Assembly (NCBI GenBank): GCA_963169235.1 | Contig: CAUJCX010000035.1 | Span: forward strand, 124,001-188,000 | Length of the DNA stretch: 64,000 nt | Source: Actinomycetota bacterium | Lineage (GTDB): Bacteria; Actinomycetota; Thermoleophilia; Miltoncostaeales; Miltoncostaeaceae | Direction of reading: 5' to 3' | Shown: positions 1 through 64,000 of the stretch, piece after piece | Position numbering within the stretch: the first letter of the stretch is position 1 | Layout of the letters: each line of letters begins with the position of its first letter | Made by a program: the position numbers and the translations under genes | Notes under the pieces: generated by a model | Databases searched by the model: none | What the model was told of the DNA's origin: nothing | What the model saw: only the letters and a program-made list of their open reading frames with translations

Positions 1-2
1 CG

Positions 3-1097
3 GGCATCGAGAACTACTCCCGCATCCTCGACGGCCGCGAGCCCGGGTCGGCTCCCTGGACCCTCGTCGACTTCTTCGACCGCGACTTCCTGTGCTTCAT
101 CGACGAGTCGCACAACACCATGGGCCAGCTGCGCGGCATGTACGAGGGCGACCGTTCACGCAAGAACGCGCTGATCGACCACGGCTTCCGCCTGCCGTCG
201 GCCGCCGACAACCGCCCGTTGCGGTTCGACGAGTTCCTCGAGCGCGTCAACCAGGTGGTGTTCGTGTCGGCGACGCCGGGGGAGTTCGAGCGGGCCTCGT
301 CCGGCCACGTGGTCGAGCAGATCATCCGTCCCACGGGGCTGGTGGACCCGGCCGTCGAGGTGCGCCCGACCCGCGACCAGATCGACGACCTGCTGGGCGA
401 GATCCGGGCGCGGGCACAGCGCGACGAGCGCGTGCTGGTGACCACGCTCACCAAGCGCATGGCCGAGGACCTCACCGAGTACTTGGCCGAGCACGGCGTG
501 CGGGCCCGCTACCTGCACTCCGAGATCGACACGGTGGAGCGCATCAAGATCGTCCGCGAGCTGCGGCTGGGCGACTTCGACGTGCTGGTGGGCGTCAACC
601 TCTTGCGCGAGGGCCTCGACCTGCCCGAGGTGACGCTGGTGGCCATCCTGGACGCCGACAAGGAGGGCTTCCTCCGCGGTACCACGTCGCTCATCCAGAC
701 CATCGGCCGCGCGGCCCGAAACGTGGCCGGGCGGGTGATCATGTACGCCGACAACCACACCCAGGCGATGGACACGGCGATCGACGAGACCGAGCGCCGT
801 CGCGGCATCCAGATGGCGTACAACGCCGAGCACGGCATCGAGCCGAAGACCATCGTGAAGGGCGTCAGCGACATCGTGCAGCTCTTGGGGCTCACCGAGA
901 CCACGCCGGGACGCGGCCGGCGCTCGCGCAAGCCCACGGCCCGCGTGGCCGAGGCGTCGGCGTCGGACCTCGAGACGATGGTGGTGGAGCTGGAGACCCG
1001 GATGTTCGCGGCGGCCGACGCGCTCAAGTTCGAGGAGGCCGCGCACCTGCGGGACGAGATCGCGGAGATCCGCGACGAGATCGAGCGCCGGGGATAG
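3..1097 (+). CDS. uvrB: UvrABC excinuclease subunit B, 3' part
   Basis: This is the C-terminal 364 residues of UvrB; the 5' end lies outside the window, and the reading frame is open from base 3. UvrB is the damage-verifying helicase-like subunit of nucleotide excision repair and hands DNA to UvrC. Visible are the DESH box (residues 34-37 of the fragment), the family signature GMYEGDRSR just after it, helicase motif VI (QTIGRAARN), and a C-terminal UVR coiled-coil (last 40 residues) that contacts UvrC. The partner uvrA lies 11 kb downstream on the same strand in its own unit. A hairpin follows the stop. Identification is near certain. Confidence 0.97.
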
Positions 1098-1113
1098 ACG
1101 CGACGGCACGCGC

Positions 1114-1143
1114 GGTGCGGGGGCGACGCGCGCCCGCCGCACC
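1114..1143. terminator. Hairpin between convergent uvrB and the DDN-family gene
   Basis: A 7-bp arm (GGTGCGG/CCGCACC) stacks on a 5-bp arm (GGGCG/CGCCC) with one bulged G and a 5-base loop. It lies between two convergent stop codons and has no U-tract. A bidirectional terminator is inferred from position and stem strength. Confidence 0.5.
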
Positions 1144-1160
1144 GGCGTGAGAGCAGGTGG

Positions 1161-1613
1161 TCAGGCCCGCGGTGAGGCCAGGAGCACCGGGATGGTGCGG
1201 TCGGTCTTCTGCTGGTACTTGGCGTACGGCGGGAAGACGTCGACGGCGCGGTCCCACCACGTCTGCCGCTCGTCGCCCGACAGCTCGCGGATGTCGTACT
1301 CGGACGGCTCGGGGCCGTCCTGCAGGCGCACCAGCGGCATCTTCTTGAGGTTGTGGTACCAGCCCGGGTTCTCGGGCGTGCCGCCCTTGGAGGCGACGAT
1401 GGCGTAGTCGCCGTCGTGCTCCACGCGCATCACGGGGAACTTGCGCACCTTGCCGGACTTCGCGCCCACCGTGGTCACCACGATGACCGGGATGCCCGTG
1501 TCCATCAGGGTCGCGGCCTCCGTGCCCCCCGAGGCCTCGTACTTCTCGACCTGCTCACGCACCCAGTCCTGCGAGGGCGGCTCGTACTCGCCGTCGAACG
1601 GTGACGCTGCCAT
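1161..1613 (-). CDS. Nitroreductase/deazaflavin (F420)-dependent oxidoreductase family protein
   Basis: A 150-residue protein of the DDN family, split-barrel flavin/F420-binding proteins common in actinobacteria. Family features seen are the central strand with [24 protein letters not shown] (split here as TTVGAKSGK then RKFPVMRVE), the motif [16 protein letters not shown] (about residues 74-89), and a C-terminal [13 protein letters not shown] segment. The ATG at 1613 is preferred over far-upstream in-frame starts because homology begins there and the upstream stretch runs through the opposite-strand promoter region. The cofactor is probably F420 but could be FMN; the substrate is unknown. 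Confidence 0.85.
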
Positions 1614-1751
1614 CGGTGACCTCCACGTGGGGTACGGGTCCGTATCGTAATCCGAAGGGGGGTGGCACCGCATTCTCTGTGACGGGCGCCGGGCGCGTCG
1701 GCCGCTCGCCCGTGGCAGCATTCCGGGCCCCGTGACGCGAGAGGAGACCCC

Positions 1752-2306
1752 ATGCCGACCCTCACCGTGCAGGTGCAAACGACGCTCGACGGCTACATGG
1801 CCGGACCCCAGGGCGAGATGGACTGGATGACGTTTCCCTGGAGCGACGACGTCGGCGCGTACATCGGTGACCTCATGGCCCCCGTGGACCACATCCTGCT
1901 GGGCCGCCACCTGGCGGAGGGCTTCATCCCGCACTGGGCCGCCGGGCCCGAGGGGGAGCCGCAGGAGGCCATCGACTTCATGAACGACACGCCCAAGACC
2001 GTGATGAGCCGCACGCTCACGACGTCGCCGTGGCCCGGGACGGAGGTCGCGTCCGACCTGCTCGACGCCGTGGCCGCGCTGAAAGCCCGTAACGGTGGGG
2101 GCGACGTGATCGGCTACGGCGGGGCGACGCTGGTGGCGAGCCTGCTGGCCGACGGCCTGGTGGACGACCTGCACGTGTTCGTGAACCCCACGGCCATCGG
2201 GGCGGGCCTGCCCGTCTTTCCCGCGGGGGCCGACACGCGCATGCAGACGGTCGCGGCCACGCGCTTCGCGTGCGGCATCACGGCCCTGCACCTGCAGCCG
2301 GCCTGA
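1752..2306 (+). CDS. Dihydrofolate reductase-like (RibD C-terminal domain) protein
   Basis: A 184-residue single-domain protein with the fold of DHFR/RibD-C (YyaP/YwjB type). The N-terminus reads [16 protein letters not shown], the usual strand plus substrate loop, followed by a D-x-x-LLGR segment (about 41-47) and the nucleotide-binding strand [22 protein letters not shown] near residue 115-135 (written in full here only to its GYGGATL core). These proteins usually reduce a pterin- or pyrimidine-like substrate with NADPH, but most are uncharacterised. A gagga ribosome site precedes the ATG. It stands alone, convergent with the FtsH-type gene. Confidence 0.82.
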
Positions 2307-2310
2307 GACG

Positions 2311-2329
2311 GGCGCCCCGGCGGGGCGCC
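2311..2329. terminator. Perfect hairpin between convergent genes
   Basis: Arms GGCGCCCC and GGGGCGCC (8 bp, perfect) flank a 3-base loop, directly after the DHFR-like stop and just beyond the stop of the FtsH-type gene. No U-tract is present. It can serve both strands. Confidence 0.55.
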
Positions 2330-2333
2330 GCGG

Positions 2334-4538
2334 CTACGACGTGGGGTTCTGCGTGTGGCGACGCCCCTGGAACCGGGCGATCAGCCCCGGACGCGCGGGC
2401 CGGGGGGGAGCGGGCGTGCGCCGCGCCGACGTCCGGGGGGCGAGCGCGCCGGCGGCGCGGCCGAGCGCGCGGGCCGCGGGGGTGATGAGACGCGGGGCGT
2501 GCGCCCACACCTGCCGCGTGCGGCTGGGGTAGGACGGCTCCAGGTCGACGATGGGGGGCTCGGCGGCGGGACGCGGCGTCGCGGCGACCGGGGCCGCCAC
2601 GCGGGCGCGGGCGAACTCCGGCATCCGGGGGGCGGCGGGCGCCTCGGCGCGGGCCACGTGGCCGGTGATGCGTTCGATCTCGTCCCGGTCGATCTGCTCG
2701 TTGCGCAACAGGCTCTCGGCCAGCGCGTCCAGGTGCTCGCGGTGCTCCTGCAACAGGGCCACGGCGTCGCGGTATGCGGCGTCCACCATGGACGTGATCT
2801 CGGCCTCCACCTCGTTGCGCGTGGCGTCGGACGTGGGCGAGTCGTACCCGCCGCCCATCGCGATCTGGCCGATGCGGGTGCTGAACCCGAGCTTCTCGAC
2901 GGCCTGACGGGCCATCTTGGTGGACTGCTCCAGGTCGTTCGCGGCGCCCGACGAGATGCTGCCGAAGGCGATCTGCTCGGCGGCGCGGCCGGCCATCGCC
3001 ACGATCATGCGCTCGTGCAGGCGCTGGGGTGAGGTCAGCGCGCGGTCCTCGGTGCCGTACAGCGCCAGGCCACCCGCGTCGCCGCGCGGCGCGATGGTGA
3101 CCCGCTGGGTCTTGGTGTGGGTGGGGCACAGCTCGGCGGCCAGGCAGTGGCCGGCCTCGTGCCAGGCGATCTGCTCGAGCTCGCCGGGCGCGAGCTTGCG
3201 GTCGCGCTTCTCGGGCCCGGCGATGGCGCGCAGCATGCCCTCGTCCAGGTCGGCGCGGGTGATGGAGTCGCGCCCGTCGCGGGCGGCCATGATGGCGGCC
3301 TCGTTGAGCAGGTTCGCCAGGTCGGCACCCGAGAAGCCGGCGGTGACCTTGGCGATGCCGTCGAGCGCCGCCTCGTCCTCGATCGGCTTGCCGTCGGCGT
3401 AGAGGCCCAGGATCTCGCGGCGCCCGGCCTCGGCAGGCAGCCCCACCTGCACGCGCCGGTCGAACCGGCCGGGCCGGGTGAGGGCCTGGTCCAGCATGTC
3501 AACGCGGTTGGTGGCGGCCATCACCACGACGCGCTCGCGGTCGCCGAAGCCATCCAGCTCCACCAGCAGCTGGTTCAGCGTCGCCTCGCGCTCGGAGTCG
3601 GAGCCCGAGCCGCCGCCGCCGCGCTGGCGGCCGATGGCGTCGATCTCGTCGAAGAAGATGATGGCGCCCTTCTCGGCCTTGCGCGCCTCGGTGAACAGGT
3701 CGCGCACGCGGGCGGCGCCGACGCCGACGAACGTGTCGACGAAGTCCGAGCCCGACACGGCGAAGAACGCGGTCCCGGCCTCTCCGGCGACGGCCTTGGC
3801 CAGAAGGGTCTTTCCTGTTCCGGGCGGGCCGTGGAGGATGACGCCCTTGGGCATGCGGGCACCGACGCGCGCGAACCGGTCGGGCTCCGAGAGGAACGTG
3901 ACGACCTCACTCAGTTCCTCGACGGCCTCGTCGCACCCCGCCACGTCGGCGAAACGCGACGCCGGGGTCTCGACCAGGGCGTTCTTGCGCATCTTGCCGT
4001 GGCTCGCGGCCCCGCCGTGTCCGCCGCGCGCGGGGTTGCGGCGCTGCAGGAACACGAACGCGCACACGGTGATCATCAGCGCGGCGAAGCCCAGCGGCAC
4101 GACCCACGCGGGCATCCCGCTCGCGGCGGGGGCGGCCGTCGCGGAGCCGGCGGCCAGCACGGTGACGTGGCGGGCGCGCAGCCACTCGGACAGCGTGAAC
4201 ACAGACGGCGTGGCGGCCGCGGCCGTCTGCGCGCGGGTGTCGCCGCCGAAGTCGCTGCCGCCTTCGGGCTCGGGAATGCGCGCCGCCACCACGTGGCCGG
4301 CGTCGTCCACGGCGGCCACCCAGCGGCCCGCGCTGTCCACGGTGGCGGTGTTCACGTGCCCCGACCGGGCGGCCTTCAGCACCTGCGCGTAGTCCACGAC
4401 CACCGGCGTCGCGTCGCCGCCGAACGGGGCGGTGAGCGACGACGGGACCGGGCTGGCAAGCGCCACCGACGCGAGCATGAACAGCGCGGCGAAGGGGGCG
4501 AGAACGCGACGGGCGAGCGTGGATGCGGGCATGGGCAC
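2334..4538 (-). CDS. FtsH/HflB-type membrane ATP-dependent zinc metalloprotease
   Basis: A 734-residue membrane AAA+ protease. The order is: membrane or signal segment (about 12-30), a 110-residue extracytoplasmic region unlike the compact one of housekeeping FtsH, a second membrane segment (145-164), AAA+ domain with Walker A GPPGTGKT (237-244) and Walker B IIFFDEID (293-300), then the M41 zinc protease domain with HEAGH (460-464) and a downstream NDLEQST acidic ligand region. The tail after about residue 640 is Pro/Ala/Arg-rich. It degrades membrane and regulatory proteins. Start is GTG 4538 or ATG 4532. A sigma-28-like element lies 25 bases upstream, which would be unusual for a housekeeping ftsH, so this may be a specialised second copy. 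Confidence 0.93.
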   Translation of the reverse strand: MPMPASTLARRVLAPFAALFMLASVALASPVPSSLTAPFGGDATPVVVDYAQVLKAARSGHVNTATVDSAGRWVAAVDDAGHVVAARIPEPEGGSDFGGDTRAQTAAAATPSVFTLSEWLRARHVTVLAAGSATAAPAASGMPAWVVPLGFAALMITVCAFVFLQRRNPARGGHGGAASHGKMRKNALVETPASRFADVAGCDEAVEELSEVVTFLSEPDRFARVGARMPKGVILHGPPGTGKTLLAKAVAGEAGTAFFAVSGSDFVDTFVGVGAARVRDLFTEARKAEKGAIIFFDEIDAIGRQRGGGGSGSDSEREATLNQLLVELDGFGDRERVVVMAATNRVDMLDQALTRPGRFDRRVQVGLPAEAGRREILGLYADGKPIEDEAALDGIAKVTAGFSGADLANLLNEAAIMAARDGRDSITRADLDEGMLRAIAGPEKRDRKLAPGELEQIAWHEAGHCLAAELCPTHTKTQRVTIAPRGDAGGLALYGTEDRALTSPQRLHERMIVAMAGRAAEQIAFGSISSGAANDLEQSTKMARQAVEKLGFSTRIGQIAMGGGYDSPTSDATRNEVEAEITSMVDAAYRDAVALLQEHREHLDALAESLLRNEQIDRDEIERITGHVARAEAPAAPRMPEFARARVAAPVAATPRPAAEPPIVDLEPSYPSRTRQVWAHAPRLITPAARALGRAAGALAPRTSARRTPAPPRPARPGLIARFQGRRHTQNPTS

Positions 4539-4562
4539 CGGGAGGTTGGGGACCTACGGCGT

Positions 4563-4589
4563 GTATCGGCGGGGGCGAAGCGATAGTGA
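4563..4589 (-). promoter_or_regulatory. Sigma-28/WhiG-like promoter of the FtsH-type gene
   Basis: Read on the minus strand: TCAC (4589-4586), exactly 15 bases, GCCGATAC (4570-4563). The consensus for sigma-28-family promoters is TAAA-N15-GCCGATAA. The same arrangement precedes four genes at 39.6-45.6 kb. The -35 differs from consensus at its second base in all intact copies, which suggests a lineage-specific preference. Confidence 0.6.
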
Positions 4590-4669
4590 GCGGCCCGGCT
4601 CCCGACGACCCGGTTCACGCTAGGCGGACCGCCTGTATCCACAAAATGTGCGTGTTCTCGCGACTTTCG

Positions 4670-4993
4670 TCACGACGTCGGGGCGCCGGGAACGGGTGTC
4701 GCGCCCGGCGGAGCCGTCCCCGCCGGAGCCGCGCCCTGCGGAGCCGCCCCCGGGGCACCCGGCCAGCCCTGGGACGGCGCCGCGCCCGGCATCGCCCCGC
4801 GGAACGCGGGGGGACCGCCGCGTCCGATGCCGGCGCCGCTGCCGGCGGGCACGGCCTGCGCGGCCACCACGCCGCCGATGCCGCCCGCGCCGAGTGCCAG
4901 GGCGGCGGCGATGGCGGACTTATTGCCCGACCAGCGCGGCGGGCTCACGGCGGGTGCCGTGGATGCGGTGGGCGACGGGTCAGCATGGGTCAT
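4670..4993 (-). CDS. Small membrane-anchored Gly/Pro/Ala-rich protein
   Basis: A 107-residue protein with no recognised family. The N-terminus (1-25) is polar, then one hydrophobic segment (about 26-46, SAIAAALALGAGGIGGVVAA) is followed by an exported low-complexity tail of Gly, Pro and Ala with repeated PGAAP/GAPG units. The ATG at 4993 is supported by a strong GGAGG eight bases upstream. It is divergent from the PhoP-like regulator gene, and a CCACAGG-N4-CCACAGG box in its own orientation lies 47 bases upstream, so it is a likely target of that regulator. The tail composition resembles the Gly/Ala-rich insert of the GT39 enzyme at 7.5 kb. Confidence 0.65.
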   Translation of the reverse strand: MTHADPSPTASTAPAVSPPRWSGNKSAIAAALALGAGGIGGVVAAQAVPAGSGAGIGRGGPPAFRGAMPGAAPSQGWPGAPGAAPQGAAPAGTAPPGATPVPGAPTS

Positions 4994-5039
4994 GGGTGCC
5001 TCCGGTGATCGACGGTCTGCCCGAAGCGTCGGCGCGCGA

Positions 5040-5057
5040 CCTGTGGGGACCCTGTGG
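5040..5057 (-). promoter_or_regulatory. PhoP-type direct-repeat box facing the small Gly-rich gene
   Basis: On the minus strand the sequence is CCACAGG-GTCC-CCACAGG, an exact 7-base direct repeat with an 11-base period. Mycobacterial PhoP binds TCACAGC-N4-TCACAGC. Function is inferred from match, spacing and position. Confidence 0.55.
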
Positions 5058-5094
5058 ACGAGGTGTCGCCGGGCTGCGAACATCCCCCGCACGT

Positions 5095-5112
5095 TCACAG
5101 CAACCTCACAGG
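5095..5112 (+). promoter_or_regulatory. PhoP-type direct-repeat box in front of the response-regulator gene
   Basis: TCACAGC-AACC-TCACAGG matches the mycobacterial PhoP box at 13 of 14 half-site positions. Weaker copies continue downstream with roughly the same 11-base period (around 5117 and 5128). It lies 43 bases before the ATG, suggesting autoregulation. Confidence 0.65.
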
Positions 5113-5155
5113 CGACGCTCAGGCGCGCCTCACCGAGCCGCGCGAGACTCACCGC

Positions 5156-5884
5156 ATGACCACCTCCAGCGACGCCCTGCGGCGTCCCGACGGTACGCCC
5201 GTACGCGTGCTGGTCGTGGACGACGAACCCCACCTCGCCGAGCTGCTCTCCATGGCGTTGCGTTACGAAGGCTGGGACGTGCGCTCCGCGGCGGACGGCC
5301 GGGGCGCCGTGCGCGAGGCGCGCGCGTTCGGCCCCGACGCCGTGGTGCTCGACATGATGCTGCCCGACTTCGACGGCCTGGAGGTGCTGCGCCGGGTCCG
5401 GGCCGAGGACCCCGCGGTGCCGGTGCTCTTCCTGACGGCCCGCGACGCCGTGGAGGATCGCGTGGCCGGCCTCACCGCGGGCGGCGACGACTACGTCACC
5501 AAGCCGTTCAGCCTCGAGGAGGTGGTGGCCCGCGTGCGCGCCCTGATGCGGCGCGCGGCCGCGGTGAATCAGGGCTCCGCCTCCACGGTGGTGGTGGGCG
5601 ACCTGGTGCTCGACGAGGACAGCCACGAGGTGACCCGCGCCGGTGAGGCCATCACCTTGACCGCCACCGAGTTCGAGCTGCTGCGCTTCCTCATGCGCAA
5701 CCCGCGGCGCGTGCTGTCGAAGGCGCAGATCCTCGACCGCGTGTGGAACTACGACTTCGGCGGTAAGGCCAACGTGGTCGAGCTGTACATCTCGTACCTG
5801 CGCAAGAAGATCGACGCGGGCCGGGAGCCCATGATCCACACCATGCGCGGCGTGGGGTACGTGCTGAAGCCCGCGGGCACGTGA
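5156..5884 (+). CDS. OmpR/PhoP-family response regulator
   Basis: A 242-residue two-domain regulator. The receiver domain has the acidic pair D22-D23, phosphoacceptor D66 in VVLDMMLP, T94 and K116 (VTKPF). The C-terminal winged helix (about 140-240) includes ATEFELLRFL and the recognition region NVVELYISYLRKKID. It closely resembles actinobacterial PhoP/MprA/TcrX regulators. The ATG at 5156 is chosen because the receiver domain begins 17 residues later and the upstream extension crosses the operator boxes. Its stop overlaps the start of the kinase gene (GTGA). It probably binds the CACAG direct repeats found upstream and at 7453. Confidence 0.95.
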   Translation: MTTSSDALRRPDGTPVRVLVVDDEPHLAELLSMALRYEGWDVRSAADGRGAVREARAFGPDAVVLDMMLPDFDGLEVLRRVRAEDPAVPVLFLTARDAVEDRVAGLTAGGDDYVTKPFSLEEVVARVRALMRRAAAVNQGSASTVVVGDLVLDEDSHEVTRAGEAITLTATEFELLRFLMRNPRRVLSKAQILDRVWNYDFGGKANVVELYISYLRKKIDAGREPMIHTMRGVGYVLKPAGT

Positions 5885-7398
5885 GCCCGCCGACGGCGCC
5901 GTCGGGACGGCGTTGGTCGCTGCGGGCCAAGCTCGTGGCGACGGTGGTGGTGCTGTTCGCCCTGGTCACGTCGGCGGTCGGTCTGGCCACGGTGGCGCTG
6001 ACCCGGGACTACCTGCAGGGGCAGCTCGACGATGCGGTGCGCGCAGCGTCGCAGCGGGCCACCGGCGGGCCCCCCGGCCGCGCCGCGCCCTCGCGTGCCG
6101 CGGGGGCGGGGCCGCGCACGCCCGGCTCCCTCGGGCCTGGGCCGGGTGGAAGCGACGCCACGCTGCGTCTGGCACTGGAGGGAGACGCCGTGGTGCGCGA
6201 CCCGTTCGGGCGGGCCATCAACACCGCGGTCACCCCGGCCAACCGCGACGTGGCGCTGACGACTGCGGAGATCGCGGCGGTGCGGAGGGCGGCGGGCGCC
6301 ACCGGCGCGCCGACCACCGTGGACCTGGGCGACCGGCTCGGCACGTACCGCGTCATGGCGGCCGGGGTGGCGTCCGCCGACGGTGGCACGGCGACGTTCT
6401 TCACCGGCCTGCCCACCGCCGGGGTCGACCGCGTCGTGCGCCGGCTGGAGCTGCTGACCGGGGCGGGGGTACTGGCCGGCCTTTTGCTGGTCGCCGCGGG
6501 CGGCGCGTTCGCCGTGCGGCGCAACCTGGAGCCCCTCAGCCGCGTGGCCGCGACGGCCGGGCGGGTGTCGGCGATGCGGCTCGACAGCGGCGAGGTGTCG
6601 CTGGCCGACCGGGTGGACGCGTCCGACACCGACCCGCGCACGGAGGTGGGCCGGGTGGGGGCGGCGCTCAACCGCCTGCTCGACAACGTGGAGGACTCGC
6701 TGCGGGCGCGTCAGGCCAGCGAGCAGCGCGTGCGCCGGTTCGTGTCGGACGCGTCGCACGAGCTGCGCACGCCGCTGGCATCCATCCGTGGGTATGCCGA
6801 GCTCTCACGCCTGGGCGCAGTCCAGATGTCGCCCGAGATCGCGCACGCCGTCGGCCGCATCGAGTCGGAGGCCGTGCGCATGGGCACCCTGGTGGACGAC
6901 CTGCTGCTGCTGGCGCGGCTCGACGAGGGGCGTCCGCTGGAGCGCGAGCCCGTCGACGTGACCGAGCTGGTGGTCAACGCGGTCTCCGACGCGCACGCCG
7001 CGGCACCCGATCACGTGTGGCAGCTGGACGTGCCCGACGCGTCCGTCACGGTGACGGGGGATGCGGCGCGCCTTCACCAGGTGATCGCGAACCTGCTGGG
7101 CAATGCCCGCACCCACACGCCGCCAGGTACCCGCGTGGTCACCGCCGTCGCCCGCGAAGCGGACCGCGTGCGCATCAGCGTCACCGACGACGGACCCGGC
7201 GTCCCTCCCGAGCTGGGGGACGCCGTGTTCGACCGGTTCGCGCGCGCCGACTCGTCGCGCTCACGCGCCGCGGGGTCGACGGGCCTGGGGCTGTCCATCG
7301 CCGCCGCCGTCGCCCACGCCCACGGGGGCGACGTGACGCTGGAGAGCCGCCCCGGCTGTACACGGTTCAGTTTGAGCCTTCCCGCGACCGAGGGCTGA
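5881..7398 (+). CDS. Membrane sensor histidine kinase (PhoR-like partner)
   Basis: A 505-residue HisKA-type kinase that starts with GTG inside the stop of the regulator gene, so the two are translationally coupled. Two membrane segments (about 18-40 and 191-212) bracket an extracytoplasmic sensor of about 150 residues whose first part is Pro/Gly/Ala-rich. A HAMP domain follows, then the H box with H293 (SDASHELRTP), the N box NLLGNARTHTP, and G boxes DDGPGVP and GSTGLGLSI. It should autophosphorylate and pass phosphate to D66 of the regulator. The signal sensed cannot be read from the sequence. Confidence 0.95.
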   Translation: MSPPTAPSGRRWSLRAKLVATVVVLFALVTSAVGLATVALTRDYLQGQLDDAVRAASQRATGGPPGRAAPSRAAGAGPRTPGSLGPGPGGSDATLRLALEGDAVVRDPFGRAINTAVTPANRDVALTTAEIAAVRRAAGATGAPTTVDLGDRLGTYRVMAAGVASADGGTATFFTGLPTAGVDRVVRRLELLTGAGVLAGLLLVAAGGAFAVRRNLEPLSRVAATAGRVSAMRLDSGEVSLADRVDASDTDPRTEVGRVGAALNRLLDNVEDSLRARQASEQRVRRFVSDASHELRTPLASIRGYAELSRLGAVQMSPEIAHAVGRIESEAVRMGTLVDDLLLLARLDEGRPLEREPVDVTELVVNAVSDAHAAAPDHVWQLDVPDASVTVTGDAARLHQVIANLLGNARTHTPPGTRVVTAVAREADRVRISVTDDGPGVPPELGDAVFDRFARADSSRSRAAGSTGLGLSIAAAVAHAHGGDVTLESRPGCTRFSLSLPATEG

Positions 7399-7452
7399 GC
7401 GAGGCCTCGGTCGCCCGCGGCCGGAGCGGTTTACGCCGGCCCCACATGGGGC

Positions 7453-7470
7453 ACACAGCGGGGGCACAGG
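7453..7470 (+). promoter_or_regulatory. PhoP-type box in front of the glycosyltransferase operon
   Basis: ACACAGC-GGGG-GCACAGG keeps the CACAG cores and 11-base period of the boxes at 5040 and 5095 and lies 21 bases before the GT39 start. It suggests that the two-component system controls the glycosyltransferases downstream. Confidence 0.5.
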
Positions 7471-7491
7471 TGGCGCGTCGAGGGTGAAGGC

Positions 7492-9576
7492 ATGTCCATT
7501 CCCATGCTTTCCTCCCCACGCTCCGGTACCCGCGCAGTGCGCCGGGACGCGGTCACCGGCATCCGCTCCCCCCGGACGGCCGCGGCACCGGAGGGCCGGA
7601 TGCGCCGGCTCTGGCGCGGCCCCGACGCCGACCCGGCCTGGGCGCGCCCGGCCCTCGCCGCCCTGCTGCTGGCGACCGCGGTCTTCTACCTCATCAACCT
7701 CACCGCCTCGGGGTACGCGAACGCGTTCTACAGCGCCGCGGCCCAGGCGGGGAGCGCGTCGTGGAAGGCGTTCTTCTACGGCTCGCTGGACGCCGCCAGC
7801 TCCATCACCGTCGACAAGCCCCCCGCATCGTTGTGGGCGATGGCGCTGTCGGTGCGGGCGTTCCGGCTCAACTCGTTCGCGATCCTTGCGCCGCAGGTGC
7901 TGATGGGCGTCGCGACCGTCGGCATCGTGTACGCCGCCGTCAAGCGCTACGTCACCCCGGCGGCGGGCCTCATCGCCGGCGCCGCGATGGCGCTGACGCC
8001 GGTCGCCGTCCTGATGTTCCGTTTCAACAACCCCGACGCGCTGCTGACGCTGGTGATGGCGGCCGGCGCCTGGGCCACGCTGCGGGCCGTGGAGCGGGGA
8101 TCCCACCGGTGGATGGCGTTCGTGGGCGTGCTCATCGGCCTCGGCTTCCTCACCAAGACGCTGCAGGTGCTGCTGGTGGTTCCCGCGTTCGCGCTGGCGT
8201 ATCTGGTGGCCGCGAACACGTCGCTCCCGCGCCGCGCGTACGGCGCGGCCGTGGGCGCCGTGGCGGCGCTGCTGGCGGCCGGATGGTGGGTGGTGATCGT
8301 GGAGACCGTCCCCGCGTCGTGGCGCCCGTACGTCGGCGGCAGCCAGACCAACTCGTTCCTCGAGCTCACGTTCGGCTACAACGGCGTCGGCCGCCTGTCG
8401 GGCGACGAGGTCGGGTCGGTGGGCGGAGGCGGGGGAGGCGGCTGGGGCGAGACCGGCCTGGGGCGCCTGTTCAACGGGGAGATCGGCGGTCAGATCGCGT
8501 GGCTCATCCCCGCCGCGCTCGTCCTTCTGGCCGCCGGCCTGTGGATGCGCCGCCGGGCCCCCCGCACCGATCTGCGCCGGGCGGCGTACATCGTGTGGGG
8601 CGGCTGGCTGGTGGTCACCGCCCTGACGTTCTCGTTCATGGCGGGCATCTTCCACGCGTACTACACGGTGGCGCTGGCCCCGGCCGTCGCCGCCCTGGTG
8701 GGGATGGGGGCCGTCGAGGCGTGGCAGCGGCGCGCGCACGTCGCCGGCGCCGTCACGCTGTGCGCCGCCACGGCCGCGGCCTCCGTGTGGGGCTTCGTGC
8801 TGCTGTCGCGCACGACCGAGTACCCCGATGCGCTGCGCGTGGGCGTGCTGGCGGTGGGGCTCGCGGCGGCGGCCCTGTGGCTGCCCATCGCCCGCCTCGA
8901 GCGCCGCGTCGCCGGCCTGGTCGCCGCCGCCGCGCTGGCCGCGGCCCTGGCGGGTCCCACCGCGTACAGCATCACCACCGTCGCCGAGGCTCACACCGGC
9001 AGCATCGTCACGGCCGGCCCCGCGACGGGCGGCATGGGCGGCCCCGGTGGCGGCCGCGGCGGCGCCCCGGGTGGCGCCCCGGGCGGCATGGCGCCGCCCA
9101 CCGGTGCGATGGGCGCGCCGGCCGGGACGGCGGCCAACGGCGCCGCCGCCACGACCGCCGCGGGCGCCGCACGCCCCGGCGGCATGGGCGCGCTGCTGGA
9201 TGCGTCGGCGCCGGACGCGTCCGTGGTGGCGGCCCTCGCGGCCGACGCCGACCGCTACACGTGGGTGGCCGCCACCATCGGCTCGCAGAACGCCGCGGGC
9301 CTGCAGCTGGGCACGGGGCTCCCGGTGATGGCCATCGGCGGGTTCAACGGATCCGACCCCAGCCCGACGCTTCAGCAGTTCCAGGCGTACGTGGCCGCGG
9401 GCCGCATCCACTACTTCGCCGCGTCCGGCGGCGGCTTCGGCGGGCCGGGCCAGGGCGGGAGCGGCACGGGCAGCCAGATCACGCAGTGGGTCGAGGCGAA
9501 CTACACGCAGGTCACCATCGGTGGCAGCACGTTCTACGACCTCACGCAGCCGGTGTCCGGCGCGGCGGGGAGCTGA
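7492..9576 (+). CDS. GT39 (ArnT/PMT-like) membrane glycosyltransferase
   Basis: A 694-residue polytopic membrane protein of the dolichyl/undecaprenyl-phosphate sugar transferase superfamily. After a 50-residue Arg-rich cytoplasmic N-terminus the protein has about twelve hydrophobic segments; the first extracytoplasmic loop holds YANAFYSAAAQAGSASW and the DKPP motif (SSITVDKPPASLW) typical of this actinobacterial subfamily. A Gly/Ala/Pro-rich insert (about 505-565) precedes a C-terminal soluble domain with FAASGGGFGGPG. It probably moves a sugar from a polyprenyl-phosphate carrier to an envelope lipid or protein. The next gene, a GT2-GtrA fusion, is the natural supplier of that lipid-linked sugar. 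A PhoP-type box precedes it. The acceptor is unknown. Confidence 0.87.
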   Translation: MSIPMLSSPRSGTRAVRRDAVTGIRSPRTAAAPEGRMRRLWRGPDADPAWARPALAALLLATAVFYLINLTASGYANAFYSAAAQAGSASWKAFFYGSLDAASSITVDKPPASLWAMALSVRAFRLNSFAILAPQVLMGVATVGIVYAAVKRYVTPAAGLIAGAAMALTPVAVLMFRFNNPDALLTLVMAAGAWATLRAVERGSHRWMAFVGVLIGLGFLTKTLQVLLVVPAFALAYLVAANTSLPRRAYGAAVGAVAALLAAGWWVVIVETVPASWRPYVGGSQTNSFLELTFGYNGVGRLSGDEVGSVGGGGGGGWGETGLGRLFNGEIGGQIAWLIPAALVLLAAGLWMRRRAPRTDLRRAAYIVWGGWLVVTALTFSFMAGIFHAYYTVALAPAVAALVGMGAVEAWQRRAHVAGAVTLCAATAAASVWGFVLLSRTTEYPDALRVGVLAVGLAAAALWLPIARLERRVAGLVAAAALAAALAGPTAYSITTVAEAHTGSIVTAGPATGGMGGPGGGRGGAPGGAPGGMAPPTGAMGAPAGTAANGAAATTAAGAARPGGMGALLDASAPDASVVAALAADADRYTWVAATIGSQNAAGLQLGTGLPVMAIGGFNGSDPSPTLQQFQAYVAAGRIHYFAASGGGFGGPGQGGSGTGSQITQWVEANYTQVTIGGSTFYDLTQPVSGAAGS

Positions 9577-9578
9577 CC

Positions 9579-10826
9579 ATGGCGTCCGCGACGAAGGGAG
9601 TGATGGTGCGGGACGCCGTGACCGGGGACGCGCCGTGGCCCGGCGAGTGGGCGGAGGCGCACGTGGGTCCCGTGCTCGACGTGGTCATCCCCGTCTACAG
9701 CGAGCAGGCGACGCTGGAGGCGTGCGTGCGTCGCCTGCACGCCCACCTCGCCCACACGTTCCCGTACCCGTTCCGCATCACGGTGGCCGACAACGCCAGC
9801 ACGGACGGCACGCTGGCCGTGGCGTGCCGGCTGGCGGACGAGATGCCTCAGGTGGACGTCGTCCACCTGACGCTCAAAGGGCGCGGGCGTGCCCTCAAGC
9901 AGGCGTGGCTGGCCTCGGACGCGGCCGTGCTGGCGTACATGGACGTCGACCTCAGCACCGACCTCGACGCGTTGTGGCCCCTGGTGGCGCCGCTCATGTC
10001 GGGGCACAGCGACGTGTCCATCGGCACGCGCCTGGACCGCGCGTCGCGGGTGGTGCGGGGGCCGCGCCGCGAGTTCATCTCGCGGGCGTACAACCTCATC
10101 CTGCGGGGGGCGCTTGGGGCGCGCTTCACCGATGCCCAGTGCGGGTTCAAGGCCATCCGGGCCGACGTGGCCCGGGCGCTCCTGCCGATGGTGGAGGACG
10201 GCGCGTGGTTCTTCGACACCGAGCTGCTGGTGCTGGCCGAGCGCTGCCGCCTGCGCATCCACGAGGTGCCGGTGGACTGGTACGACGACCCCGACAGCCG
10301 GGTGGACGTGGCGGCGACGGCCCGCGACGACCTGACCGGCGTGTGGAGGGTGCGCCGCGCGCTGGCGCGGGGACGCCTGCCCGTGGACGACGTGGCCCGC
10401 CGCATGGGGCGCCTGCCCCCGGAGTCGGGGGTCGGCGCCCAGGTGCTGACGTTCGCGGCCGTCGGCATCGTCTGCGCCGTGCTGCAACTGGCGCTGTTCG
10501 CCGTGTTGCGCGGGCGCGTCGACTCGGCCCAGGTCGCCAACGTCGCCGCGCTGGTGCTGGCGACGGTGGCCAACACGTGGGCGAACCGGCGCTACACGTT
10601 CGGCATCCGCGGCCCCGGGGGGACCGTGCGCCAGCAGACCCAGGGCCTCGGCATCGTCGCCGTGACGTGGGCGTTCACCGCGGCGTCGCTGTGGAGTCTC
10701 GGCGCGCTGGCGCCTGAGGCGGGCACGGTGCTCCAGACCGCCGTCGTGGGGCTCGCCACCGCCGCCGCGACCGCGGCGAAGTTCGTGGTGATGCGGCGCT
10801 GGGTGTTCGCGGGTGCCCGCGGCTGA
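9579..10826 (+). CDS. Polyprenyl-phosphate glycosyltransferase (GT2) fused to a GtrA-like membrane domain
   Basis: A 415-residue two-domain protein. Residues about 25-255 form a GT2/DPM1-like domain: VVIPVYSEQATLE, NASTDGT, the metal-binding MDVDLSTD, the GTR and CGFKAI motifs. Residues about 285-415 hold four hydrophobic segments of a GtrA domain with ANTWANRRYTF and a final FVVMRRWVF. Such enzymes load a sugar from a nucleotide donor onto polyprenyl phosphate, and GtrA is thought to flip it across the membrane. The ATG lies two bases after the GT39 stop, with GGGGAG six bases upstream, so both genes form one operon. Some bacteria encode these two domains separately. Confidence 0.92.
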   Translation: MASATKGVMVRDAVTGDAPWPGEWAEAHVGPVLDVVIPVYSEQATLEACVRRLHAHLAHTFPYPFRITVADNASTDGTLAVACRLADEMPQVDVVHLTLKGRGRALKQAWLASDAAVLAYMDVDLSTDLDALWPLVAPLMSGHSDVSIGTRLDRASRVVRGPRREFISRAYNLILRGALGARFTDAQCGFKAIRADVARALLPMVEDGAWFFDTELLVLAERCRLRIHEVPVDWYDDPDSRVDVAATARDDLTGVWRVRRALARGRLPVDDVARRMGRLPPESGVGAQVLTFAAVGIVCAVLQLALFAVLRGRVDSAQVANVAALVLATVANTWANRRYTFGIRGPGGTVRQQTQGLGIVAVTWAFTAASLWSLGALAPEAGTVLQTAVVGLATAAATAAKFVVMRRWVFAGARG

Positions 10827-11101
10827 CGCGCGACGCGGCTCGAGGGGCGCGCAACGCCTGTGGGGGACGCCGATCCTCGCAACCTGTCGCCGCCACGTTC
10901 GTGCGTCGCTCTCGATCATCGCGAGCTCGAATCGAGCGGCGTCGGCCTGGCTCTCTCGACCGCGCGGAGGATCCCGTGGCCCTCTGGCGGGGGGTCTTCC
11001 GCCGTCAGCCTTCACGCCCGCCGACGGACCCGGGCTCGACTCCCTGTGACCGCTCCATTGCGGGGTGCAACGCTCACCATCCGACCGCACACACCGGGCA
11101 C
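10827..11101. other. Intergenic stretch without a recognised gene
   Basis: About 275 bases between the GtrA stop and the methyltransferase stop (convergent). GC content is somewhat lower than around it. I see several imperfect inverted repeats but no convincing terminator, tRNA or promoter. An ORF that runs through it into the methyltransferase region has no recognisable protein features. Confidence 0.4.
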
Positions 11102-11836
11102 TTACGGCCGCGCGACGATGAACGTGGACACGGCGAAGAACCGGCCGAACGGCGAGTTCTCGATTGATTCGGGACGGGTCCGGAGCGGGGCGGCGAGCCT
11201 CTCGGGCAGCCACTTGTACTCCTCGAACTGGACCAGAGCCCAGCCGCGCGTCACACGTCCGAACCCCGCGCTGCGGACGACCGTCTCCAACTCGCGCGGC
11301 CAGTAGTTGCGGGCCGCGGCGACGCGCTGGGTCAGTCGCGCCGGCAGCCAGGGCATGAGCGGCACCGGGCGACCCCACAACACGCGGTCCTCGCTCCAGC
11401 GCGCTCCGTGCCCCTCGAACGGGAACCAGCGGTTGGGGCTGAACACCACCAACGCACCGGACGACCTGAGCACGCGGCACGCCTCGGCCACGGCCGCACG
11501 GTCGCCAGGGACGTGCTCCAGTACCTCGTTGAGGAGTACGCCGTCGTAGCTGGCGTCGGCGTACGGCAGCGCCGACCCGTCGTAGGTGTCGAACCGCAGC
11601 TCCGGGCGCGAGAACTCCTCGCGTGCCCGGTGAACGGCCGCCGTGTCCACGTCGATACCCGTGGCGTGGGCGGCTCCGTGCTCGACGAGCGCGTTCGCGT
11701 AGGCCCCCTCGTTGCAGCCGAAGTCGAGCCACTCCCCCTCGATCGGCACCTGCCGCTCGACCTTGCCCAAGCGGTAGCTGACGGCATCGCCGTAGGCGGT
11801 GCTGTGTCCCGGCTCGCGAAACCGTGGTTCAGCCAC
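11102..11836 (-). CDS. Class I SAM-dependent methyltransferase
   Basis: A 244-residue methyltransferase. Motif I is [14 protein letters not shown] (about 37-50), followed by the acidic loop GIDVDTAAV, motif II/III around [13 protein letters not shown], and the post-motif strand [12 protein letters not shown], all typical of the Methyltransf_11/UbiE-like group. The start is taken as GTG 11836, where homology begins; the longer frame runs through uvrA's promoter and coding region. It is divergent from uvrA with about 100 bases between. The C-terminal half, rich in Arg, Trp and Tyr, resembles methyltransferases that act on lipid or glycan substrates, but the substrate is not known. Base composition is lower in GC than its neighbours. 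Confidence 0.85.
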
Positions 11837-11923
11837 GGGCGTGACCGTAACGATGTTTCCGTTGCCCACGCGACGGTGCCTCCGTGCGTGCCGCTGCGGA
11901 CGGCCGCACGGTGGGCGTAACCA

Positions 11924-11936
11924 GTACACTTGTTCG
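11924..11936 (+). promoter_or_regulatory. Leaderless-type -10 of uvrA overlapping an imperfect LexA-box
   Basis: TACACT (11925-11930) lies seven bases before the GTG start of uvrA, the layout of leaderless actinobacterial promoters. The same bases read GTAC-ACTT-GTTC-G, one mismatch from the GAAC-N4-GTTC core of the actinobacterial SOS box. uvrA is a classical LexA target, but the left half-site is imperfect, so LexA control is inference. Confidence 0.45.
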
Positions 11937-14807
<2,871 letters not shown>

Positions 14808-14812
14808 CCCTC

Positions 14813-15679
14813 GTGTTGGTGTTCTATCTGGATGAGTTCGGCGACGACTCACTGGCACGGGCCGACGATGGCCACTCTCCTGTGCTGAAGGAAGGCGTGA
14901 GTAGGTGGTTTGTGCTGTCGGCCGTGGGTATCCGTGATAGTTCACGTGAGCGTGTAGCCGGGGATATCATCGCGATCAAGGGCCGATACTTCCAGACGGA
15001 GTCGTCACCCTTGCGATGGGGCGCTTCGGAGATCAAAGGGCGGCATCTTGCCGGCGTCTGGAAGAACATGCAACGCGGCAAGACCATCGTTCGCCCTGCG
15101 GCGTACCGGGTCCTCACTCCTGCGAGCGCGAATCACCTGTTCGCCGAAGTGGGCGGTCTCTTCGAGAAGTACAGACCGCTCGTCTTCTCGGTTGCCGTGG
15201 ACAAGGAAGCACTCCTGCAAAGGCACCAGGAGCCGTTTCCCGTGCTCGGCGTCGCCTACACGTATCTGCTTCAGCGGATCGCGCTCACGATGGAGAAGAC
15301 CTATAGCGGTGAGACGGCGCTCGTCGTCGCTGATCAGCAAACGGCGCACGAACGGTTCTTCCGGTCAGGCAGGATGCATGAGGTACGAAGCGCTCTCTGC
15401 GCGGGACTGCCCGTACAACCGAACTTTGATCTCGTGCTCGACAAGCCGCTGTGGATCGACACCGCCCTCAGTGTCTGGGACCGGGAGATTCTGCAGCTCG
15501 CTGACATCGTTGCGTACTCGACGGGACAGTGGGCGTCAGGTCGAGCGGTAGCGCAGGAACCATGTTTCTTGTGGCGTCACATTCGGCCGTGCCTCGCCGT
15601 CGGCTGGACATCGCGCACGGTCGAAGGCGCTGGCTTGGTGATCTATCCCCGGCCGAGCGACTATCCGTCCGCTGCCTAG
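14813..15679 (+). CDS. DUF3800 domain protein
   Basis: A 288-residue protein whose N-terminus FYLDEFGDD matches the (Y/F)xDExGD motif of DUF3800, a predicted RNase H-like fold family; further acidic positions occur in VVADQQ (about 174) and in the C-terminal LQLADIVAY segment, the usual second motif. The start is GTG 14813, with TTG 14816 and GTG 14819 as alternatives, five bases after the uvrA stop. GC content and codon use (many A/T third positions) are clearly below the neighbouring genes, a sign of horizontal acquisition. DUF3800 genes often travel with mobile elements and phage-defence loci, but no mobile element is visible here. Function unknown. Confidence 0.85.
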   Translation: MLVFYLDEFGDDSLARADDGHSPVLKEGVSRWFVLSAVGIRDSSRERVAGDIIAIKGRYFQTESSPLRWGASEIKGRHLAGVWKNMQRGKTIVRPAAYRVLTPASANHLFAEVGGLFEKYRPLVFSVAVDKEALLQRHQEPFPVLGVAYTYLLQRIALTMEKTYSGETALVVADQQTAHERFFRSGRMHEVRSALCAGLPVQPNFDLVLDKPLWIDTALSVWDREILQLADIVAYSTGQWASGRAVAQEPCFLWRHIRPCLAVGWTSRTVEGAGLVIYPRPSDYPSAA

Positions 15680-15894
15680 GCACCAACCAACGAAAAGCGG
15701 CGCAACCCGGGTCCCACCGTAAGCGGAAGGATCCCTGGTGCACCGCACCCTGATTATCGACGGCGGACGTTGGAAGTCAACTGAGCGAGGGTGCCACGAC
15801 GGAGGGCGTGCCTCGCGGGAGCACCCCGGCCTTGTGGATGCGACCTCCAATGCGTCGCGTCGACGCCACCTGGCGGCGCCCGCCCTCTGAGCCG

Positions 15895-17442
15895 CTACGC
15901 GCACCTCTGGGCGTCGCGCACGGCCTGTTCGCGTTTGCGGTGCTGCTCGTCGGTGCCGCTGGGATGGGCGGCCGCGGTCTCGAGGTACGGCAGGGCCGAC
16001 GAGCAGTCGCCCAACTGCATCAGCGACACCCCGATGTTGTAGTTGGCGTTGGCCTCGTACGGGTCGCCGGCCTGCTGCAGCGTGGGGAGCGCACGCCGCG
16101 ACTCGCTGAGCGCGGTCTCGGGGTCGCCCGCCTCGTAGGCCAGCCACGCGTGGTCGATCAGTGCGCGCGCCTCGGCCAGCGTGAGGTCGGGCTCGGACGG
16201 CGCGGCGGGAGGATCCACGGGCTCATCGGCGGTATCGGGCGGCGCCGGCTGCGGTGCGGGGGCGGTGGTGACCCGCTCGGTGGTCACCGTGACGGTCGCG
16301 GCGGGAGGCGGCGGATCCTCGGCGGCGGTCGTCTCGGGCGCGGTCTCGGGGTTCGCCGCCGCGGCGGACGTCGCCGCGCGCGTCGTGGTGCCCGCCCCGC
16401 GCGGGTCGTCGCCCGCGCGCGACATCAGCCCGTATCCGGCGCCGACGGCCGCGGCCAGCAGCACCACGGCCGCCGCCACCCACGGCGCGCGCCGCCGGCG
16501 CCGGGGCGCGGGCGGGGGAGCGCCCACCGGCGGCGCCACGGGCCGGCGCGGCATCACCGACGTGCGGTCCACCCGCGTGGGCTCCGGAGTGCGCGACGGC
16601 GCGGGGGGCATCGGCGCGGCCGCGCGCAACGTGGCGTCAAGCGCCGCGCCCATCGCGGCGGCCGACGCGAACCGGTCGTGCGGGCTCTTCGCCATCCCGC
16701 GCATGAGGAACGCCCGCACCGCGTCCGGCGCGTCCGGGCGACGCTCGCGGGGGTCCGGCACGGGCGCGGTGACGTGCTTCACCAGCGCGGCGCTGGCGGG
16801 GCCGTCCCCCGCGTCGTACGGCGGGGCCCCGCAATACGCCTCGAACAGCGTCGCCGCCAGCCCGTACAGGTCGACGGACGGCGTGATGGGATCACCCGTG
16901 GCGGCCTCGGGCGCGATATAGCCGGGCGTGCCGATCACCAGGTTGGTGCGCGACAGTGACCCGTCACCCAGGCGGGCGACGCCGAAGTCGGCCACGTGGG
17001 GGCGGCCCTCGGCGTCGATCAGCACGTTGCTGGGCTTGACGTCGCGGTGGATGATGCCCGCGGCGTGCGCAGCGCCCAGCGCGTCGCACACCCCGCGGCC
17101 GATGCGCACGCACGTGTCCCAGCTCAGCGCGCCGCGCCGCGACAGCGCGTCCAGGCTCTCGCCGTGGATGAACTGCAGCACCAGATGACGTGAGCCGTCG
17201 TCGCCCGAGATCAGGTCGTACACCTGGATGACGCCCGGATGGTTGACCCGGGCGAGCGCGTGGGCCTCCCGCTCGAAGCGCGCCAGCGCGTCGGCGTCGA
17301 GCGTGAACTCCACCCGCAGGCGCTTGATCGCCACATCGCGGTGCAGGCGCGTGTCCCAGGCGCGGTACACCTCGCCCATCCCGCCCTGCCCGATCAGCTC
17401 GCGGATCTCGTACCGGCCGTGGTCCAGGGTGTGCGGCAGCAC
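15895..17442 (-). CDS. Membrane Ser/Thr protein kinase with extracellular TPR-like domain
   Basis: A 515-residue Hanks-type kinase. Kinase landmarks are the glycine loop GQGGMGEV (18-25), K40, catalytic HRDVKPSN (132-139), DFG (152-154) and the P+1 segment GTPGYIAPE. A Pro/Arg-rich juxtamembrane stretch leads to one membrane segment (about 312-333), then an extracellular Thr/Pro/Ala-rich linker and a final 100 residues with TPR-like helices (AWLAYEAGDPETALSESRRAL region). PASTA repeats, usual in PknB, are absent. The GTG start has GAGGAGG six bases upstream. It is divergent from a major facilitator gene, and a TACTAT -10 lies at 17473. Confidence 0.93.
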   Translation of the reverse strand: MLPHTLDHGRYEIRELIGQGGMGEVYRAWDTRLHRDVAIKRLRVEFTLDADALARFEREAHALARVNHPGVIQVYDLISGDDGSRHLVLQFIHGESLDALSRRGALSWDTCVRIGRGVCDALGAAHAAGIIHRDVKPSNVLIDAEGRPHVADFGVARLGDGSLSRTNLVIGTPGYIAPEAATGDPITPSVDLYGLAATLFEAYCGAPPYDAGDGPASAALVKHVTAPVPDPRERRPDAPDAVRAFLMRGMAKSPHDRFASAAAMGAALDATLRAAAPMPPAPSRTPEPTRVDRTSVMPRRPVAPPVGAPPPAPRRRRRAPWVAAAVVLLAAAVGAGYGLMSRAGDDPRGAGTTTRAATSAAAANPETAPETTAAEDPPPPAATVTVTTERVTTAPAPQPAPPDTADEPVDPPAAPSEPDLTLAEARALIDHAWLAYEAGDPETALSESRRALPTLQQAGDPYEANANYNIGVSLMQLGDCSSALPYLETAAAHPSGTDEQHRKREQAVRDAQRCA

Positions 17443-17472
17443 CAGCCTCCTCGCGTTGCTCCGGACGGGGGG

Positions 17473-17478
17473 ATAGTA
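17473..17478 (-). promoter_or_regulatory. -10 element of the Ser/Thr kinase gene
   Basis: TACTAT on the minus strand, about 30 bases before the GTG start. It is paired head-to-head with the promoter of the divergent transporter gene. No clear -35 is seen. Confidence 0.4.
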
Positions 17479-17497
17479 GACGTCGCCCCGCGGCCGC

Positions 17498-17503
17498 TAC
17501 CCT
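17498..17503 (+). promoter_or_regulatory. Leaderless-type -10 of the MFS transporter gene
   Basis: TACCCT ends seven bases before the ATG at 17511, and no ribosome site lies between, which suggests a leaderless transcript. Confidence 0.4.
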
Positions 17504-17510
17504 GCTCGCC

Positions 17511-18821
17511 ATGCTCGCCCGCCGCCTCAGCGCCCGCGTCCACTACGGCTGGATCGTGGTCGCGGTGGTGTTCGTGACGCTGCTGGCCGCCGCCGGTTTC
17601 CGGTCCACCATCGGCGTGTTCATCGTGCCGTTCCAGGACGAGTTCGGCTGGGACCGCGGTCAGGTGTCCACCGCGATCGCCGTGAACCTGGTGTGCTACG
17701 GACTGGTCGCCCCGTTCGCCGCCGCGCTCGTGATGCGGCTGGGGACGCGGCGCGTGATGGTGGGTGCGCTGGCGGCCGTCGCGGTGGGCGCGGCCGCCAC
17801 CACCGGCATGTCGGCGCTGTGGCAGCTGGACGTGCTGTGGGGGCCCGTGATCGGCTTCGCCACGGGCGCCATCTCCATCCCGCTGTCGGCGATCGTCGCG
17901 ACCCGGTGGTTCCACACCCGCCGCGGCCTCGTCACAGGCCTCCTGACCGCCGCGTTCGCCACCGGCAACCTGGCGTTCCTGCCGCTGATCGCCTGGATCA
18001 CGCGGGACCACGGCTGGCGGACGTCGGTGCTGCTCATCACCGCCCTTGCGCTGGCGGTCATCCCGCTGGTGGCGCTGCTGATGCGCGAGCACCCCGCCGA
18101 CGTCGGCGTGCGGCCGTTCGGGGCGCCGGACGACGCCTCGGCCCCCGCGGCGGGGCCCGCGCTGGGGCCGAACCCGTTCACCACCCCACTGCGCGTCTTG
18201 GCCGACGCGGCCCGCGTGCGCGACTTCTGGCTGCTGGCCGGCACGTTCTTCGTGTGCGGATGGACCACCAACGGGGCGGTGCAGTCGCACTTCATCCCCG
18301 CGGCCTACGACCACCACATCCCCGAGGTGACGGCGGCGTCGCTGATGGTGGTGATCGGGATGTTCGACATCATCGGCGCCACCGGATCGGGCTGGATGAC
18401 CGACCGCTTCGACCCCCGGCACCTCCTGTTCGTCTACTACGTGTTGCGCGGAACGTCCCTGGCGCTGCTGGTTCCCCTGCTGACGGGGCCCCGCTGGGGC
18501 CTCCTGGGGTTCGCCGTGCTGTACGGGCTCGACTGGGTCGCCACGGTGCCGCCCACGGTGGCGCTCACCACCCTCGTGTTCGGGCGCGAACGGGCCGGAA
18601 TCGTGTTCGGCTGGGTGTTCTGCAGCCACATGCTGGGCGGGGCGACCGCCGCGTGGCTGGCGGGAGCGCTGCGCGCGTCGCTGGGGGACTACGTGGTGGC
18701 GTTCACCGGCGCCGGGGTCCTCGCGGTCGTCGCCGGCGTCGCATCGCTGGCGATCGCCCGCGGACGGGGAGCGCACCCCGCCCATCCCGTCGCGATCGAG
18801 GCGACGGCCACGGGTACGTGA
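17511..18821 (+). CDS. Major facilitator superfamily transporter (monocarboxylate/oxalate-formate-like)
   Basis: A 436-residue protein with twelve predicted membrane helices. The start HYGWIVVAVVFVTLLAAAGFR (given here to its HYGWIVVAVVF core) and the first loop FQDEFGWDRGQVSTAIA are typical of the OFA/MCT branch of MFS. The central loop (about 200-225) is Pro/Ala-rich, and the second half begins with ARVRDFWLLAGTFF. It should carry a small organic anion with proton or by exchange, but the substrate cannot be named. It is divergent from the Ser/Thr kinase gene. Confidence 0.88.
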   Translation: MLARRLSARVHYGWIVVAVVFVTLLAAAGFRSTIGVFIVPFQDEFGWDRGQVSTAIAVNLVCYGLVAPFAAALVMRLGTRRVMVGALAAVAVGAAATTGMSALWQLDVLWGPVIGFATGAISIPLSAIVATRWFHTRRGLVTGLLTAAFATGNLAFLPLIAWITRDHGWRTSVLLITALALAVIPLVALLMREHPADVGVRPFGAPDDASAPAAGPALGPNPFTTPLRVLADAARVRDFWLLAGTFFVCGWTTNGAVQSHFIPAAYDHHIPEVTAASLMVVIGMFDIIGATGSGWMTDRFDPRHLLFVYYVLRGTSLALLVPLLTGPRWGLLGFAVLYGLDWVATVPPTVALTTLVFGRERAGIVFGWVFCSHMLGGATAAWLAGALRASLGDYVVAFTGAGVLAVVAGVASLAIARGRGAHPAHPVAIEATATGT

Positions 18822-18923
18822 CCGGTCGGTGAGACGGCACGACGCACGCGCGTCCGTGTGCACGCGGCGTTGCGCGTCGTAAGAAATCTCCTGCGTGGCG
18901 CGCATTCGATGGCCCGGCCGTTG

Positions 18924-18930
18924 TATGCAT
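18924..18930 (+). promoter_or_regulatory. Possible leaderless -10 of the secreted repeat-protein gene
   Basis: TATGCAT ends five bases before the ATG at 18936. The distance suits a leaderless start; the call rests on this motif alone. Confidence 0.33.
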
Positions 18931-18935
18931 GCGCT

Positions 18936-20798
18936 ATGCCCAACTCATCCTTCCTGCGCGGCCGCTCCGCCGTGCTCACCGCCGCCGCGCTCGCGTCCGT
19001 CGCGGCTCCCGCCGCCGCCGCGTGGACCGAGCCGGTCCCCGGGGAGAGCCCCCTCAACGTCGCCCCCACGCGCTCGGCCACCGACGCCGCGGTCGCATCC
19101 GTCGGCGGCGTGCCGTACGTCGCATGGAGGGAGGAGGACGGCAGCAACAACGAGGTGCGCGTCGCCCGCCTGGTCACCACCGGCTGGGAACGCGTCGGCG
19201 CCACGGCGGTGCCGGAGTCGCCCGTCAACAACGACAGCCTGGGCGACGCCCGGTCGGTGTCGCTGGCCGACGTCAACGGCGTGCCGTACGTGGCCTGGGC
19301 CGAGTTCGACGGCACCAACACCGAGGTGCGGGTGGCGCGGCCCACGGCCGACGGTACCGGCTGGGAACGCGTCGGCCAGGCGGTCAACGCGGCCAGCCCC
19401 GTCAACGTGTCGCCGTCGCGCAACGCCGTGCGGCCCACGATCGCCAACGTCAACGGGGCGCCCTGGGTGACGTGGACGGAGGACGACGGCACCAACGCCG
19501 AGGTGCGCGTCGCGCGGCTGCGTCCCGACGGCCTGGGCTGGGAGCGCGTGGGGGAGGGCGTGCGCCCCGGGAGCCCCATCAACCGCGACCCCAAGCGGTC
19601 GGCCTTCGACGCCACCCTGGCCGTCGCCAGCGGCGTGCCGTACGTCGCGTGGGCCGAAGGGGACGGCACCAACACCGAGATCCGCGTCGCCCGCCCCAAC
19701 GCGGCGGGCACGGGCTGGGTGCCCGTCGGCCAGACCCTGAAGCCCGCCAGCCCCGTGAACGCCAACGCCAAGGGCCGTGCGCGCGGCCCGGCGCTGGCCG
19801 ACTGGGGCGGCCGCCTGGCGGTGGCGTGGGTGGAGCAGGCCCCCGGGGCCGTGCGGCGCGTGCATGCGTCCGTCCTGTCCACCAGCGGCGCGGGCTGGGA
19901 GCCGCTCGACCAGGGCAAGGGACTCAACGCCAACCGCGCGCGTCCCGCCACGGCGCCCCGCATCGCCGTCGTCGCCGGCGGGCTGTGGGCCACGTGGGCC
20001 GAGTTCGACGGGCAGAACCGCGAGGTGCGGGTGGCGCGCCTGGCCACCGCCGGCGGACGCTGGGAGCAGGTGCCCGCGGGCGTCTCGCCGGTGAACGCCA
20101 GCGCCGGGCGTAACGCCGACGCACCCGCCATCGCCGACGTCACCAACGTGCCGTACGTCGCGTGGGTCGAGGCCGACGCCGTCAACCGCGAGATGCGCGC
20201 GAGCCGGCTCCAGCCCGACTTCACCCGGCTGTCCGCGTCGGGCACCGAGGAGCGGGTGGCGATGACCGCCACCATGCGCACGTACGGGCTGCCGTACCAG
20301 GTGGGCTTCCAGATCTCGGGCGGCGGCCTGGCGCGCGCCACCCGTCCCGGCACGGTGTCGGGCGACCCGGCCACCACCAGCGCCACGGCGAGCCGCCTGC
20401 GCAGCGGCGTCACGTACCAGTGGCGTCCCGTCGTCGCGATGGGCGGCGGCGGCCTGGTGGCCACCGGCCCCGCCCAGTCGATCCTCACCACCTCGGTCGC
20501 GCGCCTGTCGCTGACGACCCCGGGGGCCAAGAAGGGCCGCACATGGCGCTTCCGCAGCGGCCGGCCCGCGGGCGTCCGCGTGCGGGTCAACCTCCGCAGC
20601 CGCCTGACGGTGGTGATCTCGGGCCACGGCATCGTGCGGCGCGTCACGCGCGCCGTCAACGCCGGCATCACGCCCGTGCGCCTCGCGAAGGTGCCCCGCA
20701 AGGCGGGCACGTACCGGGTGCGCATCGCGGTGCGCGCGAGCGGGGGACGCACCGCCGCGGTCACCGGCAAGATCGTGATCGTGCCGCGGCGCCGCTAG
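18936..20798 (+). CDS. Secreted seven-repeat propeller-like protein
   Basis: A 620-residue secreted protein with no named family recognised. A signal peptide (about 1-30, cleavage near AAPAAAAW) is followed by seven repeats of about 62 residues, each with a core like GVPYVAWAEFDGTNTEVRVAR and a spacer with SPVN (cores at seven places, the fifth degenerate). Seven repeats of this kind suggest a seven-bladed beta propeller. The last 200 residues form a fibronectin/Ig-like region and a basic beta-rich tail ending PRRR. The ATG at 18936 is preferred because the signal peptide follows it directly. It is co-transcribed with the 272-residue secreted protein 13 bases downstream. Confidence 0.7.
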   Translation: MPNSSFLRGRSAVLTAAALASVAAPAAAAWTEPVPGESPLNVAPTRSATDAAVASVGGVPYVAWREEDGSNNEVRVARLVTTGWERVGATAVPESPVNNDSLGDARSVSLADVNGVPYVAWAEFDGTNTEVRVARPTADGTGWERVGQAVNAASPVNVSPSRNAVRPTIANVNGAPWVTWTEDDGTNAEVRVARLRPDGLGWERVGEGVRPGSPINRDPKRSAFDATLAVASGVPYVAWAEGDGTNTEIRVARPNAAGTGWVPVGQTLKPASPVNANAKGRARGPALADWGGRLAVAWVEQAPGAVRRVHASVLSTSGAGWEPLDQGKGLNANRARPATAPRIAVVAGGLWATWAEFDGQNREVRVARLATAGGRWEQVPAGVSPVNASAGRNADAPAIADVTNVPYVAWVEADAVNREMRASRLQPDFTRLSASGTEERVAMTATMRTYGLPYQVGFQISGGGLARATRPGTVSGDPATTSATASRLRSGVTYQWRPVVAMGGGGLVATGPAQSILTTSVARLSLTTPGAKKGRTWRFRSGRPAGVRVRVNLRSRLTVVISGHGIVRRVTRAVNAGITPVRLAKVPRKAGTYRVRIAVRASGGRTAAVTGKIVIVPRRR

Positions 20799-20811
20799 CG
20801 AGGAGGGGCGC

Positions 20812-21630
20812 GTGCGCACCATCGTGACCGCCGCCGTCGCGACCGCGGCGGCGGTCATCGTCGCGGCGCCCGCGGCGGCGGCCACCAGGGTCGACGTGCC
20901 CCGCACGGCGGGCGCCGTGATCGCCGCGATCACCCGCCAGGGTGACGTGCCCGTCCGGGTGCCGGGACGGATTCCCGTAGACGCCACGGGACGCCTGGTG
21001 GCGGCCGGTGGGCCCGTGGGCGCCCACGGCTACGTCATCCGCATCGAGAGCCCCGGCTGCGGCGGCGCGCCAGCGTGCACGGTCGCGACGCTGAGGGGCG
21101 CGGCGCGCGAGTCCGTCCGCGGGCCCCAGACCGTGGCCCTGGCCGGCGGACTCACCGGGCGCTTCACGCCGATGCGCTGCGGCGCGACGTGCGCGCCGCC
21201 GTCCATCGCGTGGCGCCAGGACGGCGTGACGTACCGCCTGCAGGTGACCGTGCCGAGGTCGCTGCGGGCCACCATGGTGGCCCTGGCGAACGACGCCATC
21301 ACGGCCGGCCCGCGCGGCGTGCCGACGCCACCGGCGCACGCCCACATGGTCGCCTGCAGCGCATCGGGCGACACGTGCATGGGCATCTACGTACGCGGCG
21401 GGCGCGTGGTGCTGCGGCGCACGTACCTCGCGCGCTACGTGGGCCGCGACCGGCTGTGCCTGCGCTACCCCGCCCGCACCGCCGCGATGCGGGGAGCCGT
21501 GGTCTGCCGCACCGTGTCGCTGCGCAGCGAAGGGCGCGCCTGGGCCGCCCAGGCCGTGTTCGCGCTGCGCGGTCCCGGCGTGTACCGCGCCGTGGGATAT
21601 CCGTCCGTGCGCGTGACCGTGGGCGGCTGA
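20812..21630 (+). CDS. Secreted Cys-rich protein, family shared with 33839-34657
   Basis: A 272-residue exported protein. A signal peptide (about 1-24) ends at AAPAAAA. Six or more cysteines appear in conserved places: CGGAPAC, RCGATC, CSASGDTC, LCLRYP and VCRTV, which suggests disulfides. A paralogue of identical length sits 13 kb away, and the two share the motifs PGR-PVDA-GR, RFTPM-CGA-C, CSASGDTC-IY and RLCLRYP. AGGAGGGG just before the GTG at 20812 decides the start. It follows the seven-repeat protein in one operon. No known family recognised; the function is unknown. Confidence 0.68.
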   Translation: MRTIVTAAVATAAAVIVAAPAAAATRVDVPRTAGAVIAAITRQGDVPVRVPGRIPVDATGRLVAAGGPVGAHGYVIRIESPGCGGAPACTVATLRGAARESVRGPQTVALAGGLTGRFTPMRCGATCAPPSIAWRQDGVTYRLQVTVPRSLRATMVALANDAITAGPRGVPTPPAHAHMVACSASGDTCMGIYVRGGRVVLRRTYLARYVGRDRLCLRYPARTAAMRGAVVCRTVSLRSEGRAWAAQAVFALRGPGVYRAVGYPSVRVTVGG

Positions 21631-21681
21631 CGCCACCCGTTCGGGTTTGCGCCACGGCCCGGCGCCTGTGAACCTTGGGCC

Positions 21682-23001
21682 ATGAACCAGGACGAGAGAG
21701 ACAGACTGGACGCGCTGCTGCGGGTCGAGAGCGTCAGCGCCCTGCCGCAGCACGCGGCCGACATGGTGACGGCCGCGGAGCTGGTGGCCGACGAGATCCG
21801 CCGAGCGGGCGGCAGCGCCGACGTCCACCACGACACCGCCCGCCCGCTGGTGGTGGGCGACGTCGAGGCCTCCACGGGGGCCGGGGCACCGCGGGTGATC
21901 GTGTACGGCCACTACGACGTGCAGCCCGTGGGCGACCCGGCGCTGTGGACGACCCCGGCGTTCGAGCCGGTGGTGCGCGACGGCAACCTCTACGCGCGCG
22001 GCGCCAGCGACGACAAGGGCAACCTGTTCATGCTGCTGGTCGCCGTACAGCGCTTGGCGACGGCAGGCGTACTGCCCGTCAACGTCACGTTCCTGGTGGA
22101 CGGTGAGGAGGAGGTGAGCGGCGACTCGGCCCTCGACTGGGTCCGCGACGCGGCCCCGGATGCCGCCGCCGCGCTCATCTTCGACATCGCCATGGCCGGC
22201 CCCGGGCGGCCCGTGATCTGCTCGGGCCTGCGGGGCCTGGTCTACCGGCGGGTGACGGTGACGACGGCGCCGGGCGACGCGCACAGCGGGCTGTTCGGCG
22301 GGGCCGCGCTCAACGCCGCCCATGCCCTCGTGCGCATCCTCGACGCCATCCGCCCCCACAGCGGGCGGCTCGATCCGCGCCTCTACGCGGGGGCCATCGC
22401 CGCCACGCCGGACGAGGTGGCGGCCTGGGCCGACCTGCCACCGGGCGGGGAGGTGCTGGCCGACGCGGGCCTCGTGCCCGCCGACGGGGACGCGGCCGAC
22501 GCGTTCTACCGGCGCACGCTCACCGAGCCGTCGCTGGACGTGCACGGCATCGCGTGCGGGGAGCCGGATGCGGTGAAGACCAACCTGCCGTCGCGCGCCG
22601 AGGCGACGCTGTCGGTGCGCCTGGCCCCCGGGCAGGACCCCGGCGTCATCGGCCCGTTGCTGGACGACCTCATCCGCGCGGCCGCCCCCACGGGTGCCGA
22701 CGTGACCATCGACCGCCTCTCCGATGCCCTTCCGGCGCGCCTCGATCCCCGCACGCCGGTGCTCGCGGCCGCCCGCAAGGCCATCGCCGACAGCACGGGC
22801 TGGCCGTGCGTGCCGGTGGGCGTGGGCGGCAGCATCCCCGTGGTGGCGGCGTTCTCGGCCCGCGGCATCCCGACGGTGCTGAGCGGCTTCGCGCTGCCCG
22901 ACGACGCCATCCACGCGCCCGACGAGCACCTGCGCGAGGAGCACCTGGCCATCGGCACGCGGGCGGCGATGGCCATCCTGACCGCCCTGGGGGACGCGTG
23001 A
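21682..23001 (+). CDS. M20-family metallopeptidase (dipeptidase-like)
   Basis: A 439-residue zinc peptidase of the M20/M28-like ArgE/DapE/CPG2 group. Metal ligands are visible as H77-x-D79 (VYGHYDVQP), D110-D111 (GASDDKG) and the catalytic/ligand acidic cluster DGEEEVSG (140-147). The dimerisation domain (about 190-330) includes DAHSGLFGGA, typical of the CNDP dipeptidase branch. It hydrolyses a dipeptide or N-acyl amino acid. Its TGA overlaps the GTG start of the next gene. A signal peptide is absent, so it acts in the cytoplasm. Confidence 0.92.
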   Translation: MNQDERDRLDALLRVESVSALPQHAADMVTAAELVADEIRRAGGSADVHHDTARPLVVGDVEASTGAGAPRVIVYGHYDVQPVGDPALWTTPAFEPVVRDGNLYARGASDDKGNLFMLLVAVQRLATAGVLPVNVTFLVDGEEEVSGDSALDWVRDAAPDAAAALIFDIAMAGPGRPVICSGLRGLVYRRVTVTTAPGDAHSGLFGGAALNAAHALVRILDAIRPHSGRLDPRLYAGAIAATPDEVAAWADLPPGGEVLADAGLVPADGDAADAFYRRTLTEPSLDVHGIACGEPDAVKTNLPSRAEATLSVRLAPGQDPGVIGPLLDDLIRAAAPTGADVTIDRLSDALPARLDPRTPVLAAARKAIADSTGWPCVPVGVGGSIPVVAAFSARGIPTVLSGFALPDDAIHAPDEHLREEHLAIGTRAAMAILTALGDA

Positions 23002-23957
23002 CGACCCCGGCGGCGTTCCCCGACGAAACCGGTGACGACGGCAGCTGGCAGCGGCAGGCGTCGGCGTTCCGGCAGTGGGTGTCGCGCGACGGTTCCACGC
23101 CGTTCCCGGCCGTGGCGGGGCGCTACCACCTGTACGTGTCGCTCGCCTGCCCGTGGGCGCACCGCGTCGTCATCATGCGCGCCCTGCGCGGCCTCGAGGA
23201 CGCCATCTCGATGACCATCGTGGATCCCGAGCGCGACGAGCGCGGCTGGGCCATCCACCCCGGAGAGCCGGGATGCACCGACGATCCCGTCAACGGGTTC
23301 GTGTTCCTGTCCGAGGCGTACGAGGCCACCGACCCGGCGTTCGCCGGGCGGTACAGCGTGCCGGTGCTGTGGGACATCGACGAGGGCCTCATCGTCAACA
23401 ACGAGTCCGCCGACATCCTGCGGATGCTGGACGTGGAGTTCGCCGACGTGGCCCGCCGCCCGCAGCCCACGTACTACCCCGCGGACCTCGCCGCCGAGAT
23501 GGACGCGCTGATGGACGACATCTACGTGCGGGTCAACAACGGCGTCTACGCGTGCGGGTTCGCGGCCACGCAGGGGGCCTACGATGCGGCGTTCGCCGAC
23601 CTGTTCGCCGGGCTCGACATGCTGGACGACCGGCTCGGGAGCCGCCGGTTCCTGATGGGACCCGCGCTCACCGAGGCCGACATCCGCCTGTTCACCACGC
23701 TGGTGCGGTTCGACCCGGTGTACGTGGGGCACTTCAAGTGCAACCTGCGGCGCATCGCCGACTACCCGCACCTGTCCGGCTACCTGCGCGACGTGTACCA
23801 GCTGCCCGGCGTCGCCGGCACGGTGAACCTGGACCACATCCGGCGCCACTACTACCGCACGCACGGGGCGCTCAACCCGTCCCGCATCGTTCCCGGGGGG
23901 CCGCAGCTCGACTGGGACCGTCCCAGCGGGAGGGACGGCCTGGGCGCGACCGGCTGA
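22998..23957 (+). CDS. Xi-class GST / glutathionyl-hydroquinone reductase-like protein
   Basis: A 319-residue protein of the YqjG/ECM4 family. Catalytic C51 lies in the diagnostic SLACPWAHR motif, followed by PVLWD and the VNNESADILRM segment (near residue 135), and an all-helical C-terminal domain with RRFLMGPALTEADIRLFTTLVRFD (given to its RRFLMGPALTEAD core). Family members reductively remove glutathione from hydroquinone conjugates; actinobacteria mostly use mycothiol, so the physiological thiol may differ here. GTG 22998 overlaps the previous stop, so translation is coupled to the peptidase gene. Confidence 0.92.
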   Translation: MTTPAAFPDETGDDGSWQRQASAFRQWVSRDGSTPFPAVAGRYHLYVSLACPWAHRVVIMRALRGLEDAISMTIVDPERDERGWAIHPGEPGCTDDPVNGFVFLSEAYEATDPAFAGRYSVPVLWDIDEGLIVNNESADILRMLDVEFADVARRPQPTYYPADLAAEMDALMDDIYVRVNNGVYACGFAATQGAYDAAFADLFAGLDMLDDRLGSRRFLMGPALTEADIRLFTTLVRFDPVYVGHFKCNLRRIADYPHLSGYLRDVYQLPGVAGTVNLDHIRRHYYRTHGALNPSRIVPGGPQLDWDRPSGRDGLGATG

Positions 23958-23965
23958 GCCGCGCC

Positions 23966-25390
23966 GTGACCCGCGCCGACCTGCGCCTGGGGTCGCGGCA
24001 GGGCCGCGGCGTCGTGGCCGCGGCCACGCTCGGCTCGGGGATGGTGCTGCTGGACGGCACGGTGGTGAACATCGCGCTGCGGTCGATCGGCACCGACCTC
24101 GACGCGGGCCTGGCCGCGCTGCAGTGGATCGCCAACGGCTACCTCTTGTCGCTGGCGGGCCTCATCCTGCTGGGAGGGGCGCTCGGCGACCGGTGGGGCC
24201 GGCGGCGGGTGTTCGAGATCGGCGTGGTGGTGTTCGCCCTGGCCTCTGTCGGGTGCGGGCTGGCCCCGACGTGGCCGGTGCTGGTGGCGGCACGCGTCGC
24301 GCAGGGCGTCGGGGGTGCGCTGCTGACGCCGGGCAGCCTCGCGATCCTGCAGTCGGTGTTCGCGCGTGAGGAGCGGGCCCGGGCCATCGGCGTGTGGTCG
24401 GGCGCGGCCAGCATCGCGACGGCGCTGGGGCCGCTCGTCGGGGGCCTGCTCATCGAGTGGTCGTGGCGCTGGATCTTCCTCATCAACGTGCCCCTGGCGC
24501 TCGTGACGCTGGCGATCAGCCGGCGCTGGGTGCCCGAGAGCCGCGACCCGGAGGCGTCCGGGCGGTTCGATGTGGTGGGAGCGGTGCTGGGCGTCGCCGG
24601 GCTCGCCGCCACCACGTACGGGCTGATCGAGTGGGGCACGCGCGGAGCCGTCGCGATCGGCCTGGCCGGGGTGGTCGTGATGGCCGCGTTCGTCGCGTGG
24701 GAGCACCGCACCCCGCACCCGATGGTGCCGCTGGGGCTGTTCGGGTCGCAACAGTTCAGCGCGGCCAACGCGATGACGCTGGTGGTGTACGCGGCACTCG
24801 GCGCCGTCTTCTTCTTCCTCGTGCTGCAGCTTCAGAGCGTGCTGGGCTGGACGGCCCTCGAGGCGGGCCTCGCGACCGTGCCGGTGAGCGTCTGCATGCT
24901 GTTCCTGGCCGGCAAGGGCGGCCAGCTGGGCGAGCACATCGGCCCCCGGCTGCCGATGACCGTGGGGCCGTTGGTGATGGCCGCCGGCACGCTGATGCTG
25001 GTGCCCGTGGACGCGGGAGACGGCTACGTGGCGCATGTGCTGCCCGGCCTGGTGGTGTTCGGCCTCGGCCTGGCGCTGATGGTGGCTCCGCTCACGGCGA
25101 CGGTGCTGGCCGCCGCGCCCGACCACCGGGCGGGCATCGCCAGCGGCGTCAACAACGCGGTGGCGCGCGCCGGATCACTGCTCGCGGTCGCCGCCCTGCC
25201 GCCCCTGGTGGGCCTCAGCGGCGACGACTACGCCGTCGCGTCCGCGTTCACCCACGGATACCGGTGGGCGCTCGTCGCGTGCGCCGGGTTGCTGGCGGCG
25301 GGCGGCGTGGTGTCGTGGCTGCTCATCCGCAACCCGCCGCGCCGGACCACGGCGCAGGGAGCGCCGGTGCAGGGGCCCGGCGCGGGCTGA
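23966..25390 (+). CDS. DHA2/EmrB-QacA-type drug exporter
   Basis: A 474-residue transporter with about fourteen membrane helices. The motif D1 LLDGTVVNIAL (about 29-39) marks the fourteen-helix DHA2 group, motif A is GALGDRWGRRRVF, and motif C is present as GPLVGGLLIEWSWRWIFLINVP (core GPLVGGLL). It exports amphiphilic compounds with proton antiport. GTG 23966 starts eight bases after the preceding stop, so it probably ends the three-gene unit begun by the M20 peptidase. It is convergent with the DHH gene, with only nine bases between. Confidence 0.92.
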   Translation: MTRADLRLGSRQGRGVVAAATLGSGMVLLDGTVVNIALRSIGTDLDAGLAALQWIANGYLLSLAGLILLGGALGDRWGRRRVFEIGVVVFALASVGCGLAPTWPVLVAARVAQGVGGALLTPGSLAILQSVFAREERARAIGVWSGAASIATALGPLVGGLLIEWSWRWIFLINVPLALVTLAISRRWVPESRDPEASGRFDVVGAVLGVAGLAATTYGLIEWGTRGAVAIGLAGVVVMAAFVAWEHRTPHPMVPLGLFGSQQFSAANAMTLVVYAALGAVFFFLVLQLQSVLGWTALEAGLATVPVSVCMLFLAGKGGQLGEHIGPRLPMTVGPLVMAAGTLMLVPVDAGDGYVAHVLPGLVVFGLGLALMVAPLTATVLAAAPDHRAGIASGVNNAVARAGSLLAVAALPPLVGLSGDDYAVASAFTHGYRWALVACAGLLAAGGVVSWLLIRNPPRRTTAQGAPVQGPGAG

Positions 25391-25399
25391 CGACGGCGG

Positions 25400-26347
25400 T
25401 CAGGCGGCGACCGCCTCCCGGTCGGCGCCGACCGACGCCACCACGTCGGCCAGGGTCGCGTCGAACGCCTCGTGCGCCACCTGGCACGTGCCCGCGGCCT
25501 GGTGGCCGCCTCCGCCGTGGCGCAGCATCACGGCGCCGATGTCGGCGGGGGACGTGCGATCGATGATCGACTTGCCGACGGCCAGCACCGTGTTCTTCTT
25601 GTCGCGGCCCCACAGCACGTGCACGCTGACGCGGGCCTGTGGGAACAGCGCGTAGACCATGAAGCGGTTGCCGGCGAAGATGGTCTCCTCGTCGCGCAGG
25701 TCGACCACCACCACGTCCCCCTCCAGGCGCGAGCAGCGCTTGAGCTGCTCGATGAACCGGGGCGTGTGCTCGCGGAACAGCTCGACGCGCTCGGCCACGT
25801 CGGGCAGCGCCAGGATGTCGTCGACGTCCTGGTGGGCGATGCAGTAGTCGATCAGCTCCATCATCAGCTGGTAGTTCGACACCCGGAACTCGCGGAACCG
25901 CCCCAGGCCCGTGCGCGAGTCCATCAGGAAGTTGAGCAGCGTCCAGCCCTCGGGATCGAGGATGTCGCCCATCTCGTACTGGGCGGAGTCGGCCTTGTCG
26001 ACGGCCTCCATCAGGGCCGGGTTGACGGAGATCTCGGTGAACTGCTCGCGGTCGCCGTAGTACTCGTAGACCACGCGCGCGGCCGACGGCGCCGTCGGCA
26101 GCAGGACGTGGTTGCTGTGGCCGCCGCCGACCCGCTCCTCCTCGGAGTGGTGGTGGTCGAACACGAGGTGCGCGTCCGGGTGGTACGGCAGGTTGGTGAG
26201 GATGTCGTCGGGCCCGATGTCGACGATGCCGTCCTGCACGTCCTTGGGGTGGACGAACAGGATGTCGTCGATGAGGCCGAGCTTGCGCAGCAGCACCGCG
26301 CATACGAGGCCGTCGAAGTCGCTGCGGGTCACGAGGCGGTGCGTCAC
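25400..26347 (-). CDS. DHH/DHHA1 phosphoesterase (exopolyphosphatase- or nanoRNase-like)
   Basis: A 315-residue DHH-superfamily protein. Metal-binding residues are in SDFDG (9-13), the DHHH motif (64-67) and a later DxxD region; the C-terminal DHHA1 domain ends with the substrate loop GGGGHQAAG. Family members split phosphodiester or phosphoanhydride bonds in short RNA, cyclic dinucleotide products or polyphosphate; the sequence does not decide between these. The GTG at 26347 has CGGAG seven bases upstream. It stands alone between a convergent exporter and a divergent DUF4097-type gene. Confidence 0.88.
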   Translation of the reverse strand: MTHRLVTRSDFDGLVCAVLLRKLGLIDDILFVHPKDVQDGIVDIGPDDILTNLPYHPDAHLVFDHHHSEEERVGGGHSNHVLLPTAPSAARVVYEYYGDREQFTEISVNPALMEAVDKADSAQYEMGDILDPEGWTLLNFLMDSRTGLGRFREFRVSNYQLMMELIDYCIAHQDVDDILALPDVAERVELFREHTPRFIEQLKRCSRLEGDVVVVDLRDEETIFAGNRFMVYALFPQARVSVHVLWGRDKKNTVLAVGKSIIDRTSPADIGAVMLRHGGGGHQAAGTCQVAHEAFDATLADVVASVGADREAVAA

Positions 26348-26503
26348 GTCATCTCCGGTATCGGCACGGGGTGGTCGCGGGCAGCGACCTCTCCCACGTT
26401 GTCGGCCGCGCGGGCGTCCCGATCAACCCCACGTAGATGCTTTTCGTGGACCCCCGTCCCGGCGGCGTTCCGTGCCCCGGGCAACGGCACCTGGGAGCGT
26501 GGC

Positions 26504-26509
26504 TAGTCT
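26504..26509 (+). promoter_or_regulatory. -10 element of the DUF4097/two-component operon
   Basis: TAGTCT, about 95 bases before the preferred start. It agrees with other TAGNCT hexamers in the window. The 254-base gap 26348-26601 otherwise holds no recognised element. Confidence 0.4.
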
Positions 26510-26601
26510 GCGCGGCGACCCCCCGTCTCACTCCCGAGGATGAGTCCGGTTCGCTCGCGCCGCCGATGCCCCCGGACGCGTCCCCGGCGACGCTTCCTGC
26601 C

Positions 26602-27465
26602 ATGACCACACACGAGACCACACCACCACCACGCGGCCCCGGGGCGACGCGAGCCGTCGTCGTCACCGCGCTGGCCGCGCTCACCGTCGCGGGCACGGCC
26701 GCCGCCATCTTCGGGCGCGTCGAGCATCGCGCCAACGACACGCACACGTTCCCCGCGGCCGACGGCTTCGCCATGACGTCCGGATCGGCCGACGTCACCA
26801 TCACTGCGGCCGACGTGGCCGAGGTGCAGGTGACCCGGGACGCCACCTGGTCGGGGCCGCACGGCGTCCCCGCTCCCGTGATGGAGGGCGGCGAGGTACG
26901 CGTGCACGGATGCGGTGGCGCCTGGTGGAGGTCGTTCGGGCTGTGGCGGCGCCCCTGCGACGCGCGCTTCGAGGTGCGCGTGCCGCAGGGCACGGCCGTC
27001 CGGCTCACCACGAACGCCGGCGACGTCACGCTGGCGGGCCGGCTGGGCGACGTCACGATCGACGGCGACGTCGGCACCCTCGACATGACGCGCATGCGGG
27101 CCACGTCCACCCGTGTCCGCTGGGACGTCGGGGACGTGCGGTTGTCGGCCACCACCCCGCGGCAGGACGTGCGGGCCAGCGTGGGCAGCGTGCGGGGCGA
27201 CGGGCTGACGTCGCAGTCGGTGCTCGTCGAGGCCAACGTCGGCGACGTGCGGCTGCAGTTCGTGCGCGCGCCCCGGGTGGTGGACGCGCGCGCGAACATC
27301 GGCGGCGTGGCGGTGCTGGTGCCGACGGGCCGCTACCGGGTGGACGCCGCGGTCGACGTGGGCAAGAGCACCGTGGACAACCTCACCGTCGACCGCCACG
27401 CCCCGCGTTCCATCACGGCCCGCGCCGACGTGGGCGACGTCGAGGTCAAGGGGGTGACGCGATGA
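26602..27465 (+). CDS. Membrane-anchored DUF4097-like beta-helix protein
   Basis: A 287-residue protein with one N-terminal membrane segment (about 18-37) and an exported beta-rich part. Repeated NVGDVRL/DVGDVEV/NAGDVTL units, each about 20 residues, give the stacked-strand pattern of DUF4097 putative adhesins; a short loop with three Trp and two Cys (residues about 98-115) interrupts it. ATG 26602 is preferred, with ATG 26565 in the same frame as an alternative. Its stop overlaps the start of the sensor kinase (ATGA), so it probably works with the two-component system, perhaps as an accessory sensor, as DUF4097/LiaF-like proteins do elsewhere. Confidence 0.75.
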   Translation: MTTHETTPPPRGPGATRAVVVTALAALTVAGTAAAIFGRVEHRANDTHTFPAADGFAMTSGSADVTITAADVAEVQVTRDATWSGPHGVPAPVMEGGEVRVHGCGGAWWRSFGLWRRPCDARFEVRVPQGTAVRLTTNAGDVTLAGRLGDVTIDGDVGTLDMTRMRATSTRVRWDVGDVRLSATTPRQDVRASVGSVRGDGLTSQSVLVEANVGDVRLQFVRAPRVVDARANIGGVAVLVPTGRYRVDAAVDVGKSTVDNLTVDRHAPRSITARADVGDVEVKGVTR

Positions 27466-28700
27466 CCGCGGTCCTCGACCCGCTCGTCGGCGTGTGGGTG
27501 CGCCGACAGACCTGGCGCGATGTGCTGTACGCCGTTCTGGCGCTACCCATCGGAGTGTTCTCCCTGGGGTCCGTCGCGGTGCTCCTGGGCGTCGGTGGCG
27601 CGCTGGTGATCCTGCTGGTCGGCATCGTGATCATCGCCGGCACGCTGATCCTCGCGGCGTGGGCGGGGCGCTTCGACGCGCGCCTGGCCAACCGCCTGGT
27701 GGGGGCGGGCGTGACGCCGGTGCCGTCGCCGCCCGCCGGCGCCTCGTTCGTGCGCGGCGTGATGGGCGCGTACGCCTCCGGGGACGCGTGGCGGGCCCTC
27801 GTGTGGTTCGTGCTGCGCCTGCCGCTGGGCGTCGTCGCCGTCGTCTGTCTGGTACTGCCGTGGTTCCTCGGCCTCGGCCTGCTGATCGCCCCGTTCGGCG
27901 GCGTGCTGTTCGACGCGGCGTGGTGGGTGCGCGCCCTGGCGCTGGTCGGCGGGGCCTCGGCGCTGCTGCTGTTCCCCCACGTGATGCGCGGCGTCGGGGT
28001 CATGCACGGCGCGCTGGCCCGGCTGCTCTTGGGCCGGTCGGCGAGCGCCGTGGTGGCCGAGGCAGAGGCCCGCACCGCGACGGCGGAGGCCCGCACCGAC
28101 GTGGCGCGCGAACTGCACGACTCGGTGGGGCACAGCCTGACCGCGTCGGTGCTGCAGGCCAGCGCGGCGCGGCGGATGCTGGCCACCGACCCCGAGTACG
28201 CCGACCGGGCGCTGGCGGCCATCGAGCAGCAGGGCCGGGCCGCGCTTGAGGACCTCGACCGCGTGCTGGCGCTGATGCGCGACGACGGGGCGGCGGCGCG
28301 CGACGTGGTGGGCCTTGAGGGCGTCGAGGCGCTCGTGGAGAGCGCCACGCACGCCGGGCAACCCGTCGACCTGTCGCGGGGCGGCGACCTGAACGGCGTT
28401 CCCCGCGTGGTGTCGGCCGTCGCCTACCGGGTGGTGCAGGAGGGGCTCACCAACGCCATGCGGCACGCGGCGGGCGCCCGCACCGGCGTGTGCGTGTGCG
28501 CCCACGACGCCCGCGTGACCGTGCGGGTGGAGAACGCCGCGGGCCAAGGCCCGGCGGACGCGCGCACGGCGGGCGGCACCGGCATCACGGGCCTGCGCGA
28601 GCGCGTGACCGCCGTGGGGGGCACGCTGACGGCCGGGCCCCGCGACGGCGGCGGGTTCCGCCTCGACGCGGAGATCCCCTACGGTGGGCGCGATGCCTGA
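27462..28700 (+). CDS. NarL-type sensor histidine kinase (HisKA_3)
   Basis: A 412-residue kinase. The N-terminal half has four membrane segments, arranged as two hairpins (about 20-68 and 112-172), with little extracellular sequence, so it may sense the membrane or a partner. The HisKA_3 helix has H219 in RELHDSVGHSL, and the ATPase domain shows VVQEGLTNAMRHA and GTGITGLRERV. The PspC/DUF1707-like membrane part and the DUF4097 neighbour recall cell-envelope stress systems of the LiaRS/DesK kind. ATGA overlap upstream; the downstream regulator gene overlaps its end. Confidence 0.93.
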   Translation: MTAVLDPLVGVWVRRQTWRDVLYAVLALPIGVFSLGSVAVLLGVGGALVILLVGIVIIAGTLILAAWAGRFDARLANRLVGAGVTPVPSPPAGASFVRGVMGAYASGDAWRALVWFVLRLPLGVVAVVCLVLPWFLGLGLLIAPFGGVLFDAAWWVRALALVGGASALLLFPHVMRGVGVMHGALARLLLGRSASAVVAEAEARTATAEARTDVARELHDSVGHSLTASVLQASAARRMLATDPEYADRALAAIEQQGRAALEDLDRVLALMRDDGAAARDVVGLEGVEALVESATHAGQPVDLSRGGDLNGVPRVVSAVAYRVVQEGLTNAMRHAAGARTGVCVCAHDARVTVRVENAAGQGPADARTAGGTGITGLRERVTAVGGTLTAGPRDGGGFRLDAEIPYGGRDA

Positions 28701-29376
28701 TCCCGTCATCCGCGTGGTGATCGCCGACGACGACGCCCTGGTGCGCGGCGGCCTGGCCACCATCCTGTCGCTGGAGCCGGGCATCGAGGTGGTCGGGGAG
28801 GCCGAGGACGGGGACGACGCGGTGGCCGTGTGCCGCCGCGTCCACCCGGACGTCGTGCTGATGGATGTGCGCATGCCCGGTACGGACGGCATCGCCGCCA
28901 CCCGCCGCCTGGCGGCCGACGAGGACGCGCCCCGCATCCTGGTGGTGACCACGTTCGAGAACGACGACTACGTGTACGGGGCCCTGCACGCGGGGGCGGC
29001 CGGCTTCGTGCTGAAGCGCGTGCGGCCCGAGGAGCTGGTGCAGGCCGTCCGCATCGTGGCAGGAGGGGAGGCGATGGTGTTCCCGCCCATGCTGCGGGCG
29101 ATGGTGGGGCGCAACCACGCGGCGCTGCCCGGCGACGATCCCCGCCGCCGGCTGGTGAACGAGCTGACCCCGCGCGAGGCGGAGATCCTGCGGATGCTGG
29201 CGGAGGGGCTGTCGAACGCCGAGATCGCCGCGCGCCTGGTGGTGGCCGTGCACACGGTCAAGACCCACGTCGCGCACGTGCTGGGAAAGCTGCAGGCGCG
29301 CGACCGCACGCAGGCGGTGATCCTGGCGTACGAGTCGGGCTTCATCCGCCCCGGGGACGCGCCCGCGCCGCCGTGA
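28693..29376 (+). CDS. NarL/LuxR-family response regulator
   Basis: A 227-residue regulator. The receiver domain has ADDD (11-14), phosphoacceptor D58 (VVLMDVRMPG), T in VVTTFEND and K in FVLKRV. The C-terminal LuxR helix-turn-helix is LTPREAEILRMLAEGLSNAEIA followed by VKTHVAHVLGKL (first part given as LTPREAEILRMLAEG). The ATG at 28693 lies inside the kinase gene end, so the pair is coupled; GTG 28684 is an in-frame alternative. It should regulate the upstream DUF4097 operon and envelope genes, which is inference. Confidence 0.94.
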   Translation: MPDPVIRVVIADDDALVRGGLATILSLEPGIEVVGEAEDGDDAVAVCRRVHPDVVLMDVRMPGTDGIAATRRLAADEDAPRILVVTTFENDDYVYGALHAGAAGFVLKRVRPEELVQAVRIVAGGEAMVFPPMLRAMVGRNHAALPGDDPRRRLVNELTPREAEILRMLAEGLSNAEIAARLVVAVHTVKTHVAHVLGKLQARDRTQAVILAYESGFIRPGDAPAPP

Positions 29377-29411
29377 GGCTGCGGGCCGCGCTCCAGGTGG
29401 GCGCGGCAGGG

Positions 29412-29417
29412 TACGGT
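29412..29417 (+). promoter_or_regulatory. -10 element of the FdhF/YdeP-type gene
   Basis: TACGGT, 40 bases before the TTG start. A GAGGAGG ribosome site lies between and fixes the unusual TTG start of the oxidoreductase gene. Confidence 0.4.
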
Positions 29418-29456
29418 TGACCGCGTGGGTACGCCGACCGTGAGGAGGCACCGACG

Positions 29457-31790
29457 TTGACCGGATCCGACGAGCCCCGCCCGCGGGCGGACCCGCCGCA
29501 GGGGGGCGAGGGGCCCGAGGCCACGGGGCCGTGGTCGCAGCGGCCGTACCGGCACCCCGCGGCCGGCTGGGGGGCCACGAAGGCCGTGGGCAAGGTGCTG
29601 ATGCGCGAGCGCGCGGTCGTCGACGGCACCGTGGCCATCTTCCGCATGAACCACGAGAACGGCGGGTTCGACTGCCCGGGCTGCGCGTGGCCCGACTCGA
29701 TCAAGGGCCTGCACCTGGACATCTGCGAGAACGGCATCAAGCACGTCACGTGGGAGATGACCGCGAAGCGGGTGGACCGCGACTTCTTCGCCGCGCACAC
29801 CGTCACCGAGTTGGAGGGGTGGAGCGACTTCGCGCTGGAGGACCAGGGGCGCCTCACCGAGCCGATGAGCTACGACGCGGACACCGACCGCTACGTGCCG
29901 ATCGCGTGGGACGACGCGTTCGCCCTGATCGCCGGCGAGCTCCGCGACCTCGACTCCCCCGATGAGGCGGCGTTCTACACGTCGGGGCGCCTGGGCAACG
30001 AGGCGACGTTCCTCTACCAGCTGTTCGTGCGCGAGCTGGGAACCAACAACCTGCCCGACTGCTCGAACATGTGCCACGAGGCGTCCGGGCGGGCGCTGCA
30101 GGCCGCGCTGGGCACCGGCAAGGGCACGGCCGACCTGAAGGACTGGGAGATGGCGGACGCCATCTTCCTGCTGGGCGTCAACGCCGCGTCCAACGCGCCG
30201 CGCATGCTCACCGCGCTCACCGAGGCGTTCGAGCGCGGCGCCGACATCGTGCACATCAACCCGCTGGTGGAGGCCGCCGCCCGCCGCGCCATCGTGCCGC
30301 ACGAGTTCGTCCGCATGGCGACGTTCCGCTCCACCCCCACCAGCACGCTCAACCTGCAGGTGCGCCCCGGCGGTGACATGGCGCTGATGCGGGGCATCGC
30401 GAAGGCGGTGTTCGAGGAGCACCGCAGCGACCCCAAGGCGCTGGACGAGGAGTTCCTCGACCGCCACACCACGGGCGTCGACGAGTACCGGGCGCTGTGC
30501 GAGCGCACCCCGTGGCCCGAGCTGGCACGCCAGACCGGCCTGGCCGAGGCCGACATCCGCCGCGCCGCCCGGGTGTACTCGCGGTCGGACCGCACGCTCA
30601 TGAGCTGGTGCCTGGGCGTGACCCAGCACGAGCATGGCGTCGACACGGTGCGCGAGATCGTCAACGTGCTGCTCTTGCGCGGCAACCTCGGCCGGGAGGG
30701 CACGGGGCCGTCGCCCGTGCGCGGGCACAGCAACGTGCAGGGCAACCGCACGTGCGGCATCGACCATCGCCCGCCCGCGGCCTTTCTCGACCGCCTGGCG
30801 GACGTGTGCGGCGTCGATCCGCCGCGGCACCACGGGCGCGACACCGTCGCGACCATCGCGGGCATGCACGACGGCTCCGTGAAGGTGTTCTTCGGCATGG
30901 GCGGCAACTTCGCCCAGGCGGCGCCCGACACGGCGTTCACCGCGGCGGGCCTGCGCCGGTGCGCGCTGACCGTGCACGTGAGCACCAAGCTCAACCGCAG
31001 CCACCTGGTGCACGGGCGGCGGGCGCTCATCCTGCCCAGCATCGCCCGCACCGAGCGCGACCAGCAGCGCTCGGGGCCCCAGCAGATCACGGTGGAGGAC
31101 TCCATGAGCATGGTGCACCGGTCGGTGGGACGGCGGCCGCCCGCCTCGCCGCACCTGCGCTCCGAGCCGGCCATCGTCGCGGGCATCGCCCAGGCGACTT
31201 TGACGGCGAGCCCCACCCGCTGGCAGTGGTACGTGGACGACTACGACCGCATCCGTGACACGATGGCGCGGGTGCTGCCCGGGTTCGAGGACATGAACCG
31301 GCGGGTGCGGCTGCCCCTGGGCTTCCGCATCAAGCAGCCGGCGCGTGAGCTGGTGTTTGCGACCCCGTCCGGCAAGGCCGAGTTCTCGCTGGCCGCGCTG
31401 CCGGACGTGGTGCCCGCCGCCGACGACGTGCTGGTCTTGCAGACCATGCGCTCCCACGACCAGTGGAACACCACCATCTACTCCGACGACGACCGCTACC
31501 GCGGCATCGAGAACCTGCGCACGATGGTGCTGATGAACGCCGACGACATGCGGTCCCGCGGCATCGGGCAGGGACAGCTGGTGGACCTAGTGGCGACGTC
31601 GCGCGACGGCTCCACCCGCACGCTGCGCGGGTACCGGGCGCTCACGTACGACATGCCGCGGGGCAGCGCGGCGGGCTACATGCCCGAGATGAACGTGCTG
31701 GTCGGTGCGGCCGACGTCAGCACGCAGAGCGACCAGCCGCTCATGAAGAACATCGCGGTACGCATCAGCCCGGCGGTGCCGGCCCCCTGA
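29457..31790 (+). CDS. FdhF/YdeP-family molybdopterin oxidoreductase
   Basis: A 777-residue molybdenum bis-MGD enzyme of the YdeP branch. The N-terminus has only a partial cysteine set (NGGFDCPGCAWPD, about 69-81) rather than a full Fe4S4 motif. The cofactor-binding region includes YTSGRLGNEA and the active-site loop SNMCHEASG, where the cysteine or a neighbour may ligate Mo. The C-terminal domain (about 645-777) has the QWNTTIYSDDDRYRGI motif and a final NADDM-R-RGI segment. Start TTG 29457 is chosen for its GAGGAGG. No electron-transfer subunit lies next to it, so the partner and substrate (formate or a nitrogen compound) are unknown. Confidence 0.9.
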   Translation: MTGSDEPRPRADPPQGGEGPEATGPWSQRPYRHPAAGWGATKAVGKVLMRERAVVDGTVAIFRMNHENGGFDCPGCAWPDSIKGLHLDICENGIKHVTWEMTAKRVDRDFFAAHTVTELEGWSDFALEDQGRLTEPMSYDADTDRYVPIAWDDAFALIAGELRDLDSPDEAAFYTSGRLGNEATFLYQLFVRELGTNNLPDCSNMCHEASGRALQAALGTGKGTADLKDWEMADAIFLLGVNAASNAPRMLTALTEAFERGADIVHINPLVEAAARRAIVPHEFVRMATFRSTPTSTLNLQVRPGGDMALMRGIAKAVFEEHRSDPKALDEEFLDRHTTGVDEYRALCERTPWPELARQTGLAEADIRRAARVYSRSDRTLMSWCLGVTQHEHGVDTVREIVNVLLLRGNLGREGTGPSPVRGHSNVQGNRTCGIDHRPPAAFLDRLADVCGVDPPRHHGRDTVATIAGMHDGSVKVFFGMGGNFAQAAPDTAFTAAGLRRCALTVHVSTKLNRSHLVHGRRALILPSIARTERDQQRSGPQQITVEDSMSMVHRSVGRRPPASPHLRSEPAIVAGIAQATLTASPTRWQWYVDDYDRIRDTMARVLPGFEDMNRRVRLPLGFRIKQPARELVFATPSGKAEFSLAALPDVVPAADDVLVLQTMRSHDQWNTTIYSDDDRYRGIENLRTMVLMNADDMRSRGIGQGQLVDLVATSRDGSTRTLRGYRALTYDMPRGSAAGYMPEMNVLVGAADVSTQSDQPLMKNIAVRISPAVPAP

Positions 31791-31800
31791 GCCCGCGCTG

Positions 31801-32598
31801 TCAGCGGGCCGTCAGCGCCACGCTGGCCTCGGACGTGTACGCGAAGAACGTCAGGGTCTCCTGGAGGTACAGCTGCACGCGCTCCGCGTCGTGCGAGAGG
31901 TACCCGATGGACAGGTCCTGACCCAGGTGCAGGGCGAAGTCGCCGCCCCGGGTCGACACCAGCAGGGCCCCGTCCAGCGCCGGCGCCCAGATGATGTCGC
32001 CGTCGAGCAGGCGCGCCACGTGCTCGCGCACCGGGTAGCCGTGGTCGGTGGTCTCGGAGACCTCGGTGTACAGGTCGGCCGACAGCAGCAGGCTGTACGG
32101 CCCGTCGACGCCCGCCAGGCGCAGCGCGCTGAGCGCCTGGGCCACGGCGTCCGGCAGGCGCCGGACGTCCTCGGGCACCAAGAGGGGGGCGTTGGAGCTG
32201 GACGGGGCGATGCCGGTGACGCCCGCCGCCTGGTCGCCGTGGAACACGGTGCGGTCCTCGGCCAGCGCGATGGCCTTGGCGGCGTCCTTCACCGGCTGCC
32301 AGTCGGAATCCTGGGATCCGCGCTCCACGTCGTCCACCGCGTCGCGGGCGACGAAGAACGGCGCGCGCAGCTCCACCAGGGCCTGGGCGACGCGCTGCCG
32401 GGCGATGACGCCGCCCTCGTCGGTGAGCGGGCGCAGGTGCCCCGTACCGACGGCCGCCAGCTCGGGACCGCACGGGCCCACCACGTCCACCACGCGGCGA
32501 CCGGCGATGAGGCGCGTGAACGTGCGGCGGGTCTCCTCCTCGATCTCCGCCCACGCGGCGTCCGAGATGGGGGCAAGTTCGCGATGCAGGTTGTTCAC
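31801..32598 (-). CDS. Family 1 encapsulin shell protein
   Basis: A 265-residue HK97-fold shell protein of the linocin-M18/encapsulin family. The N-terminus NNLHRELAPISDAAWAEIE is the characteristic cargo-contact helix and strand; LAGRRVVDVVGP-type sequence (here LIAGRRVVDVVGPCG), VARDAVDDVERG, and the C-terminal YLQETLTFFAYTSEASVAL complete the match. Length is normal. GTG 32598 overlaps the TGA of the DyP gene (GTGA), with AAGGAG nine bases upstream, so shell and cargo are co-translated. The compartment sequesters the peroxidase, probably for oxidative-stress defence. Confidence 0.96.
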   Translation of the reverse strand: MNNLHRELAPISDAAWAEIEEETRRTFTRLIAGRRVVDVVGPCGPELAAVGTGHLRPLTDEGGVIARQRVAQALVELRAPFFVARDAVDDVERGSQDSDWQPVKDAAKAIALAEDRTVFHGDQAAGVTGIAPSSSNAPLLVPEDVRRLPDAVAQALSALRLAGVDGPYSLLLSADLYTEVSETTDHGYPVREHVARLLDGDIIWAPALDGALLVSTRGGDFALHLGQDLSIGYLSHDAERVQLYLQETLTFFAYTSEASVALTAR

Positions 32599-33638
32599 GG
32601 GGTGACGCTCCTTCTCATGCCGCCGATGCCGAGTGAGCCGTCCGCGGCGGACGGCGAGGGGGCCGCGTCGTCCGCGGGGGGCGCGGGCGCGGGTGCGTAT
32701 GCGTCGGGATCCTCCAGGAACCCGCCGGGTGGGACGAAGAACAGGCACCCCGTGACCGGGGTGGAGAAGTCGAGGATGCGGTCGTGGTTGCCGGGCGGAT
32801 CCCCGATGAACATGTTGCGCAGCATCCGCTCGGTCACGCCGACGTCGGCCGCATAGCCGATGAAGTACGTGCCGGAGTCGCCGTCGCCCACGCGCCCGAA
32901 CGCCAGGTTGTCCCGCACGATCTGGCGCTGGGTGCCGTCGGGATCCTCGATGACGTTGAGCGCGACGTGGGAGTTGGACGGCTTGACGTCGTCGGCCAGC
33001 TCGATGTCCTCCAGCTTGGTGCGGCCGATGACGCGCTGCTGCTCCTCCACCGGCAGCGCGTCCCACGTGACCAGGTCGTGGAGGTACTTCTGCACGATCA
33101 CGTAGCTGGACCCCGTCCAGACCGTATCGTCGGCCACGAGGGCGGCCGCGATGGCCGCCGACGAGGGCGTGGGGTTCTCGGTTCCGTCCACGAACCCCAG
33201 CAGGTCACGGCTGTCGAAGAATCGGAAACCGTGGGTCTCGTCGGCGACGTCGGCGTGCTGCCCGAGCGCCCGCACGATGCGGTGGGCAAGCTCGAAGCAC
33301 ATGTCGGGCCGGCACGCGCGGATGTGGAACAGCAGGTCGCCGGGCGTCGCCACCGCGGTGTGCCGGTCGCCGTCGATGCGCTCGAACGGATGCAGGCCGG
33401 GGGGCGCGGGGATGTCGTACATGCGGGCCCACAGTCCGGCGCCGATGCCGGTGACGCAGCTGAGACCGCACTCCGGCACCCGGAAGCCCACGGCGCGCAC
33501 CAGCGACGGCACGTCGGCCAGCACGTCGCGGACGTCCGCCTCGTGGCCGTGGTGCACGGTCACGGTGAGGAAGATGGCGGCCTTGGCGGGCGGGGCCAGC
33601 ACGTCCTGCGCGAGATCTTCGGGGTGGGACGTCCCCAC
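32595..33638 (-). CDS. DyP-type peroxidase, encapsulin cargo
   Basis: A 347-residue haem peroxidase. The distal GxxDG motif is GFVDG (148-152, catalytic D151), the proximal haem ligand is H224 in SNSHVALNV, and the distal arginine is R242 in IVRDNLAFG. After the enzyme domain a flexible Pro/Ala-rich linker (about 315-333) leads to a C-terminal LGIGGMRR peptide, which matches the LxIGxLxxR type of encapsulation signal. It should oxidise bulky phenolic or haem-like substrates with peroxide inside the shell. GTG 33638 has GGAGG upstream. It is the first gene of a two-gene operon with the shell protein. Confidence 0.96.
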   Translation of the reverse strand: MGTSHPEDLAQDVLAPPAKAAIFLTVTVHHGHEADVRDVLADVPSLVRAVGFRVPECGLSCVTGIGAGLWARMYDIPAPPGLHPFERIDGDRHTAVATPGDLLFHIRACRPDMCFELAHRIVRALGQHADVADETHGFRFFDSRDLLGFVDGTENPTPSSAAIAAALVADDTVWTGSSYVIVQKYLHDLVTWDALPVEEQQRVIGRTKLEDIELADDVKPSNSHVALNVIEDPDGTQRQIVRDNLAFGRVGDGDSGTYFIGYAADVGVTERMLRNMFIGDPPGNHDRILDFSTPVTGCLFFVPPGGFLEDPDAYAPAPAPPADDAAPSPSAADGSLGIGGMRRSVTP

Positions 33639-33677
33639 TGACGGGCACCTCCGGTCGCGGCCTGGGTCGTCCCTCCG

Positions 33678-33683
33678 AGCCTA
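33678..33683 (-). promoter_or_regulatory. -10 element of the DyP-encapsulin operon
   Basis: TAGGCT on the minus strand, 39 bases before the GTG start of the peroxidase. Identical hexamers precede the fumarase and the gene at 59116. Confidence 0.45.
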
Positions 33684-33838
33684 CCCGGCCGCGCGCGGGT
33701 GCGGAGCCGCGCACGTCGGGGCCGCCCCGTCGTCCCGCGGTACTCACCGCCCGCCGGTGGTGGCGGCGCAGGTGGTCGGCGGCATATCGTGGGCGTGCCC
33801 GCGCGTCGCACCTCGCACCGTCCACCAAGGACCCGCCC

Positions 33839-34657
33839 ATGCCCGCTCGCATCGCCGGTATCGCCGTCGCCGCCCTGGCGCTCGGCGGCGCCGTGGCCTC
33901 CACCGCCGGCGCCACTGCCCGCCTGATCGACGTCCGCGCCGTCGCCGCCACCCAGATCACCGCGATCGCGGCCGAGGCAGGTCCGCCCGTGGTGGTGCCC
34001 GGCCGCCTGCCGGTGGACGCGTCGGGACGCATCGTCGCGTCCGGCGGGTCCCGCGGCGCGCGGGGGTACGCGATCGTGCTGGGCGCGCCGGGATGCAACG
34101 GCGCGGACGCGTGCTCGGTGGCGACGTTCTCGGCCGACCGCCGCGCCACGGCCGCGGGCCCGGTGCGGGTGGCGCTCGTCCGCGGCGTCGAGGGGCGGTT
34201 CACGCCCATGAGCTGCGGCGCGTCCTGCACGCGTCCCGCCATCGCGTTCCGCCTGGGCGGGGTCGCGTACACGCTGGAGGTGGTGCCCATCGGACCCGGC
34301 CACCGTGCCCAGCTGGTGCGGCTGGCCAACCAGGCCATCGTCGCGGCCCGGCCCGCCCCGCGGCCCGCGAACACGCCGACGCCGCGCCAGAAGTCGGTGT
34401 GCAGCGCGTCGGGCGACACGTGCACGGCCATCTACCTGCGCGGCACCAGCATCGTGATCCGGCGTGGGTACGCCGCCCGCTACGTGCCGAAGGAGCGCCT
34501 GTGCCTGCGGTATCCGGGCATGCAGGTGAGCTGCCGCACCGTGCCCGTGCGCCGGGTGGGGAAGGCGTGGCAGTCGCAGGCCGTGTTCCCGATGCAGGAC
34601 CCGGGCCCGTACCAGGTGGTGGGTACGAAGGGCGCCCGCATCGTCGCCGGCACGTAG
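33839..34657 (+). CDS. Secreted Cys-rich protein, paralogue of 20812-21630
   Basis: A 272-residue exported protein with a signal peptide ending near STAGA (about residue 25). It shares length and landmarks with the protein at 20812: a PGRLPVDASGR segment, GCNGADAC, RFTPMSCGASC, CSASGDTC, LCLRYPG and a final C-x-T-V. The paired cysteines suggest disulfides and a folded extracellular domain of about 240 residues. A Pro-rich stretch (about 175-187) separates two halves. AAGGA precedes the ATG. It stands alone between the peroxidase operon (divergent) and fumC. Function unknown. Confidence 0.68.
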   Translation: MPARIAGIAVAALALGGAVASTAGATARLIDVRAVAATQITAIAAEAGPPVVVPGRLPVDASGRIVASGGSRGARGYAIVLGAPGCNGADACSVATFSADRRATAAGPVRVALVRGVEGRFTPMSCGASCTRPAIAFRLGGVAYTLEVVPIGPGHRAQLVRLANQAIVAARPAPRPANTPTPRQKSVCSASGDTCTAIYLRGTSIVIRRGYAARYVPKERLCLRYPGMQVSCRTVPVRRVGKAWQSQAVFPMQDPGPYQVVGTKGARIVAGT

Positions 34658-34754
34658 CGGCCGCGAGGGCCGACCCGTCCCGCGGGGGTGCACCGGCGAC
34701 CAACGTCCCCTGTGGGCGGACCGTCCGCCCCGGCCCCGGGCGGGCGGGCCTCGT

Positions 34755-34760
34755 TAGGCT
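34755..34760 (+). promoter_or_regulatory. -10 element of the fumarase gene
   Basis: TAGGCT, about 115 bases before the fumC ATG. The long leader between holds no recognised regulatory structure. Confidence 0.45.
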
Positions 34761-34874
34761 GGACGTGCCGGGGCGGACGTCGCTTCCGGTGCGCGGGCCA
34801 TCGCGCGGGCTCTGGGGCGATCCATTCGCCGGGCCGCGCGGGCCGGCGTCGTCGTGCACCGAGATTGGAGTCAG

Positions 34875-36197
34875 ATGGCGCAGCAGCTGTGGGGTGGCGA
34901 GACCACCAAGGCGGTCGAGAACTTCCCGGTATCCGGCGAGCGGGTGCCGCTCCCCGTCATCCACTGGCTGGGGCGCATCAAGGGCGCCGCGGCCCGCGTG
35001 AACGCCGACCTGGGCCAGCTGGACGCCGCCGTGGCGAAGCGCATCGCGGACGCCGCCGACAAGGTGGCCGGCGGCCAGTACGACGACCAGTTCCCCATCG
35101 ACGTGTTCCAGACGGGCTCCGGCACGTCGTCCAACATGAACACCAACGAGGTGCTCGCCAACATCGCCGGCGAGGGGACGCACCCCAACGACCACGTCAA
35201 CATGGGGCAGAGCTCCAACGACGTGTTCCCGTCGGCCGTGCACCTCGCGGCGCTCGAGCAGACCACGAAGAACCTGCTGCCCGCGCTTGACCACCTGGCG
35301 TCGGAGCTCGAGGCCAAGGCCGCCGAGTTCAAGGACATCGTGAAGTCGGGCCGCACCCACCTGATGGACGCGGTGCCCGTCACGCTGGGCCAGGAGTTCG
35401 GCGGTTTCGCCGCCCAGATCCGCCAGGCCGAGGCGCGCGTGAACGACACGCTGCCGCGCCTGTCGCAGATCCCGCTGGGCGGCACGGCCACCGGCACCGG
35501 CCTCAACAGCCACAAGGACTTCGCCGCGAAGGTGCGCGAGACGCTCACAAAGGACACGGGCCTCACCATCAACGCCCCCGCCCACCCGTTCGAGGCGCAG
35601 GGCAACCGCGACGGCCTCGTCGAGGCCTCCGGCGCGCTCAAGGTGCTGGCGGTCTCGCTGACGAAGATCGCGAACGACCTGGCGATGATGGGCTCCGGCC
35701 CGCGCGTCGGCATCGGCGAGCTGTTCCTGCCCGAGCTGCAGAAGGGCTCGTCGATCATGCCGGGCAAGGTCAACCCGGTGATCCCCGAGGTGTGCCTGCA
35801 GGTGGCGGCTCAGGTGATCGGCAACGACACCGCCATCACCATCGGCGGCATGCAGGGCCAGTTCGAGCTGAACGTGCGCATCCCGCTGATGGCGCGCAAC
35901 CTGCTGCAGTCGATCCACCTGCTGACCAGCGCGTGCACCATGCTGGCCGACAAGTGCGTCGCGGGGCTCCAGGCCAACCTGGCCGGCTGCGAGGCCAGCG
36001 CCGAGGGCACCCTGGCGACGGCGACGGCCCTCAACCCCTACATCGGGTACGACAAGGCCGGCGAGATCGTGAAGGAGGCCACGAAGTCGGGCCGGCCGCT
36101 GCGCGAGGTCGCGCGCGAGCAGGGCGTCGACGAGGAGACGCTCACCAAGGCCCTGAACCTGCGCGAGATCGCCGCGGGTTCGGGTTTCGCCGAGTAG
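34875..36197 (+). CDS. fumC: Class II fumarate hydratase
   Basis: A 440-residue homotetrameric fumarase of the aspartase/fumarase superfamily, interconverting fumarate and malate in the TCA cycle. Signatures are TGSGTSSNMNTNEV (near residue 80), the GRTHLMDAVPV segment, and the catalytic loop GSSIMPGKVNP. The usual first 20 residues (the xExDxLGxxxVP stretch) are missing: the protein begins at QLWGGETTKAVENFPVSG. The ATG at 34875 has TTGGAG six bases upstream, and the in-frame extension (GTG 34854) does not restore the missing motif. It is otherwise full length and should be active. Confidence 0.95.
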   Translation: MAQQLWGGETTKAVENFPVSGERVPLPVIHWLGRIKGAAARVNADLGQLDAAVAKRIADAADKVAGGQYDDQFPIDVFQTGSGTSSNMNTNEVLANIAGEGTHPNDHVNMGQSSNDVFPSAVHLAALEQTTKNLLPALDHLASELEAKAAEFKDIVKSGRTHLMDAVPVTLGQEFGGFAAQIRQAEARVNDTLPRLSQIPLGGTATGTGLNSHKDFAAKVRETLTKDTGLTINAPAHPFEAQGNRDGLVEASGALKVLAVSLTKIANDLAMMGSGPRVGIGELFLPELQKGSSIMPGKVNPVIPEVCLQVAAQVIGNDTAITIGGMQGQFELNVRIPLMARNLLQSIHLLTSACTMLADKCVAGLQANLAGCEASAEGTLATATALNPYIGYDKAGEIVKEATKSGRPLREVAREQGVDEETLTKALNLREIAAGSGFAE

Positions 36198-36213
36198 GGA
36201 AGGCCGCGACCGC

Positions 36214-36241
36214 CCGGGGCCGCCTGCGACGGCGGCCCCGG
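36214..36241. terminator. Perfect 11-bp hairpin between fumC and the propeller array
   Basis: Arms CCGGGGCCGCC and GGCGGCCCCGG surround the loop TGCGAC. The hairpin lies between convergent stop codons at 36197 and 36252 and can end both transcripts. Confidence 0.65.
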
Positions 36242-36251
36242 AGCGCGCGCG

Positions 36252-37910
36252 CTACCGGATGACGCGGGGCTCCGCGAACACCGCGAGGGGCACGCCGCGT
36301 CGCTGGATGACGAGGTGCAGCGTGCTGCCCTTGGGTACGGGCTTCTCGAACCGCAGGGTGATGCGGGTGGTGGGGAGGACGGCGGCGTTGCCGTTGCGGA
36401 CGGTGGCGCCCCAGTAGCGGCGCGTCGTCCTGCGGGTGCCGAGGCGGCTGCCCTTGGCCATCACGATGCGCTTGCCGGCGCGGTTCTCGACGTACGCGAC
36501 CACGCGTCCGGGGGTGAGCCCCTGGATGGTGAACGTGAGCGTCCTGCCCTTGCCGGTGAGCTTCGGCGCGATGGTCACGCGGCCCACGGCCGTGGACGTC
36601 GAGGGCGCCGGGGACGGCGCGGTGGGGGTCGTCGCGGGCGGCACCGCGGGCGTCGGGTCCGGGCCCTTCGGGGCGGCGACCGTGACCGCCGCGCTCGTCG
36701 CGGTCGTGGTCGCGCCCGGGAACACGGCTGCCGCCGTGGTGCCGGCGAACGTCGCGGTCGCCGTGCACGTGACGGAGGCGCCCCCATCGGCCGCAGTCGG
36801 GGTGTAGACCTGTGCGGAGGCGTCTGGGATGGCCGTGCCGCCGCGGCTCCACGAGTACGTGGTGGCGGGGGTGACCCCGGCCCAGGGGGTGGTGCTGGCG
36901 GTGCACGTGAGGGCCGTGCCCACGGCCGGCGTGCCATCGATGGTGGCGCCGGAGAGGAACGATCCGGTCCCGGTCGCAATGCGCCCGATGTTGCCCGCGT
37001 TGTACTCGGTGAACCAGAGGTTGCCGTCGGGGGCGACGGCGAGGAAGAACGGCCAGCTCCCCGCCGTGGGCAGCGCGTACGAGGTGAGCACGCCGCTGGT
37101 GGTGATCTGGCCCACCTGCCCGGAGTCGCGCAGCGCCATCCACATGTTCCCGTCGGGTCCGGCGGTGATCCCGAACGGGCCGCCGGGTACCGAGTACCGG
37201 GTGACGACCCCGGCGGGGGTCATCTTGGCCACGCTGTTGCCGCTGTACTCGGTGAACCAGACGTTGCCGTCGGGTCCGGCGGCGATGCTTTTGGGTCCCA
37301 CGGTGCCTCCGGTGGGGAACTCCACGTACGTCCCGTCGGTGGCCATGCGCACGATCTTCTTCGTGCCGAACGCGGTGAACCACAGGTTGCCGTCCGCGCC
37401 GACGGTGAGGCCCTGCACGTTGGAGCTTGCCGGCGCGTCGTACTCGGTGATGACGCCGCTGGTCGAGACCCGGCCGATCTTGTTGGTCGTGATCTCGACG
37501 AACCAGATACCCCCCGTGGGGTCCGTGACGATGTCGCCCACGCCGGTGGAGGCACTCGGGACGGTGTACGGCGTGATGGTGCCGTCGGGCGTGATCCGTG
37601 AGACCTTGAACGACTGGGTGAACCACAGGTTGCGGTCCGGCCCCGTGACGATGCCCCACGCGTTGGTGGCGGGTGCCGGCAGCGCGTGTGTGGTCACCAC
37701 GCCGGACGGCGTGATGCGCCCGACCGCCTTGCCGGACGCCCCGTAGGCGAACCACATGTTGCCGTCGGGTCCCGCGGTGATTCCCACGGGGTTGGACCCA
37801 GTCGCGAGGGGGAACTCCGTGATGGTCGGCGCAGCGTACGCGGCCGACGCGCTCGCGATGGCTCCGATTGCGGCCAGGGCGGTGATCGTGCGGGAGCGGT
37901 GGCGCGGCAT
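36252..37910 (-). CDS. Secreted seven-bladed Vgb-type propeller protein, copy 1
   Basis: A 552-residue exported protein. A signal peptide (about 1-27, ending ASAAYA) precedes seven repeats of about 42 residues with the core GPDGN(M/L/V)WF and an IG-I-T-G pattern, as in virginiamycin B lyase. Next come an Ig-like domain (about 310-395, two Cys: LTCTAS and VTCTAT), a Pro/Thr linker, and a basic C-terminal beta domain with GRVVAYVENRAGKRI and GSRLGTRRTTRRYWGA. Antibiotic lyase activity is unlikely because many environmental propellers share only the fold. ATG 37910 with AAGGA five bases upstream is preferred over GTG 37937. It is 52 bases from the pseudogene copy and has no promoter of its own that I can see. 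Confidence 0.8.
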   Translation of the reverse strand: MPRHRSRTITALAAIGAIASASAAYAAPTITEFPLATGSNPVGITAGPDGNMWFAYGASGKAVGRITPSGVVTTHALPAPATNAWGIVTGPDRNLWFTQSFKVSRITPDGTITPYTVPSASTGVGDIVTDPTGGIWFVEITTNKIGRVSTSGVITEYDAPASSNVQGLTVGADGNLWFTAFGTKKIVRMATDGTYVEFPTGGTVGPKSIAAGPDGNVWFTEYSGNSVAKMTPAGVVTRYSVPGGPFGITAGPDGNMWMALRDSGQVGQITTSGVLTSYALPTAGSWPFFLAVAPDGNLWFTEYNAGNIGRIATGTGSFLSGATIDGTPAVGTALTCTASTTPWAGVTPATTYSWSRGGTAIPDASAQVYTPTAADGGASVTCTATATFAGTTAAAVFPGATTTATSAAVTVAAPKGPDPTPAVPPATTPTAPSPAPSTSTAVGRVTIAPKLTGKGRTLTFTIQGLTPGRVVAYVENRAGKRIVMAKGSRLGTRRTTRRYWGATVRNGNAAVLPTTRITLRFEKPVPKGSTLHLVIQRRGVPLAVFAEPRVIR

Positions 37911-37962
37911 GCGGTCCTTGGGTGGGGGCGTCGTCACGCGGGGGTGCGAGGCGTTCGCGTGG

Positions 37963-39621
37963 TCAGCGGATGACGCGAGGCTCGACGAAGACCTTGAGGC
38001 TCTTGTCGGGTCGCTGCAGCACCAGGTGCAGCGTGCTGCCCTTCGGCGGGGTCTTCGCGAACCGCAGCGTGATGCGGGTGGTCGGCAGCACGGCCGCCTT
38101 GCCGTTGCGGACGGCGGCGCCCCACATGCGGCGCGTCAGCACGCGGGTGCCCAGGCGGCTACCCCGGGCAATCGGGATGCGCTTTCCGGCCACCGTCTGG
38201 GCGAAGGCGACGACGCGGCCGGCTTCGCGCCCCTTGATGGTGAACGACAGCGTGGTGATCTTGGCGCCGACCGTCAGTTTCGGCAGCGCGGTGAACGCGC
38301 CCGCGGGTCGCGAGGCCGCGGCGGGCCCCGGAACCGGCGTCGGTGACGAAGCGGGGGCGGGGGACTCGGACGTGGACGGGGCCGTCACCGTGACCGCCGC
38401 GCTCGTCGCGGTGTTGACGACCCCGGGGAATGCCGACGGGTACGTCCCCTCGGCGGTGCAGGTGAGGGCCTGGCCCCCATCGGCCGCGGTCGCGACGTAC
38501 GTCGCACTGGTTGCGCCGGGGATGAGGGTGCCCGCCCGGCTCCAGGTGTAGGTCAGGGTGGGCGTGATGCCCGCCCACGGCGACGTGGTGGGGGCGCACG
38601 TCAGGGTCGCGCCCACCGTCGGAGTGCCGGTGACGGTCGCGACCGTCAGAAAGCGCCCCACACCGGTGTTCGTGCGGACGATCTTGTTCGACGCCTGTCC
38701 GACGAACCACACGTTGCCGTCGCTGCCGACCGCGATGCCGAACGGCTTGCTCCCGCCGGTCGGGGGTGCGTACTCCGTGGAGACGCCACTGGTCGTGATC
38801 TGCCCGACCTTGCCGGACGTCCAGTTGGTGTACCACATGGTCCCGTCGGGGCCCGCGGTGAGGCCCCACGTGCTCCCGGCCGCCACCGGGTAGTTGGTCA
38901 CTGCCCCGGCGGGTGTGACCTTGCCGACAGTGCTGCCCCTGGGCCCGGTGAACCACACGTTGCCGTCTGCGCCGAGGGCCGGCGCGAACGTCCGCGACGA
39001 CGTGCTGAACGCCGTGACGGCTCCGGAGGGGGTGATGGACCCGATCTGGGCGCCAACGAAGTCGTCGCCGAACCACATGTTGCCGTCGGCACCGGGCGCA
39101 ATGCCCTGCGGCGTCATGCTCGTCAGCACGTGTTCGGTGATGACTCCCGCCGTCGTGATCCGCCCGACCCCGTGGGTGTCGTCCCCCTCGCCAAACCGAG
39201 AGGTCGTGTACCAGAGATCCCCGGTGGGTCCGGCGGCGATGAAGCCCGGCAGCGAGGTCACCGCGGTGCGCGCGAACTCGGTGACGGTGCCGCTCGGCGT
39301 GATCCTTCCGATCTTGTTTCCGAGCGCCTCGGTGAACCACATGTTGCCGTCCCCCCCCGGGGCGATGCCGTACGGCTTGCTGGCCGCGGTGGGGACGGCG
39401 AACATGGTCACCACGCCGTCAGGGGTGATCTTCCCGATCTTGTTCGCATCCTGTGCGGTGAACTACATGTTGCCGTCGGCGCCCGGGGCGATCGAGATCG
39501 GCGAGGAACCGGGCGGCAGCGTGAACTCCGTGAACGTGGGCGCGGCCTGTGCGGCCGAGACGCACGCGAGGCTGCCGAGAGCGGCGACGGCGGTGAGTGT
39601 GCGGATGCGGGAGCGGTTTAC
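37963..39621 (-). pseudogene. Secreted Vgb-type propeller protein, copy 2, decaying
   Basis: The frame is continuous from the signal peptide to the C-terminal module and has the same length as copy 1 (553 codons), with seven propeller repeats, Ig-like domain and the basic C-terminal domain. Two lesions stop expression. The tryptophan of the first GNMWF core is a TAG codon (39465-39463). The position aligned with the start codon of the other copies reads GTA (39621-39619), although a GAGGA ribosome site sits eight bases upstream and a good signal peptide (LTAVAALGSLACVSAAQA) follows. An annotation program would call a 483-residue ORF from 39414, which lacks any export signal. Selenium- or pyrrolysine-type recoding is not suggested by anything nearby. 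Confidence 0.82.
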
Positions 39622-39670
39622 GGTGACGTCCTCAGAGATCGGTGGGAAAGTGCGTGGGAACGGTAGGCGC

Positions 39671-39697
39671 CTCTCGGCAGTACCGATCGAGACTTCA
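39671..39697 (-). promoter_or_regulatory. Degenerate sigma-28-like promoter of the pseudogene copy
   Basis: On the minus strand: TGAA, 15 bases, GCCGAGAG. Spacing equals that of the intact copies, but the -10 has G for T at the sixth position. It fits the decay of the gene it precedes. Confidence 0.45.
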
Positions 39698-39714
39698 GGC
39701 GCTTTTCGGTGGGG

Positions 39715-41349
39715 CTACCGCAGCGTGCGGGGCGGGACGAACACACTGAGCGTCTTGTCCGGCCGCTGGAACACCATGCGCAGCACGCTGCCCGTGGGCA
39801 GGGGCTTGGCGAACCGCAGGACGACGCGGGTGGTGGGGAGCACCGGCTTGGTGCCGTTGCGGACGGCGGCGCCCCAGTAGCGGCGCGTGGTGGTGCGGGT
39901 GCCGAGCTTGGTGCCGGCGATCACCGGGATCCGTGCGCCGGCCTTGGTCTCGACGTACGCCACCACCCGGCCCGGTTCAAGGCCCGCGACGGTGAACGCG
40001 AGGGCGGTGGGGTTGATGAGCCTCGGGGCCACCACGAACCTGCCTGCGGCGGTGGGCTGCCGGGGAGTCGACGGGGCCGGGTTCGTCGCCGGCGCGGGGG
40101 CGGTGGCCGGAGCCGGGGCGGCCGCGGCGACGGTGACGGCGGCGCTCGTCGCGGTGTTGCGCACGCCGGGGAAGACGTACGCGTCGGTGCCCGTGAACTG
40201 ACCGGTGGCCGTGCACGTGAGGGCGCTGCCGAGGTCGTCGGCCGTCGGGGTGTACGTCGCCCCGGTGGCGCCGGCGATCGTCGTGCCGGCCTTGGCCCAC
40301 GTGTACGTCACGCCCGGCGTGAGGGTGGCCCACTTCGTGGTGGCGGGGGTGCACGTGAGGGCGCTCCCCACGGCCGCGTCCCCGGTGACGGCGGCGGCCG
40401 TGAGGAACCGTCCCACGCCGGGCTCCACCCGGGCGAGGGACTCGTTGCCGAACTCTGCGGCCCAGAGGTTGCCGTCGGACCCGATGGCGATGCCGAAGAT
40501 GGCGCTCTTCGCGGGGACGTCGGTGATGACGCCCGTCGGCGTGACCATGCCGATCCTGCTGTCGTTCCCGTCCGCGAACCAGATGTTGCCGTCCGGGCCC
40601 GCGGCGACCCCCTTGACGTCGGCGCCGTGCCCGACCGAATAGGTCGTGACCGTCCCCGACGTGGTGATCTTGCCGATGTCCTCTCCGGCTGAGTACCACA
40701 GGTTGCCGTCGGGGCCCGTGGCGATGCTCTCGCTGACGGTGGTGGTGTACTCGTTCAGCACCGTCCCGGAGGTGCTGAACTTGATGATCGAGGGCGTGTT
40801 CGGTCCCGCGATCCAGAGGTTGCCGTCCGGGCCGACGGTGATGCCGGTGGGGCCCCGGCTGGTTCCCACGGAGTACTCCGTGATCACACCGCTGGTGGTG
40901 ATCCGCCCCACCTTGCTGGTGAGCTGCTCGGTGAACCACAGGTTGCCGTCCGGGCCCACCACGATGTCGCGCGGCCACGACGTCGGGGTGGGGATCGGGT
41001 ACTCCGTGATGGTCCCGTCGGGGGTGATCTTCCCGATCTTGTTGCCCTTGTACTCGGTGAACCACAGGTTGCCGTCCGGCCCCGCCACGATGGCCGAGGT
41101 CTCAGTGCTCGCCGTCGGGATGGGCCACCGGGTGACGGCGCCCGACGGGGTCATCCGCCCCACGGAGTTCGTGAACTTCTCGACGAACCACACGTTGCCG
41201 TCGGGTGCGGCGGTGACATCCTGCGGCGAGTTGCCCGGGCTGATGGGGAGCGACGTGACGGTCGGCGCGGCCTGCGCGGAGGCGGCCAGCGCGAGGCCAC
41301 CGATCGCGGAGACCGCAAGGAACGTGCGGAGACGACGACGAGACGGCAT
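39715..41349 (-). CDS. Secreted seven-bladed Vgb-type propeller protein, copy 3
   Basis: A 544-residue exported protein with the same plan as copy 1: signal peptide (about 1-28, ending ASAQA), seven GPDGNLWF-type repeats, an Ig-like domain with two Cys, a Pro/Ala linker (about 405-435) and the C-terminal domain with GRVVAYVETKAGARI and GTKLGTRTTTRRYWGA. The protein ends RTLR. ATG 41349 follows CGGAG with seven bases between. A sigma-28-like promoter lies 50 bases upstream. The repeats are closest to copy 1 in their WFTEY cores. A binding or sensing role outside the cell is more likely than catalysis. Confidence 0.8.
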   Translation of the reverse strand: MPSRRRLRTFLAVSAIGGLALAASAQAAPTVTSLPISPGNSPQDVTAAPDGNVWFVEKFTNSVGRMTPSGAVTRWPIPTASTETSAIVAGPDGNLWFTEYKGNKIGKITPDGTITEYPIPTPTSWPRDIVVGPDGNLWFTEQLTSKVGRITTSGVITEYSVGTSRGPTGITVGPDGNLWIAGPNTPSIIKFSTSGTVLNEYTTTVSESIATGPDGNLWYSAGEDIGKITTSGTVTTYSVGHGADVKGVAAGPDGNIWFADGNDSRIGMVTPTGVITDVPAKSAIFGIAIGSDGNLWAAEFGNESLARVEPGVGRFLTAAAVTGDAAVGSALTCTPATTKWATLTPGVTYTWAKAGTTIAGATGATYTPTADDLGSALTCTATGQFTGTDAYVFPGVRNTATSAAVTVAAAAPAPATAPAPATNPAPSTPRQPTAAGRFVVAPRLINPTALAFTVAGLEPGRVVAYVETKAGARIPVIAGTKLGTRTTTRRYWGAAVRNGTKPVLPTTRVVLRFAKPLPTGSVLRMVFQRPDKTLSVFVPPRTLR

Positions 41350-41398
41350 GGGCACTCCGTGAGGCGATCGCGGTGGATGCGTAACCAATGGGACGTGC

Positions 41399-41425
41399 GT
41401 ATCGGCAGGTCGGCGCCGCACTTGA
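41399..41425 (-). promoter_or_regulatory. Sigma-28/WhiG-like promoter of propeller copy 3
   Basis: On the minus strand: TCAA (41425-41422), 15 bases, GCCGATAC (41406-41399). It is the best match in the set to TAAA-N15-GCCGATAA, with one -35 and one -10 difference. Confidence 0.62.
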
Positions 41426-41495
41426 GGCGCGAGGCACGCCAGATACGTCACTCCCTGGGGCAGGTGCGATCGGGTGGACCTTTGGGGGCATTCCG

Positions 41496-41516
41496 GGGGC
41501 CGTCAGCGACGGCCCC
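41496..41516 (-). terminator. Hairpin after propeller copy 4
   Basis: Arms GGGGCCGTC and GACGGCCCC (9 bp, perfect) flank a 3-base loop ten bases beyond the stop of copy 4. It separates copy 4 from the promoter of copy 3, so the two genes are separate transcription units. Confidence 0.55.
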
Positions 41517-41525
41517 GGAGCCGGA

Positions 41526-43100
41526 TCAGCGGACGGTGCGGGGTGCGACCAGATCGACGATCGACCGATCGGGGCGCTGCAGTACCAGGTGCAGGGTGGT
41601 GCCCTTCGGCAGCCCCTGGCCGAAGCGCAGGTTCACGTTCGTGCGGGGCAGCGTGGTGGTGGGCGAGCTGCCGGGCAGGGCGCTGGCCCACATGGGCGTG
41701 GTCAGCGTGCGGCGTCCCAGGCGGCTGGACGGGGCCAGCGGGATCCGCTTGCCGGCGCGGTTCTCGACGAACGCGACGACGCGTCCCGGCTCGGTCGCCT
41801 TGACGGCGAACGCCAGGGCCGCCGCGCCGCTCGCCAGCTTCGGCGTGGCGGCGAACTGGCCGTAGACCGGGGCGGGGGCGGCGACGGTGACGGCGGCGCT
41901 CGTCGCGGAGTTGCGGGCGCCGGGGAAGAGCACCGGGTAGCGGCCGTTCACCGTGCAGGCGATGGCTGCGCCCGCGTCGCCCGGAGCGGGCGTGTATGTG
42001 GCCGCGGTCGCGCCGTCGACGGTGGCGCCGTCGCGCGTCCAGCCGTACGCGAGCGTGGGGTCCTGGCCCGCCCAGCGGACGACCTGGGGCGCACACGTGA
42101 GCGTCTCACCCACGCGCGCGGTGCCGGTGACGGCCGCGGACCGCAGGAACGCCCCGGCCTGGAGGTCCACCTTCACCAGGTTCGCGCTCATGGAGCCCAC
42201 CCACATCGTCCCGTCGTTGGCGACGAGGATGCTCTGGGGGCGGTAGGCCTGCGCAGGCAACGTGTACTCGGTGATGACACCCGCCGGGGTGATCGACCCC
42301 ATGACACCCGACTCACCGACGAACCAGACGTTGCCGTCCGGGCCCGCGGCGACCGCCCCGGGCCCCGCGTCGGCCGTCGGGATGGCGAACTCCGTCACGG
42401 CGCCGGCGGGCGTGATGCGGCCGATGTGGTTGGTGTAGGGCGCGGTGAACCAGATGTTGCCGTCGGCGCCCGCGGCGATGCCATACGTTGCGGTCGGCGT
42501 GGGGAGGGAGAACTCGGTCACGACGCCGGCGGGCGTGATGCGGCCCACCTTGTCTCCCACGTCCTCGGCGAACCAGAGGTTGCCCTCGGCGCCGAGAGCG
42601 ATGCCGTTCGTCGCGGTCCGGGCGTTGGGGAGCGGGAACTCCGTGACGGCGCCCGCGGGCGTCACGCGGCCGATGCCGGGCTTCGCCCTCTGCGCGAACC
42701 AGACGTTGCCGCCGGGACCCGCCGCCAGGGAACGCACGTCGGCGTACTCCGGGAGGGCGTACGTCGCCACGTCGCCCGCGGGCGTGATGCGGCCGACGGC
42801 GTCCGGCGACTGCCGGGAGAACCACACGTTGCCGTCGGGGCCGGAGGTCACGGCGGCCGGGGTGCCGCCGCCGGTGAACGCGCGCATGGTGGCCGTGCCG
42901 CCGGGCGTCAGCACGCCGATGCCGTCGACGCCGAGCGCGGTGAACCAGAGGTTTCCGTCGGACCCGATCGCCACGCGCCGCGTCTCGCCGGTGGTGGGCA
43001 TGGGGGCGAGGGACACCTGGGGCGCGGCGTGGGCGACGCCCGACAGCGCGACGGCGGCGATGCCGGCGACGCCGGCGATCAGGGACAGGCGAGCGCGCAT
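41526..43100 (-). CDS. Secreted seven-bladed Vgb-type propeller protein, copy 4
   Basis: A 524-residue exported protein: signal peptide (about 1-25, ending GVAHA), seven repeats (GSDGNLWF, GPDGNVWF, GPGGNVWF, GAEGNLWF, GADGNIWF, GPDGNVWF, ANDGTMWV), an Ig-like domain (LTCAPQ ... IACTVN), then the shared C-terminal module with GRVVAFVENRAGKRI. It is the most divergent of the four copies; its C-terminal module has TPMWASALPG where the others have RRYWGA. ATG 43100 has CGGAG upstream. Its own sigma-28-like promoter and a downstream hairpin make it a separate unit. Confidence 0.8.
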   Translation of the reverse strand: MRARLSLIAGVAGIAAVALSGVAHAAPQVSLAPMPTTGETRRVAIGSDGNLWFTALGVDGIGVLTPGGTATMRAFTGGGTPAAVTSGPDGNVWFSRQSPDAVGRITPAGDVATYALPEYADVRSLAAGPGGNVWFAQRAKPGIGRVTPAGAVTEFPLPNARTATNGIALGAEGNLWFAEDVGDKVGRITPAGVVTEFSLPTPTATYGIAAGADGNIWFTAPYTNHIGRITPAGAVTEFAIPTADAGPGAVAAGPDGNVWFVGESGVMGSITPAGVITEYTLPAQAYRPQSILVANDGTMWVGSMSANLVKVDLQAGAFLRSAAVTGTARVGETLTCAPQVVRWAGQDPTLAYGWTRDGATVDGATAATYTPAPGDAGAAIACTVNGRYPVLFPGARNSATSAAVTVAAPAPVYGQFAATPKLASGAAALAFAVKATEPGRVVAFVENRAGKRIPLAPSSRLGRRTLTTPMWASALPGSSPTTTLPRTNVNLRFGQGLPKGTTLHLVLQRPDRSIVDLVAPRTVR

Positions 43101-43132
43101 GGAACTCCGATCAGGAGATGCAGGGTGCCCGC

Positions 43133-43159
43133 GCATCGGCACGGGCCGTGAAGAAATGA
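43133..43159 (-). promoter_or_regulatory. Sigma-28/WhiG-like promoter of propeller copy 4
   Basis: On the minus strand: TCAT (43159-43156), 15 bases, GCCGATGC (43140-43133), 33 bases before the ATG. Confidence 0.52.
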
Positions 43160-43187
43160 ACTCCGGGGACGCGCGCCGACGCGGCCG

Positions 43188-45344
43188 TTACCTGCGTGCC
43201 CGCGGGACGCGCAGCGTGATCACCTGGCGGGCACGCGTGCCGTCGGGCCGCACCAGGTCGACGACGAGCGGGACGGCCTTGCGCGGCAGCCGCGTCCGCA
43301 CCTCCAGCCGCAGCCGCTGTGGGGCGCGGGTCACGCGCAGCGACAGCCCCTTCGAGGCCCGGCGCAGCGCGACGACGCGGCGCTTCTTCCCGGCGAACAC
43401 CACCGCCCGGCTGCCTGCCGTGAGGCGTAGCGGGCGGGCGGCGTTGCCGAACCGCAGCGTGTAGCGCCCGCGTTCGAGCGCGGTCACGGGGAGGATCGCG
43501 ACGCCCTTCGCCACCTTCAGCCTGCCGACGCGGACCAGCCGCGGTGCGGGGGCCGGAGCCACCGCTGCGACGGTCACGGTGAGGGTCGTGGTGGCGGACC
43601 CCGCGAGGTCGGTGGTGGTCACCACGTGCGTGGTCGTGCCCGCGACGGCCGGAGTCCCGGACACGACGCCGGTGGACGCGTCGATCGCGAGGCCCTGGGG
43701 CAGGGCGGGCGACACGGTGATGGTGGCGGGACCCGTGCGGCCGATGGTGGGCGTCAGCGGGGTGATGGGGGTTCCCACGGTCGCCGACACCGACGTCGTG
43801 CCGTACGCGATGCGCGCCGCGCCCCACCCGTACACGCCCCGCATGGGGTTCGTGGCGTCGCCGGCGTGCGACACGAACACGTCTGCGTGGCCGTCGCGGT
43901 TGAGGTCGGCGCCCGCGATCGCCGAGCCCGCGAAGGCCCCGGCCGCGGTGCCGTTCATCACCACGCCGGCGGTCGCCGGGAGCGACGCCAGGTCGACGTT
44001 GGTCGGCGACGACGACCCGAACACCACGTACGCACGCCCCGCATCCTTCTGGCCCGAGGGGTCCGCGAGCGGAGCGCCCACGGCGAGGTCGGCGATGCCG
44101 TCCCCGTTGACGTCACCGACGCCCGCGACGGTCCACCCGGCCATATCGTTCGCCGCCGCGCCGTCGACGTGGGTGGAGGCCGCGGCAAGAGTGCCGCTTG
44201 CGAGCGTGCGCCCACCGTGCACGACGTACGTGCGGCCCGCCTTCGTCCGGCCGGCCGGGGCGGCGTTGGTCGCCGACACCGCGACGTCGCGGGCTCCGTC
44301 GCCGTTGACGTCGCCGACGCCCGCCACGGACCAGCCGGCATTGTCGTCGCTTGACTCGCCGTCGAGGCGGACGCCGGCCGTTCCCAGCGCGCCGAGGTCC
44401 GTGTCGGCCAGCGCCCGCCCGCCGAACAGCACGTACGCGCGTCCTGCGCCGCGCGTCGGGGCGCCGATGGCAAGGTCATCGATGCCGTCGCCGTTGACGT
44501 CGCCGGTCGCGGCCACCGAGGTTCCCGTCTGGTCGCTCGCAACCGCCCCCGCGATGGCCACGCCGCGGGTCCCCAGCGCGGCACCCAGGTCCATGCCGGA
44601 CAACTGGCGTGAGCCGAACACCACGAACACGCTTCCCGCCGCGCTCCGGCCCTGCGGGGAGGCGTACGGGGACCCCACCACGACGTCGTCGATGCCGTCC
44701 GCGTTGAGGTCGCCGCCAGCCGAGACCGACGTGCTGGCGTCGTCGAACGACGCCACGCCGTCGAATCGCACCGCCCGCGCGCCAGGGTCGGCCAGATCGA
44801 CATCCGACACGGTGGCCGAGCCGAAGACCACGTGCACGCACCCCTTCACGGCGTTCCCGGACGGGTTGGCCCCGACCGACCCGACGCCGACGTCGTCGAT
44901 GCCGTCGCCGTTGACGTCGCCGACGCCCGCCACGGTCGCACCGGTGCTGTCCTTCACCGCGGCGCCGCGGATGCGGAAGCCCTGGGAGGGCGTGAGCGTC
45001 GCCACGTCCACGTTCGCGGGCGAGGACGACCCGAACAGCACGAACGCCGTGCCGGTCTGGCCCCGCGCGGGGTCCGAAAAGTACGGCAGGCCGACGATCA
45101 CGTCGTCGTAGCCGTCGCCGTTGACGTCGCCGGCGGCGCCCAGCGACATGACGTACCCGGCGTCGCCGTGCCCCGAGGCGCCGGCGAGCGTGATGTTGGC
45201 CTGGGTGAGCAGGTCGACGCTCCCCGCCTGCTGCGGCAGGGCCGCGTGGGCGGGGGACACGACGCCGCACGCCGCCAAGGCGCAGAGCGTCAGCCAGCGG
45301 CGAACCTCGGCGGGGCGGGTGGGTGAGCATGCGCGGCGTGCCAT
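43188..45344 (-). CDS. Secreted FG-GAP (integrin-alpha-like) propeller protein
   Basis: A 718-residue exported protein. The signal peptide (about 1-37, ending SPAHA) is followed by seven FG-GAP repeats, each with a calcium-binding loop such as GDVNGDGYDDVIVG or GDVNGDGIDDLAIG, plus a FVLFGSS-type strand; the last loop is ADLNRDGHADVFVS. Seven repeats make a complete seven-bladed propeller. A putative-Ig domain follows (ATITVSPALPQGLAIDASTGVVSGTPA, in part PALPQGLAIDASTG), and then a basic Arg-rich C-terminal domain. Proteins of this type bind partners or surfaces in a calcium-dependent way. ATG 45344 has CGGAG seven bases upstream. A sigma-28-like promoter lies about 270 bases upstream, giving a long leader. 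Confidence 0.85.
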   Translation of the reverse strand: MARRACSPTRPAEVRRWLTLCALAACGVVSPAHAALPQQAGSVDLLTQANITLAGASGHGDAGYVMSLGAAGDVNGDGYDDVIVGLPYFSDPARGQTGTAFVLFGSSSPANVDVATLTPSQGFRIRGAAVKDSTGATVAGVGDVNGDGIDDVGVGSVGANPSGNAVKGCVHVVFGSATVSDVDLADPGARAVRFDGVASFDDASTSVSAGGDLNADGIDDVVVGSPYASPQGRSAAGSVFVVFGSRQLSGMDLGAALGTRGVAIAGAVASDQTGTSVAATGDVNGDGIDDLAIGAPTRGAGRAYVLFGGRALADTDLGALGTAGVRLDGESSDDNAGWSVAGVGDVNGDGARDVAVSATNAAPAGRTKAGRTYVVHGGRTLASGTLAAASTHVDGAAANDMAGWTVAGVGDVNGDGIADLAVGAPLADPSGQKDAGRAYVVFGSSSPTNVDLASLPATAGVVMNGTAAGAFAGSAIAGADLNRDGHADVFVSHAGDATNPMRGVYGWGAARIAYGTTSVSATVGTPITPLTPTIGRTGPATITVSPALPQGLAIDASTGVVSGTPAVAGTTTHVVTTTDLAGSATTTLTVTVAAVAPAPAPRLVRVGRLKVAKGVAILPVTALERGRYTLRFGNAARPLRLTAGSRAVVFAGKKRRVVALRRASKGLSLRVTRAPQRLRLEVRTRLPRKAVPLVVDLVRPDGTRARQVITLRVPRARR

Positions 45345-45363
45345 CGACGATCTCCGGGTGGTG

Positions 45364-45381
45364 GGGGCATCGCGATGCCCC
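45364..45381. repeat. Perfect 18-bp palindrome in the FG-GAP gene leader
   Basis: GGGGCATCGCGATGCCCC lies 20 bases before the FG-GAP start, just upstream of its ribosome site. It could be an operator or an RNA hairpin in the leader; nothing decides between them. Confidence 0.4.
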
Positions 45382-45612
45382 GTGGGCAGGGACGAACCAA
45401 CATGGGGGGTGCACGGAGCGACCGGCCGGCGCGCCGAATCCGGCGCGGCCCTCTCGCGATATCGGCCGCAGCGGGAGATCGCATGAGGACGAGGCGTGGG
45501 GAACGCCGGGCGCACCACGTCGACGCCGTCTGTCAGGCCACGAGTGCGCGGCGACGGGTGGATGACACGCGGTCTCCCAGGCAAGACATCAGAATCAAGG
45601 AACGGGACGCGC

Positions 45613-45639
45613 CTATCGGCACGGGGTGCACAGACGTGA
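45613..45639 (-). promoter_or_regulatory. Sigma-28/WhiG-like promoter of the FG-GAP gene
   Basis: On the minus strand: TCAC (45639-45636), 15 bases, GCCGATAG (45620-45613). The -35 and first seven -10 bases are identical to those of the FtsH-type gene promoter at 4563-4589. Confidence 0.6.
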
Positions 45640-45691
45640 GCCCCGGGGCACAACATCTCGCGGCGGCCGTCGCCTTTGGCAGACTCGCGGG

Positions 45692-46969
45692 ATGCCCGAC
45701 CCCGTCGCGCCCGCCGCACCGGAGCGCCCCACCTTGCGCGGCTTCTGGGACGCCCTCCCACGGTCGGCGCGCTGGCTGCTCGTGACCGTGGTGGCCGGAA
45801 GCCTGGGCCGCGGCCTCGTCACCGCGTTCACGGTGATCTACCTGCACGAGGTGCGGGGGATCGCGCTCGACACGGCCGGGGTACTCGTCGCACTCGCCGG
45901 CGTCGTGGCGGTCGCCGCGACCACCGTCGGCGGACCGGTGATCGACCACGTGGGCGCACGCGCCACGCTGATCGCCGTACAGCTCTTCGCGATCGTCGGG
46001 AACCTGCTGCTGACGTTCGTGTCGAGCATCGCGGTCGCGACGCTGGCGTTCGCGCTGCTGGGTGCCTCGTTCGGCCTGTCGTGGCCGTCGCAGAACACCA
46101 TGGCGTCGTCACTGGTGGGTGGCATCACGCGCCAGCTCTACTTCGGCGTCAACTTCGCGATGGTCAACCTGGGCATCGGCATCGGCGGCGTGGTGTCGGG
46201 GTTCGTCGTCGACGTCGACCGCCTGGGCACGTTCCAGGCGATGTTCCTCGCCGACGCCGCGCTGCTGTGCATCCCGCTCGCCGTCCTCCTGGGGCCCCTG
46301 CGCCGCGTGCACGGCCGGGTCCCCCCGTCCGGGGACGCGCGCGGCACCACGCTCGGCTATGGACCCCTGGTGCGCGACCGGGCGCTGCGGTGGGTGGTGG
46401 CGATGTCGCTGGTGGTGTCGCTCATCGGCTACGGCCAGTTCGAGGTGGGCATGCCGGTGTTCGCCCGGCAGGTGAGCGAGGTCTCCACGTTCACGCTGGG
46501 CCTGGCCTTCGGCGTGAACACGGCGGTGATCGTGCTGCTGCAGTTCGCGGTGATGCGGTGGCTCACCGGCCGGCGGCGCACCCGGGCGCTGGCGGCCACC
46601 GCGGTGCTGTGGGCCGTCGCGTGGATGATGTTCGGCCTCACGGGCCTGGTCGCCGGCGGGGCGACGGCGGCCGCCGGCGTGGTCGTCAGCCTCGGCGTGT
46701 TCGGGGTGGGCGAGGCCCTGATGCAGCCCACGTCCGCCTCCCTGGTCAACGACCTGGCGCCCGGCCACATGCGGGGCCGCTACAACGCGGCGTTCTCGTC
46801 GGCATCGCAGGCGGGCGCGGTGGTCGCGCCGCTGGCCTCCGGCGTGATCCTGGGGCGCCACTGGTCGACCGCGTTCGTGGCCGTGCTGCTGGCGCTGTGC
46901 GTCGTGTTCGCGGCGATCGCGCTGCGCCTGGAGGGCCTCGTGTCGCCCGCCGTCAACGGCCGGCGGTGA
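45692..46969 (+). CDS. Major facilitator superfamily transporter (MdtH-like)
   Basis: A 425-residue transporter with twelve membrane helices. Helix 1 includes SLGRGLVTAFTVIYLHEVRG, followed by a motif A variant GGPVIDHVGARATL; the second half begins at RDRALRWVVAMSLVVSLIGY (core RWVVAMSL) with a QFEVGMPVF loop. The pattern is that of MdtH/DHA1-like exporters. ATG 45692 is chosen at the start of the aligned region, with no ribosome site and a possible -10 seven bases upstream. It is convergent with ilvE. Substrate unknown. Confidence 0.86.
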   Translation: MPDPVAPAAPERPTLRGFWDALPRSARWLLVTVVAGSLGRGLVTAFTVIYLHEVRGIALDTAGVLVALAGVVAVAATTVGGPVIDHVGARATLIAVQLFAIVGNLLLTFVSSIAVATLAFALLGASFGLSWPSQNTMASSLVGGITRQLYFGVNFAMVNLGIGIGGVVSGFVVDVDRLGTFQAMFLADAALLCIPLAVLLGPLRRVHGRVPPSGDARGTTLGYGPLVRDRALRWVVAMSLVVSLIGYGQFEVGMPVFARQVSEVSTFTLGLAFGVNTAVIVLLQFAVMRWLTGRRRTRALAATAVLWAVAWMMFGLTGLVAGGATAAAGVVVSLGVFGVGEALMQPTSASLVNDLAPGHMRGRYNAAFSSASQAGAVVAPLASGVILGRHWSTAFVAVLLALCVVFAAIALRLEGLVSPAVNGRR

Positions 46970-46978
46970 GGCCCGGGG

Positions 46979-48013
46979 CTACTCGGCGCTCACCACCGTC
47001 ATCCACCCGTGCTTGTCGGGCTTCTGGCCCGTCTGCAGGGCGGCCATGGCCTCACGGATGCGGGTGGTGGTGGGACCCACCTCTCCGCTTCCCACCGTCA
47101 CGTCCTGCCCGTCGGCGATCAGCGTGCTGACGGGTGACAGCACCGCGGCCGTACCCGACAGCGCGATCTCACCGTTGCGGCGCCGCGCCCACGCCACCAC
47201 CTCGTCGGCGGTCAGCTCACGCTCGTCCACCGCGAAGCCGATGTCGGCGGCCAGCGTCAGCACCGAGTCGCGGGTGACCCCGTGCAGGAACTCGGCGTTG
47301 AGCGCGGGCGTGACGACGCGCTCGCCGTCCATCAGGATGATGTTCGCGGCCCCGGTCTCCTGCACCACGCCGCCGGGGCAGAACAGCACCTGGCCGGCGT
47401 CGTGGGACTCCTTCGCGCGGCGCAGCGGCCCCAGCGCGAGGGCGTAGTTGAGGCCCGACTTGACGGTGCCGAACCCGGGCATCGTGCGGCCCTGGTCGGT
47501 GTCGACCAAGAGGCGCAGGCCGCCCGCGCCGAAGTACGCGCCGACGGGGCTGGCCAGCACGAACAGGAGGGCCTCGGTGGACGGGGACGCCGCCGCGCCG
47601 ATGTTCTGCTGCACGCCCAAGAGCGTGGGGCGCAGGTAGAGCGACCCCGGGGGCTCGGGAACGAGGTCCAGGTTGACGCGCACGGCCTCCACGATCATCT
47701 CGGTGAGGGCCTGGGCGTCCGGGACGGGCAGGTGCAGCGGAGCGGCGGAGCGCTGCATGCGGGCCACGTGGTCGGCCAGGCGGAAGATGCGCACGGTGCC
47801 GTCGACGCCGCGGTGCGCCTTGAGGCCCTCGAAGATGGTGCTGGCGTAGTGCAGGCAGTGGGACGCCGGGTGCAGCGTGGTGTCGGCCACCGGCGCGACC
47901 TCCCACGGCTCCCACCCGCCGCCTACCGTCCACCGGGCGCGCGTCAGCTGCTCGGCGAACACGGTGCCGAACTGCGCGGTCGGGGACGAGGCGGGCTGGG
48001 ACGTGGTGCTCAT
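46979..48013 (-). CDS. ilvE: Branched-chain amino acid aminotransferase
   Basis: A 344-residue PLP enzyme of fold type IV that makes and breaks down Leu, Ile and Val with 2-oxoglutarate. Landmarks are HYASTIFEGLKAHRG (about 54-68), the lysine that holds PLP in GTVKSGLNYALAL (near residue 184), and the E-x-GAANI motif VQETGAANIILMDG. The region EIALSGTAAVLSPV near residue 285 binds the cofactor phosphate. Length and N-terminus are normal for the class II IlvE group. It stands alone. Confidence 0.95.
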   Translation of the reverse strand: MSTTSQPASSPTAQFGTVFAEQLTRARWTVGGGWEPWEVAPVADTTLHPASHCLHYASTIFEGLKAHRGVDGTVRIFRLADHVARMQRSAAPLHLPVPDAQALTEMIVEAVRVNLDLVPEPPGSLYLRPTLLGVQQNIGAAASPSTEALLFVLASPVGAYFGAGGLRLLVDTDQGRTMPGFGTVKSGLNYALALGPLRRAKESHDAGQVLFCPGGVVQETGAANIILMDGERVVTPALNAEFLHGVTRDSVLTLAADIGFAVDERELTADEVVAWARRRNGEIALSGTAAVLSPVSTLIADGQDVTVGSGEVGPTTTRIREAMAALQTGQKPDKHGWMTVVSAE

Positions 48014-48127
48014 GCGGTGATCCTCACGCTGGTGATCCGATGCCGGGGCGCCGTGGTGCGCGCACCGTATCGGTGCATTGTGCCCCCCCGGGACCCGGCG
48101 CGCCAGGCCGGGGGCGGGGCGCGGCGG

Positions 48128-48502
48128 TCAGGGGGCGGGGGCCCACCGCTCGAGGCTCGCGGCGGCCGTCGCGTACTCGATGACGCCGGTGGCGACGCCG
48201 ATCACCAGGTCGTACGCGCCGTCGTCCGGGGCGTCGATCCGCACGCCGTTGATGCCGAGGAAGACGTACGCCGCGTGCCACCCGAGGCGCTTGTTGCCGT
48301 CGACCAGCGGGTGGTTGCGCACGATCGACTCCATCAGCACGGCCGCCTTCTCGTGGAGCGAACGGTAGGCGTCGTCACCGAACAGGCTCGTCTGGGGGCG
48401 GGCCGCGGCGGAGGCGAGCAGCCCCACGTCGCGCACCGGTCCGACGCGCAGATCGTCCATGAGCTGGAGGAGATCCTCCAGCCCCAGGTACCTCACCGGC
48501 AC
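48128..48502 (-). CDS. Doc-type (Fic fold) toxin
   Basis: A 124-residue toxin of the death-on-curing family. The Fic-like motif is HPLVDGNKRLG (64-74), with the Lys typical of Doc rather than the second Gly of AMP-transferring Fic proteins. Doc phosphorylates EF-Tu and halts translation. The N-terminus YLGLEDLLQLMDDL is typical of the family. It starts with GTG sharing one base with the antitoxin stop, so it is coupled to the antitoxin gene. The rest of the fold, including DDGAYDLVIGVATG, is complete, so the toxin looks intact. Confidence 0.93.
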   Translation of the reverse strand: MPVRYLGLEDLLQLMDDLRVGPVRDVGLLASAAARPQTSLFGDDAYRSLHEKAAVLMESIVRNHPLVDGNKRLGWHAAYVFLGINGVRIDAPDDGAYDLVIGVATGVIEYATAAASLERWAPAP

Positions 48503-48705
48503 TATTCGCCGAGTCGTTTCAGCAGCGCCTCATAGCGCGCCATGCCCTCGGCGCTCAGCTCGGAGATCTCACGCTGTCGCCCCCGCCGCTCTGCTGCCTC
48601 CTTGATGGCCCGGACAGTCGCCTCGTGCTTGCTCACGCCCAGGTCGCGCGCGAGCAACTCCAGCGCGCGGTCGACGTCTTCGGGGAGTCGCAGTGTCATC
48701 GCCAT
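48502..48705 (-). CDS. Ribbon-helix-helix antitoxin of the Doc toxin
   Basis: A 67-residue protein. TLRLPEDVDRALELLARDLGVSKHEATVRAI gives the strand-helix-helix of a CopG/MetJ-type DNA-binding domain (core TLRLPEDVDRALELLA), and the C-terminal helix (about 45-67) should cover the toxin. Starts at ATG 48705 directly beside the 33-bp palindrome, or at ATG 48699. Upstream of the toxin in one operon, as usual for these systems. Confidence 0.9.
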   Translation of the reverse strand: MAMTLRLPEDVDRALELLARDLGVSKHEATVRAIKEAAERRGRQREISELSAEGMARYEALLKRLGE

Positions 48706-48738
48706 GCTCGGATGGTATCACGGTGATACCATCCGAGC
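48706..48738. promoter_or_regulatory. 33-bp perfect palindrome, toxin-antitoxin operator
   Basis: Two perfect 16-base arms (GCTCGGATGGTATCAC and its complement) surround one base. The palindrome abuts the antitoxin ATG, and TACCAT inside it is placed like a leaderless -10. Binding by the ribbon-helix-helix antitoxin is inferred. It also sits 16 bases from the panB stop and could act as a terminator hairpin. Confidence 0.7.
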
Positions 48739-48753
48739 GAAGTGCTGCGAAGG

Positions 48754-49554
48754 CTACGAGGCGACGGCCTCCGCCACCGGCGTGCGCACCTCTGCGACCC
48801 ACTCGCGACCGACGTCGGCCACCAGCTGGGCCAGGTTGGCCTTCGGCTGCACGAACCGCGGCGGGTTGGGCAGCTGCCCCAAGAGGTCGGTCGACACCAG
48901 CACCTGGCCGTCCGTGCCGATGCCGGCGGCGATGCCGATGGTGGGCGCGTCCACGGCGTCCGTCGCCCGCTGAGCCACCACGGGATCCACGGCCTCGATG
49001 ACGATGGCATAGCAGCCGGCCTCATCCAGCGCGATGGTGTCGGCGACGATGCGGTCGGCCTCCTCGTCGGTCTTGCCCAGCCGCTTGCGCTCCACCGCCG
49101 TCTGCGGCAGGAGGCCCACGTGCCCCATCACCGGGATGCCGTCGGCGATGATGGCCATCACCTGGGGAATGAGCGCGCCTTCCAGCTTGACGCTGTCGGC
49201 GCCGGCGGCGATGAGCGCGCGGGCGGTCTCGACGGCCTCCGCGGGCGTGCGGTACGTGTCGGCGGTCATGTCGCCCACCACGTGCGTGTGCGACACGCCG
49301 TGGCGCACGGCGCGGATGTGGTGCTCCATCATGGCCCGCGTGACGTCGCGGGTGGTGGGGTAGCCCAGCTCCACCTCGCCCAGGCTGTCGCCCACGAGGA
49401 TCATGTCGAGGCCCGCCCCGTCGAGCGCCAGCGCGGTGGGGTAGTCGTACGCGGTCAGCATCGCCAGGCGACGCCGTCCCTTGGTGGCGCGGATCTCGTC
49501 GGGCGTCAGGCCGCCGTGGAGACGTGCGCCGGTGGACTCACCGTTGCCGTACAT
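48754..49554 (-). CDS. panB: 3-methyl-2-oxobutanoate hydroxymethyltransferase
   Basis: A 266-residue ketopantoate synthase, the first step of pantothenate synthesis, using 5,10-methylene-THF. Signatures are MLTAYDYPTA, the metal- and substrate-binding GDSLG (DMILVGDSLGEVELGY), VVGDM, KLEGA and GHVGLLPQ, and the C-terminal IGIAAG-GTDGQVLV segment. Starts at ATG 49554 with a GGGAGGAG site inside the end of panD; the gap between panD and panB is seven bases. Last gene of panC-panD-panB. Confidence 0.97.
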   Translation of the reverse strand: MYGNGESTGARLHGGLTPDEIRATKGRRRLAMLTAYDYPTALALDGAGLDMILVGDSLGEVELGYPTTRDVTRAMMEHHIRAVRHGVSHTHVVGDMTADTYRTPAEAVETARALIAAGADSVKLEGALIPQVMAIIADGIPVMGHVGLLPQTAVERKRLGKTDEEADRIVADTIALDEAGCYAIVIEAVDPVVAQRATDAVDAPTIGIAAGIGTDGQVLVSTDLLGQLPNPPRFVQPKANLAQLVADVGREWVAEVRTPVAEAVAS

Positions 49555-49561
49555 GACGTGG

Positions 49562-49957
49562 TCACTCCTCCCACTCGGTGGGGACGGCGTCGCCGACCAG
49601 CTCGACCTGCTGGTTCTGGGCGTCCACGTGGACGACCGTCGGCTCGTAGCCGTCAAGCTCGGAATCGAGGTACTGCGCGTAGCTGATGACGATGATGAGG
49701 TCGCCGGGGTGCGCCAGGCGCGCGGCGGCCCCGTTGAGACACATCGCCCCGCTGCCGCGTGCGCCCTCGATGGTGTACGTCTCGAAGCGCGCGCCGTTGT
49801 TGATGTTGACGATGGCCACCTGCTCGTACGGCCGGATGTCGGCGGCGTCCAGCAGGTCCGTGTCGATCGTGATGCTGCCGACGTAGTTCAGGTTGGCGTC
49901 GGTCACCGTGGCACGATGGATCTTCGACTTCATCATCGTGCGGGAAATCGGGGGCAC
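49562..49957 (-). CDS. panD: Aspartate 1-decarboxylase proenzyme
   Basis: A 131-residue pyruvoyl enzyme making beta-alanine for pantothenate. Self-cleavage occurs at the Gly-Ser in YVGSITID (G27-S28 in this numbering); the SKIHRATVT region, NNGARFETY and [12 protein letters not shown] are conserved. The start is taken as GTG 49957, with GGAG eight bases upstream, because the family N-terminus (xxRTMxKSKIH) is included; ATG 49936 is an alternative. Middle gene of the pan operon. Confidence 0.96.
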
Positions 49958-49992
49958 TGTGGCGTCTCCGGTCGGGTCTCGTGGATGGACGG

Positions 49993-50892
49993 TCAGGGCG
50001 TGCCGGGGGTGAGCGGCACGTTGTCGATGAGGCGGGTGGTGCCGGCGCGGGCGGCCACGCACAGCACGGCGGGCCGGTCGAGCCGGTGCAGGGGGGAGAA
50101 CGTGTCGGCGTCGACCAGGCGCGCGTAGTCGACGCGGAGGCCCGCGACGGCCTCCATCTCGCGGCGCGCCAGGGCCTCGAGCGTCGCCGCGTCGCGCTCG
50201 CCGGCCGCGACGGCGCTCTGCGCGGCGCGGAGCCCGCGCGACAGCGCCAGGGCCTCGTCGCGCTCGGTGGCCGACAGGTAGGCGTTGCGGCTGCTGCGCG
50301 CCAGGCCGTCGTCGTCGCGGACGGTGGGGGCGACCACCATCTGGACGTCGTCCAGGTGAAGATCACGCATGAGGCGCCGCACCACAGCCACCTGCTGGGC
50401 GTCCTTCTGGCCGAACACCACGCGGTCGGGGCGCACCATCAGGAGCAGCTTCGCCACCACGGTGGCCACGCCGGCGAAGTGCGTCGGCCGCAGGTCACCC
50501 TCGAGCCCGCCCGACGGGCCGTCCACGGTGATGGTGGTGCCGAATCCCGGGGGGTACACCTCGTCCACACCGGGGCAGAACACCAGCGTGGCGCCCGCGC
50601 GCGTCAGCTTGGCGACGTCGCCGGCCTCGTCGCGCGGGTAGGTGGACAGGTCCTCGTGGGCGGCGAACTGCGCCGGGTTCACGAAGATGCTGACCACGAC
50701 GGCGAAGCCGTCGCGGGCGGCCTCGGCCACCAGCGACAGGTGCCCGTCGTGCAGCGCCCCCATGGTGGGGACGAAGCCGATGCCCCGGCCCTCCGCGCGC
50801 AGCGCGGCGACGGCCTGCCGCAGGTCGGCGACGGTACGCACCACGGGCGCCTGGGCGCGCGAGGTGGGAGTGTCCGTGAAGGAGTGGATCAT
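49993..50892 (-). CDS. panC: Pantoate-beta-alanine ligase
   Basis: A 299-residue pantothenate synthetase joining pantoate and beta-alanine with ATP. Motifs are [23 protein letters not shown], the FGQKDAQQ segment, and SSRNAYLS, the KMSKS-like loop. The N-terminal 18 residues before VVRTV are low in conservation. ATG 50892 starts the operon; a possible -10 (TACAGT) lies about 140 bases upstream on the minus strand near 51030. Together with panD and panB the window holds all pantothenate genes except the ketopantoate reductase. Confidence 0.96.
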
Positions 50893-51157
50893 GGCGTTCC
50901 GTCCGGGGTCTCCGGGCCAGTGAGCCGTGCGATGAGGAGGCCGAGGCCCCCGGCCCGATGGATCCGTGCTCCTGCTCCACCAGTCGGGTGGATGCCGGGC
51001 GTGGTCATCGAGGTGACAGGACTGTAACGGCGTCCGCGGGGGGCGCGCAAGTCGCTGTGTGAAGCCCGGGCCAAGGTCGCCGGAGGTGTCCGGTAATGCG
51101 ACTAGTGTCCGGTGCGTCGGCGATGGCCCCGCAGGGGCGTCAGGCGGTGGTTTCCGG

Positions 51158-51919
51158 ATGGACGAGCAGGGGCGGGACGACGGCACGGGCGGCGCGGACG
51201 ACCCCGGTGCCGCGCTGGAGGCGTACCACCGTGAGCACGTGCTGGAGTGCACGCGCTGCCCGCTGCACGAGACGCGCACGCAGGTGGTGCCGGGCGACGG
51301 CGACCCCCGCGCGCGCCTCATGTTCGTGGGCGAGGCCCCCGGCTACCACGAGGACCGCCAGGGCGTCCCGTTCTGCGGGGCGGCCGGGACGCTGCTGGAC
51401 GAGCTGCTCGCGGGCATCGGCGTCACGCGCGCGGACGTGTTCGTCGCCAACGTGCTGAAGTGCCGCCCGCCCGGCAACCGCAATCCGGCGCCCGGCGAGA
51501 TCGACGCGTGCCAGCGGCACCTGTTCCGCCAGATCGAGATCATCCGGCCCGCGATGATCTGCACGCTGGGCAACTTCGCGACGCGCCTGCTCTCGGGGCG
51601 CCCCGACGGCATCAGCCGGGTGCACGGATGCGAGCTGCCCATGACCATCGCGGGCGTCGACGTGCTGCTGTACCCCGTGTACCACCCGGCGGCCGCCCTC
51701 TACACGCCGTCCATGAAACAGGTGCTGGCGGCCGACGTGGCGCGCATCCCGGCGCTCCTGGGCGACGTGGCGCCCTCGCCGCGGGCGGCGTCCCCGGGCG
51801 CGGCGGCGGATGAGCCTGCCGGGGCGCCCCAGGAGGCCGCGTCCGCCCCCGAGACGACCCCGGACGCCCCCGACGCCGCCGTTCCCGCGTCGTCGCCGAC
51901 GCAGCTCGGCCTGTTCTGA
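51158..51919 (+). CDS. Family 4 uracil-DNA glycosylase with C-terminal beta-clamp-like motif
   Basis: A 253-residue Fe4S4-type uracil-DNA glycosylase. The cluster cysteines begin with CTRCPL (near residue 30) and continue at KCRPPGNRNP and the CQRHL segment; the active-site motif is GEAPGYHEDRQG, and the uracil-contact histidine lies in VYHPAAAL. It removes uracil from DNA. After the catalytic domain (end about 195) a Pro/Ala-rich disordered tail of 50 residues ends QLGLF-stop, which fits the QLxLF beta-clamp-binding pentapeptide. Start ATG 51158 where homology begins. The gene sits three bases before tsaE. Confidence 0.93.
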   Translation: MDEQGRDDGTGGADDPGAALEAYHREHVLECTRCPLHETRTQVVPGDGDPRARLMFVGEAPGYHEDRQGVPFCGAAGTLLDELLAGIGVTRADVFVANVLKCRPPGNRNPAPGEIDACQRHLFRQIEIIRPAMICTLGNFATRLLSGRPDGISRVHGCELPMTIAGVDVLLYPVYHPAAALYTPSMKQVLAADVARIPALLGDVAPSPRAASPGAAADEPAGAPQEAASAPETTPDAPDAAVPASSPTQLGLF

Positions 51920-51922
51920 CCC

Positions 51923-52423
51923 GTGCTGGTCGTCCGCAGCGAGGGGCCCGGCGACACGCAGGCGCTGGGTGGCGTCCTGGCCGACCTGTTGCGCCCCGGC
52001 GACCTGGTGCTCTTGGTGGGCGACGTCGGCGCGGGCAAGACCACGCTGGTGCGGGCGGTCGCGGCGGCCCTGGGGGTGACCGGGCCCGTCACCAGCCCCA
52101 CGTTCACGCTGGCGAACCGCTACGACGCCCGCGTGCCGCTGCTTCACATCGACGCGTACCGGCTGGGCAGCCCCGACGACGAGGAGCTGGGCCTCCTGCT
52201 GGACGACGCCGACCGCCACGTGACGTTCATCGAGTGGCCGCAGGCACTCGGCGACCACGCGTCCGCCCCGCGGATCGCCGTCGCCATCGAACACCAGGGG
52301 GGAGACCGGCGCTTGATAACGTTGTCGTCTCCCGCCGCGGACGTCGATCTGGAGCAACTCGGTGACGACCTTCGCGCTCGACACGTCGACGCCCAGCCCG
52401 GCCCTGGCGCTGGTGCAGGATGA
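51923..52423 (+). CDS. tsaE: tRNA threonylcarbamoyladenosine biosynthesis ATPase TsaE
   Basis: A 166-residue P-loop ATPase needed for t6A37 formation on ANN-decoding tRNAs with TsaB and TsaD. Walker A is GDVGAGKTT (33-41); TSPTFTLANRY and HIDAYRL are family motifs, and FIEWPQAL is the conserved Glu-Trp segment. GTG 51923 directly follows the glycosylase stop. The last 20 codons overlap tsaB by 62 bases in another frame. Confidence 0.95.
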   Translation: MLVVRSEGPGDTQALGGVLADLLRPGDLVLLVGDVGAGKTTLVRAVAAALGVTGPVTSPTFTLANRYDARVPLLHIDAYRLGSPDDEELGLLLDDADRHVTFIEWPQALGDHASAPRIAVAIEHQGGDRRLITLSSPAADVDLEQLGDDLRARHVDAQPGPGAGAG

Positions 52424-53060
52424 CGGATCGGCCGCAACACTTCGCCTGGACGCCTCGCCCAACGCCGGGCGCCGCGTCATGCTGGCCGCGCATGGTCTGT
52501 TCGTCTCCACCGGCATCGACGTGGCCGACGTGCGGCGCGTGGTCGTCGGCGTGGGACCGGGGGCGTTCACCGGCGTGCGCATCGGCATCGCGACGGCCCT
52601 GGGCCTGGGGCAGGCGCTCGGCTGCCCCGTGGAGGGCGTGGTGACGCACGAGGCCGCGGCCCTCGGCATGGCCCAGGTGGCGCCTGACGGCGCGCTCGTG
52701 GTGCCCGCATCCGACGCCCGGCGGGGCGAGCTGTTCGCCGCCGCGTACCGGTGGGACGGCGCCACGCTCACCACGCTGGTGGAGCCGTGCGCCATCGCGC
52801 CCGCCGACCTGGCGTCGCTGGTGGCCGAGCGCCTGGACGAGCGCGGGGCCGTGGTGGGCGGCAACGGCGCGCAGATCCTCGCGCCGCACCTGCCGGCGGG
52901 GGCGTACGCGCTGGCGGCCGGTTCCCCCGGTCACGGCATCGACGCGCGCCACCTGGTCGCGCGCGCCGACGCGGGTGCCACGGTGCCGGTGCGCCCCGTG
53001 TACGCGCGCCTTCCCGACGCCGAGGTGAACCGCCTGCGCAACCTGGAGGCCGCGTCGTGA
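52362..53060 (+). CDS. tsaB: tRNA threonylcarbamoyladenosine biosynthesis protein TsaB
   Basis: A 232-residue inactive ASKHA-fold partner of TsaD. The N-terminus FALDTSTPSPALALV and the GVGPGAFTGVRIGIATA motif (about 66-82) are diagnostic. GTG 52362 is supported by GGAG seven bases upstream; this start lies inside tsaE, an overlap of 62 bases. The stop overlaps the start of rimI (GTGA). Confidence 0.95.
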   Translation: MTTFALDTSTPSPALALVQDDGSAATLRLDASPNAGRRVMLAAHGLFVSTGIDVADVRRVVVGVGPGAFTGVRIGIATALGLGQALGCPVEGVVTHEAAALGMAQVAPDGALVVPASDARRGELFAAAYRWDGATLTTLVEPCAIAPADLASLVAERLDERGAVVGGNGAQILAPHLPAGAYALAAGSPGHGIDARHLVARADAGATVPVRPVYARLPDAEVNRLRNLEAAS

Positions 53061-53542
53061 GCCGGGCCCGCGCCGCCGCCGAGTCGACCGTGAGCGTGCG
53101 TGACATGCGCGAACGCGACGTGCGCCACGTGGAGCGCATCGAGAACCAGGTGTCGGCCATCCCGTGGCCGCGTCACATGCTGATGGCCGAGCTGGGCAGC
53201 GCCAAGACCATCGACCTCGTCGCCCTGGACGGAGCGTCGCTGGCGGGGTACCTGCTGGCCTCCCGGTACGCCGACGTGTGGCACATCCTCAACGTCGCGG
53301 TCGACGTGCCGTTTCGCCGCCGCGGCATCGGCCGCGCCCTGATGCATGCGCTGTTCCTGCGCGCCGCGGGCCCCGGCCTCTTGGGCTTCACGCTGGAGGT
53401 GCGGGTCTCGAACGCCGGCGCCATCAGCCTGTACGAAGGGCTCGGCTTCGTGTCGCGCGGCGTGCGGCCCGGGTACTACTCGGACAACCGCGAGGACGCG
53501 CTCATCATGTGGCGCGAACCGTTCGCCGGGGTGGTGCCGTGA
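53057..53542 (+). CDS. rimI: Ribosomal protein bS18 N-acetyltransferase-like GNAT
   Basis: A 161-residue GNAT enzyme. The acetyl-CoA loop is VPFRRRGIGRALM (about 79-91), preceded by the strand ADVWHILNVAV and followed by LEVRVSNAGAISLYEGLGF, typical of RimI. Between tsaB and tsaD with four-base overlaps on both sides, the order seen in many bacteria. In actinobacteria RimI-type enzymes can act on other N-termini as well. Confidence 0.92.
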   Translation: MSRARAAAESTVSVRDMRERDVRHVERIENQVSAIPWPRHMLMAELGSAKTIDLVALDGASLAGYLLASRYADVWHILNVAVDVPFRRRGIGRALMHALFLRAAGPGLLGFTLEVRVSNAGAISLYEGLGFVSRGVRPGYYSDNREDALIMWREPFAGVVP

Positions 53543-54558
53543 TCGCCGGGCCGGTGCTGGCGATCGAGACGTCGTGCGACGAGACCGCCGCCGCGGTGGT
53601 GGAGGGGCGCGACGTGCGCTCGTCGGTGGTGGCGTCGCAGGCCGACCTGCACGCGCCGTACGGCGGGGTGGTGCCCGAGGTGGCCGCGCGCCACCACCTG
53701 GGCACCGTCAACGCCGTGCTGGACGAGGCCCTCGACCGGGCGGGCGTGGCCGCCGGCGACCTGGTGGCCGTCGCGGTGACCCAGCGCCCCGGGCTCATCG
53801 GCGCGCTCCTGGTGGGCCTGTCCACCGCCCGCGCGTTCGCGTACGCGCGCCGCCTGCCCATGGCGATGGTGGACCACCTGCACGGGCACATCGCCGCCGC
53901 GTGGCTCAACCCGGTGGCGCTCGACCCGCCGTTCGTCAGCCTGGTGGCGTCGGGCGGCCACACGCGCCTGGACCTGGTGCGCGACCTGGCGGCGCCGCAG
54001 CTCGTGGGGCAGACGATCGACGACGCCGCCGGCGAGGCCCTCGACAAGGGGGCGCGCCTCCTGGGGCTCGGCTACCCCGGAGGCCCCGCGCTGGAGCGCC
54101 TCGCCGCGGCGGGCGACCGCGCGGCGCACCGCTTCCCCATCGCGCTGGCCGGCAAGGGCGTGCGCGACTTCTCGTTCGCCGGGGTCAAGACGTCGCTGAT
54201 GTACGCCGTGCGCGAGGCGGGCGACCTCGACGACGCCGCCCGCGCCGACCTGGCCGCCTCGTACCAGGAGGCGATCATGACCCCCCTGGCCGAGCGCCTG
54301 GTGGCGGCCGCGCGGCAGCACGGCGTGCCGGCCGTGACGGTGGGCGGCGGCGTCGCCGCCAACGGGCGCCTGCGCGAGATGGTCACCGCGAAGGCGGAGG
54401 CCGCCGGGCTGCGCGTCGCGTTCCCCGACCGCGCGCTGTGCACCGACAACGCCGCCATGATCGGCGCCGCCGCGCAGTTCACGCCGCTCGTCGAGTGGCC
54501 CGGCTTCGTGTCGCTGGACGCGATGCCCACGGCGCCCCCCGGGGGCATCGCCGCATGA
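53539..54558 (+). CDS. tsaD: tRNA N6-adenosine threonylcarbamoyltransferase TsaD
   Basis: A 339-residue Kae1/Qri7-type enzyme that transfers threonylcarbamoyl to A37. The start IETSCDETAAAVV, the metal ligands H113 and H117 in VDHLHGH, the SGGHTRL loop, DDAAGEALDKGARLLGLGYPGGP (core DDAAGEALDK) and the C-terminal GGVAANGRLR with CTDNAAMIG are all present. GTG 53539 overlaps rimI. Its stop overlaps the next gene's ATG, so a secreted protease is coupled to it. Confidence 0.97.
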   Translation: MIAGPVLAIETSCDETAAAVVEGRDVRSSVVASQADLHAPYGGVVPEVAARHHLGTVNAVLDEALDRAGVAAGDLVAVAVTQRPGLIGALLVGLSTARAFAYARRLPMAMVDHLHGHIAAAWLNPVALDPPFVSLVASGGHTRLDLVRDLAAPQLVGQTIDDAAGEALDKGARLLGLGYPGGPALERLAAAGDRAAHRFPIALAGKGVRDFSFAGVKTSLMYAVREAGDLDDAARADLAASYQEAIMTPLAERLVAAARQHGVPAVTVGGGVAANGRLREMVTAKAEAAGLRVAFPDRALCTDNAAMIGAAAQFTPLVEWPGFVSLDAMPTAPPGGIAA

Positions 54559-57104
54559 GCGCGCGCCGACGCCCCGTGAAGGCGCTCGCGTTCCTCAGCG
54601 TGGGGGCGGTGGGCGCACTGGCCCTGGGGGCGTCGCCCCTGGTGTCGCCGTGGCTCGCGGCCGGCGACACCGCCGCGGCGCCCGCGGACGCGTCCGAGCC
54701 GCGCGGCGCGGCGGCGCGGGCGGACGGCTTGGCGGCGGCCGCGGCGTGGAGCGACGCGCTGCCGCCGGGCGCGGTGGGCGGCCCCGCCCCGTCGGCCACG
54801 GACACGCTGATCGTGGTGCTCGACGGCGCGCCCGCGGCCACGCTGGCCCCGGGCGCGCGGGCCGAGGGCGCCGCCGCGCTGCGGGCCCGGCAGGCCCCGG
54901 TGGAGGGCGCCGTCCAGGCGCTCGGCGGCACCGTGACGGCGCACTGGACCGTGACGCTCAACGGCATTGCGGTGTCGATTCCGGCGGGACGCGGCGACGC
55001 GGTGGCCGCGCTTGACGGCGTGCGGTCGGTGGCTCCCGTGACGTACCTGTCGCCCGCGGCATCGGCCATCGGCGGCCCGGCGCCCGCCTCGGCCCGTCAG
55101 GCACCCGCGCAGCCCACCGGCGGGGCGCCCGCGCACGTGGCGCTCATCGACACCGGCATCGACCCCCGCGCGCCGCAGCTGGGGGGTGGCATCGGACCGA
55201 CGTTCCCCGTGATCGGCGGCCGCGACCTGGTGGATCCCGACGGCGACCCCACGGTGGGCGCGGGCGCCGCGACGTGGGAGGGCCACGGCACCCAGATGGC
55301 CGGGCTGGTGCTGGGATCCCCGGCGCTGGACGACGTCCCGCTGGCCCAGACACCGCGCCTGCTGGCGTACCGCGTGGTGGCCGAGGAGCAGGTCGATGGG
55401 CGGACGGTGCCGCTGGCGCGGTCGGACCGCGTGATCTCGGCCGTCGAGGCGGCGGTGGACCCGAACGGCGACGGCGACACGTCCGACCGCGCCGACGTGA
55501 TCCTGCTGGGCCTCGCCGACGCGTACGCGGGTGGCGGCTGGTCGCCGGTGGCCGCCGCGCTCACCGCCGCCACGCAGGCGGGATCGGTGGCCGTCGTCCC
55601 CGCCGGCAACGACGGGCCCACGTACAGCCGGGTCGGCAGCCTCGGCGCACCCGCGCAGGACGAATCGGTCATCACCGTGGGCGGCCTGGCCGACACCCGC
55701 GGGCCGCGCACCGCGGACCTGGCGGTGGGCGTCGGGCCCGCTGCTGCGGTGCTTCCGTCGCTGCCCCTGGTGGGCGCGGAGCCCGCGGGCGTCGACCAGG
55801 CCCCGCTGGTCGTGCTGCCCGGCCCGGGCGGCGTCGGCACGGGCGACCGCGTCGAGGACTACCAGCGGCTCGTGGCCGAGGGGGGAACGCCCGTCGGCGC
55901 CGTGCTGCTGGTGGCCCGCGGGGGCGGTTCGCTGCAGGACAAGGCCGCCCTGGCGGCCCGCGCCGGGGCCGTGGGGCTGGTGGTGTGGGACCGGGCGGGC
56001 TCCGGCATCTTCCCCAGCGGCGCGGCCGCGGGCGGGCCCGTGATCCCCGTGGTGGGCACGGGGCCCGTGGAGGGGCAGGCCCTGCTCGACCTGCTCCAGC
56101 GGCAGCCCGGCGCCGTGGCGGCGCTGCGGCCGCGTCCCGCCGCGGCGGCCCCCGAGGCCATCGCGTCGTTCTCGTCCACGGGGCCCACGGCCGATGGGCG
56201 CATCAAGCCCGACCTGGTGGCACCGGCCGTGCAGGTGGACGCGCCGTGGGCGCCGGGGCCGGACGGATCGCCGCGCACGGCGTGGATGACGGGCACGTCG
56301 GCCTCCGCGGCCCAGGTGGCGGCCGTCGCCCTGCGGCTGCGCATCGCGCGGCCCGACCTCGAACCGGCCGCGGTCAAGGCGTCGCTGGTGACGGGCGCCC
56401 GCCCGGTGGCCGGCGCCCGTAGCGTGTCGCAGGGCGCCGGGGCGCTCGACCGGGCCGACGTCACGGCCGTCCGCGTGGCCGGCGGGGAGGTGGTGGCGGC
56501 GGCGCAGGCGACCCCGCGCCGCGTCACCGTGCGCCTCATCGACCTCACGTCGCAGCCCGGGCGCTACCGGGTGGCGGTGCTGTCCCACGACCGCCGGCGC
56601 CTGTGGCAGGGCCCGGCGATCACGGTGCCCGGGGGCGGGACGCTCGACACGCAGGTGCGCCTCCCCGGCGCCGCACGCGGCTGGAGCGGCTGGGTGGTGG
56701 TACGGCGCCCCCAGGGCGGCGTGGTCGCCCGCGTCCCGGCCGCCACGTTCCCCGCGCTTCGCCCCGTGCGCGACCTGGAGCGCCCCCGGGTGACGACGTC
56801 CGGGGGCGTCACGCAGGCCGTGGTGCGCATCGGGCGGCTCGCGCGCACCGGCGACCGCATTCGCAGCGCGCCCCTGCACGCGGTGAGGGTGGAGCTGGTG
56901 CCGTCCGACTCCAGCCGCCCGCTGGTGATGGCGGGCGTGGCCGGCCAGCACGACTGGCCGGCAGGCACGTACCGGTTCGTGCTGTCGCGGCGACTGCCCA
57001 CCGGCGGAGAGGTCCCGGCCGGTCGATACCGCCTGCGCGTCAGCGGTCGCGCGGTCGACGGAGCGCCCAGAGTGGTGGAAAGTGCGACGTTCACACTGAA
57101 TTAG
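54555..57104 (+). CDS. Secreted S8 subtilisin-like protease with PA domain
   Basis: An 849-residue exported protease. A signal or membrane segment (about 8-35) precedes an I9-like propeptide region (about 82-165, TLIVVLD ... VTLNGIAVSIP). The catalytic triad is D199 (ALIDTGID), H244 (EGHGTQMAG) and S582 (GTSASAAQ), with the oxyanion region VVPAGNDG. A PA domain lies between His and Ser (about 400-520, with VLLVARGGGSLQDKAALA, core LVARGGGSLQDKA). The last 230 residues are beta-rich. ATG 54555 overlaps the tsaD stop. A protease in the tsa operon is unusual; it may only share the transcript. Confidence 0.9.
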   Translation: MSARRRPVKALAFLSVGAVGALALGASPLVSPWLAAGDTAAAPADASEPRGAAARADGLAAAAAWSDALPPGAVGGPAPSATDTLIVVLDGAPAATLAPGARAEGAAALRARQAPVEGAVQALGGTVTAHWTVTLNGIAVSIPAGRGDAVAALDGVRSVAPVTYLSPAASAIGGPAPASARQAPAQPTGGAPAHVALIDTGIDPRAPQLGGGIGPTFPVIGGRDLVDPDGDPTVGAGAATWEGHGTQMAGLVLGSPALDDVPLAQTPRLLAYRVVAEEQVDGRTVPLARSDRVISAVEAAVDPNGDGDTSDRADVILLGLADAYAGGGWSPVAAALTAATQAGSVAVVPAGNDGPTYSRVGSLGAPAQDESVITVGGLADTRGPRTADLAVGVGPAAAVLPSLPLVGAEPAGVDQAPLVVLPGPGGVGTGDRVEDYQRLVAEGGTPVGAVLLVARGGGSLQDKAALAARAGAVGLVVWDRAGSGIFPSGAAAGGPVIPVVGTGPVEGQALLDLLQRQPGAVAALRPRPAAAAPEAIASFSSTGPTADGRIKPDLVAPAVQVDAPWAPGPDGSPRTAWMTGTSASAAQVAAVALRLRIARPDLEPAAVKASLVTGARPVAGARSVSQGAGALDRADVTAVRVAGGEVVAAAQATPRRVTVRLIDLTSQPGRYRVAVLSHDRRRLWQGPAITVPGGGTLDTQVRLPGAARGWSGWVVVRRPQGGVVARVPAATFPALRPVRDLERPRVTTSGGVTQAVVRIGRLARTGDRIRSAPLHAVRVELVPSDSSRPLVMAGVAGQHDWPAGTYRFVLSRRLPTGGEVPAGRYRLRVSGRAVDGAPRVVESATFTLN

Positions 57105-57150
57105 TGCGGATTGTCACCACCGGGTCTTGCGCCCGGGGTCCCGCGTCCAT

Positions 57151-57175
57151 AGTTTGCGACGTGACGTCACAAACT
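57151..57175. promoter_or_regulatory. 25-bp near-perfect inverted repeat, candidate Rex operator
   Basis: Arms AGTTTGCGACGT and ACGTCACAAACT match at 11 of 12 pairs around one central base. TAGTTT (57150-57155), a -10 candidate, overlaps the left arm, and the rex ATG is 17 bases downstream. Rex sites follow TTGTGA-N6-TCACAA; here the half-sites read TTGCGA and TCACAA with seven bases between, so the spacing differs by one. Confidence 0.6.
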
Positions 57176-57191
57176 CGCCGGAGGGCCTTGG

Positions 57192-57815
57192 ATGGCCGCT
57201 GATCGCCTCACCTTGGGAGTGGCCGCGCGGCTCTCCCGATATCTACAGGTTCTCACGCAGTCGAAGAAGATGGGCAAGTCGAGCATCTCGTCGCAGGCGA
57301 TCTCCGAGTACACCGGGGTGAACCCCACCCAGATCCGGCGCGACCTGTCCGGCTTCGGCAAGTTCGGCAAGCGCGGCGTGGGCTACGACATCGACGCCCT
57401 CATCGACGAGGTGCGCAAGATCCTGCGCACGTCCGGCACGCACAACATCGCGCTGTTCGGCGCGGGCAACCTGGGGCAGGCCATCGCCGGCTCGTCGGTG
57501 TTCGGCGACCACGGCTTCCGCATCTCGGCCATCTTCGACGTCGACGAGGCGAAGGTCGGCACGATGGTGGGCGACATCCCCATCCGCCACTACTCCGAGC
57601 TGGCCGAGTCGGTGGCGTCCGAGGACATCATGGTGGGGGTGCTCGCGATCCCCGCCGAGGTGGCCCAGCGCGTGGCCGACGACCTCGTCGCCGCGGGCGT
57701 GAAGATCATCTTCAACTACTCCGACGCGCTCCTGTCGGTGCCGTCCGACGTGACGGTGCACACGTCGAGCCCCGCGGTCGAGTTGCTGTACGCCCTCTAC
57801 TTCTACCTCAGCTGA
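57192..57815 (+). CDS. rex: Redox-sensing transcriptional repressor Rex
   Basis: A 207-residue NADH/NAD+-sensing repressor. The N-terminal winged helix (about 1-80) has SKKMGKSSISSQAISEYTGV and NPTQIRRDLSGFGKFGKRGVGY (core TQIRRDLSGFGKFG), almost invariant in Rex; the Rossmann domain has GAGNLGQA (about 92-99) and ends with LLYALYFYLS. High NADH releases Rex from genes of respiration and fermentation. The palindrome just upstream suggests autoregulation. A GGAGGG site precedes ATG 57192. Confidence 0.97.
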   Translation: MAADRLTLGVAARLSRYLQVLTQSKKMGKSSISSQAISEYTGVNPTQIRRDLSGFGKFGKRGVGYDIDALIDEVRKILRTSGTHNIALFGAGNLGQAIAGSSVFGDHGFRISAIFDVDEAKVGTMVGDIPIRHYSELAESVASEDIMVGVLAIPAEVAQRVADDLVAAGVKIIFNYSDALLSVPSDVTVHTSSPAVELLYALYFYLS

Positions 57816-57840
57816 CAGGGAGCCAAGCGGCGGCGACGGG

Positions 57841-57846
57841 TACTAT
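57841..57846 (+). promoter_or_regulatory. -10 element of the GCS2-type ligase gene
   Basis: TACTAT ends nine bases before the ATG at 57856 with no ribosome site between, which fits a near-leaderless mRNA. Confidence 0.42.
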
Positions 57847-57855
57847 CCCGCGGCG

Positions 57856-59037
57856 ATGGCCAGCGAATCGATGCTTCAGGGCGTGAGGGAGAGGTTCGAC
57901 TCCTCCACCGACTTCACGGTCGGGCTGGAGGAGGAGTACCAGCTGCTCGACCCCCGCACGCTGGCGCTGACGAACCGTTTCGAGGACGTCATGGGGGCGG
58001 CGCCCGCGGCGCTGGCCGAGCGCCTGGCAGGCGAGCTGATCGCCAGCGAGATCGAGTTCAAGACCCGTGCACACGACCGTTTCGAGGGCGCCGCCCGCGA
58101 GCTCGTGGCAGGGCGCCTGGCGTCGCTCGACCTCATCGAGGCGTGCGGCCTCGCCGGCGGGGTCGCCGCCGTGCACCCGTTCAGCCCCTGGCAGGACCAG
58201 CGCATCATCGAGACCCCCCACTACCGCCGCCTGCAGGACGAGCTGGGGTACGTGTCGTGGGTCAACAACACCTGGTCCATCCACATCCACTGCGGGGTGC
58301 GCGGCGCCGACCGCGCGCTGGCCGTCTGCACGGCGATGCGCAGCCTGCTACCCGAGCTGCTGGCGCTGTCGGCCAACAGCCCGGTGTTCCTGGGGCGTGA
58401 CACCCGCCTGGCGTCGGTGCGCACGCAGATCTTCACCAAGAGCTTCCCCCGCTGCGGCATCCCGGACGCGTACCCCGACTGGGACAGCTACGCACGGCAC
58501 GTCGCGTGGCTCGAGGCCGTGGGCGCCATCGTGGAGAACACCGAGATCTGGTGGAGCGTGCGTCCCCACCACAGCTTCGGCACGGTCGAGGTGCGCATCT
58601 GCGACGGCCAGACCGAGATGGGCCATGCCCTGGGCGTGGCGGCCCTGGCGCTGGCGTACATCGCCCGCCTGTGCGCCGACTACGACGCCGGCGTCCCCCT
58701 GCCCATGCACCCCCGCGGCATGATCGACGAGAACATGTGGCGGGCCGAGCGGCGTGGCATCGAGGCGTACATGATCAACCTCGACTCGGCCGCGGTGCGC
58801 CCCCTGCGCGACGTCATCCACGAGCGCCTGGCCTGGACCGCCGACCAGCGCCGGGCCCTCGGCCTGGAGCCGTTCACGCGGTACGTCGAGGAGATGCTGC
58901 GGGAAGGCAACGGCGCGCAGCGCCAGCGTGAGACGTTCGTGCGCACCAACCACGACGTGATGGCCGTCCAGCGCGAGATCGTCGAGCGCACGCGCGCGTC
59001 GGCCGTCGAGGTGACCGCGGTCCTCGGCGACGGGTGA
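57856..59037 (+). CDS. YbdK/GCS2-family carboxylate-amine ligase
   Basis: A 393-residue enzyme of the glutamate-cysteine ligase 2 group. Motifs are TVGLEEEYQLLDP (about 21-33), the ATP/metal loop EIEFKTR, AVHPFSPWQDQ and NNTWSIHIHCGV, then WWSVRPHHSFGTVEVRICDGQTE (core RPHHSFGTVEVRI). It joins glutamate to cysteine or a similar amine with ATP. In actinobacteria such genes include the gamma-glutamylcysteine ligase of ergothioneine synthesis, but the other ergothioneine genes are not in the window, so the product is uncertain. Confidence 0.9.
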   Translation: MASESMLQGVRERFDSSTDFTVGLEEEYQLLDPRTLALTNRFEDVMGAAPAALAERLAGELIASEIEFKTRAHDRFEGAARELVAGRLASLDLIEACGLAGGVAAVHPFSPWQDQRIIETPHYRRLQDELGYVSWVNNTWSIHIHCGVRGADRALAVCTAMRSLLPELLALSANSPVFLGRDTRLASVRTQIFTKSFPRCGIPDAYPDWDSYARHVAWLEAVGAIVENTEIWWSVRPHHSFGTVEVRICDGQTEMGHALGVAALALAYIARLCADYDAGVPLPMHPRGMIDENMWRAERRGIEAYMINLDSAAVRPLRDVIHERLAWTADQRRALGLEPFTRYVEEMLREGNGAQRQRETFVRTNHDVMAVQREIVERTRASAVEVTAVLGDG

Positions 59038-59081
59038 CGCCGGCGTGACCGCGGTGCCACGCCGACGGCGTGTGGCCCCGG

Positions 59082-59087
59082 TAGGCT
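59082..59087 (+). promoter_or_regulatory. -10 element of the DUF1844-like gene
   Basis: TAGGCT, 28 bases before the ATG at 59116, with an AAGGAG ribosome site between. Confidence 0.45.
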
Positions 59088-59115
59088 CGGCCTCGACACC
59101 GACGAAGGAGTGGGC

Positions 59116-59559
59116 ATGAGCGACGACATCGCCGCCGGGGACCCGGGCGAACAGGCTCCCCCGACGCAGGAGGAGATCGCCGCCGCGTTCGTCCACCGCC
59201 TGGGACGCACCCCCGTGCGCGACATCGTGATGCAGACGATGGCCACGATGACCGACGTGGCGGGCATCCGGCTGGGGCTGGGCCCCGAGGGTGACGTGGT
59301 GAAGGACCTCGAGCAGGCGCGGCTCGCCATCGAGTCGCTGCGCGCGCTGATGGGCGTCGCCGAGCGCGAGATCGGCCAGGCGTCCGCGCGCCCGTTCCGC
59401 GACCCGCTGGCGCAGTTGCAGATGGCGTTCGCGCAGATCGCCGAGGCCGACGGCGCGGCCGTGCCCCAGAGCGGCGAGCCGGGCGCGGCAGGCGGCGGTG
59501 CGCCCGGGCAGACGCCCCCGGACGACCCCGCCAGCCGCCTGTGGGTGCCCGGGCGCTGA
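59116..59559 (+). CDS. Small DUF1844-like protein
   Basis: A 147-residue cytoplasmic protein. An acidic N-terminus leads to a helical core (about 20-95) with FVHRLGRTPVRDIVMQTM and DLEQARLAIESLRALMG, which resembles the DUF1844 helix pair. The C-terminal third is Gly/Pro-rich and likely disordered. ATG 59116 is preceded by GAAGGAG. It stands alone, with a strong hairpin after the stop. The function of the family is unknown. Confidence 0.68.
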   Translation: MSDDIAAGDPGEQAPPTQEEIAAAFVHRLGRTPVRDIVMQTMATMTDVAGIRLGLGPEGDVVKDLEQARLAIESLRALMGVAEREIGQASARPFRDPLAQLQMAFAQIAEADGAAVPQSGEPGAAGGGAPGQTPPDDPASRLWVPGR

Positions 59560-59568
59560 CCGCCTGAC

Positions 59569-59589
59569 GGGGGCCGCCGGGCGGCCCCC
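59569..59589 (+). terminator. Hairpin after the DUF1844-like gene
   Basis: Complementary arms GGGGGCCGCC and GGCGGCCCCC meet almost without a loop, so a stem of about eight pairs with a small loop can form ten bases beyond the stop. Confidence 0.55.
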
Positions 59590-59731
59590 GGTGGCCCCCG
59601 CGACGCGCACCGTCGAAAGGCGGGAGGTGCCGCGTCCGAGGCTGGGTCGCATCCCGTGGGGCCACAATCGGCCGCGAGCGCCGCTCGCGGGACGTTTTCC
59701 CCGCTGTTCGGGACGTTGGCGTCCGCGTGCG

Positions 59732-59737
59732 TATGGT
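59732..59737 (+). promoter_or_regulatory. -10 element of the pyrophosphatase gene
   Basis: TATGGT, about 128 bases before the GTG. The leader holds a short hairpin (GGTCCCCGTGCGGGGATG, 59774-59791). In the 306-base gap 59560-59865 nothing else was recognised. Confidence 0.42.
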
Positions 59738-59865
59738 AGAAACCCGCGGGTGACGCCTGTTGCGAGGTCCCCGTGCGGGGATGTCCGTCCGGCGTCTGTC
59801 TTCTTGTCACCACGCGGTTCCTCGTCGAGGCCGCGTCGTCATCTTCGACTCGGAAAGGGGAGCCC

Positions 59866-61959
59866 GTGGCCGACTTCTTGTCGGATAACACAACGTGGCT
59901 CGCGGTGGCGTGCGGTCTTTTGGCCGTCGTCTACGGCATCGCCCTCACCAGCTGGCTGCTGAAAAAGCCCGCCGGCAATGAGCGCATGCAGTCCATCGCG
60001 AAGGCCATCCAGGAAGGGGCGCAGGCGTATCTGGCGCGCCAGTACGCGATCATCGCCGTGGTGGCGGTGGTGCTGTTCCTCGCCATCGGATTCGCCGGGT
60101 CCGCCGTGGACTCGACGCTGTTGGGCTGGAAGGCCGCCATCGGCTTCCTGATCGGCGCCGTGGCATCCGGTGCAGCCGGATTCATCGGCATGAACGTGTC
60201 GGTACGCAGCAACGTGCGCACCGCCGAGGCCGCCCGCAACGGGCTGGGCCCGGCGCTGGACGTCGCGTTCAAGGGCGGCGCGGTCACCGGCCTCCTGGTG
60301 GTGGGCCTCGGCCTGCTGTCCGTGGCCGGCTACTTCCTGGCGCTGGGCGCCGACCCCGAGGACGCCGCGCCGCTCGTCGGGCTGGCGTTCGGTGGCTCGC
60401 TCATCAGCGTGTTCGCCCGTCTGGGTGGTGGCATCTTCACGAAGGGCGCCGACGTGGGCGCCGACCTGGTGGGCAAGGTCGAGGCGGGCATCCCCGAGGA
60501 CGACCCCCGCAACCCGGCCGTGATCGCCGACAACGTGGGCGACAACGTGGGCGACTGCGCCGGCATGGCCGCCGACCTGTTCGAGACGTACGCGGTGACC
60601 ATGGTCGCCGTGATGTTCCTGGGCTCGCTGTTCTTCACCACGCTCACCATCAACGCGGTCATCTACCCGCTTGCCCTGGGCGCGGTGTCGATCATCGCGT
60701 CGATCATCGGCACGTGGTTCGTGCGCGTCAAAGAGGGCGGCAACGTCACGATGGCGCTGTACACGGGCCTCGGCGTCGCCGCCGTGCTGGCGGCCATCGG
60801 CTTCCTGCCGGTGACCATATGGCTGATGGACGGCACGCAGGCGATCGCCGAGAACGGCCCGTTCGGCGGCTGGCTCGACTACTACTGGTGCGCGCTCATC
60901 GGCATCGGCGTCACCATGGGCCTCGTCGCCATCACGGAGTACTTCACCGGTACCGCCTGGGGTCCCGTCAAGAGCATCGCGAAGGCCTCCGAGACCGGCC
61001 ACGCCACCAACATCATCGCCGGCCTGGCCGTGTCGCTGAAGGCGACGGCGCTGCCGGTGATCGTGATCGTGGCGGGCATCGCGGGCGCCTACCAGCTGGG
61101 CGGCTTCTACGGCGTCGGCACGGCCGTCATGGCCATGCTGTCGATGGCCGGCATCGTGGTGGCCCTGGACGCGTTCGGGCCCATCACCGACAACGCCGGT
61201 GGCATCGCCGAGATGGCGGACATGCCCGAGGAGGTGCGCGGCATCACCGACCCGCTGGACGCGGTCGGCAACACCACCAAGGCCGTCACGAAGGGCTACG
61301 CCATCGGTTCTGCCGGTCTGGCCGCCGTGGTGCTGTTCGTGTCGTACTTCGAGGAGCTCAAGCACGGCATGGGCGGCAGCGCGTCCGGAGTGGACTTCTC
61401 GCTGTCCAACCCGTTCGTCGTGTGCGGTCTGCTGATCGGCGGCATGATGCCGTTCCTGTTCGCCGCGTACTCCATGGAGGCCGTCGGCCGTGCCGGCGCC
61501 CAGGTGGTGAACGAGGTGCGGCGTCAGTTCAAGGAGAAGCCGGGCATCATGGAGGGCACGGACCAGCCCGACTACGCCCGCTGCGTGCGCATCGTGACGT
61601 CGTCGGCCCAGCGCGAGATGCTGATCCCCGGCCTCATCCCGATCGTGTTCCCCATCATCGTGGCGTTCGTGTTCGGCAAGGCCAACGGCCGCGAGATGCT
61701 GGGCGGACTGCTTCTGGGCGTCATCGTCACCGGGCTGTTCGTGGCGATCTCGATGACGTCGGGCGGTGGCGCGTGGGACAACGCCAAGAAGATGATCGAG
61801 GACGGCAACCACGGCGGCAAGGGCTCGGACGCCCACCTGGCCGCGGTGACGGGCGACACGGTGGGTGACCCCTACAAGGACACCGCCGGCCCCGCGATCA
61901 ACCCGATGATCAAGATCGCCAACATCGTGGCGATCCTGCTCATCCCGTTCCTCACGTAG
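59866..61959 (+). CDS. hppA: K+-independent proton-translocating pyrophosphatase
   Basis: A 697-residue membrane pyrophosphatase with about sixteen helices that couples PPi hydrolysis to proton export. The substrate-binding signature is [26 protein letters not shown] (core [13 protein letters not shown]), then DNVGDNVGD, and the C-terminal [15 protein letters not shown]472 in the GNTTKA motif marks the K+-independent class, where K+-dependent enzymes have Ala. GTG 59866 has AAAGGGGAG upstream. A single gene ended by a perfect hairpin. Confidence 0.97.
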
Positions 61960-61976
61960 GAACGCCCCGGGATCAC

Positions 61977-62004
61977 GCCCGCCGCGGTATCGGCCGCGGC
62001 GGGC
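61977..62004. terminator. Perfect 11-bp hairpin after hppA
   Basis: Arms GCCCGCCGCGG and CCGCGGCGGGC with a six-base loop between two convergent stop codons (61959 and 62011). No U-tract. Serves both strands. Confidence 0.65.
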
Positions 62005-62010
62005 ATCCCG

Positions 62011-62361
62011 CTAGCTGACGAACGCGTCCTCGTCGTTGTCGTCGTCATCGTCCGGGCCGGGCGGGGGACGGTTGTCGCGTGCCTGGAACATGACGTCGAA
62101 CTGGGCGTCGTGGTCGGGCGTCCAGAACTGGTCGCCCCACTGGTCGCGCGCGCGGCGTGAGGCCACCTCGCGCACGAGGTCGCGAATGACCTGCTCGCGC
62201 TCGTCCGCGGTCATGGCCTCGAGGCGCCGCACCTGCTCCGGCGTGGCCGAGACACCGGGCACCGACGCCAGTGCGCGCAGCGGGTCCGCGATGAGGGCCT
62301 CGCAGAACTCGCGGTCGGACACCGCGCGGCTCCACACTGAGATCCGTGGCGTGTCGGGCAT
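62011..62361 (-). CDS. Small acidic-tailed protein with NHLP/Os1348-like helical domain
   Basis: A 116-residue protein. The helical N-terminal part (about 8-55) reads SVWSRAVSDREFCEALIADP then LRALASVPGVSATPEQVRRLEAM, a pattern like the small NHLP/Os1348 leader-type proteins (F-x-x-x-L-x-x-DP-x-x-ALA, then a second helix). The tail has a run of aspartates (DDDDDNDED) and ends AFVS. ATG 62361 has AAAGG seven bases upstream. No modifying enzyme or exporter is near, so a peptide-precursor role is only a possibility. It is divergent from the PH/GRAM-like gene. Confidence 0.55.
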   Translation of the reverse strand: MPDTPRISVWSRAVSDREFCEALIADPLRALASVPGVSATPEQVRRLEAMTADEREQVIRDLVREVASRRARDQWGDQFWTPDHDAQFDVMFQARDNRPPPGPDDDDDNDEDAFVS

Positions 62362-62445
62362 CGCGCGCCTTTCGCACTCGCAAAACGCCGTGCGCACACC
62401 ATTGCACAGCGCGCCCGCCCCGGCCAGCGCCGCACCCCCCGGTGC

Positions 62446-62451
62446 TAGCCT
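62446..62451 (+). promoter_or_regulatory. -10 element of the GRAM/PH-like gene
   Basis: TAGCCT, 35 bases before GTG 62487, with an AGAAAGG site between. Confidence 0.4.
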
Positions 62452-62486
62452 CGACCGGGCACGGAAACCGTCAGAAAGGCGCCTGC

Positions 62487-62936
62487 GTGGGCGATGCCAA
62501 CCGCAAGCTTCCCCGGGGGCCCCAGCCGCCGCCGCCGGACCCGTCCGAGAACGTCCGCAAGGCCGGTGGCGCCGACCTCCAGAACGGGTGGCTGGCACGG
62601 CACGGGACCCTGACGCTGACCGACACCAGGGCGGTGTTCACGCCCACGCTGCTCGACCGGCTGTTGCGGGGGCGCCGCTACGCCATGCCGCTCGACGACA
62701 TCACCGAGGTGGAGCGCTGGCCGGTGAGCCCCGGCCTCATCCCGCCCGGGGCCAAGCGGCCCCGCCTGCTGGTGCACACGCCGACGTGCGTGTACGAGCT
62801 GATGGTGGGCGACCTCGACGGGTGGTTCGACGCGTTCGAGAAGGTCTACCACCTGCGCTCCCGGCGCGAACCCGGCGCGCACCAGCCCACGTTCACCCGT
62901 GAGGGCGTCGAGAACCTGATGCTCGCGGAGGAATGA
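62487..62936 (+). CDS. Small GRAM/PH-like domain protein
   Basis: A 149-residue cytoplasmic protein. After a Pro-rich start (about 1-25), residues 35-125 have the strand pattern of a GRAM/PH-like domain: GWLARHGTLTLTDTRAVFTPT, the loop RRYAMPLDDITEVERWPVSP, and the closing helix DGWFDAFEKVYHL. Such domains bind lipids or act as small adaptors. GTG 62487 has AGAAAGG upstream. No partner gene is obvious. Confidence 0.6.
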   Translation: MGDANRKLPRGPQPPPPDPSENVRKAGGADLQNGWLARHGTLTLTDTRAVFTPTLLDRLLRGRRYAMPLDDITEVERWPVSPGLIPPGAKRPRLLVHTPTCVYELMVGDLDGWFDAFEKVYHLRSRREPGAHQPTFTREGVENLMLAEE

Positions 62937-62983
62937 CGCCCGCCGCGGTGCCCCGGCCACTGGCCCCGGCGCGCGCGGCGCGG

Positions 62984-62989
62984 TAAACT
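62984..62989 (+). promoter_or_regulatory. -10 element of the Rrf2-type regulator
   Basis: TAAACT, 36 bases before the GTG at 63026, in an otherwise GC-rich stretch. Confidence 0.45.
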
Positions 62990-63025
62990 TCCCGAAATGG
63001 CACAACGTTTCCTACCTTTCTGCGC

Positions 63026-63436
63026 GTGATCGCGGTCACCGACAAGAGCCGGGTGGCCGTCGACGCGCTCACCGAGCTGGCGCAGCGCGGCGACGCGCCC
63101 GTGCCGATCCTGGAGGTGGCGGAGGCCCGGGGCATCGCCCTGCACGTGCTCGAGCAGCTGTTCGCGTCGCTGCGGCGGGCCGGCATCCTCCAGAGCCAGC
63201 GGGGCGTAAAGGGCGGATACTCGTTCCGTGAGCGCACCACGCAGGTGACGCTGTACCAGGTGGTCGAGGCCGTGGACGGGCGTCTCGACCATCGCTACGA
63301 GGACGCGCCGACGGCGGGCGACAGCGTCTGGCAGGAGGCGTGCGAGCGTCTTCGCGCCCTTCTGAGCGACGTGACCATCGCCGACATGGTCGAGCGCGAG
63401 GCCCGCGCCCTCGACGCGCCCATGTTCCACATATGA
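63026..63436 (+). CDS. Rrf2-family transcriptional regulator
   Basis: A 136-residue winged-helix regulator. SRVAVDALTELAQRGDAPVPILEVAEARGIALHVLEQLFASLRRAGIL (core VLEQLFASLRRAGIL, then SQRGVKGGYSF) is the Rrf2 DNA-binding domain. The three clustered cysteines that hold an iron-sulfur centre in IscR/NsrR are absent: only one Cys is seen in the second half. It therefore resembles the CymR-like, cluster-free branch. GTG 63026 is the likely start; a GTC just before the core cannot initiate. A PfkB-type kinase gene begins 70 bases downstream. Confidence 0.9.
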   Translation: MIAVTDKSRVAVDALTELAQRGDAPVPILEVAEARGIALHVLEQLFASLRRAGILQSQRGVKGGYSFRERTTQVTLYQVVEAVDGRLDHRYEDAPTAGDSVWQEACERLRALLSDVTIADMVEREARALDAPMFHI

Positions 63437-63505
63437 GTTCGTCCGTATCCTGCACGGTCGATCCCCCAACCCGTGGGGGGCCACCGAGCGACGGGAGACG
63501 TGCAC

Positions 63506-64000
63506 GTGACAGGTAGCGACCGCGGGGACGGCGGCCCGGAGATCGTCGGCATCGGCAACGCCATCGTCGACGTGCTGAGCCATTCCGACGAGGAGTACCT
63601 CGATCGAAACGGCCTGGTCAAGGGCTCCATGACGCTGGTGGACGCGGAGCGCTCGGAGGCGATCTACCAGGGCATGGGCCGCGCGGTGGAGGTGTCGGGC
63701 GGGTCGGCCGCCAACACCATGGCCGGCGCGGCGGCCCTCGGCGCCCGCGTCGCGTACGTGGGCAAGGTGCACGACGACCACCTGGGCCACTTCTTCGCCC
63801 ACGACATCCGCGCCGCGGGCGTGCGCTTCGACGTGCCGTTCGCCGCGGAGGGGGCGCCCACGGGGCGCTGCATGATCATGGTGACGCCCGACGCGCACCG
63901 CACCATGGCCACGTACCTGGGGGCCTCGGTCGACCTGGCCCCGGACGACATCGACCGCTCGATGTTCGCGTCGGCGTCCGTCACGTACCTCGAGGGCTAC
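63506..64000 (+). CDS. PfkB-family sugar/adenosine kinase, 5' part
   Basis: The first 165 residues of a ribokinase-fold kinase; the 3' end, with the catalytic Asp, lies outside. The N-terminal motif is IVGIGNAIVDVLS, followed by the substrate-binding SGGSAANTMAGAAALGARVAYVGKV (core GGSAANTMAGAAALGA), and GRCMIMVTPDAHRTMATYLGAS, typical of adenosine-kinase-like PfkB enzymes. GTG 63506 has GGGAG eight bases upstream; GTG 63500 is an alternative. The substrate cannot be fixed from this part. Confidence 0.88.
   Translation, partial: MTGSDRGDGGPEIVGIGNAIVDVLSHSDEEYLDRNGLVKGSMTLVDAERSEAIYQGMGRAVEVSGGSAANTMAGAAALGARVAYVGKVHDDHLGHFFAHDIRAAGVRFDVPFAAEGAPTGRCMIMVTPDAHRTMATYLGASVDLAPDDIDRSMFASASVTYLEGY

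Follow-up and report, generated by a model that had tools for sequence, protein, structure and literature searches.

The window, a stretch of 64,000 nucleotides with a GC content of 73% (C35:124001-188000), lies in an actinobacterial genome of 2.94 Mb that is present in 65 contigs and is 96% complete. It contains four tandem genes of one architecture on the minus strand, which were named c0, c1, c2 and c3. The c0 gene spans 41526-43100 and ends in TGA, with the ATG at 43100 picked as its start by likeness to its siblings (other starts exist upstream). The c1 gene (39715-41349) starts with ATG and ends in TAG, and c3 (36252-37910), apparently copy 1 of the original prediction, runs for 553 codons from ATG to TAG. 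Between these two intact siblings lies the interrupted copy c2 (37963-39621), which has 553 codons from GTA to TGA, the stop counted. c3 starts 52 nt downstream of c2 and has its own AAGGA site. The pairwise identity among the four copies is 40-53%. A gene for an FG-GAP plus putative-Ig protein (43188-45761, minus strand) is found directly upstream of the cluster, making five co-directional repeat proteins in a row. In addition, the TAG stop of c1 (39717-39715) is in the frame of c2, and only two TAGs break the frame spanning c1 and c2; this shared register is a one-in-three coincidence.

The Pfam model PF24684 (cut-off 50 bits) matched c2 from codon 70 on with 220.1 bits, and c1 and c3 with 260.1 and 260.8 bits, respectively; c0 was left out of the Pfam run, and its matches to the streptogramin lyase models of NCBIfam stayed under the cut-offs. 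A motif search found seven blade cores per copy in 4/4 copies, and both the PF24684 score and the seven blades place c2 in Vgb_lyase. When c2 was modelled as a read-through product with the TAG taken as W, using AlphaFold2 on the four-row alignment, the mean pLDDT was 77.9, and the ten-residue blocks over residues 31-320 were mostly at 80-94, with one at 60. The top Foldseek matches of this model were 2qc5 and 2z2o, and it aligned to 2z2o with a Z of 41.7 and an rmsd of 1.7 over 287 residues (VIA-align). The predicted fold is like that of virginiamycin B lyase (2z2n, 2z2o, 2z2p and 2qc5), a seven-bladed propeller, with 32% identity and Z of 40.8 to 41.7. Unlike this enzyme, the four copies add, in our reading, further parts to the propeller: each appears from the alignment to carry a signal peptide and an Ig-like part, and to share with the others a C-terminal domain of ~110 residues, and the proteins are probably secreted. 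With the NCBIfam streptogramin lyase models, for which the cut-off is 600 bits, the scores of the four copies were 130-188 bits (c2 taken from codon 70). The entry 2z2p is titled as the catalytically inactive H270A mutant of the lyase. In the residue register that we infer, none of the four copies has a His at the position of the catalytic His270, and the one or two His that each copy has within residues 28-325 do not stand in a PHxI-type place. Because the scores are far below the lyase cut-off and the expected His seems to be missing, the four copies are probably binding or structural propellers.

Start and stop codon changes in c2

The position at which the start codon of c2 is expected reads GTA (39621-39619), and it aligns with the ATG of c3; c1 also has ATG there. 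A Shine-Dalgarno-like GAGG (39633-39630, minus strand) precedes this GTA by 8 nt, as part of a GAGG/AGGA ribosome-site match located 7-8 nt upstream. Further into the gene, codon 53 is an in-frame TAG (39465-39463) that replaces the Trp of blade 1 in the DGNMxF core, and this Trp is kept in all three siblings and in the congener (G001). The changes at the start position and at codon 53 are disabling lesions in the coding sequence, by which c2 would be classed as a pseudogene. The alignment of the four copies showed no frameshift of c2 relative to its siblings, and the frame is otherwise unbroken, with the same 553 codons as in c3. An open frame alone is weak evidence in DNA of 73% GC, as the longest open stretches in other frames of c2 also reach 425 and 419 codons; the absence of frameshifts and the conservation of the protein weigh more. 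A run of eight G in c2 (39358-39351) encodes Pro-Gly-Gly-Asp at the place of Gly-Pro-Asp in c0 and c1, and the frame is intact there.

The lesions were also viewed against the rest of the window and the genome. Each of the lesion words tested occurs only once in the window, which excludes any sibling there as their source. Within c2, the 21-mers of the blade-1 and blade-2 cores differ only at the stop base. A scan of ~125 kb of the genome for stops flanked on either side by coding signal returned seven hits, of which, by reading of the frames, four were gene junctions, two were antisense to coding sequence and the only one within a gene was the TAG of c2.

The region upstream of c2 was searched for promoters and for other starts. 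A −10 box described earlier as decayed, GCCGAGAG, is present at 39678-39671. The sigma-70 scan of 35500-44500, which covers one promoter type and has little power in GC-rich DNA, found 0 sites for any copy (shuffles average 0.2), and an alignment of the four upstream regions showed, by reading, no promoter-like block in common. There is thus no baseline for calling a −10 decayed, and of the three separate signs of decay in the original prediction, the GTA behind its ribosome site and the TAG in place of the Trp codon were both borne out along with the unbroken frame, and the promoter box was dropped, which leaves two. Predicted folding of the spacer ahead of c2 was not more stable than in shuffled sequences (z −0.28). 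Between the stop of c1 and the GTA, the frame lacks ATG, GTG and TTG, and the sole such codon between the c1 stop and codon 70 is the ATG of codon 52, right before the TAG. Two in-frame ATC codons occur upstream of the GTA (39687 and 39639), with no ribosome site seen before either. ATC is a rare start in translation table 11, and Hecht in 2017 reportedly measured initiation from all 64 codons. The commonest start in the crude gene calls was GTG, with 50 of the 95.

Whether the TAG could be read as sense was assessed from the translation machinery. RF1 is encoded (435.6 bits; cut-off 423.25), and TAG is the stop of 35 of the 95 crude gene calls in ~125 kb, as well as of c1 and c3. None of the 46 tRNA matches, detected with Rfam and all passed to ARAGORN for the anticodon (30 as search loci and 16 in stretches of sequence), has a CUA anticodon in this genome, where at 96% completeness a missing tRNA is possible. 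From these three observations, TAG is an ordinary stop in this genome, and the marks by which recoding or suppression is recognised, namely a CUA tRNA along with the loss of RF1 or the avoidance of TAG, were both absent. The RNA around the TAG of c2 gave a z of +1.48 and no special hairpin. The suggestion that c2 might still be made by an unusual route therefore gained no positive support, and no convincing internal start was seen either.

Conservation of c2 and its relatives

The four proteins were compared residue by residue. Over 508 columns, the residues unique to one copy against three agreeing siblings numbered 17 in c2, 27 in c3, 30 in c1 and 65 in c0; by this count only, c2 is the least diverged copy. 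When c1, c2 and c3 were compared three ways, the numbers were 64 for c2, 62 for c3 and 79 for c1, which puts c2 level with c3. To find the fewest unique residues in the broken copy is, as far as such counts go, unlike what would be expected of the most dispensable one.

Selection was assessed with a codon model over 507 columns. The omega of the c2 branch was 0.121 (profile support interval about 0.05-0.29) vs 0.049 for the background, a borderline difference (LRT 3.75), and omega = 1 was rejected for the whole c2 branch (LRT 15.5). For c1 and c3, the branch values were 0.043 and 0.080, respectively. Across three tree shapes, the omega of c2 stayed at 0.120-0.123 and omega = 1 was rejected with LRT of 11.5 to 16.3; the best-likelihood quartet pairs c2 with c0, and the branch controls were run on the c2-c3 pairing. 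Synonymous sites are near saturation among the four copies, and the c0 branch, which has a low omega and carries no lesion, departed more strongly from the other branches (LRT 8.15), so a near-saturated comparison of this kind can give branch differences of other origin. Furthermore, a whole-branch omega cannot separate a short neutral tail, even where omega = 1 is rejected and the values are 0.121 vs 0.049 as for c2. The codons ending in A or T were more frequent in c2 (44/551) than in its siblings (77/1617; p = 0.007, uncorrected). A GC3 as low as that of c2 was found in 11 of the 95 crude gene calls, and the codon shift is therefore not exceptional. A short relaxed phase would fit both the mildly raised omega and the extra AT-ending codons.

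The time for which c2 could have been without function was estimated from neutral decay, with frameshifts taken as 8% of substitutions by our own assumption. The probability of at most one stop and no frameshift was 0.19 at 20 neutral substitutions and about 0.013 at 50. If c2 is dead, it would on this assumption have been dead for less than about 3% divergence. The rest of c2 looks like a protein that was kept intact by selection until recently, and the earlier claim that the decay is recent agrees with two disabling changes, no frameshift, unique residues that are not in excess and a branch omega well below 1.

Relatives of c2 were searched for in several sets of sequences. The one congener has no c2 ortholog, and a tblastx comparison of the locus with it for synteny gave noise. 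The part of c2 from codon 70 matched 28 of the 42 family genomes, its own genome included, and among the matches listed for these 42 there was no full-length ortholog from another genome; the best match from another family genome, among the matches listed, was 48% identical over query residues 2-250. The genome-contig search gave no c2 ortholog in the 80 relatives kept out of 122, with the best segments 32-51% identical, and the viral contigs gave one weak match and no ortholog. Two Vgb-type matches among those listed, each from another genome of the family (G006:C235:13122-13670 and G032:C121:6172-6948), contain an in-frame TGA. Five contigs titled as a Bifidobacterium breve MAG (L048, L058, L081, L087 and L101) encode Vgb-type propellers related to the query, and this label looks doubtful.

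Explanations for the interrupted gene

These results together indicate that c2 is probably a very young pseudogene or a still-segregating null allele among four tandem genes for Vgb-type propellers that are likely to be secreted, and that ordinary gene loss caught early is the most likely explanation of the locus. A ribosome starting at the GTA would be released after 52 residues, having made the signal peptide and the first strands, and the remaining 499 sense codons would have no proper start and would give a product that could not be exported. The loss would be tolerated thanks to the three intact paralogs beside c2, which share its architecture, and c3 may still be made, perhaps at a lower level through polarity. 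The main rival to recent loss is a consensus artefact, in which a sequencing error or a collapsed strain mixture put both changes into an intact gene, and we consider it unlikely. The genome looks like a metagenome assembly, to judge from its 65 contigs and from 16S rRNA pieces on two contigs, and apart from the two sites c2 shows no decay at the level of the protein. However, it is improbable that two substitution errors would fall by chance into one gene at a distance of 155 bases (39619 and 39464), an assembler could not have taken lesion words that are unique in the window from a sibling there, and no other in-gene stop was seen, by reading, in ~125 kb. The modest codon shift would fit real relaxation, weakly, and this also goes against an artefact.

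The other readings take both lesions as real and keep c2 in use. In one of them, initiation at the GTA in the manner of sigR and natural suppression of the UAG would give a small, regulated amount of the protein. The omega well below 1, the GAGG at its spacing of 8 nt, the GTC start of sigR (available part of PMC5472188) and the read-through of in-frame stops argued in the accessible portion of PMC7918605 all speak for it, but two unusual events would be needed in series in a genome that encodes RF1, has 0 CUA anticodons in 46 tRNA matches and ends c1 and c3 with TAG. Conservation of the GTA or the TAG could not be shown, as no c2 ortholog was seen among the matches listed from relatives, and we regard this route as improbable. 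For a shortened protein initiated inside the gene (at the GTG of codon 70 or of codon 71, or at the ATG of codon 73), there are 483 open codons counted from codon 70 and a GGTGA match upstream of ATG 73. The spacing of that match is only 2 nt, the best sequence before GTG 70/71 is GATC at 12-15 nt, and the product would be missing the signal peptide and the first of the seven blades in the ring, both retained by the siblings; such a protein is very improbable as the real product. Finally, both lesions have A for G, with UAG vs the UGG of the siblings and GUA vs the common start GUG, and A-to-I editing of the mRNA would therefore undo both at once. We find it scarcely credible that c2 is a silenced conserved reserve which is restored by such editing, or which is joined with c1 into a two-propeller fusion by read-through of both TAGs; if true, either would explain a constrained gene that is not directly readable. 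The motif of TadA is UACG in the part of PMC12214031 at hand, and going by that part it is absent at both c2 sites (UAGU and GUAA). In the predicted fold, the A of the UAG lies in a one-by-one internal mismatch and not in a hairpin loop.

The proposed recent loss of c2 has several published parallels. The accessible text of PMC7918605 describes in-frame stops as widespread in bacterial genes whose dN/dS stays below 1 and as tending to be short-lived, and argues that they allow read-through in constrained genes. Like the cases given there, c2 has a dN/dS below 1 and is interrupted by one in-frame stop; unlike them, its start codon is also hit, and no ortholog turned up among the matches listed by which the persistence of its stop could be followed. 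Propeller genes disrupted by in-frame stops or frameshifts are described in the available part of PMC9218822, which names sequencing errors as a caveat. Like those propellers, c2 is broken by an in-frame stop, whereas the blades treated in that part are freshly amplified and nearly identical, and those of c2 are diverged, in a gene belonging to a tandem set of four paralogs with 40-53% identity. The sigR gene of Streptomyces starts at GTC, according to the portion of PMC5472188 that could be consulted, and c2, likewise from an actinobacterium, resembles it in that a ribosome site precedes a GTN codon. Unlike sigR in that portion, the GTA of c2 is only a putative start and a stop follows at codon 53. 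As far as the accessible parts of these three papers go, a young null allele is an ordinary finding.

The state of c2 advises caution in two respects: a gene with an unbroken frame and a low omega is not thereby shown to be alive, and in an apparent metagenome assembly a TAG should be checked against reads before decay is claimed. If translation of c2 were found, the gene would serve to test start- and stop-codon tolerance in GC-rich bacteria. As a recent loss, c2 may show a gene near the moment at which it is lost. The locus points to ongoing turnover, in this lineage, of a tandem family of propellers that are probably secreted, and propeller turnover may be common in this bacterial family.

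Follow-up and report, generated by a model that had tools for sequence, protein, structure and literature searches.

The stretch of DNA analysed here (the window, 64,000 nucleotides, G000:C35:124001-188000, 73% GC) belongs to a genome of 2.94 Mb in 65 contigs and carries an array of genes for Vgb-type propellers (P1 to P4) and an FG-GAP repeat protein (Table 1). Judging from their sequences, the intact proteins of the array have N-termini resembling signal peptides. P4 lacks a separate promoter site and may be transcribed by read-through from the P3 pseudogene. A search of the named genomes with P2 returned distant Vgb-type proteins only, and the family name "virginiamycin B lyase" is no evidence of activity.

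Table 1. Genes and predicted promoter sites in the window.
Feature	Position	Strand	Remarks
FtsH-type AAA/M41 protease, downstream of the 4563 site	2334..4532	(-)	Pfam PF00004, PF01434
Predicted promoter of the same type before the FtsH-type protease gene	4563..4589	(-)	TCAC-N15-GCCGATAC
P4, secreted Vgb-type propeller, 552 aa	36252..37910	(-)	Pfam PF24684; 52 nt after P3
P3, Vgb-type propeller pseudogene	37963..39630	(-)	one internal TAG; start codon absent at the expected place; 50% identity to P2
Decayed promoter ahead of the P3 pseudogene	39671..39697	(-)	TGAA-N15-GCCGAGAG; two mismatches
P2, secreted Vgb-type propeller, 544 aa, signal peptide	39715..41349	(-)	Pfam PF24684
Predicted WhiG/sigma-28-type promoter of P2	41399..41425	(-)	TCAA-N15-GCCGATAC; about 50 nt 5' of the ATG
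P1, secreted Vgb-type propeller, 524 aa, signal peptide	41526..43100	(-)	Pfam PF24684
Predicted WhiG/sigma-28-type promoter of P1	43133..43159	(-)	TCAT-N15-GCCGATGC; ATG 32 nt downstream
Secreted FG-GAP repeat protein, putative Ig domain, 718 aa, signal peptide	43188..45344	(-)	Pfam PF01839, PF13517, PF05345
Predicted WhiG/sigma-28-type promoter of the FG-GAP gene	45613..45639	(-)	TCAC-N15-GCCGATAG

The original prediction had placed sigma-28/WhiG-like promoters at five positions in the window, and all five are present on the minus strand. Its picture of promoter-bearing units stands for P2, P1 and the FG-GAP gene and needs correcting at P3, where a pseudogene lies behind the decayed promoter. 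The -10 box is exactly GCCGATA ahead of P2 and the FG-GAP gene, GCCGATG ahead of P1 (a variant also found upstream of flhB and cheA) and GCCGAGA ahead of P3. By sequence, the P2 site ranks as a very strong candidate and those of the FG-GAP gene and P1 as good ones; the P3 site, taken alone, is not significant. The promoter ahead of the protease gene is conserved in G001, a genome of the same genus. The FG-GAP leader is long, with the site about 270 nt 5' of the start codon. It contains (45345-45612, minus strand) a tiny open reading frame, MSSTRRRALVA-stop, with a possible ribosome site; this frame resembles the start of a signal peptide and is perhaps the remnant of an earlier secreted gene behind the promoter.

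Genome-wide, the exact pattern TCA-N16-GCCGATA occurs nine times against none for a reversed-pattern control, and allowing any second base in the -35 box (TNA-N16-GCCGATA) yields 14 against 1. Eight of the nine exact sites lie in non-coding DNA, in the right orientation and upstream of a gene, a placement far beyond chance (rough binomial <1e-8) because such DNA makes up only about 5% of the sampled positions. One exact site (C6:42208) has no gene downstream. In the window, 56 matches with at most two mismatches were found against 30.8 expected, a count reached by none of 100 shuffles; outside the array, a site with at most one mismatch within 150 nt was present at 1 of 140 genes, that of the FtsH-type protease.

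A position weight matrix whose training sites excluded the propeller set and lay mostly ahead of flagellar and chemotaxis genes was then scanned over 351 kb on both strands (702 kb of strand). The P2 site ranked first (27.5) and the FG-GAP site eighth (19.6); the P3 site scored 14.2. All of the top 15 sites were non-coding, correctly oriented and upstream of a gene, and background from coding regions appeared only below them. The motif is thus not randomly placed, as had been asked of it at the outset. The spacer spectrum has its main peak at 15 and a second at 16, with almost nothing at other lengths; since the sampled regions were picked by N15 sites and flagellar content, the N16 peak is less affected by bias. 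The constant 15-base spacing originally claimed therefore holds for N15 and has to be widened to 15 or 16, a spacing that fits the sigma-28/WhiG class of promoters.

Besides those in the window, exact sites stand before genes for CheW, CheY (followed by a fliO-type gene and export genes), CheR, a diguanylate cyclase and an RCC1 propeller. Less strict matches, with a spacing of 15 or 16, precede CheA, FlhB, FlgF/G, FlbD-MotA-MotB, FliK, FliJ and an MCP, as well as a further two GGDEF genes and a further two FG-GAP proteins. The GGDEF-type targets comprise one GGDEF, one GGDEF-HD and one GAF-GGDEF protein. The only flagellin-like gene detected in this genome (G000:C51) is without a clear WhiG-type site near its start.

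How firmly are the propellers tied to this motif? Two further FG-GAP relatives, picked out by protein homology independently of the motif, both carry sites (exact with N16 on C39, one mismatch on C5; null expectation about 2% each). A further Vgb homologue of this genome (on C1) lacks a site, and in other genomes no Vgb homologue has one with at most one mismatch. The expectation that the motif would also precede propeller genes in relatives was not borne out, most homologues being without it. Since P4, the C1 gene and the relatives' Vgb homologues all lack the motif, the recruitment of propellers appears to be mainly a trait of this lineage. The broader idea that the propellers of all relatives belong to the regulon was rejected for the Vgb type; for the FG-GAP type there is a weak hint of it in genus g6, whose genes show modest TCAAG...CGAT candidates.

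The sites of the array could be non-functional copies left by tandem duplication, with only the flagellar and chemotaxis sites live. P1 to P4 are paralogues, and about 12 of the 18 bases after the -10 box are common to the upstream segments of P2 and the FG-GAP gene. The spacers of P1, P2 and the FG-GAP gene, however, are for the most part dissimilar (3, 6 and 9 of 15 bases in common; 3/15 between P2 and P1, 6/15 between P2 and FG-GAP) and the boxes are kept, which favours function over mere copying. Moreover, the FG-GAP gene bears a site and is not homologous to the Vgb propellers, unlinked FG-GAP and RCC1 genes have sites too, and the only badly decayed site is that of the broken gene P3. 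Simple carry-over by duplication was judged unlikely after the spacer comparison, and we regard dead copies as an improbable account of the array.

Which sigma factor would read these sites? The sigma-28-type factor presupposed by the original prediction is encoded: a profile search of the genome gave a single strong WhiG/FliA-family sigma (G000:C8:2835-3635, 281 bits against a cut-off of 189.6). Its best PDB match is Streptomyces WhiG (278 bits; E. coli FliA, 184 bits), which places it by sequence as a flagellar-clade sigma closest to WhiG. The -10 box of the sites corresponds to the GCCGATAA of sigma-28/WhiG-type promoters. Their textbook -35 box is TAAA; here it is TCAA(G) instead, and TCAA prevails at flagellar and chemotaxis sites across the whole family. 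The predicted lineage consensus is TCAA(G)-N15/16-GCCGATA/G, and the original assignment is supported as to promoter class, with TCAA(G) in the -35 position. A perfect TAAA-N15-GCCGATAA occurs at G000:C15:58700-58725, and a principal-sigma-like (RpoD-type) gene starts about 125 nt further on.

The motif and the sigma factor occur together in the family. Across 18 family genomes with the sigma above the cut-off, TCAA-N15-GCCGATA was found at 61 sites against 2 for the control, and in four near-complete genomes without it (G009, G018, G021 and G024, all of one genus) at 1 against 1. The looser TCA-N16 pattern is less clean, with seven matches in the sigma-less G021. G009 also lacks RsiG and retains several Vgb propellers without the motif. 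A check proposed at the outset came out in favour of the prediction: the motif precedes flagellar and chemotaxis genes in relatives as well as here. With gene names read by eye from translations, it stands before flagellin, FliJ, FliM and CheA in G012 (a single contig), FlaG-FliD in G019, FlaG in G026, CheW in G001, CheY in G006, G010, G014 and G015, FlhB in G003 and G014, and FlgF/G in G014. At the orthologous CheW and CheY sites both boxes are kept and the spacer has diverged, a phylogenetic footprint.

A different sigma might read the boxes, or they might be an operator for a regulator common to motility and propeller genes. The genome has several further sigma-70 family genes, and a TCAA -35 box departs from TAAA, but the -10 box and spacing match those used by the flagellar sigma clade, of which one clear member is encoded, and the motif is essentially absent from the four near-complete genomes that lack that sigma; we give this possibility very little weight. 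That the motif arises by chance or as a side effect of GC-rich composition is scarcely credible, for two-mismatch sites such as that of P3 are common (in 14% of random 391-nt stretches) but a chance origin of the exact sites is refuted by the reversed-pattern controls, shuffles and gene-position tests, with spacing peak, target functions and co-occurrence with the sigma pointing the same way, and the early judgement that the recurring spacing is hard to explain by chance has held up.

The likely anti-sigma partner differs from that of classical flagellar systems. We found no PF04316 (FlgM) match in the genome, though a diverged FlgM could escape detection. An RsiG homologue was found (PF22802, 68 bits, G000:C35:258803-259012; L270:1492-1758), an 88-aa protein with one c-di-GMP motif, ERDVSMQRRLLHGRID, of the form E(X)3S(X)2R(X)3H(X)3D. 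Single-motif RsiG has been reported only from Rubrobacteria and Thermoleophilia, and in the known cases c-di-GMP-bound RsiG sequesters WhiG (PMC8325347). Together with the flagella, the single-motif RsiG suggests a thermoleophilian organism. Flagella are widespread among the basal classes of actinobacteria, Thermoleophilia included (PMC10746217). The gene preceding RsiG has a weak TCGC-N15-GCCGATAT site upstream.

We hold it to be highly probable that the one WhiG/FliA-clade sigma of this genome reads the sites as promoters, shared by motility and propeller genes, with gating by RsiG and c-di-GMP. The sigma would recognise TCAA(G)-N15/16-GCCGATA in this lineage and transcribe late flagellar, stator and chemotaxis genes, several diguanylate cyclases and secreted beta-propellers (two intact Vgb-type genes, FG-GAP and RCC1). 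The best-supported part, from sequence statistics and comparison, is that one sigma transcribes propeller, flagellar, chemotaxis and c-di-GMP enzyme genes. Its anti-sigma is probably RsiG; known RsiG binds WhiG only with c-di-GMP, and falling c-di-GMP should free the sigma and open the regulon, a step suggested by homology and intact motif residues. We infer that this sigma initiates transcription at the sites in vivo, that RsiG and c-di-GMP gate it, and when the propellers are synthesised: their production probably belongs to the motile programme, itself likely held in check by c-di-GMP, and they would be exported when the cell is motile. The array had been proposed to be expressed with motility or development. 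Because the sigma is WhiG-like, RsiG is present and FlgM was not detected, motility under c-di-GMP fits better, and sporulation-type development is the poorer fit.

Among the closest known systems is that of R. radiotolerans, where a search of the same kind, followed by mapping of transcription starts, bore out 12 of 20 predicted WhiG promoters, some of them at genes for type IV pili and c-di-GMP enzymes (PMC8325347); this sets a realistic prior of more than one half for individual predicted sites, and the position and co-occurrence tests lend those described here additional support. That bacterium, likewise a unicellular actinobacterium, shares a WhiG-clade sigma, single-motif RsiG, flagellar-type promoters and several diguanylate cyclase/phosphodiesterase gene targets. 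Its remaining main targets are genes for type IV pili, whereas here they are flagellar and chemotaxis genes and secreted beta-propellers. The FliA/SigD sigma-28 regulons of E. coli and Bacillus are alike in promoter class, late flagellar and chemotaxis targets and some non-flagellar secreted targets, and differ in having FlgM as anti-sigma, where we detected RsiG and not FlgM, and in the -35 box. Streptomyces WhiG, the closest solved relative of the sigma, is in contrast a sporulation factor of a non-motile filamentous bacterium with a twin-motif RsiG. In the open literature we found no earlier case of a WhiG regulon with flagellar genes in Thermoleophilia, nor of a sigma-28 regulon that includes propellers. 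This class of promoter is known; its wiring to flagella and secreted beta-propellers in a flagellated, probably thermoleophilian actinobacterium is apparently new. It places secreted Vgb, FG-GAP and RCC1 propellers, otherwise without a known role, in a regulatory context and suggests flagella and chemotaxis as a third output of the WhiG-RsiG-c-di-GMP switch, besides sporulation and type IV pili.

The lineage-specific consensus also makes the regulon of uncultured relatives readable. Read by eye, the non-flagellar secreted targets vary by lineage. TasA/camelysin-like secreted proteins lie behind the motif in G020 and G040, from two different families of the class; G007 has a pilin and a CAP-like protein there, and G015 a collagen-like protein (by eye). 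In G010 (C136), a Vgb-type propeller gene (1824-3104, plus strand) adjoins, in convergent orientation, the WhiG/FliA sigma gene (3156-3833, minus strand). In five family genomes a small zinc-ribbon protein (MKGYxTKRIxLPGG...) follows a WhiG-type motif and is a possible core member of the regulon.
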